Of a stretch of DNA of 64,000 bases, positions 1 through 64,000 are shown piece after piece. Location of the stretch: contig JAVUPY010000065.1 in NCBI GenBank assembly GCA_032252755.1, forward strand, positions 1-64,000. Direction: 5' to 3'. Position 1 is the first letter of the stretch. The number at the start of each line of letters is the position of its first letter. Under the pieces are notes generated by a model, which worked only from the letters and a program-made list of their open reading frames with translations, was not told the origin of the DNA and did no database searches. The DNA is from Terriglobia bacterium. GTDB lineage: Bacteria > Acidobacteriota > Terriglobia > Terriglobales > Acidobacteriaceae. The position numbers were made by a program, and so were the translations under genes.

Positions 1-48
1 ATCTGCTATTGTTTCAATTCAAACTCTCACCCCACGAGTGTAAACACG

Positions 49-1344
49 ATGGACTCCACCGCGGAATTGGCCATTCAGCGCCCTCAACCAAGTAAGTTCT
101 ATCGCTGGAACGTCCTCATCTGGGTCAGCCTGGCGATGTTCGGCAACTACTATGTCTATGACGCCCTGAGTCCAGTCGCCGATCTGCTCGTAAAGCAACT
201 TCATTTTACTGACTCAAACATCGGGCTGCTCCAGGGCATTTACAGCATCCCCAACATCTTCACCGTCGTGATCGGCGGCATGATCATCGACCGCGTCGGC
301 GTGAAGAAGTCAACCATGCTGTTTGGTGTTCTCTGTCTTCTAGGCTCCATCATCACGGTCCTCAGCTCGCACCTCTGGGTAATGGCGGCCGGGCGTCTCG
401 TCTTCGGCATGGGCGCCGAGTCTCTCATTGTCTCCGTCACTACGCTGCTCGCCAAATGGTTCCGCGGCAAAGAACTCAGCTTCGCCTTCGGCGTAAATCT
501 CACGATTGCTCGTCTCGGCTCATTTGCCGCTCTCAACTCGCCGACGTGGGCACGCGCCGCTTTCGTCAACTGGCGCTATCCATTCTTGATCGCTGTCGGC
601 GTATGCACTCTCTGCGTCGTCGGTGCTGTCATCTACTGGGGGCTGGAAAACTACGCCGAAAGACACTACGAACTCGGTGCGGCCTCCAAGCCGGACAAGG
701 TCGAGCTCCGCGAGCTCTTCAAATTCGGTCTTTCGTACTGGTATATCGTCGGACTCTGCATCGTCTTTTATTCCGGCATCTTCCCCTTCCAGACTTTCGC
801 CGTGAAGTTCTTCATGGACGCCCACGGAACCTCGCGCGAACTCGGCGGCTTTTTGTCATCCATGCTCACTCTTTTCGCCATGATCGCCACGCCTTTGTTC
901 GGCCTGCTTGTTGACAAGGTCGCGAAGCGCGCCCTGTTCATGATGTTTGGCTCACTTTTGCTGATCCCGGTGTACATCATGATGGGATACACCCACGTGA
1001 ACCTCTACGTCCCGATGGCGATGATGGGCATCGCCTTCTCGTTGATTCCGGCCGTAATGTGGCCTTCGGTCGCCTACATCGTGGATGAAGCAAAACTCGG
1101 TACCGCCTACGGCGTAATGACCATGATCCAGAACATCGGATTGGCCGGCTTTAATTTCCTGATTGGCTGGGCCAACGATCACGCTGCCGCCAGCGCGGCG
1201 AACCCGAAGGGCTACCGTCTCGGCATGGAGATCTTCTCGGTCCTTGGCTTCCTCGGCGTTACCTTCGCGTTCCTCCTCCGCCAGCGCGAGACTGGCCCCC
1301 ACGGCCACGGTCTCGAAACCATCAAAGCAGGAGCTTCAAAGTAG
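49..1344 (+). CDS. MFS family transporter
   Basis: A 431-residue, strongly hydrophobic protein with about twelve predicted membrane helices, the usual length of a major facilitator. The cytoplasmic loop after helix 2 carries a motif-A-like stretch (GGMIIDRVGVKKS, residues about 76-88), the family hallmark. It presumably moves a small solute across the inner membrane; the sequence does not show which one. The ATG at 49 is the natural start because the first helix follows about 20 residues later, but no strong Shine-Dalgarno is visible. It stands alone: the next gene begins over 300 bases downstream. Confidence 0.85.
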   Translation: MDSTAELAIQRPQPSKFYRWNVLIWVSLAMFGNYYVYDALSPVADLLVKQLHFTDSNIGLLQGIYSIPNIFTVVIGGMIIDRVGVKKSTMLFGVLCLLGSIITVLSSHLWVMAAGRLVFGMGAESLIVSVTTLLAKWFRGKELSFAFGVNLTIARLGSFAALNSPTWARAAFVNWRYPFLIAVGVCTLCVVGAVIYWGLENYAERHYELGAASKPDKVELRELFKFGLSYWYIVGLCIVFYSGIFPFQTFAVKFFMDAHGTSRELGGFLSSMLTLFAMIATPLFGLLVDKVAKRALFMMFGSLLLIPVYIMMGYTHVNLYVPMAMMGIAFSLIPAVMWPSVAYIVDEAKLGTAYGVMTMIQNIGLAGFNFLIGWANDHAAASAANPKGYRLGMEIFSVLGFLGVTFAFLLRQRETGPHGHGLETIKAGASK

Positions 1345-1660
1345 TCTTTTGGTGTGTCTCTCTGTGTGGCGCGGCTCTTTAGCCGTGCCACAAAGGTTGT
1401 GCAGGTGGGGCCTTCGCCACGGATATCCGCCCGCCGTTTTCATCCGCCTAAACCCCCGAAAATTCGCGGTTAGGCAACCAAAGTGGCTGCCGAGTCCTCT
1501 CTGTTGTGGGGCCTCTTACATCTGGGACCTCGCAAGTCAGCACTCACTTACTGAAACCGGCGTCGTTGCGTGTTGGCCATTGCCTTCCCTCAGCGATTCG
1601 AATACAACAAACATCAACTCTGGCGGCATCCTAGAGATAGCAGCCAATAAAGAATAGCCA
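1345..1660. other. Intergenic region before the sigma factor gene
   Basis: About 316 bases without a convincing gene. It holds one strong hairpin (see 1366-1391) and otherwise unremarkable sequence. The promoter of the sigma factor gene should lie in the second half, but no -35/-10 pair stood out clearly. Confidence 0.5.
1366..1391. repeat. Palindromic hairpin (GTGGC-CGGCT / AGCCG-GCCAC)
   Basis: An 11-bp stem with one G.T wobble and a four-base CTTT loop, directly behind the MFS gene. No T-run follows, so it is not a standard intrinsic terminator. The ...GGCTTTAGCC... centre resembles the hairpin at 2994-3013, suggesting a dispersed repeat. Confidence 0.55.
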
Positions 1661-2266
1661 TTGACTCAAGCGAAGAAAATTCTGGCTTCCGGAATTACCG
1701 AAGCTGAGGCGATTGCAAGAGCCCAGGGCGGAGACGCAATAGCGTTCGAAATGCTTTATGGGCTCCACAAGCGGCGCGTCTATTCCCTTTGCTTGCGCAT
1801 GACCGGGAACACCGCCGAAGCCGAAGACCTGACGCAGGAAGCGTTCCTCCAGCTTTACCGGAAGATCGCAACCTTCCGCGGCGAGTCTGCGTTCTCAACC
1901 TGGCTGCACAGGCTGGCCGTGAACGTGGTGCTTATGCATCTGCGGAAGAAGGGCCTGCCGGAAATTTCGCTCGACGAAGCGCTCGAGCCACAACAGGAAG
2001 ACGGGCCGAAGAAGGACATTGGCGCGCGTGACAACGTGCTCGCCGGGTCTATCGATCGCGTCAATCTTGAGAGGGCCATCGAAAGTTTGCCTCCTGGATA
2101 CCGCATCATCTTCGTGCTGCACGATATTGAAGGCTACGAGCATAATGAAATCGCAGAAATGATGGGCTGCTCCATCGGGAACAGCAAATCACAACTGCAC
2201 AAAGCGCGCATGAAATTGCGCGACCTCCTCAAGATCAGCAGAGCCGAAAAGGCCTTAAGGCATTGA
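1661..2266 (+). CDS. ECF-type RNA polymerase sigma factor
   Basis: A 201-residue sigma-70 family protein of the extracytoplasmic-function class. Region 2 is seen in [19 protein letters not shown] followed by [20 protein letters not shown] (residues about 30-70), and region 4 in [19 protein letters not shown] with the helix-turn-helix [21 protein letters not shown] near the C-terminus. It should direct RNA polymerase to a small regulon. The start is a TTG at 1661; no ATG precedes the conserved region and the upstream ribosome site is weak, so the first residues are uncertain. The stop overlaps the strong ribosome site of the following small ORF, and an anti-sigma gene follows, the classical paired arrangement. 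Confidence 0.92.
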
Positions 2267-2280
2267 GAGGAGGAAGCCAT

Positions 2281-2364
2281 ATGGGAGTGCCGGGCACAAT
2301 GGCGAATTACGGAATCTACGGCGCGACCGGGGTGGCTCTTTCGATTGGGAGAGAGAAGAAATGA
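2281..2364 (+). CDS. 27-codon coupled small ORF between sigma and anti-sigma genes
   Basis: An ATG at 2281 sits six bases behind an excellent ribosome site (AGAGGAGGAAG, 2266-2276). It opens 27 codons ending in the TGA at 2362-2364, which overlaps the ATG of the anti-sigma gene as ATGA. The peptide begins MGVPGTMANYGIYG and ends in GREKK. Strong initiation signal plus ATGA overlap suggest it is translated and couples anti-sigma synthesis to sigma translation. No homologue is recognised; it may be a pure coupling leader rather than a functional peptide. Confidence 0.5.
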   Translation: MGVPGTMANYGIYGATGVALSIGREKK

Positions 2365-2975
2365 CCTGCGCAGAGTTCCAGCGCGTATTGCCATACATCA
2401 TTGATACAGGCGGCAATGCCGAGCAGGAGGAGCACCTCCGTCACTGCCCGGTCTGTGCCGACCTCGTTGCCGACCTCAAGTACATTGCCGACCAGGCTAA
2501 ACTCCTGGTTCCCATGGAAGATCCGAGCCCGCGTGTGTGGGAAGGACTTCAGAAGTCTCTAGAGCGCGAAGGGCTGGTAAAATCCGCACCAGCAAGGAGG
2601 TCCCTTCTAGGACTCCCTCTGGGAGACTGGGAGTGGTTCGCCGCTGGAGCCGTGATCGCGATGCTGCTCGCGGGTATTTACCTGACTCACAACAAGCCCC
2701 CCGCGGACCAATCCACGAATCCCCAGGTTGCCGCCATCGCAGATTCGGACCTTACCAGTTCCGAAGATCAGGAAATCCTCAGCAACGTCGCGCAACTTCC
2801 ACCCGATGTCCGTGATACTTACAAACAGGGATTGCACGATGTGAATTCTTACATTCGCGATGCGGAGCGCTCCGTCCGGGAAAACCCCAATGACGACGGC
2901 GCCCGCCAATTGCTAATGCGCGCGTATCAGCAGAAGGCTTTGCTGTACAGAATGGCCTCACGTTCGGGACAGTGA
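2361..2975 (+). CDS. Membrane anti-sigma factor with zinc-finger (zf-HC2) domain
   Basis: A 204-residue protein. The N-terminus carries the anti-sigma zinc-binding signature H25-x3-C29-x2-C32 (EEHLRHCPVC). A single membrane helix follows at about residues 91-108 and a periplasmic tail of about 95 residues. Such proteins hold the partner ECF sigma factor at the membrane until an envelope signal releases it. It is translated from an ATG overlapping the stop of the small ORF at 2281-2364. Its position directly behind the sigma gene makes that sigma factor its likely partner. Confidence 0.85.
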   Translation: MTCAEFQRVLPYIIDTGGNAEQEEHLRHCPVCADLVADLKYIADQAKLLVPMEDPSPRVWEGLQKSLEREGLVKSAPARRSLLGLPLGDWEWFAAGAVIAMLLAGIYLTHNKPPADQSTNPQVAAIADSDLTSSEDQEILSNVAQLPPDVRDTYKQGLHDVNSYIRDAERSVRENPNDDGARQLLMRAYQQKALLYRMASRSGQ

Positions 2976-2993
2976 GGTACAGAGTTGGGTAAG

Positions 2994-3047
2994 GCCACGA
3001 CTTTAGCCGTGGCGGTAGCAGAATTTGAGATAGGGGCTTCAGCCCCT
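2994..3047. repeat. Two tandem palindromic hairpins
   Basis: GCCACG (2994-2999) pairs with CGTGGC (3008-3013) around a TTTAGC-rich loop; AGGGGCT TC AGCCCCT (3032-3047) follows. Both fall in the spacer between the anti-sigma and DUF4097 genes. They resemble dispersed intergenic hairpins rather than terminators because no T-run follows either. Confidence 0.5.
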
Positions 3048-3067
3048 GAGGGGCCGCCGAAGACATC

Positions 3068-3925
3068 ATGAACACGTGGAATAACGGCGCAAAGCTGGCC
3101 CTGGCAGTCGCGTTCGCCTTCGTTTCCCTTGCGTCCGTCGCGCAGACCCGCAAGGAGATGAGATTCAACGTTGGTCCCGGATCCTCTCTCACCATCACCA
3201 ATGACTTCGGCCCCGTCACCGTCCACGTCGCTCCCGGCTCGCAAATTCTCGCAACCGCAACGCTTCAGCCTGACCAGATGGAAATAGATCAGACCCACAC
3301 GGGCTCGCGCGTAGAACTGTTCACTCATTCGCTTCAGCAGCGCCCGAACGCTAATGTCTCCCGCGTGCAGTTCGATGTGACTGTGCCCCCCGATTGCGAC
3401 CTCATCATCCACTCTTCCGCCGGCCCTATTTCCGTCGAAAAGGTCCGCGGAGACGTCAGTGCCGACGGCGATCTCGCAAACATCGACGTCCATGATGTCG
3501 GCGGAGGACATGTTCACCTTCGGACGTTAAAGGGCAATATAACAGCGACGAACATAATCGACGGCCACGTCGAAATCAGTTCCGTGTCCGGACCGGTTAC
3601 GCTCAAGAACGTCAGCGGACCCAACGTCGAAGTCAACACCACCAACGGAGTCATCACCTACACCGGCATGTTCTCCGATAACGGTGACTACGAATTCACC
3701 ACTCACTCGGGCGATATCAACGTCAGTCTCCCAGCCAACGCCTCCGTCGACGTCGCCGCTCGCTCGGTCACCGGCAAAGTCGAAAACGATTTCCCCTTCC
3801 ATCCCAAGCAACACGTCCCATTTCCAGTTACCTCGGGACGTGCCTTTGCGGGTACCTCCAACTCAGGTGGTTCCTCGGTCCAACTCCGTTCTTACAGTGG
3901 TACAATCCGCGTCAAGAAACAGTAA
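3068..3925 (+). CDS. Exported DUF4097-family beta-strand repeat protein
   Basis: A 285-residue protein with a signal peptide (hydrophobic residues about 9-24, ending SLASVAQ). A long repetitive beta-rich region follows with phrases such as GPVTVHVAPGS, GPISVEKVRGDVSADG, GNITATNIIDGHVEISSVSG and GPVTLKNVSG. This is the DUF4097/DUF4098 pattern, expected to fold as a beta-helix-like structure. The molecular role of the family is not known. Following an ECF sigma/anti-sigma pair is common for such proteins and suggests an envelope-linked regulon, but this is inference. Confidence 0.75.
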   Translation: MNTWNNGAKLALAVAFAFVSLASVAQTRKEMRFNVGPGSSLTITNDFGPVTVHVAPGSQILATATLQPDQMEIDQTHTGSRVELFTHSLQQRPNANVSRVQFDVTVPPDCDLIIHSSAGPISVEKVRGDVSADGDLANIDVHDVGGGHVHLRTLKGNITATNIIDGHVEISSVSGPVTLKNVSGPNVEVNTTNGVITYTGMFSDNGDYEFTTHSGDINVSLPANASVDVAARSVTGKVENDFPFHPKQHVPFPVTSGRAFAGTSNSGGSSVQLRSYSGTIRVKKQ

Positions 3926-4008
3926 ACATTGGCAGTACGGGATTTCACTGAAGCACGCTCTCAGGTGGAGTAGGTGCCAGTCCCGCGCCGGCCGTCACGC
4001 GGAGAACG

Positions 4009-4566
4009 GTGATCCAGACGCAACCCATCCGAAGCCGTCAGAGCCATCAAACCCGTAGTGTATTTCTTATCGGTTTTATGGGTGCCGGTAAAACTTCCGT
4101 CGGCATGACCCTCTCGCAACGCCTTGGCTGGCGTTTTGTCGATCTCGACCGCCAGATTGAAGCCCGCTGCGGCCGCACCGTCGCCAACATCTTCCGTGAG
4201 CTCGGCGAAGACGCTTTTCGTCAAATGGAAACTGAAGCGCTCTCGAAACTTCTCGACGCTCTCCACGACGGCGATCCAACCATCGTCGCGCTGGGCGGCG
4301 GAGCCTTCGTCCAGCCTGCCAATCGCTCTCTACTCGAAGCTGCTGCTGTCCGCGTCATTTATCTCGACGCCCCGCTCGACGAGTTACGCCAGCGCCTTGG
4401 GGAAGACGATCCGTCGCGTCCTCTCTTCGCCGACGCCGAACGTTTCCGTCTCCTTTACGAACAACGCCAACTCCATTACCGCATGGCCCCGCACCGGGTT
4501 CAAACATCCGGCAAGTCCATCATCGAAGTAGCGCGTGAAATTGAGTCCCTGTTGGGAGAAAGTTGA
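4009..4566 (+). CDS. aroK: Shikimate kinase
   Basis: A 185-residue P-loop kinase that phosphorylates shikimate to shikimate-3-phosphate with ATP in aromatic amino-acid synthesis. Visible are the Walker A loop GFMGAGKTS (residues 22-30), the shikimate-binding DLDRQIE segment (45-51), the FRELGEDAFR block, the LGGGAF motif and an arginine-containing lid (DDPSRPLF). The start is a GTG at 4009 with GGAG a few bases upstream. The roughly 15 residues before the core are a short non-conserved extension. The stop lies just before the next gene, with no spacer to speak of. Confidence 0.93.
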   Translation: MIQTQPIRSRQSHQTRSVFLIGFMGAGKTSVGMTLSQRLGWRFVDLDRQIEARCGRTVANIFRELGEDAFRQMETEALSKLLDALHDGDPTIVALGGGAFVQPANRSLLEAAAVRVIYLDAPLDELRQRLGEDDPSRPLFADAERFRLLYEQRQLHYRMAPHRVQTSGKSIIEVAREIESLLGES

Positions 4567-4580
4567 AGTTTGGAGGAATC

Positions 4581-5333
4581 GTGAGAATCAAGCCCTGGTC
4601 CGTCGCATTCATGCTCGTCGTCGTACTCGTTAGCTCGGCCTTCGCTTCCAAGAAAGACAAGAAGGACAAAAAGAAAGAGAAGCAGGCCGAGGCGAAGATC
4701 GTGGACAGCGGTTCCTTCGGCGTTTTCGTAAACGGCCAGCGCATCGCCACGGAAACGTTCAACATAAAGCAAATAGACGGCGGCAGCATCACCACCTCCG
4801 ATATCAAGCTTGAAAACAGCACCCAATCCCAGCACACTGAACTGCAACTCACGTCTTTTGGAACTCTGGTTCGCTACGATTGGAAGGAAACCGGCGGATC
4901 AGAAAAGGGCGAAACCACCCTTATGCCCTCCGATCAGTTCCTTATCCAGCGGATTAAAGCCGGCGACAAGTACACCGAGCAGCCATACATCATGCCCGTC
5001 TCCACGGCCATCCTCGATGACTACTTCTTCTCGCAGCGCGAACTCCTGCTGTGGCGCTATATCGGTTCCGGGTGCGTTCCCAAGCCAGGCGAAAACGGAT
5101 GCCGTCTCGAACCCGCTAAATACGGTTTCATCATTCCCCGACAGCGCACTTCCGGAATGGCCACGATCAGTTACATCGGCAAGGAAACCTTAATGATCCA
5201 CGGCGCCGCCAAAGAACTCGACAAGTTCTCTCTCAGCTCCGATTACGGCGACTGGCTCCTCTACCTCGACAAAGACAAAAAACTCGTCCGCGTCCTTGTC
5301 CCCGGCGAAGCCACCGAAGTCATCCGCGACTAG
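4581..5333 (+). CDS. Exported protein of unknown function
   Basis: About 250 residues. I chose the GTG at 4581 because GGAGG lies four bases upstream (4572-4576); a TTG at 4563 in the same frame would overlap aroK. A signal peptide (MRIKPWSVAFMLVVVLVSSAFA) is followed by a very lysine-rich stretch (KKDKKDKKKEKQ) and a mostly beta-strand body. No catalytic motif or known family was recognised. Two cysteines about nine residues apart (GSGCVPKPGENGCR) could form a disulphide in the periplasm. Tight spacing behind aroK suggests co-transcription but not necessarily shared function. Confidence 0.65.
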   Translation: MRIKPWSVAFMLVVVLVSSAFASKKDKKDKKKEKQAEAKIVDSGSFGVFVNGQRIATETFNIKQIDGGSITTSDIKLENSTQSQHTELQLTSFGTLVRYDWKETGGSEKGETTLMPSDQFLIQRIKAGDKYTEQPYIMPVSTAILDDYFFSQRELLLWRYIGSGCVPKPGENGCRLEPAKYGFIIPRQRTSGMATISYIGKETLMIHGAAKELDKFSLSSDYGDWLLYLDKDKKLVRVLVPGEATEVIRD

Positions 5334-5547
5334 GTTGGCTGCACGGTTTTGTCATTACGAGCGATGCGATGGATCGGCTTGTCTCCGATGGCATGCAATA
5401 TCACGGTGTCGATATCTGCGAAGTTAGGAGATTTGGACACACGCCTCTTTACTCTCATCCTACAGATAGGGCATCCTTTTCCAGTCCCGCCCGTAGCGTT
5501 ACAGAGGCTTTGCGGGTCGGACCCAGCAGTTATGGGCGATCCATAAC

Positions 5548-6555
5548 ATGACCTCACAAAACAATCGTTCCGACATTCTCTTCGCCTTCTTCATCGCCAT
5601 TCTGCTGGCGCTCGCGTGGTACGTGCGAGACGTCCTCCTCCTGATCTACGTCTCCATTCTCTTCGCTGTCGTCATTGGCCCGGCGATCGTCTTAGTCCAG
5701 AAACTCCACATCAGAAACTGGCGCCCCGGCAGAGCCCTCTCCGTGATTGTCATCCTTGCAATCGGACTCTTCCTCCTGACCGTCTTTTTCCTCTTCGCCC
5801 TGCCGCCCATCTTCGCTGATCTCCAGGGCTTCGCCCGCGATTTGCCGGCGAAGGGTCAGAACCTCTACGCACGCCTGCACGGCATCCCGGTCGTCGGTCG
5901 CATCAATCTCGACGCCCTCGAGCAGCACGCCACCGAAGCCCTCGGTGGAGCCCTCGGTCTCGCCCGAGGGATCGCCGGCGGTGTCTTCGCCTTTTTCACA
6001 TGGCTCATCATCACCGCCTATTTCATCCTCGACGGCGAGCGCGCCTTCCTCTGGTTCCTCTCCCTCTTCCCTGCATCCCGCCAGCCGCGCCTGCGACAAA
6101 CCGCTATCGCCGCCGAAAGGCGCGTCAGCAAATGGCTCCTTGGCCAAGCCCTCCTCATGCTGATCCTGGGCAGCCTCTCGCTTCTGGTTTTTTGGCTTTT
6201 AGACGTGAAATACTTCTACGCGCTCGGCGTCTTCTGCGGACTCGCCAACATCGTCCCCATCGTCGGCCCTGTCGTCTCCGTGGGCCTCGCCACCATCGTC
6301 GCCGCTTTCGACTCCTGGACGAAAGCCGCCGGAGTCCTCATCTTTTACATCATCTATCAGCAGGTCGAAAACGCTTTCCTGACCCCACGCATCATGAAAT
6401 CGACCGTCGATCTGCCGCCCCTTGCCGTCATTATCGCCCTGGTTCTCGGGGGCGCGATCGCCGGAATCCTCGGCGCGCTCGTCGCAGTCCCAACCGCTGC
6501 CCTCATCGCTGTCATCATCGACGAATACGTAGTCAAAGCTAACGCGGCTCCGTAA
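5548..6555 (+). CDS. AI-2E family transporter (PerM/TqsA-like)
   Basis: A 335-residue polytopic membrane protein with the AI-2E (UPF0118) layout: N-terminal helices, a central soluble segment (about residues 90-140), and a C-terminal block of helices containing GLANIVPIVGPVVSV and QQVENAFLTPRIM. Family members export small molecules or act as cation/proton antiporters; the substrate here cannot be read from sequence. The ATG at 5548 is close behind an intergenic stretch of about 210 bases with no recognisable gene. Confidence 0.85.
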   Translation: MTSQNNRSDILFAFFIAILLALAWYVRDVLLLIYVSILFAVVIGPAIVLVQKLHIRNWRPGRALSVIVILAIGLFLLTVFFLFALPPIFADLQGFARDLPAKGQNLYARLHGIPVVGRINLDALEQHATEALGGALGLARGIAGGVFAFFTWLIITAYFILDGERAFLWFLSLFPASRQPRLRQTAIAAERRVSKWLLGQALLMLILGSLSLLVFWLLDVKYFYALGVFCGLANIVPIVGPVVSVGLATIVAAFDSWTKAAGVLIFYIIYQQVENAFLTPRIMKSTVDLPPLAVIIALVLGGAIAGILGALVAVPTAALIAVIIDEYVVKANAAP

Positions 6556-6670
6556 TCGTTCTTCGTTGGTCGTTCTTCGTTGTTCGGAATGCACTGCGCC
6601 GTGATCCTGAGCGCAGCCGCTCTGGCCTTGCGCGGCGTAGTCGAGGGAACCGCAACTTTGTTTTGTCATA

Positions 6671-6693
6671 TTTCCCTTTGCCGTTTTGCCGTT
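6671..6693. repeat. 23-bp sequence duplicated exactly at 43837-43859
   Basis: The stretch beginning TTTCCCTTTGCCGTTTTG recurs identically at 43837-43859 and in degenerate form at about 44828-44905. All copies are intergenic, so this is a dispersed TTTGCCG-type tract. Confidence 0.55.
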
Positions 6694-6741
6694 ATCCTCG
6701 GGTGTTAAACTTTCCTTATCCCCAATTTTTGAGACGTTCCC

Positions 6742-7797
6742 ATGCAAAAGAAGCTCCCCGTAGGCATTCTCGGCGCGACCGGAATGGTCGGCCAACGATT
6801 CATCCAACTGCTCGAGCATCATCCTTGGTTTGAAGTCGCGTGGCTCGCTGCGTCCGACCGCTCGGCCGACAAAGCCTATGGCGAAGCCGTGAAGTGGCGC
6901 ATGAGAACGTCGCTTCCGCGCAACGTCGCCGAAATGAAAGTCTCACCCGCCGGTCCGAAGGGTGCACCCAAAATCATCTTCGCTGCCCTTGATGCCGACA
7001 TCGCGCGCGAACTTGAACCCCAATTTGCCGAAGCCGGCAGCGCCGTTGTATCCAATTCCAGCGCCTGGCGCATGCACCCCAACGTGCCGCTTGTCATACC
7101 CGAGGTCAATCCCGACCACCTTGCGCTCATCAATGACCAGACTTGGCGCAAACAATCCGGCGGCTTCATCGTCACGAACGCCAACTGCTCTGCCATCGGC
7201 CTCGTCCTCGCGCTCGCACCTCTTCACAAAACATTCGGAATTGAAAAACTCTTCGTCACCACGATGCAAGCCGTCAGCGGCGCCGGATATCCCGGTGTTC
7301 CCTCCATCGACATTCTCGGCAACGTCATTCCCTTCATCAAGAACGAGGAAGAGAAGATGGAAATTGAAACGAAGAAAATGCTCGGCACCCTCAAAGCCCA
7401 TGAGGTTGAACTCGCTCATTTCGGCATGACCGCGCATTGCAACCGCGTAGCCGTCGAAGATGGCCACACCGAATCTGTTTCGATTTCGCTGAAGAAGAAA
7501 GCTGCCCCCGAGCAGATCATCGAAGCATGGACGAGTTTCCGCTCGCTTCCGCAGGAGTTGAAACTCCCGCACGCACCCGCCGAACCCATCCTCTACGACT
7601 CGCGCCACGATCGCCCGCAACCGCGCTTCGACGTCGATCGCGGCAAAGGCATGTCTTCCATCTGCGGACGCCTTCGCCCCTGCGGCCTCCTCGATTGGAA
7701 GTTCACCGTGCTCTCGCACAACACCATCCGCGGAGCCGCCGGCGCAGCTTTACTCAATGCGGAGTTGCTGAAAGAAAAGGGCTACTTCGGTTTGTAG
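6742..7797 (+). CDS. asd: Aspartate-semialdehyde dehydrogenase
   Basis: A 351-residue enzyme reducing aspartyl-phosphate to aspartate semialdehyde with NADPH, the branch point to lysine, methionine and threonine. The N-terminal Rossmann motif GILGATGMVGQRF (residues 8-20) and the nucleophile Cys149 in TNANCSAIG are present, along with the substrate-binding GAGYPG segment. A later HCNRVAVEDGHTE segment carries the conserved His/Arg region. Length and motif spelling match the archaeal/fungal-type subfamily rather than the E. coli type. The ATG at 6742 starts directly at the nucleotide-binding strand. The spacer upstream holds a TTTGCCG-rich repeat. Confidence 0.93.
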   Translation: MQKKLPVGILGATGMVGQRFIQLLEHHPWFEVAWLAASDRSADKAYGEAVKWRMRTSLPRNVAEMKVSPAGPKGAPKIIFAALDADIARELEPQFAEAGSAVVSNSSAWRMHPNVPLVIPEVNPDHLALINDQTWRKQSGGFIVTNANCSAIGLVLALAPLHKTFGIEKLFVTTMQAVSGAGYPGVPSIDILGNVIPFIKNEEEKMEIETKKMLGTLKAHEVELAHFGMTAHCNRVAVEDGHTESVSISLKKKAAPEQIIEAWTSFRSLPQELKLPHAPAEPILYDSRHDRPQPRFDVDRGKGMSSICGRLRPCGLLDWKFTVLSHNTIRGAAGAALLNAELLKEKGYFGL

Positions 7798-8020
7798 TGC
7801 CGGCCCCAGCCCCCCGGTTTGGCGGGCGAAAGCTGTTCTGTTCACTAGCGCCAGCAGTCCCTCGAAGCCGAAGGATTGCAGGCACCGTCTCTTCAGTTAC
7901 TCGAACGCGTACGTACGCACAGCAGAAATTGTTCTTTTGCAAATTGCCTGGGTGGGTGCATGTAACTCAAAACAGGATGGTTGCGAGTTCCTGCGAGATG
8001 CGTTCCCTCACTGACAACCT

Positions 8021-10123
8021 ATGTCCCGGCGATGTAGCCTGCAAACCATGTGCGCCGTCGCCCAGGAAGATCGAGCGTTGGGGCAGTCGTGGTTCAACGC
8101 ATTAGTTGATGTAGTTGACTGTATTGTTGGTCACTTTGATTGCAAAGATCTCTTTCTCAATCTTTGTCCCCGACTGCATCAACTTGTCGAGTTCGAATTT
8201 CTGCATCTCGCTCTCTATAATTCCGCCTCGAACACGATGCGGCAGAACGTGCTCGAGACCCCAATAAGAGACGTGCCATACACGCTTCCGCGTGAGTTGC
8301 CGATTGAGCAATCTCTGGCCGCGTTGGTTTGGCAATCGCAGCGACCGCTGACTTGGACCGATATTTCACAGGAAACCCGTTTCCCACAAATTGTCGATTC
8401 GCTTCGCAGGAACGGCGTTGTGTCCTATTGCCTGCTCCCGCTCACTACACCACAGCGGCAATTGGGAGCAATCGGATTTGGCAGTACAAGCCGGTCAGCG
8501 TATCAAAACGAGGATGTGCATTTCCTGGAGAAGGTGGCCGCTGTCGTAGCAGCCGCTGTCGGCAACGTTCTTCATTATGAGTCGGCCCGTGCATACGAAC
8601 AAGACCTCAAACATGAAAGAGACCGACTGCAATTACTTCTGGAGATTACAACAGCGGTAGCCAGAAATCTCGAACTTCGAGATCTGCTGCCAGCTATTTC
8701 AGAATCATTGCGCCGCGTACTTCATCATGAATTTGCCAGCCTCGTCCTGCTGGAGCCCTCTGGCGAAATGGTTCGAGTCCATGGATTGGACTTCCCCAAG
8801 AGTATCGGCTTGATTCACGAGGATCTGGTTTTTGCATTTCAGGGCAGTGTCGCGGAAAAAGTATTACAGGCAAAGAAGCCTCTGATTTTCAGGGAGTTCG
8901 AAGCCGAAGGCGTGCGCAAAGAAATTGCGGACCTGTTGGCCCGCGAGCACTTGAAGTCGCTGTGTAGCGCACCGCTGTTAAACCGCAACCGCCCCCTTGG
9001 AGTTCTGAATGTCGCTAGCACACGACCGAATGCCTTCAGCAAAGAAGACATGGAATTGCTACTCCTCATCGCGAACCAGATTTCGGTCGCAATTGACAAC
9101 TCACTTACTTTTGAGCAAGTGCAGAAGCTAAAGGACAGACTGGCAGAAGAGAAGCTTTACCTTGAAGACGAGATTCGGAATGAATATAACTTCGGGCAAA
9201 TCATTGGCGAGAGTAAAGCATTAAAGGACATCCTCAAACTGGTTGAGACAGTTGCTCCAACCGATGCGAGTGTGCTGATCCAGGGCGAGACCGGCACCGG
9301 CAAGGAACTGATTGCGCGAGCTATTCACCGGCTCAGTAAACGGCAGGATCGCACGTTTGTGAAACTCAATTGCGCGGCGATTCCGACCGGGTTACTGGAA
9401 AGCGAACTGTTCGGACACGAGAAAGGCGCCTTCACCGGCGCGATTTCGCAGAAGGTGGGTCGTATCGAACTCGCCCAGAACGGAACGTTGTTCCTGGACG
9501 AAATTGGGGATCTTCCGTTGGAAATTCAACCTAAGCTGCTCCGGGTTCTACAAGAGAAGGAATTTGAGCGCCTGGGTGGTACTCGCACCATCCATGTCGA
9601 CCTGCGATTGATTGCGGCAACTAATCGCAATCTGGAGCAGATGGTTGCCGACCGCCAATTCCGAAATGACTTGTACTATCGCCTCAGAGTAGTGCCGCTT
9701 TCGGTTCCGCCCCTGCGAGAGCGAAGAGAGGATATTGCAACGCTGGTCCGCTACTTCATTCAGAAACATGCTCGCCATATGGGAAAACACTTCCGAGCTA
9801 TATCGCCGCACTCGATGGAATCTCTTATGGCCTGGCATTGGCCGGGGAACATTCGGGAATTAGAAAACCTCGTCGAACGAGCTGTCATCCTTTCACCCAG
9901 CCCCATGCTGAACATCCCCCTCGACGAACTCGCGCCGTCCAGTCAGTCCGGGGCTCCCGATCCCACTCTGACCAGTGTCGAGCGCGAACATATACTGCAT
10001 GTTTTGCGAGAGACACATGGGGTGATTAGTGGCCCGAACGGTGCGGCATCACGCCTTGGCATGAAGCGTACAACCCTGCAAGCGCGGATGAAAAAGCTCG
10101 GAATCTCGCGTGCAGAGACATAG
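8021..10123 (+). CDS. Sigma-54-dependent transcriptional activator with GAF sensors (FhlA-like)
   Basis: A 700-residue activator. Two GAF-type sensor modules lie at about residues 25-180 and 205-365. An AAA+ domain from about 395 has Walker A GETGTGKE (about 421-428) and the sigma-54 contact loop GAFTGA (about 469-474). A C-terminal Fis-type helix-turn-helix reads [20 protein letters not shown]. It should hydrolyse ATP to open sigma-54 promoters when the GAF domains sense a ligand. No receiver domain is present, so it is not a two-component regulator. The start is unsure: neither ATG 8021 nor 8048 has a clear ribosome site. Confidence 0.9.
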
Positions 10124-10321
10124 GCCAGTACATTTTTAGCTTTAGCGGGGCCGAACGCTGCTGCCGAACGAACGGCATCGTGCCTACCATTCGGCAGGTC
10201 TCGCTATGAATCATACCCATCCTATATCGGCCCACGCCTGCCAATCTCCTTTTGTGCCAACACTTACCTGATCTGAGGGTATGCTGTTCGGCTTTGGCAT
10301 GCTGCCTGCACATGTACAGCC

Positions 10322-10603
10322 GTGCTCCGAATCAACATACAAAACGAAAAACGCCAAACGACATTCCGATTGGAAGGTCGACTGGCGGAAGCATGGGTCG
10401 CTGAGCTGCGGCGTTGTTATCACGAAGCGCGTCCGATGTCTTCAAAGCTGGTGGTAGATCTTGACGACGTAACCTTCATCGATGAGGCCGGCAGCGCGTT
10501 ACTGGGTGAAATGTCCGGGGATGGTGTTTTGCTCGTTGCAACAGATCCACTCATGAAATCAATTATCAAGGAAGTGCGCCTGCGGGAGGAACACAAGCGA
10601 TGA
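10322..10603 (+). CDS. STAS-domain protein (anti-sigma antagonist-like)
   Basis: A 93-residue single STAS domain: beta-strand LVVDLDDVTFIDEAGSALL, then MSGDGVLLVATDPLMKSII. In canonical antagonists such as SpoIIAA a serine in D-S-[SA]-G is phosphorylated; here the motif reads D-E-A-G, with glutamate in place of the serine. It therefore probably is not switched by a kinase. The GTG start at 10322 lacks a visible ribosome site. The stop overlaps the start of the next gene as ATGA, so the two are translationally coupled. Confidence 0.7.
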   Translation: MLRINIQNEKRQTTFRLEGRLAEAWVAELRRCYHEARPMSSKLVVDLDDVTFIDEAGSALLGEMSGDGVLLVATDPLMKSIIKEVRLREEHKR

Positions 10604-11334
10604 TATGGAAGGATGTGGCAACAACCGAACGATTGCTCTCACAGGCTGTCCGGGGAAACTGCCAGGCGACGGTAGAGCTGTTCAACAGCGAGCTGGGAGC
10701 GATGTACGACGCTGCATGTCTGCTGTTGGGGGGAGCGGATGACGCACTCGAGATGGTACGGCAGGCTGTCACGGTGGCCGTAGATAATCTCGGTGAACTG
10801 AAAGACGCCTCTCGCTTTTCATCGTGGGCAAGAACTTTTGTAGTAAGCAGGACGCTCGAATACATGGTTGGGCGCCGCACGTCCATTCTGAATGGGGACT
10901 CCACCGAGTATGAGCCGTTAACAATAGATCAATGGGGTGATTGGGACTCCGACGAGATACTTGAACTCTTTCTATCCGCAGTACGCCCGAACGAGCCCGA
11001 CTCTCATCATCCTGTGCCGGATTCCTTCCGGCTGATTCTTCAGCGGTTACTGCAATCCCTTCCTGACAATCTCCGGACTTCGTTCGTCTTACACGATGTC
11101 TTCAGTTTTCGCGTCGACGAAACCTGTTCCTTTCTGGTTCTGCCCCCGGAGGAGGTCAGAAGCCTGTTGGCAGCGGCTCGTCACAAGCTGGTGATCGGTG
11201 TTTTGAATGAGCTGCGCAGCATGGCAGCGGCCATGCGCTGCAGTGACGACACGCCGACGAGTGCAGGAAACGCTCTGGACCACGTGCACATTAAAGTCTG
11301 TGAAAGCGACGAGTTATTCAGCTCGTTTAGTTGA
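10600..11334 (+). CDS. Divergent sigma-70-like protein
   Basis: A 244-residue protein weakly resembling ECF sigma factors. A region-2-like helix bundle (ATVELFNSELGAMYDAACLL ... DASRFSSWARTFVVSRTLEYM) occupies the first half. A region-4-like LQSLPDNLRTSFVLHDVFSF with LPPEEVRSLLAAARHKL lies in the second. The core region-2 acidic/aromatic residues are poorly kept, so it may be a degenerate sigma factor or a regulatory relative. GGGAGGA lies just upstream and the ATG at 10600 overlaps the STAS gene stop (ATGA), tying it to that protein. Confidence 0.6.
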   Translation: MIWKDVATTERLLSQAVRGNCQATVELFNSELGAMYDAACLLLGGADDALEMVRQAVTVAVDNLGELKDASRFSSWARTFVVSRTLEYMVGRRTSILNGDSTEYEPLTIDQWGDWDSDEILELFLSAVRPNEPDSHHPVPDSFRLILQRLLQSLPDNLRTSFVLHDVFSFRVDETCSFLVLPPEEVRSLLAAARHKLVIGVLNELRSMAAAMRCSDDTPTSAGNALDHVHIKVCESDELFSSFS

Positions 11335-11344
11335 CTGGATAAGC

Positions 11345-12745
11345 TCAGTTTGAGGCAGGTGGTTGCTGGTTTTGGGGATTGTTCCTGATCCACACCGTTT
11401 TCGCATTCATGAATTCGCGAATACCGTAGAGGCCTAACTCCCGACCGTAGCCCGATTGCTTTACTCCGCCGAACGGTATGCGCGGATCCGAAGCCACCAT
11501 TCCGTTGATGAACACCATGCCCGATTCGATTTCATCGACGAATAATTTCTGTTCGCCAGGATCGTTGGTCCAGGCGCTTGCTCCTAATCCGAAGGGTGAA
11601 TCGTTGGCCATCCGTATCGCGTCGTCAGCATCGCGCACCACGAACAACATTGCCACCGGCCCGAATAACTCTTCGTAGTACGCGGGCGTACCGGTCCTGA
11701 TATCTGTAATAACAGTTGGCTCAAAGAAATTGCCTGCTCCGGAGATGCGCTTCCCGCCTGTCAGAACGCGCGCGCCGGATTTGAGCAACTCGCCGACCTG
11801 TTGTTCGAGATCAGCAGCGATCTGAGGCGTCGCGAGCGGCCCAACATCTGTCGCCGGAAGCATTGGGTCACCAACTCGAAGCCTCTGCATTCCTTCCACA
11901 AATTTCGTGGTGAATTCGCTAGCGATCGACTCAGCCACGAAGAATCTTTTCGCCGCAATGCAGGACTGTCCGTTATTGATGATGCGGGCACGCACAGCTG
12001 TTTGCACGGCCTCATCGAGATCAGCACTGGGCATGACGATGAACGGGTCCGAACCACCCAGTTCGAGAACAGTCTTCTTGATCCGCGAACCTGCCTCACT
12101 TGCGACCTTGCTCCCGGCTGGTCCCGACCCAGTCAGCGTAGCCGCAACAACGCGCGGATCATCGAGAACCTTCTGCACCTTGTCGACGCCGATGAGGAGT
12201 GACTGAAATACCCCCTCGGCGAAACCTGCCTCGCGGAAGATTTTCTCGATCGCGAGCGCGCATTGTGGAACATTCGATGCGTGTTTCAGCAGTCCGACAT
12301 TTCCCGCCATCAATGCAGGCGCGGCGAACCGAAACACCTGCCAGAATGGAAAGTTCCAGGGCATCACAGCGAGCACTGCCCCAATCGGTTGGTAATGAAT
12401 AAAGCTTCTCGTCGCGTTCGTCGCGACCTCTTCATCGGCCAGGAAGCGCTCCGCATTCTCGGCGTAGTAGCGGCACGCGGTTGCGCATTTCTTCGCTTCA
12501 GCACGGGCGGAGTCGAGCGTTTTGCCCATCTCCATCGTCATAATTCGGGCGAAACGATCCGTCTCCTTCTCCAGTATCTCCGCGGCGCGAGCCATCCACC
12601 GGGAACGCTCAGAAAACGATGTCTTTCTGTGTCGTCGAAATTCCTCGGACGCGAGTTGAAGTTTCTGCCCTATTTGTTCATCGGTCAGCGATTCAAATCG
12701 CTTTATGACCTCGTTCGTGGTGGGATTAATGCTCGCTATGTTCAT
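11345..12745 (-). CDS. NAD(P)-dependent aldehyde dehydrogenase (succinate-semialdehyde dehydrogenase type)
   Basis: A 466-residue aldehyde dehydrogenase. The catalytic pair is visible: Glu228 in LELGGSDPF and Cys262 in NNGQSCIAAKR. The cofactor motifs VMPWNFPFWQ and the TGSGPAGSKVA segment are also present. The shape (short N-terminus, SCIAAKR around the nucleophile) is that of succinate-semialdehyde dehydrogenases of the GabD/YneI group, oxidising succinate semialdehyde to succinate; a broader aldehyde range is possible. It is convergent with the sigma-like gene (10-base gap) and lies about 90 bases behind the histidine kinase gene on the same strand, perhaps as a separate unit. Confidence 0.85.
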   Translation of the reverse strand: MNIASINPTTNEVIKRFESLTDEQIGQKLQLASEEFRRHRKTSFSERSRWMARAAEILEKETDRFARIMTMEMGKTLDSARAEAKKCATACRYYAENAERFLADEEVATNATRSFIHYQPIGAVLAVMPWNFPFWQVFRFAAPALMAGNVGLLKHASNVPQCALAIEKIFREAGFAEGVFQSLLIGVDKVQKVLDDPRVVAATLTGSGPAGSKVASEAGSRIKKTVLELGGSDPFIVMPSADLDEAVQTAVRARIINNGQSCIAAKRFFVAESIASEFTTKFVEGMQRLRVGDPMLPATDVGPLATPQIAADLEQQVGELLKSGARVLTGGKRISGAGNFFEPTVITDIRTGTPAYYEELFGPVAMLFVVRDADDAIRMANDSPFGLGASAWTNDPGEQKLFVDEIESGMVFINGMVASDPRIPFGGVKQSGYGRELGLYGIREFMNAKTVWIRNNPQNQQPPASN

Positions 12746-12836
12746 CTGACAGACCCTTCCGGGTTAGATGCCCGTGACAAAAGTTTCTAATGCTTTGACA
12801 CTGACTACGGTGGCTGAGGAACTGCCCCGAAGAAAA

Positions 12837-14270
12837 CTAAACTCCTGACGCTGGAGTAACCGATTGCCGATTCCAAATCTTTAAGGGCAAAAGAACCGTG
12901 GCGACACAACCCGGAGCATCTTCGCGGTCCGACAACTGAATCGTTCCACCGTGCGCTTCGGCAATTTGCCGCGACAGCACTAAGCCGATCCCCGTTCCTT
13001 CTTCCTTGGTTGTGTAGAAGGGCACAAAGACATTATCCGGATTCATCAGCCCGGGGCCACGGTCCTTGATCTCGATCTTCAGTAGCGATTCGGAATAACT
13101 CCATGCGACGCTAGCTACGGCCGATCCACCATTAGTTCGGTCCATTGCCTCAAGAGCGGCATCGGCTGCATTCTTGATGAGGTTGATCATCATCTGCTCG
13201 AGTTGATCGGGGTCGACCGGTATGGTGATGTCGGGGCCGCCGGAAACCTGCACGGCTACACGAGTCTCCAGCGCGGCGACCCGCTCCACCAAGGTCTTTA
13301 ATCTCACAGGCTGGAGAGAAGGCTGCGGCATTTGAGCCAGCCGCCGGTACGCCTGAAGAAACCGGTTTAGCGAGGCGGAGCGTGATTCGATGATTTCCAG
13401 GCCTCGGGCAAAATCCTGTCTCTCTCCTGTCGGAAGTTCCATGCCGTTGAGCCGCGTGATTAACGTTCCGGCGATGGATTTGATGGGCGCCAAGGAATTG
13501 TTCAGTTCGTGCCCAAGAACGCGGATCAGCCTTTGCCAAGCAGTTCGTTCCTCGCTGCGAAGCGCGCGGCTGACGTCGGAGAGCACCATCAGGGTGTGCG
13601 GAACGCCACCCTGCCGGAACTGGCTCTTCCGGACAAGCCAGCGAGTGTTCGGGGCCTGCGGCAGGATGATCTGCGTCTCATTCTCCGAATCGAAGCAGCC
13701 GCGCAACCCAATCTGATCAACCGAACGGGCCAGAAGCGCCGATTCGGGCCTCTGCAACAGGCGCTCTCCAGCAGAGTTCACTAACCGAAGCAAGCCGTTG
13801 GGATCGAACGCGAAGATGGGAACATTGATCTCTTCCACGACTCGTCGAAGCAGTGCAGTCGCTTCAATGGTCCGCGTGCGCTGATCGGCCAATAAGTCCG
13901 CCAGAGCATTGACCTCAAGGGCCAGTTCACCCAATGCGTCATCTTCTTCCGCGCCGCGTGCCCGGAACGAGTAGTCTTCCTCGCGAAGCGCGGATACCAC
14001 GTTACTGAGAGTCTGGACGGGATGCACGATGTTTTCATGCAACACCGCAATCAGGATGAGAACGATGATGAGGAGTATAGCAATCAGCGAGATCTTGGTC
14101 CCGGTCGTCCAGGAAGTACCCCAGATCGTAATGAGAAAAGCAACCAGTCCAGGCGACGCACACAGCAGTGAAAGCAGAAAGATCCGACGTTCGAATCGAA
14201 ACCTCTTCCTCTTGGAAGGCTGAGAGCGCCGAAACAGCGCACGATAGTCCGGATTCGGACTAGAGGCCAT
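12837..14270 (-). CDS. NtrY-like membrane sensor histidine kinase
   Basis: A 477-residue kinase. Two membrane helices (about residues 30-50 and 58-78) precede a HAMP-like linker, a PAS-like segment (about 140-235), the dimerisation motif GHELNNSLAP with phospho-acceptor His254, and an HATPase domain with NLIKNAADA, DRGPGL and GTGIGL boxes. The loop between helices is very short, so it probably senses an intracellular or membrane signal. Its start overlaps the end of the regulator gene by 11 bases, making that NtrC-type protein its evident partner. It is the last gene of the efflux/regulator unit. Confidence 0.9.
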   Translation of the reverse strand: MASSPNPDYRALFRRSQPSKRKRFRFERRIFLLSLLCASPGLVAFLITIWGTSWTTGTKISLIAILLIIVLILIAVLHENIVHPVQTLSNVVSALREEDYSFRARGAEEDDALGELALEVNALADLLADQRTRTIEATALLRRVVEEINVPIFAFDPNGLLRLVNSAGERLLQRPESALLARSVDQIGLRGCFDSENETQIILPQAPNTRWLVRKSQFRQGGVPHTLMVLSDVSRALRSEERTAWQRLIRVLGHELNNSLAPIKSIAGTLITRLNGMELPTGERQDFARGLEIIESRSASLNRFLQAYRRLAQMPQPSLQPVRLKTLVERVAALETRVAVQVSGGPDITIPVDPDQLEQMMINLIKNAADAALEAMDRTNGGSAVASVAWSYSESLLKIEIKDRGPGLMNPDNVFVPFYTTKEEGTGIGLVLSRQIAEAHGGTIQLSDREDAPGCVATVLLPLKIWNRQSVTPASGV

Positions 14271-15669
14271 ACTTCTCCATGCGTCGATAGAGCGCGCCTC
14301 GGCTCAGTCCAAGAGCTTCGGCAGCCTGGCTTACATTGCCATGGAATCGCTGCAGGGACTTACGAATCAAAATGCACTCCACTGCCTCGATACTCAGTTC
14401 TTCCAGGTTTTGCGAGGATTGCTGTCGAGCCGATACCAATCCCAGATCGGCCACCTGGATTTCCTGGCCGTGGCACATGAGAACGGCACGTTCCAGGGTA
14501 TGCTCCAGTTCGCGAACGTTACCTGGCCAAGAATACTGGAGAAGCGTCTGCAACGCGGCTGGTTCGAAACCGCGAATCGCGCGATTGTACCGGAGGGCAT
14601 ATCGCGACAAAAAATGCACCGCGAGTTTGGCGATGTCCTCTCGGCGCTCCCGCAGGGCCGGAATATGAATCTCTACTGTATTCAGCCGAAACAGCAAGTC
14701 TTCGCGAAACTGGCCCGAGGCAACGGCCGCCTGAAGATCAGCGTTTGTAGCAGAAATCACGCGCACATTTATCTTGCGGCTCTTCGATGAACCTACGCGT
14801 TCTATCTCCCCGGTCTCAAGGACACGTAGCAGGCGAGCCTGCTGTCGATAGGGAACATTCCCGATCTCATCGAGGAAAATCGTTCCGCCATCGGCAAGTT
14901 CGAAACGCCCGATACGATCGGTGCGGGCATCAGTGAACGCGCCTTTCACATGACCAAACAACTCGCTTTCGAAAGTGCCTTCTGGCAACGCCCCGGTGTT
15001 AACCGCAATCATTGGTCGCGATGCACGTGGCGAAATCGCATGAAGCGTCTGTGCGACAACCTCTTTTCCCGTACCATGCTCGCCGGTGATAAGGATGTTC
15101 GCGTCCGAGGGACCCACACGCGAAATGGCGTCCAGAACTGGTTGCATCGAGGGGGCCGATGCAATGAAGTCGGGCCGAGCGCTGGCACGGAGCAACTTGT
15201 TCTCCGCCTCAAGCCGCTGCGCGATTTCCAAAGCTCGATGAAGTTCGACCTGTGTCCGAACGATAGAGAGCAGCCGTTCGTTCTCCCACGGCTTTTGTAT
15301 GAAGTCCCTTGCTCCTCGACGCATGGCATCGACGGCAACCTCTACATTGGCCCAGGCCGTCATTACAATAATCGGAAGTGTACTGTCCGACGCAGCGATC
15401 GCCGAGATGAGATCCAGGCCCTCTTTGCCCGAAGTAGTATCACGCGTGTAGTTGAGATCGATGAGCGCAGCGTCGTACGTTGCTGAAGAGATCGCCTCTC
15501 GTACGAGCACCGGGGAACGCGCAAAGTCCACCTCGTATCCTTCCGGGCGCAAAAGAAGTTCAATCGCGTCAAGAATATGCTGCTGGTCGTCGGCCGCGAG
15601 GACTCGGGCCGGCCTCACGTTGTGGCCTTGCTTGGCTTCGGTTAAGTTCGTCGCGCTTGAAGTTCGCAT
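14260..15669 (-). CDS. NtrC-family sigma-54-dependent response regulator
   Basis: A 469-residue regulator: receiver domain with phospho-acceptor Asp71 (ALIDLNYTRDTTSG), AAA+ domain with Walker A GEHGTGKE (196-203), and a Fis-type C-terminus (NVSQAAEALGLSRGALYRRM). The sigma-54 contact loop reads GAFTDA (243-248) instead of GAFTGA. It should be phosphorylated by the overlapping kinase and activate sigma-54 promoters. The start lies five bases behind the TolC gene, so it is made with the efflux genes. Tandem palindromes at the head of the unit (23051-23086) are its likely binding sites. Confidence 0.92.
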   Translation of the reverse strand: MRTSSATNLTEAKQGHNVRPARVLAADDQQHILDAIELLLRPEGYEVDFARSPVLVREAISSATYDAALIDLNYTRDTTSGKEGLDLISAIAASDSTLPIIVMTAWANVEVAVDAMRRGARDFIQKPWENERLLSIVRTQVELHRALEIAQRLEAENKLLRASARPDFIASAPSMQPVLDAISRVGPSDANILITGEHGTGKEVVAQTLHAISPRASRPMIAVNTGALPEGTFESELFGHVKGAFTDARTDRIGRFELADGGTIFLDEIGNVPYRQQARLLRVLETGEIERVGSSKSRKINVRVISATNADLQAAVASGQFREDLLFRLNTVEIHIPALRERREDIAKLAVHFLSRYALRYNRAIRGFEPAALQTLLQYSWPGNVRELEHTLERAVLMCHGQEIQVADLGLVSARQQSSQNLEELSIEAVECILIRKSLQRFHGNVSQAAEALGLSRGALYRRMEKYGL

Positions 15670-15673
15670 TCTG

Positions 15674-17626
15674 TCAATGGACGGGCGCAGTCACCGTCCC
15701 CGTAATCGCTTCCTCGATCTGGATATTATTATGTTCTAAAGTCGTGCCCGTAGCGCGAATTAGTTCCACGCGCGCCTTTCGGTAAGTAGTTATCGCCGTC
15801 ACCAGGTCGAGTTCGGCCAAGGCTAGATCCCTTTGAGCGGTCAGGGTCTGGAAGCTGGACCCGGCGCCAAGTTCCTGCTCCTTCCGGGTAATATCGAACG
15901 TTTTCTGCGCCAGGTCGCGTGCTTTTTGCGCAGATTCTACCCGCGCGCCCGACTGCTCCAACGCGTACTCCGCGTTACGAACTTCAATGCGGATCTCCTT
16001 CCGCAGTTGCTCGCGACGAAGCTCAGCCTGCCGATACTCGAGTTCCGACCGGTATTGATCCGCCTTAGCCACCCGATTTCTCAGTGGAATGCTCAAGTTA
16101 ACCCCGACGAAGTAGTCCGGCGACGAGTTATTGAACGCGTTTACCACCGCGCCCCCTAAATCTCTCGGCACATTAGATATGTTCGTCCCCTGATATATCG
16201 GATTCAACTCTCCACTTAATCCTGACCCGCCATAGAATCCGACCAGCGCCAGGCTGGGCAGAAGTGCGTTTCGCGCGGCTTTACGGCTAATCTGCCGATT
16301 CTGAAGGTCGATGTCGCTCTCGAGCAACTCCGGGCGCTTCTTCAACGCCTCGTCAATAAGCTCTGCCAAGGGCACATCCTCCTGCTTTGGCATCGTCTCC
16401 ATCCGGTCGGTAGGCACTACGGGCATTTCCTCCAATACCGGATCATCCAGGCTCCTGGTCAGCGCGTTCTTGAGAAGCGACTCCTGCAGGTGCTCATTGC
16501 TGTTTGCAACCGTCAGTTCCTGGGCGCGCTTCGAAACCTCCGCTTCCGCCTTCATTACATCCAGAGCTGGTATCGCTTCGAGTTTCAGTTGCTTCTGCGC
16601 GTTTTCATAACTCTGTTGCGCAAAATCCAGCGACTGTTTAGTAACGCGCGCCTGCTCATATGCATTCACAAGATCCCAATAAATGTTCTCGATCTGGGTG
16701 ACAGTTTCAATCACCTGGTCCCGGAATGCGATATCAGAAATCTTCTTGTTATTCTTCGCGATCCTGAGATATCGAAGATTTGGGCCGAATCCAAACCCCG
16801 CCAGCAGTTCCTGTCGGATGCTGAGGCGGTATTGGGAATTGAGCGCAGGACTCAGGTTGGTGTATGGGCTATTCGTCGTTTGCCGGTTGCTGTCCCAGCC
16901 GACTTGCAGCATCGTCCCTGTGGGAAAAGCCTGCGAATAATTAATGTTGGATTGCGTCGTATTCAGTTGCAGGCCTGGGACACCGTATATTTGCAGATTC
17001 GATAACGGAGTGGTCTGATGCTCGACGCCAAAGTCACCGTTGATCTGCGGATCGTAGGAAGACACCGCCGTTCCTGTACCAAGCGTCGAGGAAACCTGAC
17101 CCGCCGCTCCAGCGCCTGCGCCGCCCGCACCGGCCGATGTGCCACCCGCCCCTGCACCGGGCGCGCCTGTCCCGAAACCGCCCACTCCACCTCCGGGTGT
17201 TCCCTGCACCACGCCTGTATTAACTCCACGAAATATGCCGCCTGCTTTCGTTCGCAAAATGTCCGTGTCTGCGATTGGGAGGTTGTATCGAGCAATAGCA
17301 ATGTCGAGATTATCTTCAAGAGCGAGATAAATGGCGTCTTGCAGAGAAATGTAAATCTTCCCGTCATGAATTAGCTGGTAAAGCCGGGGGGAGTTCGCAA
17401 CGTTGGGCCGGGGCACTTCGCTGGGCATGTACGTCGCGAACGGATTGTATGAGTGCTGCATTCTTATGTCGAAGACAGGTTGTCGCTTCGGCGATTCCGG
17501 CAACTGCGATTGCGGGTTTTTTTCCTCTGAGCCCGGTGCTTGTGCAAAAGCAGGAGCCACTTCGGCGAATAACACTGCACCCAACACGACCAAAGTCGTG
17601 AACGATCTGAGTTTGCGGTAGCTCAT
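15674..17626 (-). CDS. TolC-family outer membrane efflux protein
   Basis: A 650-residue outer membrane factor with a signal peptide (residues 1-29) and the paired OEP helical-hairpin/strand repeats typical of TolC. The C-terminal half contains the recurring coiled stretches (FAQQSYENAQKQLKLEAIPA ... DITRKEQELGAGSSFQTLTA). It is longer than the usual 450-500 residues because of N-terminal material, including a glycine/alanine-rich low-complexity segment at about residues 133-178. Its start codon overlaps the stop of the upstream ABC ATPase gene (ATGA). It should provide the outer membrane channel for the ABC efflux pump encoded upstream. Confidence 0.9.
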   Translation of the reverse strand: MSYRKLRSFTTLVVLGAVLFAEVAPAFAQAPGSEEKNPQSQLPESPKRQPVFDIRMQHSYNPFATYMPSEVPRPNVANSPRLYQLIHDGKIYISLQDAIYLALEDNLDIAIARYNLPIADTDILRTKAGGIFRGVNTGVVQGTPGGGVGGFGTGAPGAGAGGTSAGAGGAGAGAAGQVSSTLGTGTAVSSYDPQINGDFGVEHQTTPLSNLQIYGVPGLQLNTTQSNINYSQAFPTGTMLQVGWDSNRQTTNSPYTNLSPALNSQYRLSIRQELLAGFGFGPNLRYLRIAKNNKKISDIAFRDQVIETVTQIENIYWDLVNAYEQARVTKQSLDFAQQSYENAQKQLKLEAIPALDVMKAEAEVSKRAQELTVANSNEHLQESLLKNALTRSLDDPVLEEMPVVPTDRMETMPKQEDVPLAELIDEALKKRPELLESDIDLQNRQISRKAARNALLPSLALVGFYGGSGLSGELNPIYQGTNISNVPRDLGGAVVNAFNNSSPDYFVGVNLSIPLRNRVAKADQYRSELEYRQAELRREQLRKEIRIEVRNAEYALEQSGARVESAQKARDLAQKTFDITRKEQELGAGSSFQTLTAQRDLALAELDLVTAITTYRKARVELIRATGTTLEHNNIQIEEAITGTVTAPVH

Positions 17627-18339
17627 CGGCCCACCACCTCGCCTTTCTTCTCGAGGTTGGGATTCGCCGTGTCCGCCACCAGCCAGCCATCGCGTAGCTG
17701 AATCGTGCGGGATCCGTACGCCGCATTCGCCTCCGAATGCGTCACCTGGACGATGGTCGTGCCCTCAGTGTTCAATTCGCGAAACAATTCCATGATCTCC
17801 TTTGCCTGTGTCGAGTGCAGATTTCCGGTCGGCTCATCCGCCAATAGAAGCGCAGGCTTGTGAATTACCGCACGCGCCACTCCGACCAACTGCTGTTGAC
17901 CACCCGAGAGCTGGCTGGGATAGAGGTCCTTCTTCGCTACAATCTGGAAACGGTCCAGGACATCGGCAACCATGCTCTGCCGCCGGTCACGCGGGATATC
18001 CTTGTACGAGAGAGGCAGGTCGATGTTTTCCTGCACCGTCAAATCGTCCAGCAGGTGATAACTCTGAAACACCATTCCCATGCGCCTCTTCGCAAGTTCC
18101 GCGCGCTGCCTGCGTTTCAATTCGTGAACCGGTTGTTCTCCAAACCAGTACTCCCCGACCCACTCGTCATCGAGCAGCGCAAGAACATTAAGCAGCGACG
18201 ACTTCCCTGCTCCAGAGGGCCCCATGATGGTCAGAAATTCGCCGGGTTTGATCTCGAGATTGACTTTTCGCAAAACCCAGGTCTGGCCGGCCGCGGTTTT
18301 GTACGAACGATCGAGGTTTTTTAGCTGAATGCTTTCCAT
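17623..18339 (-). CDS. ABC transporter ATP-binding protein (MacB/LolD type)
   Basis: A 238-residue ATPase with Walker A GPSGAGKSS, signature LSGGQQQLVGVARA, Walker B ALLLADEPT and the switch histidine in VQVTHSE. The signature has Leu where Arg is usual after LSGGQQQ. It powers a MacB-type permease, most likely the ADOP protein encoded just upstream. It is the second of two different ATPases in the unit, one on each side of the permease gene. Its stop overlaps the TolC gene start. Confidence 0.9.
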   Translation of the reverse strand: MESIQLKNLDRSYKTAAGQTWVLRKVNLEIKPGEFLTIMGPSGAGKSSLLNVLALLDDEWVGEYWFGEQPVHELKRRQRAELAKRRMGMVFQSYHLLDDLTVQENIDLPLSYKDIPRDRRQSMVADVLDRFQIVAKKDLYPSQLSGGQQQLVGVARAVIHKPALLLADEPTGNLHSTQAKEIMELFRELNTEGTTIVQVTHSEANAAYGSRTIQLRDGWLVADTANPNLEKKGEVVGR

Positions 18340-18382
18340 GGTGCCCCACCCATTTACAACCGTATTCAGTGTTCCAATCTAC

Positions 18383-20821
18383 TTATTCTTCTCTGAGAGT
18401 TCTCATCGGATCGAGTTGTGCCGCACGTCTCGCCGGGAGATAGCTTGCAAGCAACACTGTCGCCGCAAGCAACACCGATGTCCCGGCCAGCGTGACAGGA
18501 TTGAATAGGCTGACTTCGTAGAGCAGACTCGACAATGCTCGCCCGGCAAGGAAAACCCCGAGCAGGCCCAGCACGAGTCCTGCCATAGCAAGTCGAACCC
18601 CCTGGCGCAAAATCAATCGCAGGACATCATTACGCTGCGCTCCCAACGCCATTCGTACCCCGATCTCACGGACACGCAGCTTCACACCATAATTGATGAC
18701 GCCATAGAGCCCGAGCGTGGAGAGCAGGAGCGAGAGTCCAGCAAAAATCGAAAGGAGCACGACGAGGAAACGGCGCCCTACGAGCGACTCGTCCACCCGC
18801 TCTTGCATTGTCTTGAGGTCATAGATTGGTTGATTGGGATCGACAGCACGAACCGCGTTCCGAATGAGCGATCCTGCCGAAGACGGATCGGACATTGAGG
18901 TTCGCACCGCGATGGAAGCACTGTCGTTTGGAAACTGCGCAAGTGCGAGATAGTACATGCCTTCGCTACCGTCTGCTTCCAACGACGAATGGCGCGCGTG
19001 GGCGACGATGCCGACGATTTCAATCTTCGGATACTTCTTTCCGAGGCTGATGTATTGGCCAATGGGGTCCTGGTTAGGCCAGTACTGTTGAGCGAGTACA
19101 TCGTCCACGATTGCCACCGGTTGCGTCTTCTCGCGGTCGGCAATGCTGAACGTGCGTCCGCGCAATACAGGGATCCTCAGCGTGGCAAAGTAGTCCGGAG
19201 AAATCTCGCGGATGTACCCATGCGGTCCGGGATCATTTGGCGCCTGCGGGCGTCCCACAATCCCAAATGAAGCAGAACCGCACATGTCCACGAAAGGCAC
19301 GCAGTCCGCAATCGCCACGTCGGAAACACCAGGTTGCGCTCGAAGCTGATCCTCAAGTGCGGCGTAAAACGCAGCCTGTTGCTGGTCATCTTTATATTTG
19401 GAATCCGGCAGAGAAACGACGGCCGACATCACTCTGCGTGGATCGAACCCGGTTTGGACCTGCTCCAACTGGTGAAGACTTCGCACCAGCAGGCCTGCAC
19501 CCATCAACAGAACCATCGCCACCGCGATTTCGCCAATGACTAGAGCCGAACGCAAACGTTGCCGCGCTTTGCTCATGCTTTCGGATCGGCCGCTCTCCTG
19601 CAAGCTCTGGAACCAGCGCGCATGCGTCAGGTGCCATGCCGGAGCAATCCCGCACAGAATCGCGCAGATCACACCCGCGACCGTAACGAAAAGCAATACA
19701 GGCATATCCAGTCGTACCGACAGGTTCGATGACAGACTAGCCGGTGCAGCAGCTAACAGGAGGGGGATCGAAATGTTCGCGATGAGGACTCCAAGTAGTG
19801 CGCCAGCTCCAGCAAGAACCACACTTTCTACGAATGCCTGCTGGAGCAATCGCATGCGGCCCGCTCCTAATGCGATCTGGATTGAGACTTCTCGCTGGCG
19901 AGCGGACGCGCGCGCCAGTTGCAGGCCTGCGATATTGGCACACGCAATCAGCAGAACAAGCGCGACAGCGCCGATCAATATCGCAAGCGGCCGACGGAGG
20001 CTGCCGCTGATGAATTCGATCAACGGCATCGAGAACATTCCCCATCCCGACGCCTTACCGAAACTCTTGGCTCCTTCGGACGCAACCACCTGCGACGCTT
20101 TCACGTTCAGGTACGAATTCACCTGCTCGACGGTTACGCCCTGCCGCATGCGGCCAACCGCGAAGAGGTTCTCGTTATAGCGATAATTCGCGTCGTGGAA
20201 ACGCTCGGGCTTCAGTCCGAGTGGAGCCCACATCTCCGCCGTATTGGGCCAATTGAAATCCGGCCGCATCACACCGACCACTTCGTACGGCTGCTCGTCA
20301 AACATCAGTTTGCGTCCAACAATGTTCGGATCTCCGCCGAACCGCCCTTTCCATGCAGCGTACGAGAGCACGACCTCGTGATTGGCCCCGGGAACATCTT
20401 CCTCGGGACGGAACGACCGCCCGAGCAGTGGGCGCGCCTCGAACACGTCGAACCATCGATATGTAACCCTCGCCGCATTGATCTTCGTTGGCGTGGTGCC
20501 GCTGGGGGTGTAGTTAAAGCTGCCGGGCTGCATTGCTGCGACGGCACTGAACAGATTCCCCGCATCCATGGCGTCTCCCACATCTGGCGCCGACATGGAG
20601 ATGTTCGCTAAATCTCCCATCGCATACTTCGCCCGCAGAGCCACAACGCGATCCGGATGAGGAACGCCACTGGGATTGAGAAGAACGGCATTTGTAACGC
20701 TGAATACGGCTATGTTCGCGCCAATACCAAGCGCAAGCGTCAGCACCGCCGTAATAGTGAACGCAGGGGTTTTGCCAAATTGCCTCAGAGAATACCTAAA
20801 AGTTTGTGCCAGGTTTTTCAT
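18383..20821 (-). CDS. ADOP-type ABC permease (fused tandem MacB/FtsX modules)
   Basis: About 812 residues starting at MKNLAQTFRYSLRQF; the start at 20821 has AGAGGGG nearby, whereas an in-frame extension to 20932 does not look like protein. Two MacB periplasmic core + FtsX modules are joined in one chain. The first has an N-terminal helix, a periplasmic domain and helices around GAVALVLLIACANIAGLQLA. The second ends with GLYGVINYGVKLRVREIGVRMALGA and the final ARRAAQLDPMRTLREE. This is the acidobacterial duplicated orphan permease layout. Here it is not orphan: ATPase genes flank it, with adaptor and TolC genes in the same unit. Confidence 0.9.
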   Translation of the reverse strand: MKNLAQTFRYSLRQFGKTPAFTITAVLTLALGIGANIAVFSVTNAVLLNPSGVPHPDRVVALRAKYAMGDLANISMSAPDVGDAMDAGNLFSAVAAMQPGSFNYTPSGTTPTKINAARVTYRWFDVFEARPLLGRSFRPEEDVPGANHEVVLSYAAWKGRFGGDPNIVGRKLMFDEQPYEVVGVMRPDFNWPNTAEMWAPLGLKPERFHDANYRYNENLFAVGRMRQGVTVEQVNSYLNVKASQVVASEGAKSFGKASGWGMFSMPLIEFISGSLRRPLAILIGAVALVLLIACANIAGLQLARASARQREVSIQIALGAGRMRLLQQAFVESVVLAGAGALLGVLIANISIPLLLAAAPASLSSNLSVRLDMPVLLFVTVAGVICAILCGIAPAWHLTHARWFQSLQESGRSESMSKARQRLRSALVIGEIAVAMVLLMGAGLLVRSLHQLEQVQTGFDPRRVMSAVVSLPDSKYKDDQQQAAFYAALEDQLRAQPGVSDVAIADCVPFVDMCGSASFGIVGRPQAPNDPGPHGYIREISPDYFATLRIPVLRGRTFSIADREKTQPVAIVDDVLAQQYWPNQDPIGQYISLGKKYPKIEIVGIVAHARHSSLEADGSEGMYYLALAQFPNDSASIAVRTSMSDPSSAGSLIRNAVRAVDPNQPIYDLKTMQERVDESLVGRRFLVVLLSIFAGLSLLLSTLGLYGVINYGVKLRVREIGVRMALGAQRNDVLRLILRQGVRLAMAGLVLGLLGVFLAGRALSSLLYEVSLFNPVTLAGTSVLLAATVLLASYLPARRAAQLDPMRTLREE

Positions 20822-20949
20822 CTCAACGCCCCTCTGAGCCCATTTTGAGAAAACAAGCTCCGTCCGATTGCGCGAATGCGCTCTGTGGCCCTGGATCAGT
20901 TTTTCAGCAGGTCGCCGTCTACTCGATTGCAACCAGTCACGTACGGGGA

Positions 20950-21675
20950 TTACGCACCCGTTTCCTGCATCAGCTTCTTCAGTTCTTCTTCGGCAACGAC
21001 TTTACCGTCGAACAGGTGGATTTCTCTTTGCGCATGTTTGGCGAATCTCGGATCGTGGGTAACCATGCAAATAGTCGCGCCGTCAGAATGCAGTTTCTGG
21101 AGCAACTCCATGACCGCTTCGCCGTTGCGCGAATCAAGGTTTCCGGTAGGCTCGTCTGCAAGCAGGATAGAAGGATGGCCGGCAAGCGCGCGTGCAACCG
21201 CGACGCGCTGTTGCTGACCGCCTGAAAGCTGCGAGGGATAATGACGCACGCGGTGGACCATTCCAACGCGCTCCAGGGATTCCGTAACGCGTGCCTTTCG
21301 ATCGCTCGCGCTCATCTTCTGCCGGTACGTCAGCGGAAGTTCCACGTTCTCGTACACGGTCAGGTCGCCGATCAGGTTAAAACTCTGGAAAATGAAGCCG
21401 ATCTCCTGGTTGCGAATGCGGGAGCGGTCCGCGAAATCGAGGTTCTCTACCGCCTTTCCATTGAGTTGGTACGAACCGCTCGTTGGCGTGTCGAGCAGGC
21501 CGATGATCGACAACAGTGTCGATTTTCCGCAGCCGGAAGGACCCGACATCGCGACGTACTCTCCCTTCGAAACCGAGAGATGGACACCACTCAGTGCGTG
21601 CGTCTCAACCTCATCGGTGTAGAACACCTTCGTGAGATCCTGAATGTGGATCAGCGGAGTTCCAGCATCGTTCAT
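20950..21675 (-). CDS. ABC transporter ATP-binding protein (MacB/LolD type)
   Basis: A 241-residue ATPase with Walker A GPSGCGKST, Q-loop FIFQSFNLIGD, signature LSGGQQQRVAVARA, Walker B ILLADEPTGNLD and switch MVTHDPRF: all canonical. It should pair with the permease encoded immediately downstream. Unlike the partner ATPase at 17623-18339, its signature is perfectly standard, so it may be the principal power stroke subunit. The spacing to the adaptor gene upstream is 24 bases, consistent with one transcript. Confidence 0.92.
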   Translation of the reverse strand: MNDAGTPLIHIQDLTKVFYTDEVETHALSGVHLSVSKGEYVAMSGPSGCGKSTLLSIIGLLDTPTSGSYQLNGKAVENLDFADRSRIRNQEIGFIFQSFNLIGDLTVYENVELPLTYRQKMSASDRKARVTESLERVGMVHRVRHYPSQLSGGQQQRVAVARALAGHPSILLADEPTGNLDSRNGEAVMELLQKLHSDGATICMVTHDPRFAKHAQREIHLFDGKVVAEEELKKLMQETGA

Positions 21676-21699
21676 CAGATTTCCCCTAAATGGATTTCG

Positions 21700-22989
21700 T
21701 TACTCAAGCCGAATTCTGTCGGTGTTGTCGTACCGTGACATGTCGGAAAGGATCACCGTATCGCCTTCCTTCAGGCCTTCCAATATCTCAATCGAGTTGA
21801 CCGAAGCACGCCCTACCTTCACGGGAACGCGCGTTGCGGTATTCCCCGTCGGATCGAGCTTGAATAGGCTGATTGTGCTGTTCTCCTGGCCCATCGCAGG
21901 ACGACCCACGTAAAGAACGTTATCCAGCTTCTCGAGATCGATTGTGCCATCCACCGACAGATCCGGTCGGGCCCCCTTGGGCAAGTCGCCAGTCAGTTTT
22001 ACGTCAACCGTGACCGTTCCGTTCTGCACCGCTGGGTCGACCCTGGTCACAGTTCCCGCGACCACGCCATTGTGGGTATCGATCGAGGCCGGCTCGCCAA
22101 TCTGAACGTCACGCGCCTGCGTCTCCGGAACCTTCAACTCGGCCATCAGGTGATCCGGCTGTACAACCTTCGCAATCATTGCCCCTGGAAGAACATGCTG
22201 CCCCACCTGTACCGGCATGTCGACCAGCACACCATCAATCCCGGCGCGAACATGAAGATCATCGAGTTGTTTCTGCTTGAGATCGGACAACGTTCGCAGT
22301 TGTTCTACTCTCGCCTGCTGAACCATCAACTGCGATTGAATCGACTCCTGGTTGATCTGCAGCTTCTCCCCTTCGAGCTTATGGCGTGTGCTTAGCTCAT
22401 CGGCCTTTCCTGCAGAAGCCTTGTATGCCAACCCGGAAATAACGCCGAGGTGATAAAGCTCCTTGTCGGTCTCGGCCTGACGCTCGGCCTGGTGGTAGTC
22501 GGCACTTACAGTGGCAGCACCTGCCTTCTGCGTCATCAGGTCACTGTCAAGCTTCACCTTCAGTGCAGCGAGTTCGGCTTCTGCAGCCTTGACCTGCAGC
22601 TTCGCGTCGACTGCCGCTTGCTCTACCTGCGGATTGCTCATGTCCAGCAATATGGTGTCTTGTTGAACATGCGTTCCGGGGAGCACGCGGATTCGCGTGA
22701 CCGTCGCCTCAGTTTCAGCCGGAATCTGGCGAGTATCTTCTTGTGTCGGTACCAGTGAGCCGAGTCCGCGAACCTGGCGCAGCATCGAGCCACGCTTCAC
22801 GGTATCAGTCCAAACCGTGCTCCGGTCGACGCTCGGGGCGGCAGGTTTCAAGCGCGAGACACCAATCGAGATGAGCACAATAAAAACGAGAGCTACCACT
22901 CCACCAACAATCTGGCGGCGGCGCTTTTTCTGTTTGAGTTCGGGGCGTGCGATATCCATCGCCAACAGCACTTGCATTTCAGTGACCAC
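21700..22989 (-). CDS. Periplasmic adaptor (membrane-fusion protein, HlyD/MacA-like)
   Basis: A 429-residue adaptor if read from the GTG at 22989; the ATG at 22959 (MDIARPELKQKKRRR) is a likely alternative start and fits a candidate sigma-54 promoter just before it. One membrane helix (IVGGVVALVFIVLISIGV) is followed by lipoyl half-motifs, a long coiled-coil hairpin (about residues 125-235) and beta-barrel parts ending in LKEGDTVILSD. It links the ADOP permease to TolC. It is the first gene of the minus-strand unit. Confidence 0.9.
   Translation of the reverse strand: MVTEMQVLLAMDIARPELKQKKRRRQIVGGVVALVFIVLISIGVSRLKPAAPSVDRSTVWTDTVKRGSMLRQVRGLGSLVPTQEDTRQIPAETEATVTRIRVLPGTHVQQDTILLDMSNPQVEQAAVDAKLQVKAAEAELAALKVKLDSDLMTQKAGAATVSADYHQAERQAETDKELYHLGVISGLAYKASAGKADELSTRHKLEGEKLQINQESIQSQLMVQQARVEQLRTLSDLKQKQLDDLHVRAGIDGVLVDMPVQVGQHVLPGAMIAKVVQPDHLMAELKVPETQARDVQIGEPASIDTHNGVVAGTVTRVDPAVQNGTVTVDVKLTGDLPKGARPDLSVDGTIDLEKLDNVLYVGRPAMGQENSTISLFKLDPTGNTATRVPVKVGRASVNSIEILEGLKEGDTVILSDMSRYDNTDRIRLE
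22974..22988 (-). promoter_or_regulatory. Candidate sigma-54 promoter for the efflux unit
   Basis: On the minus strand TGG-TCACTGAAA-TGC places GG (22987-22986) and GC (22975-22974) exactly ten bases apart, as a -24/-12 element needs. The match to TGGCACG-N4-TTGC is only partial. It would start transcription near 22962, just before the ATG at 22959. Confidence 0.35.
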
Positions 22990-23050
22990 ACGTTAAGGGC
23001 ATTACTACCACGTATTTAGAAAGGATTAGAGGCCTCATCGACGCTCCGCT

Positions 23051-23086
23051 TGTCCCCACACGGACTGAGGTGTCCGAATTCGGACA
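23051..23086. promoter_or_regulatory. Tandem palindromic activator sites (TGTCCG-N4-CGGACA)
   Basis: A perfect 16-bp palindrome TGTCCGAATTCGGACA (23071-23086) is preceded by a 10-of-12 match, TGTCCCCACACGGACT (23051-23066). The centres are 20 bp apart, two helical turns. They lie between the divergent efflux unit and the receiver-phosphatase gene, as expected for upstream activator sites of the NtrC-type regulator at 14260-15669. Confidence 0.65.
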
Positions 23087-23172
23087 GCGGGAATGGCGAT
23101 GTTCCCCTATACGGAAACACTTTTTTCTTTGTTCCCTTAGGCAAAGTTTGCAATTGTCGACGGCTCTTGTGG

Positions 23173-23187
23173 TGGCTCCCGAATTGC
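23173..23187 (+). promoter_or_regulatory. Candidate sigma-54 promoter for the receiver-phosphatase gene
   Basis: TGGCTCCCGAATTGC has TGGC and TTGC with the exact seven-base spacing of a sigma-54 promoter. Predicted start near 23199, about 115-150 bases from the tandem palindromes. The resulting leader before ATG 23203 or 23218 would be very short. Confidence 0.5.
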
Positions 23188-23202
23188 TACTGCACAGATG
23201 CG

Positions 23203-24387
23203 ATGAACGACACTGCTATGAACGAACCGACCGATCCGCCCCGAGCAATAGCAGAAATAAACGACTATCCTGGGAAGATTCTCATCATCGAGGATCAGTC
23301 GGAAGTTCGCCAGGCTATCGCAATGCTGCTTGCGACCGCGCGCTACCAAACGGTTGTGGCACAATCGCCGGAAGAGGCATTGGCTCTAGTGCAGCATGAG
23401 AGCTTTGACCTGATTCTCCTCGACCTCAATTACCGCCGCGATACGACTTCGGGCGCCGAGGGTCTGCAACTCATGTCGCGACTGCGCGAGCGGGGAATTG
23501 ACGTGCCGATCATCGCCATGACCGCTTGGGGCAGCATTGAACTCGCCGTCGCAGCGATGCACGGCGGCGCACATGATTTCCTCCAGAAGCCCTGGGATAA
23601 TTCGCATCTGTTGCGCCTGGTGTCGCAACATCTCGCGCAAGAAAAGGATCGGCGCAGCATTCGTGTGCGCAGGCAAATGGAACTGGATGATGCCATCGCG
23701 GTTCATCGCCGGCTCCTGCCCCGCCAAATGCCGGAGCTTCCTGGGTTCACCATCGCCGCCAACAGCCGCTCCTTCGACCACCTTGGCGGCGATTACTATG
23801 ACGTGCTTAGCATGGGAGATAAGGTTGCGATCTGCATTGGCGACGTGATCGGTAAAGGTCTACCCGCGGCCCTCGTGATGTCGAACTTGCAGGCTGCGGT
23901 GAAGGTGACTGCGGCGCCCTGGGTCCGTCCCGCCGAACTCTGCCAGCGAATCAATGAACTCGCGTTCAGTAACGGTGCCTCGGACAAGTTCATCTCCTTC
24001 TTCTATTCAGTGCTGAACCTCCGTACCAACCGATTGACGTACTGCAATTGCGGACACAATCCGCCGATCTTGCTCCGCGCAGACCAAAGCGTAGAGCGAT
24101 TGGACGAGGGTGGAACTCTCATCGGAATTCGTAAGGACGAACTATTCCAGGAATCAAGCATCCCCTTGGAACCCGGGGATAGGCTGCTCCTGTTCACGGA
24201 TGGATTATCTGAGGTCGAGGACAGGGAAGGTCGTCAGTACGGTGAGGATCAGTTGCTTGGCCACTTCCAGACAGCCAGAGGGAGTTCCGCGGAGGACCTC
24301 TTGAGCAGCATTCTCGAGAGCGTGAACGGCCACTGCGACTCAAAGTTCACCGACGATTCAACCGCGCTTGTGCTCTGCCGTTTGTGA
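23203..24387 (+). CDS. Response regulator with SpoIIE-type PP2C phosphatase output
   Basis: About 394 residues from ATG 23203 (23218 is an alternative; sequence further upstream in frame is not protein-like). An N-terminal receiver carries Asp74 in ILLDLNYRRDTTSG and the Lys of FLQKPWD. A linker follows, then a SpoIIE/RsbU-like phosphatase with GGDYYDV, GDVIGKGLPAALVMS and TDDSTALV metal-binding motifs. Such proteins dephosphorylate STAS-type antagonists in partner-switching cascades. The receiver closely resembles that of the NtrC-type regulator in the opposite unit, so both may answer to the same kinase. Confidence 0.88.
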   Translation: MNDTAMNEPTDPPRAIAEINDYPGKILIIEDQSEVRQAIAMLLATARYQTVVAQSPEEALALVQHESFDLILLDLNYRRDTTSGAEGLQLMSRLRERGIDVPIIAMTAWGSIELAVAAMHGGAHDFLQKPWDNSHLLRLVSQHLAQEKDRRSIRVRRQMELDDAIAVHRRLLPRQMPELPGFTIAANSRSFDHLGGDYYDVLSMGDKVAICIGDVIGKGLPAALVMSNLQAAVKVTAAPWVRPAELCQRINELAFSNGASDKFISFFYSVLNLRTNRLTYCNCGHNPPILLRADQSVERLDEGGTLIGIRKDELFQESSIPLEPGDRLLLFTDGLSEVEDREGRQYGEDQLLGHFQTARGSSAEDLLSSILESVNGHCDSKFTDDSTALVLCRL

Positions 24388-24586
24388 CCGAAACGAAACA
24401 CGCGCAACGCGCGCGCTGTCCCCTTCATGACCCTTTCGACCTCGGAGAGGGTGCCATCGTGGTAATCCCGCCTGTAGTCATGGCCAGTGCTCGCCCGGCG
24501 ACCTTGGTGAACGGCCTGCCCCCATCCCCTGAACCCTGGAAAGGAGATACTGCCAGGAATGTGCCCGACCTAAAATGTCAGGGATC

Positions 24587-26341
24587 TCACTGCAGCACCA
24601 GTTCAACCCGCCGGTTCCGGGCCCGTCCCTCGATCGTGTCATTTGTATCGAGCGGCTGCGACTCGCCGAATCCCGCAGAAGTAAACCGATTCCCCGCGAT
24701 GTGATACTGCGTCGTCAACGCCGTCACCACGGCAGCCGCGCGCTTCCGCGAGAGTTCAAGATTGGAGGTATCGCCCCCAATATTGTCCGTGTGCCCGTTG
24801 ACGCTCAATTTCCAGCTCGGATTATCCTTCATCGCCTTGGCGATCTCCGCCAATATCGGTTGGGATTGTGGCCTGATCGTAGCACTCGCAAAATCAAAGT
24901 TAATTCCATACACTTGCGCGTGTCCGGTCTGTTTCAGCGCCTGCTCGATGTGGTTGACCGGTTGGTCTTCGGGGAAATTGATCTTCACGACCTGCGCCCG
25001 GGCCTTGGCAAGCTTCGTACTGAATGCCAGGTTGATTGGGTATTGTGCGTCATCCAGTATCCAGAGATTAAATTCGTCCTGGTCACTCTTGCATACCGTG
25101 TGAATGGCAGGAAGTTCCACCGGCTTGTCGTTCATGATCACGGGAAAACCGACATCATTCGCCTCGGCTTTGCTCAGCGTGCAATTGATCTTCGTCATCA
25201 GCGAGCCAGACAGGTTTTGCGGGTCCAGGCCTCCCCCACTTTGGGGATTCGTCATCTTGTTCAGGAACCCGGTCAGTGCTCCCTGCACGGTGAACACCTT
25301 GTAGCTGAAAGCCGTCTTACCCTTGGTTTTCAGGTCATTGAACACTTCCTTCGAAACCGTCTCCGATGTTGTTCCCGGAAAAGTGAACGGATCCATCTTG
25401 CTGAAGTAAAGATTGACCTCGTGAGCATTCGCCAAGTCCTGCGCAAGCACCTTGCGCCGCGTGTCCGTTCCCTGGAACCCCTTGGCGGTCGACGCCTTCG
25501 CCCCACCAACACCGGTCGAGTTCTTCGGCGGGGCCTCCGAGGAGATTGCAATGACGACTCCGTCTTTGGCGATCTGGTTCACCGTCACGATTGCCTCGTA
25601 ATCTCCCAAGGGAAAGTCGTTGACCGCGCCGACTTCCGTCAACCCAACCTTCAATGGAACCAGCGAACTGTTGCCCGTCACAGGCGATCCCGAATAACTC
25701 TTCCAATGCGGCAACTCCGGTTGCGGCGCCGCGTCACTCGACGATTTTCCGTTCATCGCCGAAGCGGCCATGGCTATAAGAGAAGCGGCCGCACTGGTGT
25801 CCGCTGAAGTGCTCCCACCCGACGAAGAGCTCGGCGAGCCGGCGGAGGACGACGATGCCGATGACGAGTTACCCGACTTCGCCATCTGGTTCTCTAGCGC
25901 GCTGGCATATTTGTCAGCAGGGTTGTTCTCGTACTCGTCTTTGAGACCCTCCACCTTCTGCTTCGCCCGATACGCGATGTACGCGCAGCTCCCCATCCCC
26001 AGCAACCCAATGAACATGAAGAATCCGAGCACGGTCACGATCACCTTCAACATCCCGCTCCCGGACTTCTGCGGAGCAGCAGCAGCGATCGATGCCTGTG
26101 TCGCGGCCGGAGCTGGTGCCGCACCCGCTGCGTAAGTTCCAGCCCCTGAGGCCGCCGCGGCTGCCTGCACCGCCATCCCGCATTTCGCGCAGAATTTCGT
26201 CCCCTCTGCCAATGGACTTCCGCAACCGACGCAGAACTTCTTCTCCGGCTCAGCCGCCGCTACCCACTTCGTTCCGCACGACGAACAAAACGCCTGCCCG
26301 CCGGCCAGCGATGCCCCACAAGCGCTGCACGTTTTCGCCAT
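24587..26341 (-). CDS. Zinc-ribbon / membrane helix / OmpA-domain fusion protein
   Basis: A 584-residue protein. Two N-terminal zinc ribbons (C5-C8-C19-C22 and C37-C40-C51-C54) are followed by an Ala-rich linker and one membrane helix (about 98-124). A Ser/Gly-rich spacer and a unique middle domain come next. An OmpA C-terminal domain (about residues 470-584) has the peptidoglycan-binding NGHTDNIGG and LSRKRA segments. The layout implies cytoplasmic zinc ribbons, an inner membrane anchor and a periplasmic peptidoglycan grip. The function is unknown. It is the last gene of a five- or six-gene minus-strand cluster. Confidence 0.8.
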   Translation of the reverse strand: MAKTCSACGASLAGGQAFCSSCGTKWVAAAEPEKKFCVGCGSPLAEGTKFCAKCGMAVQAAAAASGAGTYAAGAAPAPAATQASIAAAAPQKSGSGMLKVIVTVLGFFMFIGLLGMGSCAYIAYRAKQKVEGLKDEYENNPADKYASALENQMAKSGNSSSASSSSAGSPSSSSGGSTSADTSAAASLIAMAASAMNGKSSSDAAPQPELPHWKSYSGSPVTGNSSLVPLKVGLTEVGAVNDFPLGDYEAIVTVNQIAKDGVVIAISSEAPPKNSTGVGGAKASTAKGFQGTDTRRKVLAQDLANAHEVNLYFSKMDPFTFPGTTSETVSKEVFNDLKTKGKTAFSYKVFTVQGALTGFLNKMTNPQSGGGLDPQNLSGSLMTKINCTLSKAEANDVGFPVIMNDKPVELPAIHTVCKSDQDEFNLWILDDAQYPINLAFSTKLAKARAQVVKINFPEDQPVNHIEQALKQTGHAQVYGINFDFASATIRPQSQPILAEIAKAMKDNPSWKLSVNGHTDNIGGDTSNLELSRKRAAAVVTALTTQYHIAGNRFTSAGFGESQPLDTNDTIEGRARNRRVELVLQ

Positions 26342-26386
26342 ACCCGGTCCTTTCCGCGGAGCCCCCTACTACAACTCACCGCAACG

Positions 26387-27148
26387 TCATTTCTTCGTGA
26401 CCGTTCCCTCGTAATGAACCTTGTCGATCGATCCGTCCTTGTGCGTCGTTTGCGAGTCCATCGTCCACTGCAGAATGCATCCCGAATCCTTGGTCAGCCA
26501 CACCGTTCCCTTGACGATGTAATCTTTGTTGCCACTGAAACCGACCCTATCCATCAGGTCTTGCTTCGAGTTGTCCACCGTGTACTTGACAGCGGCGAAC
26601 CCGTTCACAGTATCCGGACCCGCAAGATCAATCTGTGGCTTGTTGATGAATTCGCCCCATGGCGTCGCCGACTGCACCGGCATCGTCGACGCAATCTGCC
26701 AGCCGTGGTCGTCCGAACGCGTGTAGTGGAACGTATTGGTAAAGTCCGCAAGCCCGTCGTGAATCTTGTATGCAGAGTTCTGCGCCAGGTCCGGTGTCGA
26801 CGGCTGCTCGGTAAACATCGAGAAATCAGCCGTATTCGCCGTGACATCTCCTTCCCAACTCTTCGTTTCTTTGTCAGATCCGCTCACCTTGTATGAGAAG
26901 TGAACCGGCCCGGGCAGTGTGGTCTGGTTCTTCATGAACGTCTGCAGGCAGTAATCGGCCCCGATCACTGCGTTTCCCGCGGGCGCGCCATTATTTGTAG
27001 GCGCGTGCGCATTCTCCTTAGTCTCCTCTTGCTTTGCTTGCTTTCCGGAGTTACACGCAACCAGCAGAAGAACCGCCGCAAACACTACCACGCTCAAACT
27101 CGATATCCTGCGTTCAATCACCTTGTACCTCTCAGTTGAAGTTTTCAT
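26387..27148 (-). CDS. Putative lipoprotein of unknown function
   Basis: About 253 residues starting at MKTSTERYKV; an AGGGGG ribosome site supports 27148, and further upstream in-frame sequence overlaps the previous gene. The signal peptide ends in a lipobox, LLVAC (Cys about 35). The mature part is Lys/Glu/Asn-rich at first and then a beta-rich domain with phrases such as SFKVSGSDKET-like SYKVSGSDKET and GTVWLTKDSGCILQW. No family is recognised. It follows the next gene by only 11 bases, in the envelope cluster. Confidence 0.65.
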   Translation of the reverse strand: MKTSTERYKVIERRISSLSVVVFAAVLLLVACNSGKQAKQEETKENAHAPTNNGAPAGNAVIGADYCLQTFMKNQTTLPGPVHFSYKVSGSDKETKSWEGDVTANTADFSMFTEQPSTPDLAQNSAYKIHDGLADFTNTFHYTRSDDHGWQIASTMPVQSATPWGEFINKPQIDLAGPDTVNGFAAVKYTVDNSKQDLMDRVGFSGNKDYIVKGTVWLTKDSGCILQWTMDSQTTHKDGSIDKVHYEGTVTKK

Positions 27149-27159
27149 CCTGTCGCCCC

Positions 27160-28668
27160 CTACCCCGTGCAAATCTTCCCCGGCGGATTCGGCAGATCGA
27201 TGTCCTTCTCGAAAATCTTGTACGGTTGCTCGAACGGAACCTTCGGCAGGTTTGGCACCTTCATCCCGAGCACCTGTGCATCCGCGCTCACCTGGCCTTC
27301 CAGGTGCAGCGTGAATCTCTGGCACGGCACCAGGCTCAGCATTCCCGAATGCGATGCCGTACTCGACAAAATCACCTGGAACGTCGCCGCCGCTTCTGTC
27401 TTCAACACGTTCTGAACCTGCTTGTGAATGTAGTGACCGATCGTCGTCTTCTCCAGCAGGGCAACTGCGGCATCCGCCACGGAATCCGGAACTTCATTCG
27501 CCACTTCTTCCGCGCCTGTCTTCAATTCAAATCGCGGCAGTGCGATTGCCACTACCACTCCGAATGCGGCGTACGGAGAAAATGCCGTCGATGGTTGAAT
27601 CGAGCTATTTGCGCTGGCTTCGCTCGTGTTCTGCGAACCGCCCGGACTCAAGCTGAGCCCGGTTACGCCGTTGTAGTCGACATGAAACGATCCCTTGGCG
27701 ATTTCCTGTTTTGTGCTGAACGCAGGATGAAACAGCAGCGCTTCCCCGATCTCCAGCGTGAACGGTACCCCGCCTACGAACAGTGGCACCGACATGATTG
27801 CCGGCAGCTTCAGTTTCTCTTCCCCAAGTTCCGGTGGCTTCTCCGATCCGCTTCCCACCGTCCAGTTGAAATCCACCGCGCCGTTTACATTCGAATTGCT
27901 GAAGTCAAACTTGCTGACATTGCTGTTGTTCACCACAAGCGCCATCGACGACTCGAAGTTCTTCACATAACCGTTTCCGCTGATATCTCCGTCGATGTCG
28001 CCATGCCTCGCCAGGTCCACGTTGAAGTCCACGCGGTCCGGACTGAAGTTCGCGTTGCTCTTGATTTTCCACCCCTCTTCGTCCTCTTCCGCGCTCTCGC
28101 TGTCCGCATCCTCCCCCGCATAAACACGAGGCTCCAGCCGGTCCAGCCAGTCGAAGAACCCGTTTCGATTCGTGGCTGCACGCGCCCGTACTTTCTGCAT
28201 GTGCACCTCGTGAAAGTTAACAGGAGTGTGCCACTGGATATTGGCATCTTTGAAGAGATCCGTTAGGGAGGCTCTCTCCGTTGCGACAATTAGTTGCGAG
28301 CCGTCAATCGCAATCGCCTGGATCCTCTTGAACGTCAGTCCCTCGAACAGCACGACCTTGCCCGGCACGAGTTTGTCCCGTATCTCCGGGACATTCTCGA
28401 AAAAGAAGATGTCGTGATCGCGTGTCACGCCCTTAATCGTGCGCCTCACCGTATTGGCGTCGATGCGCTCGACCCCGTCGGCAAACGTCGCCTGGAACTT
28501 GGTTCCCGGAGCATTCGTCAGATCGATCCCCCATGCCGGATGGATCGACTTGCCCGCCGCCCCCGTCCCGCCGACGACACTCGCCGTCGTCCCGGCCGAT
28601 TTTCGGCATCCGCTCGCAAAACACATCAGCGATGCCAACACCAACAGAAGCACTCGCGTTCGGCTCAT
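27160..28668 (-). CDS. Large putative lipoprotein of unknown function
   Basis: A 502-residue protein with a signal peptide and lipobox (LMCFASGC, Cys21). The body has no recognised domain. An acidic stretch (DADSESAEEDEEG) sits in the middle, and the C-terminal third is beta-rich with an ANSSIQPSTAFSPYAAFGVV segment. Two further cysteines near the end (LVPCQRF and the penultimate KICTG) may pair. Close spacing to both neighbours places it in the same transcript as the zinc-ribbon proteins. Confidence 0.65.
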   Translation of the reverse strand: MSRTRVLLLVLASLMCFASGCRKSAGTTASVVGGTGAAGKSIHPAWGIDLTNAPGTKFQATFADGVERIDANTVRRTIKGVTRDHDIFFFENVPEIRDKLVPGKVVLFEGLTFKRIQAIAIDGSQLIVATERASLTDLFKDANIQWHTPVNFHEVHMQKVRARAATNRNGFFDWLDRLEPRVYAGEDADSESAEEDEEGWKIKSNANFSPDRVDFNVDLARHGDIDGDISGNGYVKNFESSMALVVNNSNVSKFDFSNSNVNGAVDFNWTVGSGSEKPPELGEEKLKLPAIMSVPLFVGGVPFTLEIGEALLFHPAFSTKQEIAKGSFHVDYNGVTGLSLSPGGSQNTSEASANSSIQPSTAFSPYAAFGVVVAIALPRFELKTGAEEVANEVPDSVADAAVALLEKTTIGHYIHKQVQNVLKTEAAATFQVILSSTASHSGMLSLVPCQRFTLHLEGQVSADAQVLGMKVPNLPKVPFEQPYKIFEKDIDLPNPPGKICTG

Positions 28669-28688
28669 CGACCCCCTCCTCCGCGCCT

Positions 28689-29189
28689 CTATCCGACTTG
28701 CTTAGCCGCCAGTTGCCCGATGAACGGAATCTTAAATTCGCGGTTGTTGTACGCCTGGTACATCAGGAACAACCAGAACAGGAACAGGGCAAGCGAAATC
28801 GCCAGGCGGATCGGAATCGCAATCAGATAAAGCCATCCGCTGATGCTGCCGAGAATGTCCCACCCAATATTCCAGGCAATCGCGAACACGATGCACGCCA
28901 CGCTATAGAAAATCGACTGGAACGCATGGAATCGCACGAAGTGGTCGCGCTTATACGGTTCGAGTACCAGGAACACAATCCCGGAAATGACCCCAAGAAT
29001 GTATGCCAGTGCCCCCGCCATGTTGCTGGTGAGCCCCGGTACGCTTGCCTGTACCGGAACCGCCGCCACCTGCGCCGGAGCCACTTGTGCCACCGGCGCC
29101 GCCGCTCCCGCCCTTGTCGATTGTCCGCAGTTTCCGCAGAACGCACTGTCGGCCGCAATGGCCGTACCGCAATTTGGACAGAATGCCAT
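28689..29189 (-). CDS. Zinc-ribbon membrane protein (DUF4870-like)
   Basis: About 166 residues from MAFCPNCG; GGAG lies eight bases upstream of 29189, whereas the longer reading frame lacks support. One zinc ribbon (C4-C7-C18-C21) and an Ala/Pro/Val-rich linker precede four hydrophobic helices (ALAYILGVISGIVFLVLEPY ... FWLFLMYQAYNNREFKIPFI), matching DUF4870/TM2-like small membrane proteins. The role is unknown. The ribbon resembles those of the OmpA fusion in the same cluster. Confidence 0.75.
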   Translation of the reverse strand: MAFCPNCGTAIAADSAFCGNCGQSTRAGAAAPVAQVAPAQVAAVPVQASVPGLTSNMAGALAYILGVISGIVFLVLEPYKRDHFVRFHAFQSIFYSVACIVFAIAWNIGWDILGSISGWLYLIAIPIRLAISLALFLFWLFLMYQAYNNREFKIPFIGQLAAKQVG

Positions 29190-29204
29190 GGAGATTCTCC
29201 TTCC

Positions 29205-29233
29205 TTTATGTGGACCGGGCTCTGCCCGGCCCC
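29205..29233. repeat. Intergenic hairpin GGACCGGGC-TCT-GCCCGG
   Basis: A short GC-rich palindrome with the CCGGGCTCTGCCCGGCCCCAC wording that resembles other dispersed hairpins in the window. It sits before the ribosome site of the zinc-ribbon membrane gene. Confidence 0.4.
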
Positions 29234-29242
29234 ACTTGCTCA

Positions 29243-30370
29243 TCAATGAGCGTCGTTCGAAACCTCAAATGACCACACCGAGTCGAACATCAATCCATCG
29301 CCTTGCGCCCGTGCGACATCACCACCCGAGAACTCCTTCGATTTTGAGATCGGGCGTAGTACCACCGCATACTCTCCGGGAAGCAATGCCGCGCTTGGCG
29401 ATATCCGGTACTGCCCTGTACCCGTCTTCTGCACGTTCGCCCTCACTCGTTCTTCCAGGAACTTCGAGTAGATCTGCCAGTCCGCAGCAGCGCTGCTGCT
29501 CATGTCCTCTTTTCCCTGTGTCGCCCCGACGATCCTGCAAGAGTTCTGTGCCGGCGTAAGTTTCACAATCGCCGGTGCAAAGTCGTCCGGATGCACCCCT
29601 GGTGTAATCGAAAAATTCACCGTGAACGCCGGTGAAACGGTTTGCAGAACGTTCGTCGACGCCGGACTCGGAACACCCCACACATACGTCACCGTCGGCC
29701 TGCGTCTGGCCATCATCCCGGAAAAAATGCTCCCCGCCTGCTGAATCGTGGACGCTCCCGCCATTGATGTCATGTGCGACGTCGCACTCATGGTTGCCGT
29801 GCCAATCCCCGCCTGCATCGCCTGCGTCACTGCCGAGTCTCCCGCCAGGCTGGTCATCGACGTCGGCTTCGTTTTCGTTTCCGCCAGCTGCGTTTTCTCC
29901 ATGGGAATCTCTTGTGGCATTCCATTCAACAGCACACTCACCGTCGGCATATTCGATTGCGCTGGTGGCAGTGGTGACGTCGGTTCTGGCGGCGGTGAAC
30001 CCCCTGACGCTGCCGCAGTCGCGGGCGACGCCGCTGGAGGCGTACCCACTGCCGCTGGAGATGTCGCTGTCGCAGGCGCCGTTCCCGATGCCGCCGCCAT
30101 GATCGCGTCCATCTCAGTCTGTGTGACACCGGCCTTCTCCAACGCGATCAGACCGTCCGGAGAAACATCGAACTTCGACTTGCGCGTCTGGATGGTTGTG
30201 ACGATTATGGTCTCCGGAACACCTGCCTTGACCATCTTGATAACGTCAAGGTTTGTCATTACCGCAAGCTTCCTGCTTGTCGATTTGTGCTGCTGTGCCG
30301 AGGTTGCGCACACGATCAGCGAACTGCAGACCAGCAGGAACAACACTCGTAACCTGGAGCTGTTTTTCAT
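29243..30370 (-). CDS. Exported protein with Ala/Pro-rich linker, function unknown
   Basis: About 375 residues from MKNSSRLRVLFLL (start 30370; the in-frame extension overlaps the upstream small ORF). A signal peptide is followed by a helical motif MTNLDVIKMVKAGVPETIIVTTI ... SPDGLIALEKAGVTQTEMDAIM, seen in many acidobacterial exported proteins. An Ala/Pro/Thr-rich linker (about residues 90-155) and a beta-rich C-terminal domain come after. No enzyme motif is visible. It heads the main part of the envelope cluster. Confidence 0.65.
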   Translation of the reverse strand: MKNSSRLRVLFLLVCSSLIVCATSAQQHKSTSRKLAVMTNLDVIKMVKAGVPETIIVTTIQTRKSKFDVSPDGLIALEKAGVTQTEMDAIMAAASGTAPATATSPAAVGTPPAASPATAAASGGSPPPEPTSPLPPAQSNMPTVSVLLNGMPQEIPMEKTQLAETKTKPTSMTSLAGDSAVTQAMQAGIGTATMSATSHMTSMAGASTIQQAGSIFSGMMARRRPTVTYVWGVPSPASTNVLQTVSPAFTVNFSITPGVHPDDFAPAIVKLTPAQNSCRIVGATQGKEDMSSSAAADWQIYSKFLEERVRANVQKTGTGQYRISPSAALLPGEYAVVLRPISKSKEFSGGDVARAQGDGLMFDSVWSFEVSNDAH

Positions 30371-30618
30371 TTCTGACGTTCCTTTCCCAGCACGATGCCA
30401 GGCCACTCAGTCCGCGGCAGGGTCGTTGATCCCGATTGGACCGACTGCGAAGAACTCGACTGAGTACATCGTGAAATAGTTATTGGTATTCCCGTAGTGA
30501 CGAGCGGCTTTGCCGCCGCTGGCTGGGGTGGTCGCATCATGATCGGACCCCTCTGTTGTGCGAAGGTTTGTAATGCCAGTACAAGAACGACGCCGGCAAC
30601 ACTCCACCGAAGCTTCAT
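30367..30618 (-). CDS. Small exported protein, possibly frameshifted
   Basis: From ATG 30618, with GGGGGAAGAG upstream, the frame encodes about 83 residues: a signal peptide (MKLRWSVAGVVLVLALQTFA) and a short Pro/Ala-rich mature part. The end of this frame is Ser/Gln-rich and not protein-like. The neighbouring frame reads YFTMYSVEFFAVGPIGI and stops at 30407, which looks more natural. This suggests either a natural short peptide or a gene broken by a single-base shift near 30470-30490. Confidence 0.4.
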   Translation of the reverse strand: MKLRWSVAGVVLVLALQTFAQQRGPIMMRPPQPAAAKPLVTTGIPITISRCTQSSSSQSVQSGSTTLPRTEWPGIVLGKERQK

Positions 30619-30794
30619 TGCCACTCTTCCCCCACTCAGCACGGAGAAATACCGCGGTGGCAAAGATGTGTCAAAGGAACTGCCCCTGACATTGAGCTGA
30701 CCTGCTAAGTTATTCTTTTCTGAACGAGTTGTGGTCAGAACTGACCGGCGAAATTTCCCGCTCAACCGAACTTAATGGCACAGAATCTGCAGAT

Positions 30795-33713
30795 TTACCG
30801 GCTCGGGTTGTTGCTTGCGACTTCGCTTCCCTGTTGCTGGTTCAGAACCTGCTCGGCGCGATGCGCCAGCAGTTCGAGTCCACGACTATGGGCCTCCACA
30901 GCCAGCGAACTCAGCTGCGCCCGCGTTGGAACGGGCGACGTCTTCATTTCCAACTCGGCTAGCGCTATCCGCGCCTCACCTTCCAGGTTGTAATAGCCCA
31001 ACCGCTTGGCCGTCGACACTGTGGAACGCAGTTCTTGTCGCGCCTGCGCCAGCGCATTCGTAGACCCACGACCCTCCGACGCCGCGTTTACCCGCGCTCG
31101 TTGGATATTCAACGGCAACAGCAACGCCGGGTCAGCACCGCTGCCACTCAACTCTGCCGCGCGCTTAATCGCCTTCAAGGCCTCGTCCACCTTGCCCTTC
31201 GCCAGCAGCGCGCGGCTCAGCAACGTGTATGCTGACGTTGCGTCCGGGTCCGAATGCTGTTTTTCAAATTCCGCGATCACGTTTCGCAGTACAGGCTCGG
31301 CATTCTCCGGATGTCCTTGCAGCAAATCGAGTTCCGCAAGTTCTTCCTCAGTTTCGTCGGCAAGATCGGCCGCTCCCATCTTCTTCTGTATCGCCAGCGT
31401 CTTTTCAAATTCGTCACGAGAAGCATCCAGGTTACCCTCCGCCGCCAATACTTCCCCGAGCACAACCATCGCGCTCGTCAACCCCTGGTAATTCCCCTGC
31501 TCCTGGCTGAGCGACTGGATCGCTCCACCCACCATTCTGTGTGCATCCCGTACACGACCCTGCGTCAGCGATAAATCCGCACTGCGGTACAACAAGTAAC
31601 CTGGCAAGTTGGGCTCCAACTTCGCAGAAGCTTGCAAGGCTTGTTCGTAAAGCTTTTCCGCCCCGCCCAGGTCACCACGCAGGTAGCTGACATCGGCAAG
31701 ATTCCCGACCGTGGTAACAATGTTTTGCTTGTCGCCAGCCTGTTCGAAATGGGTCTTCGCTTTCCTGTAGAGTTCCTCCGCTTTATCCAATTCACCCTGG
31801 TTCTCATACACAATTGCCATGTTGTTCAGGATCGCGCCTGTCTTCTCATGTTCGCCGCCCATCCCATCCAAGACCTGGAGTGCCCGGTTATACGATACAA
31901 GCGCTCCCTCAAACTGGCCTCGTGTTCCCTGGTTGTCTCCCAATAGACGCAGCGAATCCGCTGCCGCAAGGCGGTTGCCCGCGGAGATGAAGATCCGGTA
32001 TGCCTCCTGGCAAGAAGCTTCGGCGTCTTCTGCATGGTCGCTGTAATTCAGGTACATGCACTCGTCGCGTCGCGCCCGTGCGTAGAGTAATGTCTCCCCC
32101 TTGGACCACGCTTTGGTCAAGGCCTGGTGAATAAGGCTCACCGAATCGACTTTGCTCACACTGAATCGTGCTTCCGCTATGTCAATCTGCGGATCACTGG
32201 AAGCTGGGGTCGGTAGACTCCTTAGCTGGTGGATTGCTTCCAGTGCCTCGCTTCCATGCCCGGCTGACGCTTCCGCGTATGCGAATTGCAGGCCGTACTC
32301 CACGTTATCCGGAAACAACTCGAAAAGTGCGTGGTAAACCGATGCTGCCTTTTCGTGATTTCCCAGGCTTTCGTAGTAATCTCCTTCAACTAGCATCCGG
32401 TCTGAAGTTGGCAGTTTTCCCGACAGTTCTCGTGCCCTCTTCGCCTCTTCCCGTCGCTTCTGCTCGTATCCAAGTCCGGTCCACGCCCGTGCCAGCATCA
32501 AATGGGCCAGTGGAAACTTCGGATCGACCGTAATAGCCTGCTCCAGTAGATCCTTTGCCGCGGAGACATCAAATCGGCGCAACTTGCTTATTCCCATCGC
32601 ATAGAATTTGGCCGCTTCCGAATCGTGCGGCATCGACGACAGCACTCCGGTTTCATCCGCCAGTTCCAGGCGCGGCACCCCAAGCCGGTCTCGAAGTTTC
32701 TCACCTACGCGGGAGACAATCTGGAACAGGTCGTCAGTTCCGCCGATTTCCGCAATCTCCGTCAGAATTTCGCCGCTCTTTGCATCCTGTAGCCGAACGT
32801 CGAATCGCAACTGCCCGTGGTCACGTTCACCGACGGCGGCATACGATCCCAGCACCAGGAAATCGCTGTTCAGCGCGTCACCGATCCGTGCCGTAGTCAC
32901 TCGGTCCAGTGTGTCAGCTTGTGTCCATGGCGACGACATTCGAAGATTCGCCACGTCTTCTCCGGAAACTAACCGAAGCTTCCCACCGCCGGACAGTTCC
33001 GTGCTCAGCATTTCTGAGAATGCAGTCCCCAGCCATGCGTCGTTCACGCGCCCGGAGAGATTCTGGAATCCAAGCACTGCCACCGATTGTCGCATCGCGA
33101 CCGGTGACGCAGCCTTCGCATTCAAATGCTTGCCAACCCTCCACCACGCAAAACCTAGTCCAAGCGCCACTACAACGATTAGCGCCGAAATAACATACAA
33201 AAGGTGAGGTGGTCTGGGTTTTGCCGCAATCTCGGGCACCACAACCTCAGCTGCGGAAACCACACCCACTGGCGCTGGCGAGGTTGGAGGGAAATTCAGA
33301 ACCGATGCTGCAACGTGTGGAACTGGAACCGAAACATCTTCGGGTGCGTTTACAGCAATTGGCGTCGCCGCACCGACCACCGTCACGGGCGCGATGAACC
33401 GATAACCGTGTCGCGGTACAGTTTCAACAAACCTGGGATTATCGGGATCGTCGTCGATCACCGCTCGGAGCTTCTTCAGGATGACGTTCAGGCTTCCATC
33501 GAAGTCAACGTATGTTCCTTCGGTCCATAACTTCTGCTTTAGCTCCGCCCGAGTAACGATTTCGCCAGGCCGCTCCAGCAGCAGAACCAGAACGCGAAAC
33601 GGCTGGTCCTGGATTCGGACGCGCACACCATTGCGAGTCAGCGTGCCGCGTGCAATATCCGCCTCAAAGAGCCCAAATCGGAATAGCGCCCGGGGAGAGC
33701 CGCCGGTTTCCAT
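30795..33713 (-). CDS. Winged-helix DNA-binding / TPR regulator (CadC-like)
   Basis: A 972-residue protein. An OmpR/PhoB-type winged helix (about residues 12-108, with GSLNVILKKLRAVIDDD and VETVPRHGYRF) is followed by a Pro/Val-rich linker and one membrane helix (about 171-190). A TolB-like domain (about 205-360) and a long tetratricopeptide array (about 385-900) complete it. The order DNA-binding domain, membrane anchor, periplasmic sensor repeats is that of ToxR/CadC-type one-component regulators, a family expanded in Acidobacteriota. The stimulus and target genes are unknown. The ATG at 33713 starts directly at the winged helix. Confidence 0.88.
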   Translation of the reverse strand: METGGSPRALFRFGLFEADIARGTLTRNGVRVRIQDQPFRVLVLLLERPGEIVTRAELKQKLWTEGTYVDFDGSLNVILKKLRAVIDDDPDNPRFVETVPRHGYRFIAPVTVVGAATPIAVNAPEDVSVPVPHVAASVLNFPPTSPAPVGVVSAAEVVVPEIAAKPRPPHLLYVISALIVVVALGLGFAWWRVGKHLNAKAASPVAMRQSVAVLGFQNLSGRVNDAWLGTAFSEMLSTELSGGGKLRLVSGEDVANLRMSSPWTQADTLDRVTTARIGDALNSDFLVLGSYAAVGERDHGQLRFDVRLQDAKSGEILTEIAEIGGTDDLFQIVSRVGEKLRDRLGVPRLELADETGVLSSMPHDSEAAKFYAMGISKLRRFDVSAAKDLLEQAITVDPKFPLAHLMLARAWTGLGYEQKRREEAKRARELSGKLPTSDRMLVEGDYYESLGNHEKAASVYHALFELFPDNVEYGLQFAYAEASAGHGSEALEAIHQLRSLPTPASSDPQIDIAEARFSVSKVDSVSLIHQALTKAWSKGETLLYARARRDECMYLNYSDHAEDAEASCQEAYRIFISAGNRLAAADSLRLLGDNQGTRGQFEGALVSYNRALQVLDGMGGEHEKTGAILNNMAIVYENQGELDKAEELYRKAKTHFEQAGDKQNIVTTVGNLADVSYLRGDLGGAEKLYEQALQASAKLEPNLPGYLLYRSADLSLTQGRVRDAHRMVGGAIQSLSQEQGNYQGLTSAMVVLGEVLAAEGNLDASRDEFEKTLAIQKKMGAADLADETEEELAELDLLQGHPENAEPVLRNVIAEFEKQHSDPDATSAYTLLSRALLAKGKVDEALKAIKRAAELSGSGADPALLLPLNIQRARVNAASEGRGSTNALAQARQELRSTVSTAKRLGYYNLEGEARIALAELEMKTSPVPTRAQLSSLAVEAHSRGLELLAHRAEQVLNQQQGSEVASNNPSR

Positions 33714-33905
33714 GCCTCACACCCACAGTGTGCCCGGCATCATAGCATGAAAGTAGTCACGTCAGCAGGGCTCTTAACAGCCTGAATCCGAAGGGCTTAC
33801 CAGGTCAGGAAAGAATAAGTACGAGTTCCTTTGACGTTCACTGGTACAGCCGCTTAAATCACCCTGGCGCGGGCTCAGGGGGAGACCCGCGGAAAGGAGC
33901 CGGCG

Positions 33906-35081
33906 GTGAATTATTCAGTCTTTCCCTTCGGCTCCCTCTTGCTCTTCTCCCTGTCCCTCACTCAGATACCCGTCTCCGCTAGTGCTTCTCAGTCTCTTCC
34001 CGACCCATCCAGTTCTCAAACGCTCCCGTGGCGGTCCCGTCGCCTTGGACCTGACCTTCTCAGCAAGGCCGTTTCACACCTGAGCCCCAAGTGGATAAAT
34101 CCCGAACTCTCCGGGCGTGGCTTTAATCCACAAATCACCTTCGCGCTTCAGCAACAGCAATCGTACTTGCAGTCCACCTCTGGCCTGTTGGATTCAGCAC
34201 GCCTCGCAACTCTGCCCTTCGGACCGACGCTGCCAACCTCTTGCCCTTCTCCGGCTATCCTCACCGTAAATGGCAGGTCCGCCGGCGTGGTATTCACCCC
34301 GTACCGTCCTGACAATATTTACAGGATCGAAGGTTGCTCTTTTGGCAATGTGCGCGGGCACCTCGGTCTCGAACCTCGCTACAGCGGCCCCATGAAGAGC
34401 GCGCAACCCCTGAATTTGATTGTGGATGATGGCCCATCTGCCTGGACCGACACCGAGATCGACGCTCACCTCGATCCCGGAATCTCCGGTATTCCCGATA
34501 CTGCAGTCACCCTGGTCGTCCGTTTGCCCGAGGGACAGCGCCTGGAACTGCCCGGTTGCCTATTTGTGGCAACGCGCGGCGACCCGCAATTGCTCGACGC
34601 CATTCCAGCATCGTGGATCCATCTGCAGCCGAGCAGCGCCGGATCTCGCGCAATCGAGCAATTGGAATACATTTCACCCCCTGTAAAGGGAACCGGGGTA
34701 CCCGCGGACGCAGCCGGAACTTCTGCTTTTGTCTCCCGCTATGACTCTGAAACATTCGGCGACGGCACGGACATTTTCGACTTTTCGCAACTCAATCCCG
34801 GCTGGGTAGTTCAAAGCGTGCAACTGCAGACCTACAGTGTCGCCTGTCCGGGCTCAACCAATCCCCACTCCATCGGCCGCTGGGATACCGAATGGAACGA
34901 TCATAAATTGACCATTAATCTGCAGGACGACACTTGCACCTCGCGTGTCTCCCCATCTTTCGTATTCAACCTGAGCGTTTCGCAATATGCCCTGAAAGTG
35001 TGGGTCGTCGGACCGCTTGGAACGAAACCGCTCGCCGATGCACTACTGCACGATAGAAACAACCGGAGTCTTACCAACTAA
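33906..35081 (+). CDS. Exported protein of unknown function
   Basis: A 391-residue protein starting at GTG 33906, which has AGGAG nine bases upstream. A signal peptide (ending about PVSASA) precedes a beta-rich protein without a recognised domain. It has several well-spaced cysteines (LPTSCPSP, EGCSFGN, LPGCLF, VACPGS, DDTCTS), suggesting disulphides in the periplasm or outside the cell. Recurring phrases about charge-poor beta strands (RLPEGQRLELPG) hint at a secreted binding domain. A DUF3617 gene follows after about 27 bases, so they may be co-transcribed. Confidence 0.6.
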   Translation: MNYSVFPFGSLLLFSLSLTQIPVSASASQSLPDPSSSQTLPWRSRRLGPDLLSKAVSHLSPKWINPELSGRGFNPQITFALQQQQSYLQSTSGLLDSARLATLPFGPTLPTSCPSPAILTVNGRSAGVVFTPYRPDNIYRIEGCSFGNVRGHLGLEPRYSGPMKSAQPLNLIVDDGPSAWTDTEIDAHLDPGISGIPDTAVTLVVRLPEGQRLELPGCLFVATRGDPQLLDAIPASWIHLQPSSAGSRAIEQLEYISPPVKGTGVPADAAGTSAFVSRYDSETFGDGTDIFDFSQLNPGWVVQSVQLQTYSVACPGSTNPHSIGRWDTEWNDHKLTINLQDDTCTSRVSPSFVFNLSVSQYALKVWVVGPLGTKPLADALLHDRNNRSLTN

Positions 35082-35108
35082 CCAAAACGATTTTGGAGGA
35101 GAATAACA

Positions 35109-35687
35109 ATGCGAACGAGTGCTTTGCTCGGCCTGCTTCTCGTAACCTCGGTCTTCGCCTCTGCTGGCGGCCCCGCGAAACCACCGCAACAACGCTCCGA
35201 CAAGGCCACTGCCCCACCGAGAACAATCCGGGGAGCCAATTATCAGCCGCTGAACATCAAGACCGGGCTCTGGGAGGTCACCTATACGCGGAGCGCAAAT
35301 GGAGAGATGCCTATGCCCGCCGAATACATGTCCCGGCTTACGCCCGAACAGCGTGCTCGGTTCGAGGCAGCGATGAAGGAGAAATCCACTCACACCTACA
35401 AGAGCTGCGTCAAAAAGGAAGATGTCGATGGCTCGCTGTTGAACTCAAAGAATAATCGTGACTGCAATGTCACCATCCTGAAGTCCTCCAGCACCGAACT
35501 CGACGGCAAAATGTCATGCAATGTGGAAGGAATGCGCGGCGACGGCACCATGAACATGACCGTTCTCGACAGCGAACACACTAAAGGTGTGACCCACATG
35601 ACCATGACAGGCAACGGTAAGACCTTCAACACCGACGCCACCTTGTCCAGCAAGTGGATCAGCTCAGATTGCAAAGGCGCTGACTAA
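35109..35687 (+). CDS. DUF3617-family exported protein
   Basis: A 192-residue protein with a signal peptide (residues 1-20) and a strong GGAGGAG ribosome site. The body shows the DUF3617 pattern: NIKTGLWEVTYTR near the start, a SCVKKEDVD segment, CNVTILKSSSTELDGKMSC and a final SSKWISSDC. The four cysteines are typical of this periplasmic family. The function is unknown. Confidence 0.8.
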   Translation: MRTSALLGLLLVTSVFASAGGPAKPPQQRSDKATAPPRTIRGANYQPLNIKTGLWEVTYTRSANGEMPMPAEYMSRLTPEQRARFEAAMKEKSTHTYKSCVKKEDVDGSLLNSKNNRDCNVTILKSSSTELDGKMSCNVEGMRGDGTMNMTVLDSEHTKGVTHMTMTGNGKTFNTDATLSSKWISSDCKGAD

Positions 35688-36309
35688 CAAATTCTGATTC
35701 GCGAACCCATTTGCGGCTCATTTCAGCGGTGGGTTCGCAATTTGCTTGCGGATGACTCGATGCCCAGCGATTTACTTGACTGGACTTGAATTCGCAGGTG
35801 GCATTTCCTCCGGACGCTCGCCGTAACGTGCCTGCCCGTCCAAGCGGCTCTTGGCGAAGTGCCCACAACGACGTAAATGAATTTTCGAGAAGTGATCATT
35901 CGTACTCTTGATAAGCGCGCTTCGTTCCCACAACAGTCCATTGTGCTATGTGCGGGATAGGATTAGACGCCGCTGAGAAGGGCTCGAGTGGTACTTGCCG
36001 AGAAGATGCTTCGCAAATATCGCGCTCCAGCCGGCATCACTGCCACACCCATCTAGATTCGAAATGTTAGGACAGTGTAAAGAATTGTTATTTAACTGTT
36101 CTGCCATTTTCACTTATCCCATACTAATAAATGTAGATGCAGTTCATCGGAAATTTCACTCCGCGAACGCGCGCCGCCGAGTTGCTCACCGATCCCAAGT
36201 TGTCACGTCACAAAGGTGAGTTGTCCCGTCCGTCGACATCTACATCGCGTTCCAAAGTAGAACGCTCGGGCACCACGGCGATCTTGATAGTCGAGGATTC
36301 CATTACAAG
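35688..36309. other. Long intergenic region
   Basis: About 620 bases with no convincing gene; short open frames here lack ribosome sites and protein-like composition. It begins with a strong hairpin (35701-35738) and becomes AT-rich at about 36060-36140, where the promoter of the following gene may lie. I could not fix a -35/-10 pair. Confidence 0.5.
35701..35738 (+). terminator. Perfect 9-bp hairpin behind the DUF3617 gene
   Basis: GCGAACCCA (35701-35709) pairs with TGGGTTCGC (35730-35738) across a 20-base loop, 13 bases after the stop codon. The tail AATTTGCTTG has few T residues, so it is a weak terminator or a structured 3' end. Confidence 0.45.
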
Positions 36310-37476
36310 ATGACCAGCAAACCAGCACTACTTTCGATTCTTCTTACAGCCGTCCTTTGTCCCTGTCTCGCCGCAACCCTGCCAGCTCAGACGCCGGCAC
36401 CGGCCCAGAAGGCTATCGGATCGATTAAGTCCATCTCCGGAAAAACTGTCACGCTCAAAACGGACAGCGGTATCGAAGTCAAGGTTCTTGTTCAAGACTC
36501 AACAAAGATTCTGCGCGCTGTTCCCGGCGCCAGTCTGAAAGACGCAACGCCTATTTCGATTCAGGATCTCCGTCCCGGTGATCGCGTTCTCGTGCACGGC
36601 ACAGCCGGCGAGAACCAGGCGATCGCCGCGCGCCTCATGGTAGCCATGACCAGGTCCGATATCGTCCAAAAACAGCAGCAGGAACTGCAGCAATGGCGCA
36701 ACGGCGTCGGCGGCCTGGTGAAAACCGTAGACCCCTCGGCGGAAACCGCCACCATCTCAACCACGAGCCCCACCGGCCCGAAGGACGTTGTAGTCAAAAT
36801 CTCGAAGACGACCATCATTCGCCGGTACGCCCCGAATTCCGTGAAGTTCGATGACGCCAAGCCTGGCACGCTCGACCAGATTCTCCCCGGCGACCAGTTA
36901 CGCGCCCGCGGCACAAAGAACGCGGACGGCACTGAACTCGCTGCGGATGAAGTCGTCTCCGGCACATTCCACAACATCGCAGGCCTTATTACTTCCGTCG
37001 ACAGCGCAAACAGCACCATCACCGTAAACGATCTCGCAACAAAGAAGCCCGTAACCATTCATATCACCGCCGACTCGCAAATGCACAAACTTCCGCCGTT
37101 CGTCGCCCAACGCCTCGCTATGCAAATCAAAGGTGTTCCGCAGAACGCCGCCGGTCCGCAAAATGAGCGCGCCGACGCCCGTCCCGCGATGGAGCATCGC
37201 CTCGAGGGCAGACCGGGCAGCCCTGGTGAAGGTCGGCCCGCTGGCGGAGATCTTTCCCAGATGTTGAGTCGTATGCCTGTGGCCACCATCGCCGATTTGG
37301 CGAACGGTGAAGCCGTTATGGTCGTTACGACTTCCGATGCAACCGCCATAACGTTGCTCAGCGGAGTCGAGCCGATCCTTACCGCATCGCCGAACGGAAG
37401 TGGCGCGGCTTCGCTGCTCACGCCCTGGTCCCTGGGCTCAGGCGGCGCCGAAGCCGGCGGAGACGTACCACAGTAA
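36310..37476 (+). CDS. Exported protein with DUF5666-like repeats
   Basis: A 388-residue protein with a signal peptide (to about residue 26). Repeated small beta domains of the DUF5666 type follow: AIGSIKSISGKTVTLKTDSG ... DLRPGDRVLVHG; GGLVKTVDPSAETATIST ... ILPGDQLRARG; and AGLITSVDSANSTITVNDL. A disordered Arg/Gly/Pro-rich stretch and a tail containing AVMVVTTSDATAITLLSGVEP close the chain. The function is not known. The Oar-like receptor gene begins 37 bases downstream, so the two probably form one unit. Confidence 0.75.
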   Translation: MTSKPALLSILLTAVLCPCLAATLPAQTPAPAQKAIGSIKSISGKTVTLKTDSGIEVKVLVQDSTKILRAVPGASLKDATPISIQDLRPGDRVLVHGTAGENQAIAARLMVAMTRSDIVQKQQQELQQWRNGVGGLVKTVDPSAETATISTTSPTGPKDVVVKISKTTIIRRYAPNSVKFDDAKPGTLDQILPGDQLRARGTKNADGTELAADEVVSGTFHNIAGLITSVDSANSTITVNDLATKKPVTIHITADSQMHKLPPFVAQRLAMQIKGVPQNAAGPQNERADARPAMEHRLEGRPGSPGEGRPAGGDLSQMLSRMPVATIADLANGEAVMVVTTSDATAITLLSGVEPILTASPNGSGAASLLTPWSLGSGGAEAGGDVPQ

Positions 37477-37513
37477 GGATTTTATTTTTTCGTCGTTATC
37501 TTGGAGAAATGAA

Positions 37514-40333
37514 GTGAAGCAGAACTTCAAAGTTATACTCTTTCTTCTGTTCCTGGGGCTCTCGATTGACCTCGCCGCTCAAACCGGTCGCGGCTGGCTC
37601 AGGGGTATCGTCACCGATCCTTCCGGGGCCGTAGTAGTCGGCGCGACCGTAACAGTGACGTCGCCTGCCGGCCAAACCGTCACTGCTGAGTCGAATCGTC
37701 AGGGCGTGTATGAAATCAAGAATCTTGCGCCGGGCAAATACAACCTCGCCGTGATCGCCAAAGGCTTTTCGCCTTATCAATTGACCGACGTCATTGTTTC
37801 TGCCGAGGGTCAAACCCTCGACGCCCAACTTGATATCCAAGCAGAAAAGCAACAGGTCACCGTCGAAGACCAGGGTACTGACGTCGAAGTGAGCGCTTCG
37901 CATAACGCCAGCCAGACGGTGATCAAGGGCAAGGACCTCGAAGCCCTCTCTGATGATCCCGACGAATTACAGAACGAACTCGACGCACTCGCCGGACCGT
38001 CCGCAGGTCCCAATGGTGGCCAGATCTACATCGACGGATTCACCAACGGCCAATTGCCGCCGAAGAACGCGATCCGCGAGATCCGCGTCAATCAGAATCC
38101 TTTCTCCGCCCAGTTCGATTCCCTCGGCTACGGCCGCGTCGAAGTCTTCACCAAGCCCGGCAGCGACAAGTTCCATGGACAGGTCATGTTCATGGACAAC
38201 AATTCCGTCTTGAATACGAAGAGCCCGCTCGTGAAGGGCCCAGCCCCCGACTACAACACCCGCATGATCAATGCCAACGTCAGCGGCCCCATCAACAAGC
38301 GCGCATCTTTCTTCTTCAACGTGCAACAGCGGAACATCGACAACATATCCGTCATCAACGCCTACGATCCGACGACGCTCCTGCCCTTCAGCGACACCGT
38401 CCCGAACACACACTCCCGAACCAGCATCAGCCCTCGTGTCGATTATCAGCTCTCAACCAACAACACCCTCACAGCTCGATACGAATTCAACCGCGACAAC
38501 GAGGACAACGACGGTATTTCGACATTCAGCATGCCCTCGCAGGCCTACAACAGCCGCGACACCTGGCATACATTGCAGCTAAGCGATACCCAGGTTCTCA
38601 GCACCCGTGTCATCAACGAAACGCGCTTCCAGTACGTTCGCGACAACACCGACGAGTACGCCCTCGATAACTCGCCGACAGTAGTGGTTCCCGGCACCTT
38701 CACATCCGGCGGAAACAGCATCGGAACTTCCTCCGATATCAATAACCGTTACGAACTCCAGAACTACACCTCGATGGCCCTCGGCAAGCACTTCATCAAG
38801 TATGGTGGCCGCTTGCGTTACTCGCGCGAAACCAACGTCAGCACCGGGGGATTCAACGGAACGTGGACCTTCAATTCGCCGGAAGATTATCAAGCCCTCG
38901 TGCCCAGTCAGTTTTCCCAGACTTTCGGAACCCCTGCGGCAAGCGTGAGCTACGTCGATGTGGGAGTCTATGCCGAAGACGATTGGCGCATCCGACCGAA
39001 CTTCACTCTTAGCTACGGCCTGCGTTTCGAATCGCAGAACCAGATCGGCGACCACGGCGACTGGGCGCCCCGCATCGGTTTCGCCTGGGGCCTCGGCAGC
39101 AGCAAGGGCACCCCGAAAACCGTCCTGCGCGCCGGCTTCGGAATCTTTTACGACCGCTTCTCGCAAGGTCTGCTGCTGAATACGATTCGCCAAAACGGCG
39201 TCAACCAGGTTCAGTACATCATTAGTTGTGACGTCCAGAACTCACAATATACGGGTTCCTGCCCCCTCGCGGGTCTTTATCCAAACGTCCCCGATCAATC
39301 AATTCTGGCACCCGTGTCGACTCTCACTGTGCGCAGAATCGCTCCCAATCTCCGCTCCCCCTACACCATGCAGACCGCGGTTACGCTCGAGCGCCAGGTC
39401 ACAAAATCGGGAACGGCATCGATCACCTACTTGAATTCCCGCGGCGAGCACACCTTCCTCTCGCAGAACATCAACGCTCCGCTTGTTTACGATCCCTTGG
39501 ACCAGTGCGCTAACCGCCCGCTCGGTACTTGCGACAACATTTATCAGTACGAATCCGCCGGGATTTTCCGCCAGAATCAACTCATCGCCAACGTTCGCAT
39601 GAACACCGCGAAGTTCTCGCTCTTCAGCTTCTACATGCTGAATTACGCGAACAGCAACACCTCGGGCGCCGGCAGTTTCCCCTCAGACCCTTACAACCTC
39701 ATGTCCGACTACGGGCGCGCTTCATTTTCCGTTCGCAACCGCTTCGTCCTCGGCGGCTCATTCAACGCGCCATACCACTTCACTTTCAGCCCCTTCATCA
39801 TCGCGAACTCCGGTCATCCGTATAACATCACCGTCGGGAAAGACTTGAACGGCGACTCCATCTACAACGATCGCCCGGCTTTTGCGAACGGAGTTTCCGG
39901 CAATCCTCTCGTGGCAGAGGACTTCAACCCAAGCCCCGCCCCAGGCGAACCGCTGATTCCTGTCAATTATGGAACCGGCCCCGCTTCGTTCACCGTGAAC
40001 ATGCGTTTCGCAAAGGTCTTCGGATTTGGCAAAGAAGGCGGCCCCGGCGGCGGTATGCAACCAGGTGGCGGTGGAGATCATCACCACGGTCCCGGAGGTT
40101 TCGGGAGGGGCGGCGGACACGGTCCTTGGGGCGGAGGCGGCGGCACCTCTCACCGTTACAACCTGACTCTGAGCCTGCACGCCATGAACTTGTTTGGTCG
40201 CGTTAACTACGGCACGCCGGTCGCGACCCTGGCCTCCCCGGACTTCGGAATCTCTAAGTCCCTTTCCGGTGGTCCCTTCGGCAGCGATGTCGCGGTTCGC
40301 CGCTTCTTCTTGCAGGCACAGTTCTCGTTCTAA
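37514..40333 (+). CDS. Oar-like TonB-dependent outer membrane protein
   Basis: About 939 residues from the GTG at 37514, which has GGAG seven bases upstream; longer in-frame readings overlap the preceding gene and lack a signal peptide. A signal peptide (to about residue 23) leads into a carboxypeptidase-regulatory beta-sandwich (GWLRGIVTDPSGAVVVGATV ... YEIKNLAPGKYNLAVIAKGF). A plug and a long barrel end in the aromatic-final LQAQFSF. A His/Gly-rich insertion (GGGGDHHHGPGG, near the end) is typical of acidobacterial Oar proteins. Likely uptake or surface adhesion; the ligand is unknown. Confidence 0.88.
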   Translation: MKQNFKVILFLLFLGLSIDLAAQTGRGWLRGIVTDPSGAVVVGATVTVTSPAGQTVTAESNRQGVYEIKNLAPGKYNLAVIAKGFSPYQLTDVIVSAEGQTLDAQLDIQAEKQQVTVEDQGTDVEVSASHNASQTVIKGKDLEALSDDPDELQNELDALAGPSAGPNGGQIYIDGFTNGQLPPKNAIREIRVNQNPFSAQFDSLGYGRVEVFTKPGSDKFHGQVMFMDNNSVLNTKSPLVKGPAPDYNTRMINANVSGPINKRASFFFNVQQRNIDNISVINAYDPTTLLPFSDTVPNTHSRTSISPRVDYQLSTNNTLTARYEFNRDNEDNDGISTFSMPSQAYNSRDTWHTLQLSDTQVLSTRVINETRFQYVRDNTDEYALDNSPTVVVPGTFTSGGNSIGTSSDINNRYELQNYTSMALGKHFIKYGGRLRYSRETNVSTGGFNGTWTFNSPEDYQALVPSQFSQTFGTPAASVSYVDVGVYAEDDWRIRPNFTLSYGLRFESQNQIGDHGDWAPRIGFAWGLGSSKGTPKTVLRAGFGIFYDRFSQGLLLNTIRQNGVNQVQYIISCDVQNSQYTGSCPLAGLYPNVPDQSILAPVSTLTVRRIAPNLRSPYTMQTAVTLERQVTKSGTASITYLNSRGEHTFLSQNINAPLVYDPLDQCANRPLGTCDNIYQYESAGIFRQNQLIANVRMNTAKFSLFSFYMLNYANSNTSGAGSFPSDPYNLMSDYGRASFSVRNRFVLGGSFNAPYHFTFSPFIIANSGHPYNITVGKDLNGDSIYNDRPAFANGVSGNPLVAEDFNPSPAPGEPLIPVNYGTGPASFTVNMRFAKVFGFGKEGGPGGGMQPGGGGDHHHGPGGFGRGGGHGPWGGGGGTSHRYNLTLSLHAMNLFGRVNYGTPVATLASPDFGISKSLSGGPFGSDVAVRRFFLQAQFSF

Positions 40334-40350
40334 ACTTCTCTCTCAACAAC

Positions 40351-40380
40351 GGCGGCCGGATTCGCGGCCGCCACCTTTTT
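40351..40380 (+). terminator. Intrinsic terminator behind the Oar-like gene
   Basis: GGCGGCCG (40351-40358) pairs perfectly with CGGCCGCC (40365-40372) around GATTCG, followed by ACCTTTTT. It lies 18 bases behind the stop codon. Confidence 0.85.
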
Positions 40381-40520
40381 GCTTCGAAGGTTTTTGCTTT
40401 TGAAACCGACTCGTCATCCCGAGCTTTACAAATACGTCGTCATCCCGGAGCCGCAACGATTTCCCGCGGCGAAGTCGAGGGATATGCATTCTCTCTCGAC
40501 TCGCACGGTACATAATCGGC

Positions 40521-40555
40521 GCCCCACATCTGCCGCAGTTAAAAGATGTGGGTCC
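40521..40555. repeat. Hairpin element, GCCCCACATCTGCC...GATGTGGGTCC type
   Basis: Outer arms GCCCCACATCT and AGATGTGGGTCC pair over a CAGTT-containing loop. The arms match the element at 53002-53037 almost exactly, although the two lie 12 kb apart and in unrelated surroundings. Confidence 0.65.
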
Positions 40556-40585
40556 AACCCCTTCTGTATTGCTGAGCAGCTTCTA

Positions 40586-43500
40586 CTACTGGCACCTCGG
40601 CCCTTCCGGCACCTTCATCCCTGGCAGCACCGCCAACCCCTTCTTCTGCAACATCCCATTTGCTGTCACCAGCGTCCCCGACTCCAGTTCCCTCCACTGC
40701 GCCAGTCGCTTCCCGAGGTCCCGACACGACTGCTCCACGCCGCTCTGCAACGCCGCTGCCGGCCGTGCATCTCCGCTCTCAATCATCTCCGCCAATCGCG
40801 CCAGGTCCCGGTTCAACGGCCCAAGCCCGCGATCCTTCGCCGACCCCTCCGCCAGATCCTCAACATTCTTTTGCAGAGCCGTTAGCTCGTCCGACTCAGG
40901 CTTCGCCCCGTTGATCGACTGCAGTCTCTCAGTAATCGCGGACTTGAGGACCTTCATGTACTCATATCCCGCATACGTCGCCCGCATCTGCGCCGCGATG
41001 TTCAGTTCCGTATCCAACTGCGCCTGCAAATCCTGCTGCGGTACATGAACCCGCGGATCGAGCGTCACCTTCAGCGCTTGTTGATACTCCTTGCCGTCTA
41101 CCGTCAGCACCAGCGTGTACTCTCCCGGAACCACCAGCGGTCCCTGCGGCTGCTCCCTCGGCGTCTCCTCCGGAATCGCATGGTCGGCAAGCGTGTACTC
41201 GATGTAGTCCAACTCTTTCCCGTAATACCCGTAGTGCAGCGTCTTGAATGGCGGATACCGCAGATCCCATACAAACCGGTTCTGCCCCTTACCCTTCGAC
41301 ATCACCGCCGGCGGCGCAAACCAGTACTCCGGGGCATTCGGCGGAGTCTTATCGATCTCCACCGGAAGACTCGAGTACTCCCGCACCAGGTTGTGGTGCG
41401 AGTCATACACCTTCAGGCTCACCTCCGAAGGCGCACTCGGAAGGTAATAGTCAATGATTGCCCCATCCGGTGGATTCTTCCCCGCCGGAGTCTCCGGCGG
41501 CAGCGGAGTGTCCTGGTTCATGTCCCACCGCGCGCGCACAGTATTTGCCGGCCGGAACAATCGCACGCCTTCCGCATTCGCATTCAACTGCCGCAGTGGC
41601 GAAACATCATCGAGTATCCAGAGCGCTCTCCCATATGTCGCGATCGCAACATCGTCCCCGTGAACCGCAATGTCACGTACCGGGGCGACCGGGAGATTCA
41701 GTTGCAAGCTCTGCCAATGGTCACCGTCATCGAATGACACCCACATGCCCGCTTCCGTTCCGCCGTAGAGCAAGCCCTTGCGCTGCGGGTCATCGCGAAC
41801 CACTCGCATGATCGTATTGTCCGGCAGCCCATTCGCAATCGGCTGCCACGTCGCACCGTAATCGTGTGTCCGATACGCATGTGGATGCATATCCTGCTGC
41901 ACGATGACCGTCACGTACGCCGTCCCCGGATCGTGATGCGACGCCTCAATCTCCTCGATCGTGCTGCGCTCCGGTACCCCCGGCGGAGTCACGTTCTTCC
42001 ATGTCTTGCCGTCCTCTGTGACGTGCAGCAGCCCATTATTCGTTCCCGCCCACATCACGCCATCCTTCACCGTCGAGAGCGCGATCGAAGTAATCACCCC
42101 CGGTGGATTGTGCTGAGGTGTTCCCGGCATATGCAAATTGGTCGCCGCCTGCGGCCGTTCCGTCAAGTCCGGACTCATCTCCTGCCACGTGATACCCCCA
42201 TCCGTCGTCCTCAGCAGGTAGTTGGCACCTGCATACAACGCGTGCGGGTCGTGCGGCGAAAACATGATCGGCGCCATGCCCGCCGTGCGATATTTCTCAC
42301 TCCTCACCAGCACATGAACGATCTGCCCGGTTATGCGGTCGAACCGCAGCACGCTCCCATACCATCCGCCGATGTAGACGATATTTTCGTGCAGCGGGTC
42401 CGGCGCAATGAAAGCAAACTCGAAGCCGCCCGTCGGTGCCCAATCTCGATAAGTGATCTCGCCAAAATCGCTGCGGCTCAGTACCGCCGCCGTCCCGCTG
42501 TCCTGCTGCGCCGCGTAAACGCGGTACGGGAACCTGTCATCTGTCGTAACGTGATAGAACTGCCCGGTCGCCTGGTTGTACCACGAACTCCACGTCTGGC
42601 CGCCGTTCACGCTAACAATCGCTCCCTGGTCCACGCCCAGCAGCATCTGTCGGGTGTCCCGCGGATTGATCCAGATCATGTGAATATCGTCGCCGCTCGG
42701 CGCGCCGTAAAAACCATGAAACGTCTTCCCGCCATCGACCGAGCGATACATCGTCGTCTGCGCAACATAAACAACGTTCTGATCCTTCGGGTCGACAAAC
42801 ACCCGGCTGAAATACCAACTGCCCAGGATGCGCGGATCCGTTGTGCTCTTCACCCAGTTCTCGCCGCCATCGTCCGACCGGTACAGTCCCTGCGTCACAA
42901 TCGCGAAAATCCTCTTGCCGCCGGAACCCGGCGCCACCGACACTCCCACGCGCCCCATCGGTTCGCCTGGCAGGCCCTTCCCTGCCACCTGTGTCCACGT
43001 AGCACCCTCATCGGTCGAACGGAAGATATACGCATCCTGCTTCGCCGGCTCCTGTCCTCGCGCGGCGGCGGATATCGGTGGAAACTGCCGGAACCACATC
43101 GTCGCGTACATCACCTTCGGATCGTCAGGCGCAACCTCCAGGTCCATCACTCCCGTGTGTTCATCTCTGTAAAGCACCTTCTGCCAGTTCTTGCCGCCAT
43201 CCGTCGTCCGGAAAACCCCTCTCTGATCTCCCGACGTCTGATCTCCCTCTACGCCCACCACAATAATGTCCGGATTCTGCGGATCGACAATCAATCCAGT
43301 GATCACATGCGACTGCCGCAAGCCAATATTTGTCCACGTCACCCCGGCATCGTTCGAGCGATAAACTCCATCGCCTTGCGTCTGCTCTCCCGTCGCAGCG
43401 AAAACGATTTTCGGATCCGAATCAGCCACCGCCATCGCCCCGATAGACGCCGCCGGGATTTGCTTCGAAATCGGATTCCAAGTTCGCCCCGCATCGTCCG

Positions 43501-43729
43501 TCTTCCAAACTCCGCCGCCCGGCGTCCCGATGTAATACACATTCGGCTGCGTCGGCACGCCCGCCACCGCGCTCACCCTCCCCGCGCGAAACGGTCCGAT
43601 CAACCTCCACCGCAACGCGGCAAACTGATCCGGCGAAACCGTCTGAGCGTTAGCAACAGTAACAAGGAAGAACAACAGGCTTGCAAAGCAGAAAACGCCG
43701 CGAATGCGGCCGACGAATGGCATCATCAT
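40586..43729 (-). CDS. Sortilin/VPS10-like beta-propeller protein, exported
   Basis: A 1047-residue protein with a signal peptide (to about residue 28). Many BNR/Asp-box repeats follow, each with phrases such as SNDAGVTWTNIG, TTDGGKNWQKV, STDEGATWTQV, SDDGGENWVKS and SVDGGKTFHGF. They build the ten-bladed or paired propellers of the sortilin/glycosyl-hydrolase-like family. The C-terminal 300 residues hold a fibronectin-like part and a helical end (QDLQAQLDTELNIAAQMR). No catalytic residues can be assigned; acidobacterial relatives are secreted and of unknown substrate. The start has three consecutive ATG codons, so the first residue is uncertain by two positions. Confidence 0.82.
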   Translation of the reverse strand: MMMPFVGRIRGVFCFASLLFFLVTVANAQTVSPDQFAALRWRLIGPFRAGRVSAVAGVPTQPNVYYIGTPGGGVWKTDDAGRTWNPISKQIPAASIGAMAVADSDPKIVFAATGEQTQGDGVYRSNDAGVTWTNIGLRQSHVITGLIVDPQNPDIIVVGVEGDQTSGDQRGVFRTTDGGKNWQKVLYRDEHTGVMDLEVAPDDPKVMYATMWFRQFPPISAAARGQEPAKQDAYIFRSTDEGATWTQVAGKGLPGEPMGRVGVSVAPGSGGKRIFAIVTQGLYRSDDGGENWVKSTTDPRILGSWYFSRVFVDPKDQNVVYVAQTTMYRSVDGGKTFHGFYGAPSGDDIHMIWINPRDTRQMLLGVDQGAIVSVNGGQTWSSWYNQATGQFYHVTTDDRFPYRVYAAQQDSGTAAVLSRSDFGEITYRDWAPTGGFEFAFIAPDPLHENIVYIGGWYGSVLRFDRITGQIVHVLVRSEKYRTAGMAPIMFSPHDPHALYAGANYLLRTTDGGITWQEMSPDLTERPQAATNLHMPGTPQHNPPGVITSIALSTVKDGVMWAGTNNGLLHVTEDGKTWKNVTPPGVPERSTIEEIEASHHDPGTAYVTVIVQQDMHPHAYRTHDYGATWQPIANGLPDNTIMRVVRDDPQRKGLLYGGTEAGMWVSFDDGDHWQSLQLNLPVAPVRDIAVHGDDVAIATYGRALWILDDVSPLRQLNANAEGVRLFRPANTVRARWDMNQDTPLPPETPAGKNPPDGAIIDYYLPSAPSEVSLKVYDSHHNLVREYSSLPVEIDKTPPNAPEYWFAPPAVMSKGKGQNRFVWDLRYPPFKTLHYGYYGKELDYIEYTLADHAIPEETPREQPQGPLVVPGEYTLVLTVDGKEYQQALKVTLDPRVHVPQQDLQAQLDTELNIAAQMRATYAGYEYMKVLKSAITERLQSINGAKPESDELTALQKNVEDLAEGSAKDRGLGPLNRDLARLAEMIESGDARPAAALQSGVEQSCRDLGKRLAQWRELESGTLVTANGMLQKKGLAVLPGMKVPEGPRCQ

Positions 43730-43836
43730 TCCCCCACGGAAAATCAGGAAGAAAGTGTATCAGGTGTGATCGCTTCTTCGGTTGGCCTTAACGTGTCATG
43801 CTGTGCGGAATAGCGGCGCTGTTTTGGTTTGCCGTT

Positions 43837-43859
43837 TTTCCCTTTGCCGTTTTGCCGTT
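43837..43859. repeat. Exact copy of the 23-bp tract at 6671-6693
   Basis: Intergenic, inside a longer TTTGCCG-rich pyrimidine stretch (about 43825-43862) between two minus-strand genes. Confidence 0.55.
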
Positions 43860-43865
43860 CGTTTC

Positions 43866-44705
43866 TCACGCCGCGATCAGCGCCACCGAAGCCAGCGCCA
43901 GCGCAATCCCCACCGCCTGCACCCGCCCGATCTTCTCCTTCAAAATCAGCCGCGCCAGAATCACTGTGCTCGCCGGATACAGCGACGACAGAACCGCCGC
44001 AATATCCAGTCGCCCGCGAGTCGCCGCATAAACGAACAAAATGTTCCCCAGTGAATCGAATATTCCGCAGAACACCATCGCCCGCCAATACGGCCGCACC
44101 GTTTTCCATTCCACGTGCATCCCGCTCGCAAGGACGATCATGAACGCCAGCGACGCCGCGCGCGCTCCCACCAGTGGCCAGAACTTCGCCACCGTGCCCG
44201 CCAGTTTGATGAAGAGGAGAAATCCGCTGAATCCGACACCCGCAAGCATCGCGAGCCCCAGCCCCCTCGGCCGTTCGAGGTCGCCCGCCGGCATTGCGAT
44301 CAGCCAGATCGCAACCAGCGCCATCACGAATCCGCCGATCTGGAGCCGTGTTGGTAAACCGAGCGTCAGGAAAGTAAACGCAACCGGTAGTATGCCCGTC
44401 ACGACTGCCGCAACAGGTGCGTTGACCCCCATGGTTCCAATCGCCAACGCCCGGTACAGCGACACCAACCCCACCGCGCCCACCAGTCCCGCCGCCACGC
44501 CCCAGAGCACGGATGTAGCACCCGGCCACGGATCCCGCCACAAGATCGCAAGCGCCAGGTTAAATACCAGTCCTACAGCGTGTGCGACCAGCACCACGCC
44601 GTAGACATTCGATTTCTTGCTCGCTAATCCGCCAGAAAAATCGGCCGCCCCCCACGAAACAGCGGCCGCCAGCGACAGCAAAGATATGAGCGCAGTGTTA
44701 GGCAA
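43866..44705 (-). CDS. EamA/DMT-family transporter
   Basis: A 279-residue protein with ten predicted membrane helices in two EamA repeats, as in RhaT/YdcZ-like drug/metabolite exporters. The N-terminal SLAAAVSWGAADFSGGLASKK and the second-repeat LFVYAATRGRLDIAAVLSSLYPASTVILARLILKEKIG segment are characteristic. The substrate is unknown. The start is a TTG at 44705 with only an AAGGA-like site well upstream, so it is somewhat unsure. Confidence 0.82.
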   Translation of the reverse strand: MPNTALISLLSLAAAVSWGAADFSGGLASKKSNVYGVVLVAHAVGLVFNLALAILWRDPWPGATSVLWGVAAGLVGAVGLVSLYRALAIGTMGVNAPVAAVVTGILPVAFTFLTLGLPTRLQIGGFVMALVAIWLIAMPAGDLERPRGLGLAMLAGVGFSGFLLFIKLAGTVAKFWPLVGARAASLAFMIVLASGMHVEWKTVRPYWRAMVFCGIFDSLGNILFVYAATRGRLDIAAVLSSLYPASTVILARLILKEKIGRVQAVGIALALASVALIAA

Positions 44706-44710
44706 TTATT

Positions 44711-44905
44711 ATGGTCAGTCCTTTTTTCGTTGTTTCGTTTTTGAACTTCTCTTCTTCTGATCTTCCGATGTTGTTCGCTTCTCCCGATCTTCGGTTCTTC
44801 GGTTGCTCCAGGCCCATGGCAGCTTTTCGTTTTGCCCTTTGCCCTCTGCCCTTTGACTTCGCCCAGTTTTGCCGTTTCCCTTTACCGTTTCCTACGGTTT
44901 TACCG
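44711..44905. repeat. Pyrimidine-rich degenerate heptamer tract (TTTGCCC/TTTGCCG units)
   Basis: Most of the spacer between the EamA and arsM genes is made of short units such as TTTTGCC, CTTTGCC, CTCTGCC and GTTTCCC. Its related 23-bp core occurs at 6671 and 43837. The 3' part runs into the end of arsM. Confidence 0.5.
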
Positions 44906-45680
44906 CATGCACCTTCACGCTCGCAATCGCCCGCCACGCCATATTGGCGATCGAACTTCCGCAGCAGCTTTTACCATCGTTCGGCGCAACCGCCTCGGCG
45001 TACTTCGACCCGTAGAGAACTTCCGGAATGGCCAGTTTCTGGAAGCCGGTCTCCAGCATCATGCGAACGTAGTCCTGCATATAGCTCGCGCCCGCAATGC
45101 ACCCGGTATATGCGGCGACATCATTCTTCACGCGCTCGTCCAACTCCTTCAGCAGCACGATATCGCTCACCGCGATCCGCCCGCCCGGCTTCAGCACGCG
45201 AAACATCTCGCGAAACACCGCCGGCTTGTCCGCGCTCAGATTGATCACGCAGTTGCTGATGATGTAATCCACGCTCGCATCTTCCACAGGCAGCTTCTCA
45301 ATATACCCTTTACGAAATTCGACGTTCGCCGCTCCCAGTTTCTGCGCGTTTTCTTTGGCGCGCGCCAGCATATCATCCGTCATATCCACGCCGATCACCC
45401 GCCCCGTCGGCCCCACCTGCTTCCACGCAAGAAATGCATCGAAACCCGCGCCGCTACCGAGATCGAGGACCGTCATTCCCGGCCCAATCTCCGACATCGC
45501 AATCGGATTTCCGCACCCCAGCCCAAGGTTCGCATCGCCCGCAATCGCCAGGTCCTCTTTCGAATACCCAATCGCACCTGCGACATAATCCTTATTGCCG
45601 CATCCGCAGCCCGACTGCTCACCGCGAGCAATCGCGCCATACCGTTCCTTAACAATCGTCAACACCTTCTCTTTTTCCAC
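44892..45680 (-). CDS. arsM: Arsenite S-adenosylmethionine methyltransferase
   Basis: About 262 residues from the GTG at 45680, which has AGGAG seven bases upstream; the longer in-frame start lacks one. It methylates As(III) to volatile or less retained forms. Motif [12 protein letters not shown] (70-80) binds AdoMet, and the arsenic-binding cysteines are at Cys56 (GLGCGNP), Cys144 (SNCVINLS) and Cys194 (YTGCIAGA). An additional N-terminal GCGCG is typical. It is divergent from arsR, sharing the regulated intergenic region. Confidence 0.92.
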
Positions 45681-45743
45681 GTATTTCTCCTGTCGATCTT
45701 TTCGATTACCAGATTCCCGCTTACCCGATGCAACTACATATGC

Positions 45744-45771
45744 TTGCACGAATATAGTTCCGTGCTATTAT
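45744..45771 (+). promoter_or_regulatory. arsR promoter with embedded palindromic operator
   Basis: TTGCAC (45744-45749), a 16-base spacer and TATTAT (45766-45771) form a good sigma-70 promoter. The spacer is bracketed by an inverted repeat GCACG (45746-45750) / CGTGC (45761-45765). A bound ArsR dimer would block polymerase directly. The predicted start is about ten bases before the arsR ATG. Confidence 0.65.
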
Positions 45772-45787
45772 ATCTGTCAACCCATAT

Positions 45788-46174
45788 ATGTCAGAAAAGA
45801 AACTCACCCTCGACGCCCTCCTGAAAACCCTCGCCGACCGCACCCGTCTGCGCCTGCTAAACCTCATGGGCGATCACGAAATCTGCGTCTGCTTCTTAGT
45901 GGAGGGACTGAAAACCAGCCAGCCGAAAATCTCGCGCCACCTGGCCTACCTTCGCCGCTCCGGGCTCGTCGCCGCCCGCCGTGAAGGTCTCTGGATGCAC
46001 TATCGCATCAACCGTCCGAAGGACTCGAACCTGGCAGGCGTCCTCGACGCAGTCCTGCAATCTGCCACGCACGACCCCGAGATGAAGAAAGATTTCGCGC
46101 GTCTCAACTCCGCCTGCTGCGCTCCCAAACTCACAACGTTACAGCGTGCGCCAGCACCTGCACCCGTCGCGTAA
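45788..46174 (+). CDS. arsR: ArsR-family metalloregulatory repressor
   Basis: A 128-residue winged-helix repressor. The metal-sensing box EICVCFL (Cys33, Cys35) matches the ELCVCDL of arsenic sensors, and the recognition helix is KTSQPKISRHLAYLR. A C-terminal SACCAPK adds two cysteines that may also bind metalloid. Arsenite binding should release it from the operator at 45744-45771, inducing arsR-acr3-arsC and probably arsM. No ribosome site precedes the ATG; the transcript is nearly leaderless. Confidence 0.93.
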   Translation: MSEKKLTLDALLKTLADRTRLRLLNLMGDHEICVCFLVEGLKTSQPKISRHLAYLRRSGLVAARREGLWMHYRINRPKDSNLAGVLDAVLQSATHDPEMKKDFARLNSACCAPKLTTLQRAPAPAPVA

Positions 46175-46183
46175 AGGACACCT

Positions 46184-47269
46184 ATGACAGGCATCTCTCG
46201 ACGACTTTCATTTCTCGACCGCTTTCTTACCATATGGATCTTTTCCGCCATGGCTCTCGGCGTAGCGATCGGCTACTTCTCGCCGGCCTCACTAAGCTTC
46301 CTGAACCACTTCAATGTCGGCACCACCTCGATCCCCATCGCCGCCGGCCTCATCCTCATGATGTATCCGCCGCTCGCCAAGGTGAAATACGAGGAGATGC
46401 ACGAAGTCTTCCGCAATCGTCGCGTGCTCGGCCTCTCTCTCGTTCAGAACTGGATCATCGGACCCGTTCTCATGTTCGCCCTCGCCATCATCTTCCTGCG
46501 CGGGTATCCCGAGTACATGGCTGGACTCATCATGATCGGCCTCGCCCGCTGCATCGCCATGGTCATCGTCTGGAACGAACTCGCCCGCGGCGACACCGAA
46601 TACGCCGCCGGTCTCGTCGCCTTCAACTCCATCTTCCAGGTTCTCTTCTACGCCCTCTACGCCTGGATCTTCATCACCGTCCTGCCGCCGCTCTTTGGCC
46701 TGCGTGGCACCATCGTCCACGTCTCCATGCGCGACATCGCCGAGAGCGTCTTCATTTATCTCGGAATCCCGTTCCTCGCCGGAATGTTCACCCGCTTCAC
46801 GCTTCTGCGCCTCCGTGGTCGCGAATGGTATGAGCATCATTTCATTCCGCGCATCAGCCCCATTACCCTGATCGCGCTGCTCTTCACTATCGTCGTGATG
46901 TTCTCCCTCAAGGGCGAATACATCGTCCGCCTGCCGCTCGACGTTCTACGAATCGCCGTCCCACTCCTCATCTACTTCGTCGTCATGTTTCTCGTCTCCT
47001 TCTACATGGGCCGCAAACTCGGCGCCGATTACTCAAAAACCGCAACTCTCTCTTTTACCGCGGCCAGCAACAATTTCGAACTCGCTATTGCCGTCGCCGT
47101 CGCCGTCTTCGGAATCAACTCCGGAGCCGCCTTCGCCGCCGTCATCGGTCCACTGGTCGAAGTCCCGGCTTTGATTGCATTAGTAAACGTCGCCCTATAC
47201 TTCCAGCGCAGATACTTTGCTGCAGAAGTTCCCTCAACGAAGCATTCCACTCAACCCGTGTCATCCTGA
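46184..47269 (+). CDS. acr3: Arsenite efflux permease (ACR3 family)
   Basis: A 361-residue polytopic protein with ten predicted helices and the ACR3 signature Cys123 in [17 protein letters not shown]. It exports As(III) from the cytoplasm. It lies nine bases behind arsR and before arsC, so the three form one operon. Confidence 0.93.
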
Positions 47270-47292
47270 GCGAAGCGCATTCTTGGTTGCCT

Positions 47293-47700
47293 ATGAAACG
47301 TGTCCTGATCCTCTGCACCGGCAATTCCGCCCGCAGCCAGATGGCAGAAGGCATCCTGCGCCACCTGGCTGGGGATCGCTTCGAAGTCTTTAGCGCCGGC
47401 ACGCACCCGGTTGGATTGAATCGTCTTGCCGTGGAAGTCCTGCGCGAGATCGGCATCGATATCTCGCAGCACCGCTCGAAATCGGTCGACGAATTCGCCG
47501 GCCAGCAATTCGACTACGTCATCACCGTCTGCGACAATGCCCGCGAGTCCTGCCCCGTCTTCCCCGGCGCCGGAGAGCGCATCCACCACAGTTTCCCCGA
47601 CCCCGCCGCCTTTTCCGGATGCCGACAATCCGCCGCCTTCCGCCAGGTCCGCGACCTCATCCGCCCCTGGCTCGAACAATTCATCCGCCAGCACCCTTAA
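47293..47700 (+). CDS. arsC: Arsenate reductase, thioredoxin-coupled (low-molecular-weight phosphatase fold)
   Basis: About 135 residues from ATG 47293 (a TTG six bases earlier is possible). The P-loop Cys8-x5-Arg14 (LCTGNSARS) and the shuttle cysteines Cys80 and Cys87 (CDNARESCP) are those of the S. aureus-type enzyme. Arsenate is reduced to arsenite, which ACR3 then exports. The distance from acr3 is 23 bases. Confidence 0.93.
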   Translation: MKRVLILCTGNSARSQMAEGILRHLAGDRFEVFSAGTHPVGLNRLAVEVLREIGIDISQHRSKSVDEFAGQQFDYVITVCDNARESCPVFPGAGERIHHSFPDPAAFSGCRQSAAFRQVRDLIRPWLEQFIRQHP

Positions 47701-47730
47701 AAAACAAGCCGGCCATTTCTGACCGGCTTG
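47699..47730 (-). terminator. Intrinsic terminator of the radical SAM gene
   Basis: Read on the minus strand, CAAGCCGG (47730-47723) pairs with CCGGCTTG (47712-47705) and is followed by six T. It lies about 75 bases behind the radical SAM gene; the T-run overlaps the arsC stop codon on the other strand. On the plus strand the same stem lacks a T-run. Confidence 0.8.
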
Positions 47731-47756
47731 CGCAGTAATCATCAGGATTTCTCTAT

Positions 47757-47789
47757 GCCTACCCTTGTCGCGAAGCGACAGGATGGGGC
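47757..47789. repeat. Hairpin element, CCCTACCCTTGTCGC type
   Basis: Core CCTACCCTTGTCGC-GAA-GCGACAGG is identical to the element at 61863-61898, except for one base in the right arm (GGATGGGGC here). It lies between arsC and the end of the radical SAM gene. Confidence 0.7.
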
Positions 47790-47803
47790 TTTACTCTGAA
47801 GTA

Positions 47804-49930
47804 CTAATCTCCCGCCACTTCCTCCGCGACGTCCTCTTTCTTCTTCGGCGTCCCAAGGCTCCCCAGCGGGACAAACCCGTCCTTCGACTGCGGCTTCTCG
47901 CCCAGCACATGCTCTTTGTAGAGAGCCATCATGCGAGCGTTCTCCGCTTCCTGCCGCGGATCGATCACCTTCAATGCCTGCTTCGCGTCGCGAGCACGCA
48001 GTTTCTCTTCGCGCGCCGTCTTCGCAATGCCCAGCTCGTCCAGTGTCGTGTTGCGGGCTGCCGTCACGTGCTCCTCGTTCAGCTTCAGTGAGTGCGTCGT
48101 GCTCTCCATCGCGACCTTCTTGCCGCCCGCGAAGATCTCATGCCGCCCGTGCTCCTCGTACCACTTCGTGAGGGTAGCCGTCATGTGCATCTTCTCAATG
48201 ATGTTCCGCCAGCCCACGCCCGTGTTATACGCGCAGAAGCTGATCTCGCCTTCCTGCGTCGCGTACGGGATGATGCACTGCTCCGTACGCCGGAAGTCGT
48301 AGTTGAACAAATCCTGGAACCACATGCCCGCAATGAACAGGAAGTTCCAGCGGTCCTGTCGCCGCTTCTGGATATCCTGCTCTGTGCGCGTCGGGTCTGA
48401 CTTGCCGTACTTCTGCGCCGCCGTCTTCGTCGCACCAAAGGTCTTGTCGAACTTCTTCAGCAGGTCGACAAACTTGAAGTGCTTCGGCGCCTTAAACGGG
48501 TCGTAGTTGCGCCCCAGGGCCAGGGCCATGCCGAGATTCGACAGGAACGTGCCGCGCGCCGCATCGTTCACCTTCGCAACGTCTTTCGCAATGCGGTCGC
48601 CATTCAGGAACGCCGTCACCGGCACTGCTTCCTTCGTTTCCTTGTCGATCATCACTGCCATGCCCACGCCGCAATTCGGGTGGCATCCGCAGCTCAGCGA
48701 TCCCCAGTCCGCGTTCGGACCGTGCGTCAAATCCGCCCAGTCGCTGAACGTCGACATGAACGAGATCGGGAACCAGTCGCGCGTCGGCTCGCCCAGTCCC
48801 GTCTGGCTCTTCACGTCGTGCGCCAGGTGGCTCAGCGTGTATCGCTGCGCCTGGCGCCGCTCGTCCGTAATCTCTTCGTCGCGTCCTGTAAACGAAACCG
48901 GCTGGAACGACAGGAAACTGATCTTCTTCGGGTTATCCAGTGCGAACTGGATGATGTGTCCCACCTGCTCGTTGTTAATCCCGTTCACGATCGTCGTCAC
49001 CGGAACGATATCGACGCCCGCGCTGTGCAGGTTCTCAATCGCGCGCAGCTTCACGTCGAACAGGTTGCCGACCGCGCGGTGCGAGTTCGCCGCGTTGCCG
49101 ATACCGTCGAACTGCAGGTACGCATATCGCAGGCCCGCTTCTGCCGCCTGCCTGCAAAATTCCGGACTCTTCGCGAACTCAATCCCGTTCGTTGCCGCCT
49201 GCACCGAGTTGTACCCAACCTTGCGCGAGTACGCCACCGCGTCCAGGAAGTACGGCGACAATGTCGGCTCTCCGCCCGAGAACTGCACGCTCATCTGCCG
49301 TTTCGGCTTGATGCTGATCGCGTTATCCAGCACCATCTTGATCTCTTCCCACGTCAGCTCATGCACGAACCCGACCTGGTTCGCGTCCATGAAGCACGGG
49401 TCGCACATCATGTTGCAGCGATTCGTCAGGTCCACCGTCAGCACCGAGCCGCGGCCGTACTTCACCGTCGAGGTGCCGTGGTTGTGCAGTTTCTCGTCGT
49501 TGTGCGCGCGAATGTCGCGCCCCGGGAAAACCTCTTCCAGGTGACGGAAGAAATCCACGTCGATCGCCATCACGTCTTCGAAGTGTCCGTGCTTAGGGCA
49601 ATCCTTCACCATCAGGATCTTCCCGTCGCGCTCCAGGATCGTCGCCTTAATCTCGCCGATCGGCTGGTTCAGCAATACCTCGTACGGCAGCTTGCCGTCC
49701 AAAATGTCCTTGCGAATCTCCGGCACGCACTTCGGGCAGAGCGAGTCCGTCGCGCGCGGCCACCCCAGCGGCGGCTTCGTCTTCTGGTACGACTTCAGCA
49801 GCGGCTTCTCGCTCCACTTCGGCGTAAACGATTCGTTCTGGTTGATGCTGTTCAGCTTGTCGAACACTGCCCACGCCGCTTTCGCGCCATAGGTGAATGC
49901 CTTCTCGACGTATTTAACTGGCTTATGCAT
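47804..49930 (-). CDS. Radical SAM protein of the tetraether lipid synthase (Tes) type
   Basis: A 708-residue radical SAM enzyme; ATG 49930 has GAGGAAAGG upstream. The SAM cluster motif is Cys172-x3-Cys176-x2-Cys179 (RCNMMCDPC), then SGGEPTLSP (218-226). The N-terminal region has Cys65-x2-Cys68 (LCPKC) and Cys111 in DCPKHGHF. The C-terminal half has SCGCHPNCG (Cys414, 416, 420) and FQDLFNYD followed by Cys552 and FCAYNTGVGW (Cys566). These extra cysteines and phrases recall the MJ0619/Tes family, which joins lipid tails into membrane-spanning lipids. The last 100 residues are a charged tail. The specific reaction here is inference. Confidence 0.75.
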   Translation of the reverse strand: MHKPVKYVEKAFTYGAKAAWAVFDKLNSINQNESFTPKWSEKPLLKSYQKTKPPLGWPRATDSLCPKCVPEIRKDILDGKLPYEVLLNQPIGEIKATILERDGKILMVKDCPKHGHFEDVMAIDVDFFRHLEEVFPGRDIRAHNDEKLHNHGTSTVKYGRGSVLTVDLTNRCNMMCDPCFMDANQVGFVHELTWEEIKMVLDNAISIKPKRQMSVQFSGGEPTLSPYFLDAVAYSRKVGYNSVQAATNGIEFAKSPEFCRQAAEAGLRYAYLQFDGIGNAANSHRAVGNLFDVKLRAIENLHSAGVDIVPVTTIVNGINNEQVGHIIQFALDNPKKISFLSFQPVSFTGRDEEITDERRQAQRYTLSHLAHDVKSQTGLGEPTRDWFPISFMSTFSDWADLTHGPNADWGSLSCGCHPNCGVGMAVMIDKETKEAVPVTAFLNGDRIAKDVAKVNDAARGTFLSNLGMALALGRNYDPFKAPKHFKFVDLLKKFDKTFGATKTAAQKYGKSDPTRTEQDIQKRRQDRWNFLFIAGMWFQDLFNYDFRRTEQCIIPYATQEGEISFCAYNTGVGWRNIIEKMHMTATLTKWYEEHGRHEIFAGGKKVAMESTTHSLKLNEEHVTAARNTTLDELGIAKTAREEKLRARDAKQALKVIDPRQEAENARMMALYKEHVLGEKPQSKDGFVPLGSLGTPKKKEDVAEEVAGD

Positions 49931-50347
49931 GAACCGCCTTTCCTCAAGCCTGGAATCTTGTTCCCTTACTCTTCCCGCGCCTTTGCGAGAGGGTGGGTAC
50001 TATTGCTGAACTTTCGCTTAGACCGGTATACAAACACGGATGCCGCCCGAACTAATACAGTTTGCATACTAGGGCCTCAAGCACCCATCTCCCAACCAGG
50101 AATCCCCGAATGGCGGCCTTTTGGTATTAAGTGGCGCAGATATCACACCGAATGGTGACCTGAGTCACGTACCGAAGTTATTGAAAATGAAGGAGAATGT
50201 GTCAGCGTGTAATACTAGGCAGTGGAGTCGATTCCGAGAGCGTGGACGACCTGTCGCTCCCAGCGCAACCCCGCTTTCCCGAGTTCCCCGATTTCCGGAA
50301 CTCCATCGCTGCTCAAAATCTGCTCCTCAAAGGGATCGCTCGTAATC
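49931..50347. other. Intergenic region between divergent genes
   Basis: About 417 bases separating the radical SAM gene (-) from the VanZ-like gene (+). It must hold both promoters. A short open frame at 50197-50457 has a fair ribosome site but overlaps the VanZ-like gene and is not protein-like. A weak hairpin resembling the repeat family lies near 49965-50000. Confidence 0.45.
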
Positions 50348-50890
50348 ATGCCGAAGCTGACGAAAGAAGCAGTTTTCCGCTACTGGATTCCAGCCATCTG
50401 CTGGATGATTGTGATAGCGCTCGAGTCGGCATTCCTCTCGGCTACAAGAACCGGTAGCATCGTCGATCCGATCCTGCACAGGATGCTCCCCGGCCTCAGC
50501 TACAGCCAGATTGATCACATTCACGAGATGGGCCGCAAGGTGGGACATTTCATCGGCTTTGGCCTGATGAGCTACTTCTTCTTCCGTGCCTTTCGCGGGA
50601 CCGAACACGTTTATCACGGAACAGAAACTATCCTGCGCAAGAGGGTTGTTCCCGCCGGACATCGGCTGTTCGCATATCTCTGGCAGTGGCGATGGGCCGC
50701 GCTCGCCATCGTTTGCACCGCGCTGGTCGCAATCGCCGATGAAGTTCACCAGATGGGTGACCCGACGCGCACAGGAAACTGGTGGGACGTTCTGCTCGAC
50801 AGCGTCGGCGCGCTGATATTTCAATTCCTGATTTTGACGGTTCTTCGGGCGCGCACCCCGCAAAAGATGCCGGAGAACGTGAGTTCTTGA
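50348..50890 (+). CDS. VanZ-family membrane protein
   Basis: About 180 residues from ATG 50348 (AAAGGGA upstream). Four to five membrane helices are predicted. The VanZ pattern is visible: a helix with YWIPAICWMIVIALES, DHIHEMGRKVGHFIGFGLMSYFF in the middle and ADEVHQM...RTGNWWDVLLDSVGALI at the end. The cellular role of stand-alone VanZ proteins is uncertain (cell envelope, lipid or glycopeptide tolerance). It lies divergent from the Tes-like gene. Confidence 0.8.
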   Translation: MPKLTKEAVFRYWIPAICWMIVIALESAFLSATRTGSIVDPILHRMLPGLSYSQIDHIHEMGRKVGHFIGFGLMSYFFFRAFRGTEHVYHGTETILRKRVVPAGHRLFAYLWQWRWAALAIVCTALVAIADEVHQMGDPTRTGNWWDVLLDSVGALIFQFLILTVLRARTPQKMPENVSS

Positions 50891-51099
50891 CGTACCAGGC
50901 ACAGCCTGCAACTGCGCTCTTGCGCCTTGAACCTTGCTCCTGGTCTTTATTGAACCCCATCTTGTCCAGCGCCGCGCGATCTCCGGGTGCTTCATGAAGA
51001 ACTTCCAGTTTCCGATCATGATCGTGATCGGAGCCTGGTTCAAACGGCAGGACTGTCCGAACAAGCAGGAAGCAAGAGTGCAGAGGAGTCTCTGGCGAA

Positions 51100-52308
51100 C
51101 TACTTGCGAAAGAGTTTCGGCACAACCAGCAGCATCATTGCGGAGAGTGCGGCGAGACTCGCGGAAATCATGAACGGAACATGCGCTCCGAAGTGTTTCC
51201 AGACCTCTCCCGTGGCGACACTCGCGAGCAGCGCGGCGACGCTCGTGACGAAATAGTAGATGCCAAACGCTCGTCCGCGTGTCTCGCGGGGAACCGTGTC
51301 CACAACGATAGCCTTCAGCACCGGTTGCGTTAGTGCATAGTACAAACCGTAAAATGCCATCGCAATGTAAAGCACCGTGCGCGAGGCCGCTTGCGCAAAG
51401 GCAAAGTAGACACCCGAGAAGATGAGCAGCCCGACGGCACAGGTACCGTAACGCCACATCGAGAGACTGCCGGCATTCGCCGTGCGGTCGCTGATGCGTC
51501 CGGCGGGCCAGGAGGCGGCAGTGTATGTGATGTTGAAAATCAATCCGAGCAGCGGCGCATGCGAGGCAGGGATACCTATACTCTGCGCACGAAGCACGAG
51601 AAACATATCGCTGGAGTTCCCGATGGAGAAGAGCGCGATCGCGAATAGTACGTAAACATACGACGCAGGCAGACGCGTAGCGTCGCCAAAAATAGAACTC
51701 TTCTTCGGCGGCTTGTGTTCGGTCTCACGCAGCCCAAGGCTCACCACGAAAATCGCGAGCACGCCGGGAATCACGGCGGCGAGGAAGACGGCGCGTGGCC
51801 CGAACTGGCGCCCCCAAAAACTGGCCATGATCGCGATAGCAAGCAGCGGGCCTGCGATCGCTCCCGCCGAATCCATCGCCTGTAGAACTCCGAACGCCGA
51901 ACCAACGCGCTCCGGCGGAACCGACTCCGAGAGCATGACATCGCGTGGAGCACCGCGTACCCCCTTCGCGAGACGGTCTGCGAAACGAATGCCGAGCACC
52001 TGCCACGGCGCAGTCACAATTGTCAGCAGCGGTTTGACGACGTTTGCTACAAAGTAACCGCCGACCACGAGCGGTTTACGGCGGCGAATCCGGTCGGTCC
52101 AGACGCCCGAGAAAAGCTTGGCGAAAGATGCCACGCTCTCAGCAATGCCCTCGATGATGCCGAGTGTCGCAGGGCCCGCCCCGAGGGACACGAGGAACGC
52201 AGGCAAAATCCAGTACGCCATCTCGCTCGCCGTATCGTTGAGGAATGATGTGACGCCAAAGATATGGACGTTGCGCGGCTGGGTTGGCGCAGGCGATTCA
52301 GCGACCAT
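51100..52308 (-). CDS. MFS family transporter
   Basis: A 402-residue major facilitator with about twelve helices. The motif-A loop GVWTDRIRRRKPLVVGGY (about residues 68-86) and the second-half GRISDRTANAG are present. The N-terminal TSFLNDTASEMAYWILPAFL resembles the multidrug/permease subgroup with SxxNDxxSEM. The substrate is unknown. It starts 64 bases beyond the ribosomal operon terminator, so it should have its own promoter. Confidence 0.85.
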   Translation of the reverse strand: MVAESPAPTQPRNVHIFGVTSFLNDTASEMAYWILPAFLVSLGAGPATLGIIEGIAESVASFAKLFSGVWTDRIRRRKPLVVGGYFVANVVKPLLTIVTAPWQVLGIRFADRLAKGVRGAPRDVMLSESVPPERVGSAFGVLQAMDSAGAIAGPLLAIAIMASFWGRQFGPRAVFLAAVIPGVLAIFVVSLGLRETEHKPPKKSSIFGDATRLPASYVYVLFAIALFSIGNSSDMFLVLRAQSIGIPASHAPLLGLIFNITYTAASWPAGRISDRTANAGSLSMWRYGTCAVGLLIFSGVYFAFAQAASRTVLYIAMAFYGLYYALTQPVLKAIVVDTVPRETRGRAFGIYYFVTSVAALLASVATGEVWKHFGAHVPFMISASLAALSAMMLLVVPKLFRK

Positions 52309-52371
52309 GTCGAGGTTGTATCACACGGTCGAGCGTGGAGACGACGCGATTCATCGAGGTGCTCGAAATGG

Positions 52372-52405
52372 CAAAAGGAAAAGCGCGCCGATGATCAGCG
52401 CGCTT
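52372..52405 (-). terminator. Intrinsic terminator of the ribosomal operon
   Basis: On the minus strand AAGCGCGC (52405-52398) pairs perfectly with GCGCGCTT (52388-52381) over a nine-base loop, followed by TTCCTTTT. It lies about 55 bases behind rplQ. Confidence 0.85.
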
Positions 52406-52460
52406 GAAACAGCGGATCCCTCGCTTCTTGACAGCAAAGAAGTCGACGAACGATCTTAAT

Positions 52461-52943
52461 CTACTTTTCTTCCCCGCCTTCGGGTTGTTCGGCTGCCGCT
52501 TGTTGCTCGGCCTCCATTTGCTTCTTGAGCTCTTCGGCGCGCTTCGCGCGGGTTTCCGCACGCTTCTCGCGTTTGGCGTCGATGACTTTCTCCGCGCCGA
52601 GCAGTTCAATGAATGCCTTCTGCCCGCCATCGCCCTTCCGGACGCCGGACAGGATTATACGAGTGTAGCCGCCTTCGCGATCCCCGAAACGAGGTGCAAC
52701 TTCAAACAGCTTCTCCACCGCCTCGCGGGTCATCAGGTAAGAACCCGCCTGACGACGCGCGGCGAGGTCGCCTCGTTTGCCCAGCGTAATCATCTTCTCG
52801 ACCTGCGGCTTCATGGCCTTTGCCTTGGGCACGGTCGTCTCGATCCGTTCTTCGATGATCAGCGACGTGACCAGGTTCCGCAGCAACGCGCGGCGATGAT
52901 CCGTTTTCCGACCCAGTTTCCAACCACCAACTCGATGACGCAT
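52461..52943 (-). CDS. rplQ: 50S ribosomal protein L17
   Basis: About 160 residues from [18 protein letters not shown], the conserved L17 start at 52943. The core runs to about residue 120; after it a charged helix ([20 protein letters not shown]) and a Glu/Ala/Pro tail extend the protein beyond the usual 115-130. Last gene of the operon. Confidence 0.97.
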
Positions 52944-53001
52944 GACTGATTCCTCTGTCCCAGCAAGCGCTGGATAAATTTCTTTGATCTTGTACTGGGG
53001 C

Positions 53002-53037
53002 CCCACACCTGCCCTCTTTTGGCAGATGTGGGTCCGT
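53002..53037. repeat. Hairpin element, GCCCCACACCTGCC...GGCAGATGTGGGTCC type
   Basis: Long-armed palindrome with loop CTCTTTT between rpoA and rplQ, matching the element at 40521-40555. Confidence 0.7.
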
Positions 53038-53043
53038 TAAGCC

Positions 53044-54087
53044 TTAGAAGCCCGAGCCCTCACCGGAGTACGGCGGCGGATAGATGCTGCTCGGCGCAGG
53101 CGTGCTCTGCGCGGTCGGAACGGCGTTACCGTGCTCATCGATCTTCATACCAAGGCTCAATCCCATCGAGGTCAGTATTTCCTTGATCTCGTTGAGCGAC
53201 TTGCGACCGAAGTTCTTCGTCTTCAGCATTTCGGCTTCGGTTTTCTGCACCAGTTCGCCGATGGTCTGGATATTCGCGTTCTTCAGGCAATTGTAGCTGC
53301 GAACCGAAAGCTCCAGCTCTTCCACCGAACGGTTGAGATTTTCGTTACGGATCTCCGGCTTTCGCTCTTCGGTGGAAACCGTCTCGACCTCTTCCTCGAA
53401 GTTGATGAAGATGTTCATGTGATCCTTCAGCAACTTTGCAGCAAGTCCGAGCGCGTCGGCCGGAATGACCGAACCGTTCGTCCAAATCTCGATCGAAAGC
53501 TTGTCGTAGTCGGTGATCTGTCCGAGACGGGCTGCCTCCACCGAGTAGTTCACCTTGCGAACCGGCGAGTGCACCGAGTCGATCGGAATGAATCCGATGC
53601 CGAGGTCCTCGTCGAAGTTCTTGTCGGCGGAGACGTAGCCGCGGCCTTTCTTCAGCCGCATTTCCATGTCGAGTTTGCCACCTTCGCTCACGGTCGCGAT
53701 GTAGACGTCCTTGTCAAGGACCTCGACATCGGCGTCAGCTTCGATCATCCCCGAGGTTACGACGCCGGGTTGGTCGGCGCGCAGATAAATAGCCTTCGGC
53801 GCGTCGCCATTCAGCTTAAACGGGATCTGCTTCAGGTTCAGGATGATGTCCGTCGCATCCTCGACCACGCCGGGGATGGACTGGAATTCGTGTAGTACGC
53901 CTTCAATTTTCACGGCCGTGATCGCGGCGCCCTCGATGGACGAGAGCAGCACGCGGCGGAGCGCGTTGCCCATCGTGGTACCGAAACCACGCTCGAACGG
54001 CTGTGCCCAAAAGTGACCGTACTTGTCGGTCAGCGATTCACTGTCAAATGCAAGACGCTTCGGCTTTTGAAAGCCCTTCCAGAGCAT
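53044..54087 (-). CDS. rpoA: DNA-directed RNA polymerase alpha subunit
   Basis: A 347-residue alpha subunit. The N-terminal domain has [20 protein letters not shown] and [10 protein letters not shown], the dimerisation and assembly region. The C-terminal domain (about residues 255-320) has [20 protein letters not shown] and [16 protein letters not shown] short Pro/Ser-rich tail follows. It sits between rpsD and rplQ as usual. Confidence 0.98.
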
Positions 54088-54269
54088 TGAGTTCTCCTTC
54101 TTCGGTCATTTGGCGCAGCCGCCAGGGACAGCAGCCGGCTGATCTGGACCGAGATGAGGTGCGGAGACGGGCTAGCCGTGCTCCGCGGGTTAATCCAAAC
54201 TTCGTCGAACCTGCAAATGTCTTTCGCAAGACCCTGAGCCAAAGACAAAACAACGAATGTCGCGCAACC

Positions 54270-54303
54270 GCCCCACCCTGTCGCAACTGCGGCGGGGTGG
54301 GGC
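54270..54303. repeat. Hairpin element, inverted copy (GCCCCACCC...GGGTGGGGC)
   Basis: In the rpsD-rpoA spacer, just beyond the rpsD stop. Arms CCCCACCC/GGGTGGGG are fully paired. Read on the minus strand it gives GTGCCCCACCC ... GCGACAGGGTGGGGC, matching the elements at 61863 and 47757. The rest of this 220-base spacer has no gene. Confidence 0.7.
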
Positions 54304-54310
54304 ACAAAAC

Positions 54311-54940
54311 TTATTTCGAGTACAACTCGACAATCAGCTGCTCGTTCACCGGCAGGTTGATGTCTTCGCGCTTTGGCAATGCCAGCACGCGGCCTGTATA
54401 GGCATCGCGATTGATCTCAAGCCACGCCGGAGCCGGCTGATGGCTCGCGAATTCCTTCGCAGCCTCGAGCACGACCAGTTTGCGGCTGTTCTCGCGAATC
54501 GCAATCTCATCGCCAACGCTCACCTGGAACGATGGGATGTTTACCTTCCGGCCGTTCACGGCAACGTGGCCATGACGCACGAGTTGGCGAGCCTGACGGC
54601 GCGCCTGCGCGAAACCAAGCCGGAATACGACGTTGTCCAAACGCCGTTCCAGTTGCTGCAACAGCATCTCGCCGGTCACGCCCTTGGTCTTGGCGGCCTT
54701 CTCGAAGTAGTTGCGGAACTGGCCTTCCTGCGCAAAGTAGATTCGCTTTGCCTTCTGTTTTTCGCGAAGTTGCAAACCGTACCCCACAATCTTCGCTTTG
54801 CGATCGCGGCCATGCTGGCCGGGAGCAAAATTACGCTTCTCCACCGGACACTTGTCGGTGAAACACTTTGCGCCTTTGAGGAACAGCTTCATGCCCTCTC
54901 GGCGGCAAAGACGGCAAACTGCATCTTTGTAACGTGCCAA
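54311..54940 (-). CDS. rpsD: 30S ribosomal protein S4
   Basis: A 209-residue S4 with the zinc-type N-terminus (Cys9, Cys12, Cys26, Cys31 in CRLCRREG ... [10 protein letters not shown]). The S4 RNA-binding domain follows ([20 protein letters not shown] ... [16 protein letters not shown]). Length and order are normal. It helps nucleate 30S assembly. Confidence 0.98.
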
Positions 54941-55030
54941 CTCTTTGTCTCCTTAACTTTATTCAGTTGCCGAGCGGTTTACGGGAGGTTGAACTCCGGT
55001 CATCCCGCTCCATACATTTCCAATTGCGGA

Positions 55031-55068
55031 ATTTGTAATTTGGTAATTGAAATTACCAATTACAAATC
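55031..55068. repeat. AT-rich near-palindrome between rpsK and rpsD
   Basis: TTTGTAATTTGGTAATT faces AATTACCAATTACAAA with a single-base difference, followed by a repeat of the ACAAATTACCAAT wording just before the rpsK stop. It stands out in GC-rich surroundings. Confidence 0.6.
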
Positions 55069-55080
55069 ACAAATTACCAA

Positions 55081-55509
55081 TCACACGCGGCGTCGCTTTG
55101 CCGGACGGCAGCCGTTGTGCGGAACCGGAGTGGTGTCCTTGATGGAACGCACTTCGAGTCCGGCGGCAGCCAACGCTCGGATAGCCGACTCGCGGCCCGA
55201 TCCAGGACCGCTGACGCGAACGTCGACGCTACGCAACCCGTGGTCGCGAGCCATGTTCGCGGCGTTCATCGCGGCCTGCTGGGCGGCAAATGGAGTGCCC
55301 TTGCGGGATCCCCGAAAACCCAGCGAGCCCGAACTCTTCCACGACAGGACGTTGCCAGTCGGATCCGAGATCGTGACGATGGTGTTGTTGAAAGAAGCGT
55401 TGATCGTCACGAGCCCATGCGGGACGTGCTTGCGCTCCTTCTTTTTGAACTTCTTGGTCTTGCCCTTTTTCTCGGCGCCGGCGGCGGCGCCAGCCTGTGC
55501 TTTAGCCAT
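55081..55509 (-). CDS. rpsK: 30S ribosomal protein S11
   Basis: A 142-residue S11 with the core [19 protein letters not shown] ... [18 protein letters not shown] and the end CRPAKRRRV. The N-terminus carries an extra Ala/Gly/Lys-rich stretch (about residues 1-25). It forms the platform of the 30S subunit. Confidence 0.98.
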
Positions 55510-55545
55510 TTCGCAAAATCCAATCCGGAATCTAAAGTGACCTGT

Positions 55546-55583
55546 CCGTGCCGCACATTTGCCTCATTTAGCAAATGTGGACA
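55546..55583. repeat. Hairpin element, GTGCCGCACATTTGCC...GCAAATGTGGACA type
   Basis: In the rpsM-rpsK spacer. CACATTTGC pairs with GCAAATGTG around CTCATTTA; it shares arm wording with the second hairpin subfamily (53002, 62811). Confidence 0.6.
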
Positions 55584-55589
55584 GAAAAA

Positions 55590-55976
55590 CTATGTCTTGG
55601 CGCTCGCCTTCTTCTTATTGGCGACTGTGCCCTTGCGCGGCCCCTTCCGGGTGCGCGCGTTCGTGTGCGTACGCTGTCCGCGAACCGGCAGGCTGCGGCG
55701 ATGACGGAAGCCGCGGTACGAACCGATTTCGATCAGCCGCTTGATGTGCATCGAAATGTCTTTGCGAAGGTCGCCTTCGACGCCGCCCTCGTTCTCGATC
55801 ACTTGGCGGATGCGGTTGACCTCTTCTTCGCTCAAATCCTGGATGGCCTTGAACGCGTCAACGTTCGCGGTGTCCAGGATTTTGCGCGCGCGCGGCTGCC
55901 CGATGCCGTAAATGTAAGTCAAGGCGATCCGAGCCTGCTTGTTGCGCGGCAAATCCACGCCTGCAATACGTGCCAT
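55590..55976 (-). CDS. rpsM: 30S ribosomal protein S13
   Basis: A 128-residue S13 starting [26 protein letters not shown]. The helix-two-turn-helix and the tail [19 protein letters not shown] that reaches the tRNA sites are complete. Basic end KKKASAKT. Confidence 0.98.
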
Positions 55977-55993
55977 ATTCCTCTACTCCCTGT

Positions 55994-56033
55994 GTGCCCT
56001 GCCCTTTGTCGCGCAAGCGACACGGGCGGGTTC
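55994..56033. repeat. Hairpin element with compensatory base change
   Basis: GTGCCCTGCCCTTTGTCGC-GCAA-GCGACACGGGCGGG in the rpmJ-rpsM spacer. Compared with 61863-61898, the A:T pair in the outer arms has become G:C on both sides, so pairing is kept. It touches the rpmJ stop. Confidence 0.7.
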
Positions 56034-56146
56034 TAGCCCTGACGCTGCTTATGCTTGGAATTCTCGCAGATCACCCGCACCACGCCGTGGCGGCGAATGA
56101 CCTTGCACTTGTCACAAATTTTCTTTACCGATGCCCGTACCTTCAT
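56033..56146 (-). CDS. rpmJ: 50S ribosomal protein L36
   Basis: A 37-residue protein read directly from the sequence: starts [16 protein letters not shown], contains [15 protein letters not shown], stop TAG at 56035-56033. The Cys11-x2-Cys14 ... Cys27 ... His32 zinc set of the standard L36 is present. It lies between infA and rpsM as in most bacteria. Confidence 0.95.
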
Positions 56147-56207
56147 GTCAGTTCTCAGTTCTCAAAAATCAGTTCTTCGTAATTCTTTTTCTTCTACCGC
56201 AAAAGAA

Positions 56208-56426
56208 CTATTTGTACCGATACACAATTCGTCCCCTGGTCAGGTCGTAGGGCGAAAGTTCCACCGCCACGCGGTCCCCGGGAAGGATACGAATGAAGTT
56301 CTTGCGCATTTTGCCGGAGACATGCGCCAGTACCTGATGCTTGTTCTCCAGTTCGACCTTGAACATGGCGTTGGGCAGCGGCTCGATTACCACGGCCATC
56401 ACTTCAATCGCGTCTTCTTTGCTCAT
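56208..56426 (-). CDS. infA: Translation initiation factor IF-1
   Basis: A 72-residue IF-1 of normal length. The OB-fold phrases [23 protein letters not shown] and [20 protein letters not shown] are clear. It binds the A site during initiation. Confidence 0.98.
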
Positions 56427-56460
56427 TCAGTTCCTAAAACAACAGTTCTCAACTTCACAA

Positions 56461-57213
56461 TTAAACCGTTAAAATCACCGGCCCATCTTTTGTTACCGCG
56501 ACGCAGTGCTCAAAGTGCGCGCTCGGACGTCCGTCTTCGGTTACGGCCGTCCATTTATCGTCCAGGACCCGGACTGCAGGCCCCCCGGCGTTCACCATCG
56601 GCTCGATCGCCAGCACCATGCCTTCGCGCAACTTCGGACCGTGCCCACGAACGCCGTGGTTTGGCACCTGCGGGTCCTCGTGCAACTTGGTCCCTACGCC
56701 GTGTCCAACGAACTCCCGAACCACGCTGAATCCGTTTGCCTCGACGATTTCCTGCACTGCCGCGCCGATATCGCCGATCGTGTTTCCAATGCGCGCCGCT
56801 TCGATCCCCTTCTGCAGCGATTGCTCCGTCACTTCCAGCAACTTACGAAGCTCGGGACCGACCGACTCGCCCACCGGAACTGTGACCGCCGAATCGCCGT
56901 AGTAGCCGTCCAGCACGACACCGCAATCAATCGAAACGATATCGCCCTCGCGCAGCACCCTCGATTCCGACGGTATTCCGTGCACCACTTCCTGGTTCAC
57001 GGACGTGCAAAGCACGCACGGGTAATCGTAATAACCCTTGAACGCCGGCTTCGCGCCCAGTTCGCGGATCTTCTTCTCCGCGGCCTTTTCCAGGTCCATC
57101 GTGCTGACACCCGGGGCGACCAGCGCCTTGACCGTATCCAGTACCTGGCGGACGATGCGGCCAGCACGCCGCATCTTCTCTATCTCGCCAGGAGACTTAC
57201 AAACGATTGCCAT
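56461..57213 (-). CDS. map: Methionine aminopeptidase, type I
   Basis: A 250-residue enzyme removing N-terminal methionine. Metal ligands lie in SIDCGVVLDGYYGDSAV (two Asp) and FVGHGVGTKLHEDPQVPN (His), and in the later glutamates of LAIEPMV and VTEDGR. The start overlaps the end of adk by 17 bases, so the two are translationally linked. Confidence 0.96.
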   Translation of the reverse strand: MAIVCKSPGEIEKMRRAGRIVRQVLDTVKALVAPGVSTMDLEKAAEKKIRELGAKPAFKGYYDYPCVLCTSVNQEVVHGIPSESRVLREGDIVSIDCGVVLDGYYGDSAVTVPVGESVGPELRKLLEVTEQSLQKGIEAARIGNTIGDIGAAVQEIVEANGFSVVREFVGHGVGTKLHEDPQVPNHGVRGHGPKLREGMVLAIEPMVNAGGPAVRVLDDKWTAVTEDGRPSAHFEHCVAVTKDGPVILTV

Positions 57214-57934
57214 TCTCGATTGCTCTAAGTATGTCCGCAGCGACTACGTCTACCGCCTGATCTCCATTCACCACGCGCAACCGCCCCGAGGCCTCGTAAT
57301 ACTCGACCAAGGGACAAGTTTTCTTCTCATACTCCTTCAAGCGCTCGACGATTACTTCCTCACGGTCGTCCGGTCGAATGACAAGTTTCGACCCATCGAC
57401 ATCGCAGATGCCGTTAACTCTAGGAGGCTGATAGTGAACGTTGTAAATCCGCCCGCAGGTGGGACAAGAACGACGTCCGGTAAGCCGTTGCAATAGAACA
57501 TTATACTCAATCTTTACCTCTATCACAATCGGCGGCAGCGAGCACCCTCGCTCATTATCAAAGAACTTCGTTTTCAAGTGGTTATCCAACCACCTGGCCT
57601 GGGGAACCGTCCTCGGGAAACCGTCGAGGATGCATCCCCGGTCGCAATCCCTCTGCGCCAGCCTGTCGGCGACCATGGCGTTGACCAGGTCGTCGGGAAC
57701 CAGTTCGCCCCGCCCCATCACTTCTTTGGCCTTTTTTCCCAGTTCCGTCCCAAGCGCCACATTGGCTCGCAGGATATCGCCAGTCGAGATCTGCGGGATT
57801 CCATAAATCTCCGCGATCTTCTTGGCCTGCGTTCCCTTTCCGGCGCCGGGAGGTCCCAGCAAAATGACGGGGCCCACTAACTTAGCGTTCCTTGCTTCTG
57901 TTGAAACCGCAACATCTGTGGTCTTCGTCTCCAT
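57197..57934 (-). CDS. adk: Adenylate kinase
   Basis: A 245-residue kinase with P-loop GPPGAGKGT (about residues 28-36) and GFPRTVPQA. The zinc-type long lid has Cys-x2-Cys in SCPTCGRIYN and C-x2-D in GICDVDG. An extra 20-residue N-terminus (METKTTDVAVSTEARNAK) precedes the usual start, and a second initiation site there cannot be excluded. It equilibrates ATP, ADP and AMP. Confidence 0.95.
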   Translation of the reverse strand: METKTTDVAVSTEARNAKLVGPVILLGPPGAGKGTQAKKIAEIYGIPQISTGDILRANVALGTELGKKAKEVMGRGELVPDDLVNAMVADRLAQRDCDRGCILDGFPRTVPQARWLDNHLKTKFFDNERGCSLPPIVIEVKIEYNVLLQRLTGRRSCPTCGRIYNVHYQPPRVNGICDVDGSKLVIRPDDREEVIVERLKEYEKKTCPLVEYYEASGRLRVVNGDQAVDVVAADILRAIENGNRL

Positions 57935-57986
57935 GGTGCGCCTCCGGGATGCGAGTTACTGCCCCGGGCCCCCCACCATTTCCTGC

Positions 57987-59375
57987 TTACCACCTTCGGC
58001 CGCGGATCCTGCCACTTCTCGGCGTGAATCCCTCGTAGTGACGCATCAGCAATTGCGCCTCTATCTGGTTGACCGTGTCCATCGCAACGCCAACTACGAT
58101 CAGCAGGGATGTACCGCCGAAATAAAAGTTCACGCCTAAACCGTTGAGGACAAAATTGGGGAATCGTTCGAAGAAGTTGCCCCCCAACCATACCGGCAAA
58201 TGGTTCAGGTGAATGCCCGCGATCATCCATTCTGGAATGATCGAGATCACGATCAGGTACAACGCCCCGACAAATGTAATTCGGGTCAGAATGTCGTTGA
58301 TGTAATCGGCCGTCCGTTTCCCCGGACGGATACCTGGAATGAATCCGCCATACTTCTGCATGTTCCCCGAGACCTCGCTCGGGTTAAAAACGATCGAAAC
58401 ATAGAAGTAGGCAAAGAAAATAATCCCGAGTGCGTACAGCAACGTGTAAAGCGGCTCGCCCCAGTTCATGGCCGCGACCATGTCATCGAGATGAGCATTT
58501 TTCCCTTTCAGGAACATCCCAAGCGTCTGCGGCAACGTCAGCACCGAGGACGCGAAGATGACAGGCATCACACCGCCGGAGTTGACACGCAGCGGCAGGT
58601 GCGTACTCTGCCCGCCCATGACCTTTCGTCCGATCACGCGTTTCGCGTACTGCACGGGTATTCGCCGCTCACTACGTTCCACGTAGACTATGAACGCCAC
58701 CACCACGATCATTACGGCAATCAGGAACAGCATCCCGGGAACGGTCATCGCGCCCCAAGCCTGGTCTCTGACCTTGGTGTAGAGGTCGCCCACGGCCCGT
58801 GGCAGACCCACGACGATGCCGGCGAAAATCAGCAGCGACATGCCGTTGCCGACTCCGCGCTCGGTAATCTGCTCACCCAGCCACATGATGAACGCCGACC
58901 CGGTCGTCAGGGTCAGGATTGTCATCAAAACGAAGCGCAATCCCGGATGCAACACGACGCCGGCTTGGCGCTCCAAAGTAACCGCGATGGCAGTCGACTG
59001 CAGCGCACTCAGAACGACGGTCAGGTAGCGCGTCCACTGGGTAATCTTCTTGCGCCCGAGTTCACCTTCATTCTGCAGTCGCTTCAGTGGCTCATACACC
59101 ACGGTAAGCAGTTGCAGAATGATCGAGGCGGTGATGTACGGCATGATGCCGAGGGCAAAGATCGTCATGCGCCGAAGGAATCCGCCGCTGAACAGATCGA
59201 TAAAGCCCAGCATCGTGCCGCCCTGCTGGTTGAATAGGTTTTCGAGAACTCTGGTATTGATACCGGGAGTCGGCAAGTGACCGCCGATGCGGTACACAGC
59301 CAGCAGTGCCAGCGTGAAGAGAACACGCTTGCGGAGATCCGGGATTCTAAAGATGTTCGCGAATTTCTCGAACAT
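57987..59375 (-). CDS. secY: Preprotein translocase subunit SecY
   Basis: A 462-residue channel protein with ten membrane helices. Characteristic stretches are IPDLRKRVLFTLALLAVYRIG at the start, the plug-region FSGGFLRRMTIFALGIMPYI, the RRIPVQYAKR cytoplasmic loop and KYGGFIPGIRPGKRT near the end. It sits between rplO and adk as expected for the spc operon. Confidence 0.98.
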   Translation of the reverse strand: MFEKFANIFRIPDLRKRVLFTLALLAVYRIGGHLPTPGINTRVLENLFNQQGGTMLGFIDLFSGGFLRRMTIFALGIMPYITASIILQLLTVVYEPLKRLQNEGELGRKKITQWTRYLTVVLSALQSTAIAVTLERQAGVVLHPGLRFVLMTILTLTTGSAFIMWLGEQITERGVGNGMSLLIFAGIVVGLPRAVGDLYTKVRDQAWGAMTVPGMLFLIAVMIVVVAFIVYVERSERRIPVQYAKRVIGRKVMGGQSTHLPLRVNSGGVMPVIFASSVLTLPQTLGMFLKGKNAHLDDMVAAMNWGEPLYTLLYALGIIFFAYFYVSIVFNPSEVSGNMQKYGGFIPGIRPGKRTADYINDILTRITFVGALYLIVISIIPEWMIAGIHLNHLPVWLGGNFFERFPNFVLNGLGVNFYFGGTSLLIVVGVAMDTVNQIEAQLLMRHYEGFTPRSGRIRGRRW

Positions 59376-59414
59376 AGGGCCTCATTGTTCCGGCGCGCCT
59401 GGCGCGCGGAACGG

Positions 59415-59855
59415 TTAAGCGATGACTTCGGCCTTGCCGCCAGCCTTCGTGATCTTCTCCTGCGCCGAAGCGGAGAACTTATGGGCGGAAACCGTGAGCG
59501 CAGTCGAAAGCTCGCCGGTACCCAGGACCTTCACCATGCCGGTGCGTGACTTCAAGATACCCCGATTGTAGAGCACCTCGGGGTTCACCGTCGTCTCGCC
59601 AAGATCACCCAAAACGGCCAGGTTCACCAGCGTGTATTCCTTCTTGAAAATGTTGGTGAAGCCGCGCTTCGGCAACCGGCGATGCAAAGGCATCTGGCCG
59701 CCTTCGAAACCGCGCATCAGGCGCGAACCCGAGCGCGAGCCCTGCCCCTTGTGACCGCGGGTCGAGGTCTTACCCATGCCCGAACCCATGCCGCGGCCCA
59801 CACGCTTGCGCTTCTCCGTCGAATTCTTCGGTTTGCGAATCGTCGAAAGATTCAT
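59415..59855 (-). CDS. rplO: 50S ribosomal protein L15
   Basis: A 146-residue L15: [22 protein letters not shown], the Gly/Arg-rich [20 protein letters not shown] and the [17 protein letters not shown] motif. Normal length. Confidence 0.98.
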
Positions 59856-59932
59856 TTCTCAATCCCAGTTGCGACAGCCTACTGGCTCATCGCGTCAATA
59901 ATCTGTGAGGGCGGACACAAAATCCGCGAAAT

Positions 59933-60166
59933 TTACTTGCCTGCAGGCTGGACGATTTCGACCAGGTGCGGCACCTTCGCGACCATCCCGCGGATCGATA
60001 GCGTGTCTTCGCGCTCGATCACCTGGTACAGCCGCGTAAAGCCAAGCCCTTTCACGACCAGCTTCTGCTTTTCCGGGGCGCAAATCGCGGAACGAACGTA
60101 CTTCAGATGGAGCTTCGTTCCGGAGGGCGCCTGCTTCTTCTCGACTTTGTTTCGATTGCGAGCCAT
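59933..60166 (-). CDS. rpmD: 50S ribosomal protein L30
   Basis: A 77-residue L30 (core KLHLKYVRSAICAPEKQKLV ... GLGFTRLYQVIEREDTLSIRG), with about ten extra residues at the N-terminus relative to the 60-residue type. It starts three bases behind rpsE. Confidence 0.95.
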   Translation of the reverse strand: MARNRNKVEKKQAPSGTKLHLKYVRSAICAPEKQKLVVKGLGFTRLYQVIEREDTLSIRGMVAKVPHLVEIVQPAGK

Positions 60167-60169
60167 GGC

Positions 60170-60679
60170 TTACAGTTCCTCCACAGCCTTGCCACGCATG
60201 GCGGCAACTTCGTTCTTGTCGCGCAACTTGCGCAGCGCGTCGAACGTCGCCTTCACCACGTTGTGGGGGTTGGTCGTACCGATCGATTTCGTCAGCACGT
60301 TCTGGATGCCTACCGAGGTCATCACCGCGCGAACCGCGCCGCCCGCGATCACTCCCGTTCCTTCGGGCGCCGGCTTCAGCAGCACCATGCCCGAGCCGTA
60401 GCGTCCCAGCGCGGCGTGCGGAATCGTCGTCGGGTTCAGGTTCACCTTCACCAGGTTCTTCTTCGCCGATTCGATTCCCTTGCGGATGGCCTGCGGAACT
60501 TCCTTCGCCTTGCCCGAGCCGTAGCCAACGACACCGGAACCCGGGTCTCCGACCACGACCAGCGCGGCGAACGACATGTTCTTGCCGCCCTTCACGACCT
60601 TGGTCACGCGGTTAATGCTGACCACCTGGTCCTTCAGGTTGAAGTCGCCGGCATCGAGTTTCCTCTTCGCGATTGCCAT
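60170..60679 (-). CDS. rpsE: 30S ribosomal protein S5
   Basis: A 169-residue S5. The double-stranded RNA-binding N-domain ([39 protein letters not shown]) and the C-domain ([20 protein letters not shown]) are complete. Confidence 0.98.
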
Positions 60680-60719
60680 TTCTTCACTCTTCCCCTGGCG
60701 CTTTGCGCCGAGATCTCTT

Positions 60720-60764
60720 GTGCCCCAGGTTCACCGTCCCTCTTTTGGACGGTTAACCTGGGCT
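60720..60764. repeat. Hairpin element, long-armed (CCCAGGTT...AACCTGGG)
   Basis: GTGCCCCAGGTTCACCGTCC pairs with GGACGGTTAACCTGGG over CTCTTTT in the rplR-rpsE spacer. The loop matches that at 53002-53037 although the arms differ. Confidence 0.65.
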
Positions 60765-61142
60765 TTAGAACTGCAGTCCGCCTGCGCGGGCCGCGTCCGC
60801 CAATGCCTTGATGCGTCCGTGGTAGAGGTATCCGCCACGATCGAATACGACCTTGGAGATGCCCTTTTCCTTCGCGCGCTCCGCCACCAGTTTGCCCACC
60901 TGCTTCGCCGCGGAAAGATTGCCGCCGCTGACGTGCGACTTCCCGTCTTTCGCCTTGCCCGCCTCCAGCGAGGTAGCCGAAACAAGGGTTACACCCTTGG
61001 AGTCGTCGATTACCTGCGCATAGATATGGCTGACCGAGCGGTAAATGTTCAGGCGCGGACGCTCTGTCGTTCCCAGAACCTTTTTCCGAATCCGCTTGTG
61101 AACCCGGCCCCGCGTCTCGTTCTTCGCTGTCTTCGTAATCAT
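60765..61142 (-). CDS. rplR: 50S ribosomal protein L18
   Basis: A 125-residue L18 with the 5S rRNA-binding [21 protein letters not shown] and the end [21 protein letters not shown]. Complete and of normal length. Confidence 0.98.
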
Positions 61143-61153
61143 CTTCGTATCCT

Positions 61154-61206
61154 GTGCCCCACCCTGGGTGCCCTATCCTTCGCGCGTCTTACGCGAAGGG
61201 TGGGAC
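61154..61206. repeat. Hairpin element with duplicated left arm
   Basis: Two left arms (GTGCCCCACCC at 61154 and GTGCCCTATCC at 61168) precede one CTTCGCG-loop-CGCGAAGGGTGGGAC right arm, in the rplF-rplR spacer. This looks like a partial second copy. Confidence 0.6.
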
Positions 61207-61218
61207 TGTTTCTAATCT

Positions 61219-61758
61219 TTATTTCGCGCCAGTCTTGCCAACCTTCTTCTTCAGCCGTTCGCCGAAGTAGCGTACGCCCTTGTTCTTATATGGGTCGGGT
61301 GGACGCAGGCCGCGCATTTCTGCGGCAACCTGGCCGACCTTTTGTCGGTCGATTCCTGTGATGGTCAGCTTCGTCTGCTTGGGATCGATCGCCACCTCGA
61401 TGCCGCTCGGAAGCGGATATTCAATCGGGTGCGAATAACCTAGCGTGAACACCACAATGCCCTTGCCCTTCATTTCCGCACGGTAGCCAATTCCGACGAT
61501 TTCCAATTCGCGGGTCCAGCCCTTAGTGACTCCCTCAACTGCGTTGTTCACCAGCGCGCGGACCAGTCCGTGCACCGCGCGATGCTCTTCGTCCTGGCGT
61601 TTCACTACGAGGTGCCCGTCTTCCTGCGCCAGCGTGACGCCGGCAGGTATGTGATTCGCAACTTCGCCCTTCGGCCCCTTCACCTTGACGGTGTTACCGT
61701 CAACGGCGAACGTGACTCCCTTGGGAAGGGCGATCGGCTTTTTACCAATTCTCGACAT
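61219..61758 (-). CDS. rplF: 50S ribosomal protein L6
   Basis: A 179-residue L6 with [15 protein letters not shown], the two-fold repeated domain, and the family signature [14 protein letters not shown] near the end. Confidence 0.98.
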
Positions 61759-61862
61759 TCCGTTTCCTCTCGTTCACCACATCGGGGTCTCGCTGAGGCG
61801 ACTTCCGTTGTGGGCTTCCGGCCCGAACCACTCGTTCAGGCTCGTCTGCTACGTAGTGCTTT

Positions 61863-61898
61863 GTGCCCTACCCTTGTCGCGAAGCGACAGGGTGGGGC
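61863..61898. repeat. Hairpin element (reference copy), GTGCCCTACCCTTGTCGC type
   Basis: CCCTACCC pairs with GGGTGGGG and TGTCGC with GCGACA around GAA in the rpsH-rplF spacer. Nearly identical to 47757-47789, 14 kb away. Confidence 0.75.
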
Positions 61899-61907
61899 AG
61901 TTCACCA

Positions 61908-62306
61908 TTAATAGATCTCGCAGAGCACTTCGCCGCCGACGCCTTCCTTGCGCGCCTGCCGTCCTGTCATCACGCCCTTGGGCGTAGTCAGGATGTTGAT
62001 GCCCAGTCCGCCAAGCACGCGCGGAATCTCGCTGTTGCCGACGTAAACCCGGCAGCCCGGACGCGAAACGCGGTTCAACTGCGTTATCGCCGCCTGGTTG
62101 TCAGTGCCGTACTTCAAGTAGACGCGGATCAGTTTCTTGCCTTCCTCATCCATCGGCTTGAAGTTGCTGATGTAGCCTTCCTCTTTCAGAATGCGGGCGA
62201 TCTCCAGCTTCAGTTTGGAAGCCGGTACGTCCACCTTCTGCTGGCGGGCCTTAATCGAATTGCGAATCCGGGCCAGGAAATCTGCCACGGGATCGGTCAA
62301 ACTCAT
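61908..62306 (-). CDS. rpsH: 30S ribosomal protein S8
   Basis: A 132-residue S8: SLTDPVADFLARIRNSIKA at the N-terminus and GLGINILTTPKGVMTGRQARKEGVGGEVLCEIY, the conserved rRNA-binding end. Confidence 0.98.
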   Translation of the reverse strand: MSLTDPVADFLARIRNSIKARQQKVDVPASKLKLEIARILKEEGYISNFKPMDEEGKKLIRVYLKYGTDNQAAITQLNRVSRPGCRVYVGNSEIPRVLGGLGINILTTPKGVMTGRQARKEGVGGEVLCEIY

Positions 62307-62519
62307 CGTTTCCTTCTCCTCAATCGTCGCCCGTTCTCTTTCATCGCGGCAGGCTGGCAGCCCGCGATTGGTTCGGCCGGTTACCCCCGGTCTCCCCGTG
62401 AAAGAACCTGCGGTGACGCTCTTGCTCTCGAAGCCGCTCTTCGCGGTCTCCTGGACCGTTCACCGGTCCGTTTCGCCAGCGCCCTGTTTGCCTCACGGCA
62501 TCCAGAGCCTCGGTAACGA
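62307..62519. other. Spacer between rpsN and rpsH with small palindromes
   Basis: About 210 bases, unusually long for this operon. It has short palindromes (for example GGACCG-TTCA-CCGGTCC near 62450) but no gene and no copy of the main hairpin family. Confidence 0.45.
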
Positions 62520-62792
62520 CTACCAGGCCGACTTCGAAACGCCGGGGATCTCGCCCTTCAGGGCCAGTCCACGGAAGCAGAGCCGGCAAAGTCCGAACTT
62601 GCGCAGGTATGCGCGCGGACGCCCGCAAATCTTGCAGCGGTTGTGCTGGCGCGTGGTGAAGATCAGACCCTTACCTCCGCACGCCAGGCACTCCTTGCCG
62701 TCAAGCAGCTTGGCGCCTTTACAGATCGGACACTTCTTCCCGCGCATCTCGTTATTCTTGGCGTCCTTGACTCGTTTTGCAGTTGTAGCCAT
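62520..62792 (-). CDS. rpsN: 30S ribosomal protein S14 (zinc type) with extra cysteine-rich insertion
   Basis: A 90-residue protein. The C-terminal 45 residues are a textbook zinc-type S14: [38 protein letters not shown], with Cys53, Cys56, Cys69, Cys72. The usual zinc-type S14 has about 61 residues; here about 29 more lie between the N-terminal [12 protein letters not shown] and the core. They carry a second set of cysteines, [10 protein letters not shown] (Cys21, Cys24) and CLACGGKG (Cys35, Cys38), like a small zinc ribbon or the DnaJ CxxCxGxG repeat. The frame is open throughout. Confidence 0.93.
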
Positions 62793-62810
62793 ATCTCTCC
62801 TAAATCTCTC

Positions 62811-62850
62811 GGTGCCCCATATCTCCCGTCCCTTGGGAGATGTGGGCCAC
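62811..62850. repeat. Hairpin element, CCCATATCTCCC...GGGAGATGTGGG type
   Basis: In the rplE-rpsN spacer, touching the rplE stop. ATCTCCC pairs with GGGAGAT; outer arms GTGCCCC / TGTGGGCC follow the second subfamily. Confidence 0.65.
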
Positions 62851-63494
62851 TACGCGGTGCGGAACGGCATCCCGATTTGCTTCAGCAATGCGCGTGCGTG
62901 ATCATCGCTCTTCGCCGTCGTCACGATTGTGACGTTCATTCCCTTCAGCTTCTCGACCTTCGCGTAATCGATCTCGGGGAAGATCAACTGATCGTGTAGC
63001 CCGAGCGTGTAATTGCCACGGCCATCGAATGATTTCGTGCTCACGCCGCGGAAGTCACGTACGCGGGGAAGCGCTACGTTCATTAACCGGTCGAGGAACT
63101 CGTACATACGGTCACCGCGCAACGTAACCATCGCGCCGATCGGCATCCCTTCTCGCACCTTGAACGCCGCAATCGACTTCTTCGCCTTCGTAATCACCGG
63201 CTTCTGACCCGTGATCTGCTGAAGTTCGGCAACGGCCGGGTCGAGAACTTTCGCGTTCTGCGTCGCTTCGCCAACACCCATGTTGACGACGACCTTCTCC
63301 AGCCGCGGAACCGCCATCACGTTCTTCAGGCCAAGCTCCTTCATTAGCGCAGGCACGACTTCCTTCTGGTACCGGTGCCGCAGGCGTGCCGAAGCTTCGT
63401 TGTTCAGCTTAGGACGAGCCGGCTTTCCCGCCGGAGCAGCTTCCGCCGCCGGTGCCGCGCCCTTCTTCTTCTTTCCTTCTTCCTGCTTTGCCAT
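62850..63494 (-). CDS. rplE: 50S ribosomal protein L5
   Basis: About 214 residues starting [11 protein letters not shown] (63494). The L5 core begins at about residue 33 ([20 protein letters not shown] ... [14 protein letters not shown]) and ends [22 protein letters not shown]. The 30-residue Lys/Ala/Pro-rich N-terminal extension is not in standard L5. Confidence 0.97.
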
Positions 63495-63560
63495 TTCCTT
63501 GTCACTTTCTCTCACGGTTTCGGAGTCGCTTTCGCTTACCGGTTCGTGAGGCCCTCATTT

Positions 63561-63626
63561 GCGCCCTACCCTTCGGTACCCCATTTGCCCTCTGTTGGCA
63601 TGTGGGTCTTCCGACAGGGTGGGGCT
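63561..63626. repeat. Nested hairpin element: one copy inside the loop of another
   Basis: Outer arms GCGCCCTACCCTTCGG and CCGACAGGGTGGGGC belong to the first subfamily. Between them (about 63579-63610) sits ACCCCATTTGCC-CTCTGTT-GGCATGTGGGTC, a second-subfamily palindrome. It fills the rplX-rplE spacer. Confidence 0.7.
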
Positions 63627-63632
63627 GTACAA

Positions 63633-63956
63633 CTATTTCTCCATCGTGCTGCCGCAACTCGCGCAGACCCGAACCCGTCGGTCGCCCTGTTCCTGGTGGC
63701 GGATGCGCGGGGTCTTTCCGCAAGAGCCGCAAATCAGCTTCACGTTCGAGATCGAGATCGGGCTTTCCTGCTCGGCAATGCCGCCCTTGATATTGCGCTG
63801 CGGGTTCGGCCGTACGCCCTTCTTCACCACCATGACGTGCTCGACCAGGACCTTGCCTTCCTTCGGCATGACGCGCAGCACGCGCCCCTCTTTGCCCTTG
63901 TCCTTGCCGGTGATCACCTTCACCGTGTCGTTCCGGCGAATATCAACGCTATTCAT
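63633..63956 (-). CDS. rplX: 50S ribosomal protein L24
   Basis: About 107 residues from MNSVDIRRNDTVKVITGKDKG (63956). KOW motif NDTVKVITGKDKGKEGRV near the start; the C-terminal half has Cys76-x2-Cys79 and Cys98-x2-Cys101, the zinc-binding form of L24. First complete gene of the operon in this window. Confidence 0.97.
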   Translation of the reverse strand: MNSVDIRRNDTVKVITGKDKGKEGRVLRVMPKEGKVLVEHVMVVKKGVRPNPQRNIKGGIAEQESPISISNVKLICGSCGKTPRIRHQEQGDRRVRVCASCGSTMEK

Positions 63957-63974
63957 AACTCTCTGTTCCTTCTG

Positions 63975-63990
63975 GCCGGCAACCGCCGGC
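63975..63990. repeat. Short palindrome GCCGGC-AACC-GCCGGC
   Basis: Sixteen bases in the leader before rplX at the window edge; the upstream gene is outside the window. Confidence 0.4.
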
Positions 63991-64000
63991 TCCAAATCTT

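Follow-up and report, generated by a model that had tools for sequence, protein, structure and literature searches.

A gene on the minus strand of the window, by which we mean the whole stretch of 64,000 nt analyzed here (contig JAVUPY010000065.1, from an acidobacterium of the family Acidobacteriaceae), is a fairly probable candidate for the acidobacterial synthase of iso-diabolic acid, a membrane-spanning lipid, as judged from homology, retained metal ligands and the distribution of the clade to which its product belongs. The acidobacterial enzyme for this acid has been described as still unknown (PMC10087280), and the acid itself is the presumed precursor of brGDGTs, the lipids of the soil palaeothermometer. 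Tes homologues of bacteria, including acidobacteria, were proposed as possible brGDGT makers in 2022 (PMC8941075, PMC10087280), and the general idea of the original prediction, a Tes-like maker of membrane-spanning lipids, is not new. The present analysis adds three points that we did not find in the literature searched: the acidobacterial proteins fall in two clades, one of these is devoid of the [Fe4S4]N cluster, and this cluster-less clade pairs with iso-diabolic acid. Within the bacterial Tes homologues, attention can thereby be restricted to a single defined clade, which supplies the sole such gene in cultured strains; if the assignment is true, tail-to-tail coupling can proceed without the N-terminal cluster of Tes.

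Locus and family assignment

The gene and its terminator are located as follows.

47804..49930, minus strand: Tes-like radical SAM gene, 708 aa, of the clade without the N-terminal auxiliary cluster
47704..47731, minus strand: intrinsic terminator downstream of the gene, a 12-bp stem and then U6 (-21.8 kcal/mol, z -3.9)

The reading frame starts with ATG, with GAGGAAAGG a few bases upstream, and ends with TAG, and its translation contains every motif quoted in the original prediction: CPKC (residues 65-68), CPKHGHF (111-117), CNMMCDPC (172-179), SCGCHPNCG (413-421), FQDLFNYD (538-545) and FCAYN (565-569). Because the protein is 75-84% identical to its orthologues and the differences from one relative (L006, 84% identity) number 91, 67 and 320 at codon positions 1, 2 and 3, we take the frame to be a protein-coding gene under selection; the overlapping plus-strand frames are by-products of its high GC3 (0.84). 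The terminator had been described as the gene's own, and it may serve also the convergent arsC-like (arsenate reductase) gene. The VanZ-like neighbour mentioned originally is indeed located at 50222-50890, and we dropped the link to it because this adjacency is not kept in relatives and is thus uninformative. The statement that the gene lies in no recognisable lipid operon was borne out more widely, since around the gene in 80 relatives no conserved neighbourhood of note, including one of lipid genes, was found. A promoter scan gave sites no more numerous than in shuffled sequences. Directly downstream of the gene, at 44892-47700, is an arsenic resistance cluster composed of an arsM-like arsenite methyltransferase gene on the minus strand and genes for an ArsR regulator, an ACR3 arsenite pump and a thioredoxin-type arsenate reductase on the plus strand.

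When the protein was searched against PDB sequences, the best match was GDGT-MAS/Tes of Methanocaldococcus jannaschii (MJ0619; 7tol/7tom, E=1.8e-62, residues 93-591), followed by generic radical SAM enzymes at approximately 1e-5, MoaA (1e-5) being the first of them. Tes (NF045702) was also the top NCBIfam model with 315 bits (313 in the genome search), which is below its curated equivalog cut-off of 450 bits; the assignment to the Tes group in the original prediction therefore holds as to the best solved relative and the best-ranking model, but not as to equivalence, the true Tes homologue of this genome being a second gene on contig C7. The runner-up was the radical SAM (seleno)protein TrsS (NF045646), which resembles the N-terminal and radical SAM (RS) region of the window protein, but its best match is confined to residues 92-378 and its 210 bits are far under the cut-off of 490. 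Pfam assigned Radical_SAM and the HMPTM zinc ribbon, with PF23545 at 1.1e-12, and HMPTM is the older name for the N-terminus of MJ0619; no cobalamin domain was found in the protein. An AlphaFold2 model built with 37 close homologues reached a pLDDT of 61, too weak for pocket analysis, and with this weak model (TM 0.42) Foldseek placed only 7tom and 7tol below 1e-3. Viral contigs, searched for a deeper alignment, gave nothing useful, and plasmids gave only distant radical SAM matches of 26-28% identity.

Metal sites and other features of the protein

We compared the metal ligands of 126 window-type proteins, i.e., members of the same clade, with those of 35 canonical acidobacterial Tes homologues. 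The MJ0619 numbering used for this comparison (C9, C12, C33, H36, C73, C77, C80, the RS cysteines, M439 and Y459) agrees with PMC9433317, in which C9/C12/C33/H36 were assigned to the rubredoxin site, C98/C102/C105 to the RS cluster and C338/C455/C470 to the [Fe4S4]C cluster. The corresponding features of the window protein are as follows.

49850..49924, minus strand: predicted amphipathic N-terminal helix, residues 3-27 (hydrophobic moment approximately 0.55, AF2 pLDDT approximately 87-91)
49589..49738, minus strand: rubredoxin-type Fe site CPKC...CPKH, residues 65-114 (C65, C68, C111, H114; PF23545)
49451..49492, minus strand: place of the Tes [Fe4S4]N ligands, residues 147-160, with no Cys
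49394..49417, minus strand: radical SAM cluster CNMMCDPC, residues 172-179
48671..48691, minus strand: CGCHPNC, residues 414-420; C420 corresponds to MJ0619 C338, an [Fe4S4]C ligand
48233..48325, minus strand: C-terminal cluster domain, residues 536-566 (Met536=Met439, C552=C455, Tyr556=Tyr459, C566=C470)

In 125-126 of the 126 window-type proteins, the ligands of all three aforementioned sites have their equivalents, as do Met439 and Tyr459. The rubredoxin-type site is present in every one, with a spacing between its two pairs longer than in the C9-X2-C12-X20-C33-X2-H36 of MJ0619, and the window protein retains the RS cysteines C172/C176/C179 together with the GGE motif (G219-G220-E221). The [Fe4S4]N cysteines (C73, C77 and C80), on the other hand, occur in 0/126 window-type proteins versus 35/35 canonical ones, all four ligands including the His being lost; among the auxiliary cluster cysteines, whose examination had been proposed with the original prediction, those of one of the two auxiliary [Fe4S4] clusters are consequently missing. 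At the place of this loss, H149, H151 and R160 are invariant in the window clade and S154 is nearly so. Judging from the alignment, the clade retains the centre at which alkyl radicals are trapped and joined, and it is without one surface cluster. With the loss of this cluster, which is present in MJ0619 and in all 35 canonical proteins, the electron supply, and even the reaction, may differ.

The window protein is approximately 31% identical to MJ0619 over 488 columns and shares with it the rubredoxin C-X2-C...C-X2-H, the CX3CX2C motif, the C-terminal cluster cysteines, the labile Met439 and Tyr459, but it is longer by approximately 60 residues at the N-terminus and 110 at the C-terminus, and it differs also in an additional invariant cysteine, C414, which is peculiar to the clade; C416 is likewise invariant. 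The additions consist of the amphipathic helix and a C-terminal extension. The helix is absent from MJ0619 and may contact the membrane.

Two clades of the Tes family

The second Tes-family gene of the window's genome (C7:46005-47483) scores 571 bits, above the NF045702 cut-off, and its product is 43% identical to MJ0619, versus 31% for the window protein. These two types belong to a common superfamily and are 34% identical to each other, but the canonical type has all four metal sites and groups with MJ0619. In a tree of 86 rows, a long branch with an SH-aLRT of 100 separates the window type from the canonical type and MJ0619. Within the window clade, proteins of Acidobacteriaceae are placed together, those of Bryobacterales adjoin them, and those of putative Chloracidobacterium are farther away; since this branching roughly tracks taxonomy, the clade looks long-inherited. 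Among the homologues listed by Zeng et al. (PMC8941075), the single one of E. aggregans at 32% is, by the level of sequence similarity, probably window-type, and those of Koribacter (42%) and Solibacter (40%) are probably canonical.

Both types are held by the window's genome and three relatives; in the three (L155, L156 and L157 in genomes G253, G117 and G075, all of one family) they lie 1-6 kb apart. Two other cases may be mentioned here. Acidicapsa dinghuensis has a second Tes-like paralogue (L096, G005:C9:128038-129459), which shares 42% identity with the window protein but carries other residues in place of the three cysteines of the C-terminal cluster and of the Tyr459 equivalent; this is possibly a repurposed enzyme. 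Contig CAJCHN010000133.1, filed under Rhodanobacteraceae, encodes a window-type protein of 77% identity and is probably a mis-binned acidobacterial contig, or else a case of transfer.

A DUF2229 gene resembling Ger/PlsA, Ger being glycerol ester reductase, was found in 26 of the 34 sampled genomes with canonical Tes versus 25 of the 177 with only Tes-like genes below the cut-off (Fisher p of approximately 1e-12, in which relatedness is ignored). In two genomes it adjoins canonical Tes on the same strand, once 75 bp downstream, and in ten relatives' genomes that have the window type and no canonical Tes, no Ger-like DUF2229 gene was found. On the basis of these observations, canonical Tes, and not the window type, tracks with ether formation, which suggests a tetraether role for the canonical enzyme. 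In the window's own genome, the Ger/PlsA-like operon (C25:19676-26491) encodes proteins of 1208 aa (two BcrAD_BadFG stretches plus DUF2229), 448 aa (radical SAM/SPASM) and 603 aa, the last of which matched no Pfam or NCBIfam model.

Iso-diabolic acid, the proposed reaction and competing readings

A Tes-like match at E<=1e-40 was found in 211 of the 396 sampled acidobacterial genomes, 34 of them above the Tes cut-off; for some of the matches below it the score is much lower (E of approximately 1e-57 to 1e-84), and these may not be of the window type. In the window's family, such a match was found in all 50 sampled genomes, its own included, and it was of the window type wherever sequences were fetched; the clade is near-universal in this family. 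The aforementioned ten relatives, named cultures included, have the window type in 10/10 and canonical Tes in 0/10, and the only extras were the degenerate Acidicapsa paralogue without C-terminal cluster cysteines and a second weak partial match in one Granulicella.

The reading of the window enzyme as an iso-diabolic acid synthase is based on the following observations. At E<=1e-25, a gene of the window clade is the sole member of the Tes family in Edaphobacter modestus DSM 18101, which had 30.4% iso-diabolic acid in a study where Edaphobacter strains contained 12-30% of it among their fatty acids (PMC11354219). Putative Chloracidobacterium genomes (two contigs, 3.7 Mb) have three Tes-like matches each, the window clade among them and none above the cut-off, and the acid is a primary fatty acid in Chloracidobacterium (PMC12816986). 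The best match to 7tol/7tom, with the RS, rubredoxin, [Fe4S4]C, Met and Tyr ligands kept, and the Tes-like gene in all 50 sampled genomes of the family also speak for it. Iso-diabolic acid has been reported in subdivisions 1, 3, 4 and 6 (PMC13274423), and the correspondence between clade and lipid is partly confounded because it follows phylogeny. Solibacter usitatus, which makes brGDGTs with iso-diabolic acid undetectable (PMC10087280), counts against this reading, as do the loss of [Fe4S4]N and the lack of a conserved neighbour among lipid genes. The membrane-spanning lipid maker of the original prediction fits the distribution of the clade, but the evidence here favours iso-diabolic acid over tetraethers as its product.

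By analogy with GDGT-MAS, from which we infer the substrate, the product, the order of steps and each chemical step, SAM would be cleaved at the RS cluster (PMC9433317), and the 5'-deoxyadenosyl radical would abstract H at the omega (terminal) carbon of one iso-C15 chain, whose tail end resembles that of phytanyl chains (PMC8941075). The labile Met536 would then leave [Fe4S4]C, and the first alkyl radical would be parked as a C-S bond on a cluster sulfide, a C-S intermediate having been reported for GDGT-MAS (PMC9433317). A second SAM would generate a second alkyl radical, and its attack on the parked carbon would form the C-C bond; two SAM and two H abstractions, one per iso-C15 terminus, would give a 13,16-dimethyl C28 diacid by omega-to-omega coupling.

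The window enzyme might instead act in the same pathway on another step or bond, i.e., in condensation to brGDGTs or diethers proper, in chain cross-linking or in methylation of the coupled chain, with another enzyme making iso-diabolic acid. The two Tes types may share a pathway, as their presence together in four genomes, a few kb apart in three, would allow; bacterial Tes homologues have been assigned to brGDGTs (PMC8941075), and E. aggregans makes brGDGTs at low O2 with its single 32% homologue. The coupling-centre ligands, however, are all kept, the protein has no detectable cobalamin domain, and most carriers are without either canonical Tes or the Ger-like gene, so that a role in tetraethers only fails to explain the near-universality of the clade; we consider this alternative unlikely. 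Descent from Tes-like ancestors to a radical SAM enzyme whose substrate is not a lipid would agree with the score below the equivalog cut-off, the missing [Fe4S4]N, the lack of a lipid operon and TrsS as the second model. It is quite improbable in view of the retained Met439/Tyr459 and unusual C-terminal cluster, the first rank of Tes in every search, and the agreement of the clade with iso-diabolic acid occurrence. Tail-to-tail fatty acyl coupling is the proposed reaction of Mss of the Thermotoga/Bacillota type, and its published models are said to have the same catalytic architecture as Tes (PMC13274423). T. maritima mss has been assayed through expression in E. coli (PMC11604127), and Mss matches have been reported in 11/97 Black Sea acidobacterial MAGs (PMC11868695). 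As the acidobacterial coupling enzyme Mss is nevertheless most improbable, because it is sparse across the phylum whereas the window clade is near-universal in an iso-diabolic acid-rich family, and because T. maritima has no Tes-model match at 1e-25, which would place Mss outside the window clade in a comparison made through the Tes model only.

Under the preferred reading, that of an iso-diabolic acid synthase, we tentatively put forward, at rather less than an even chance, a division of labour in which the core clade without the N-terminal cluster would produce ester-bound iso-diabolic acid and the rarer, Ger/PlsA-linked canonical Tes would produce ether-bound brGDGTs, with the loss of [Fe4S4]N as a variant of the coupling machinery able to work in air-grown organisms. 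E. aggregans, which makes some brGDGT and has a single homologue, is a caution against drawing this split too strictly. Concerning the surroundings of canonical Tes, in one genome (G016:C60) this gene lies approximately 30 bp behind that of a small membrane protein, which by eye resembles a CDP-alcohol phosphatidyltransferase.
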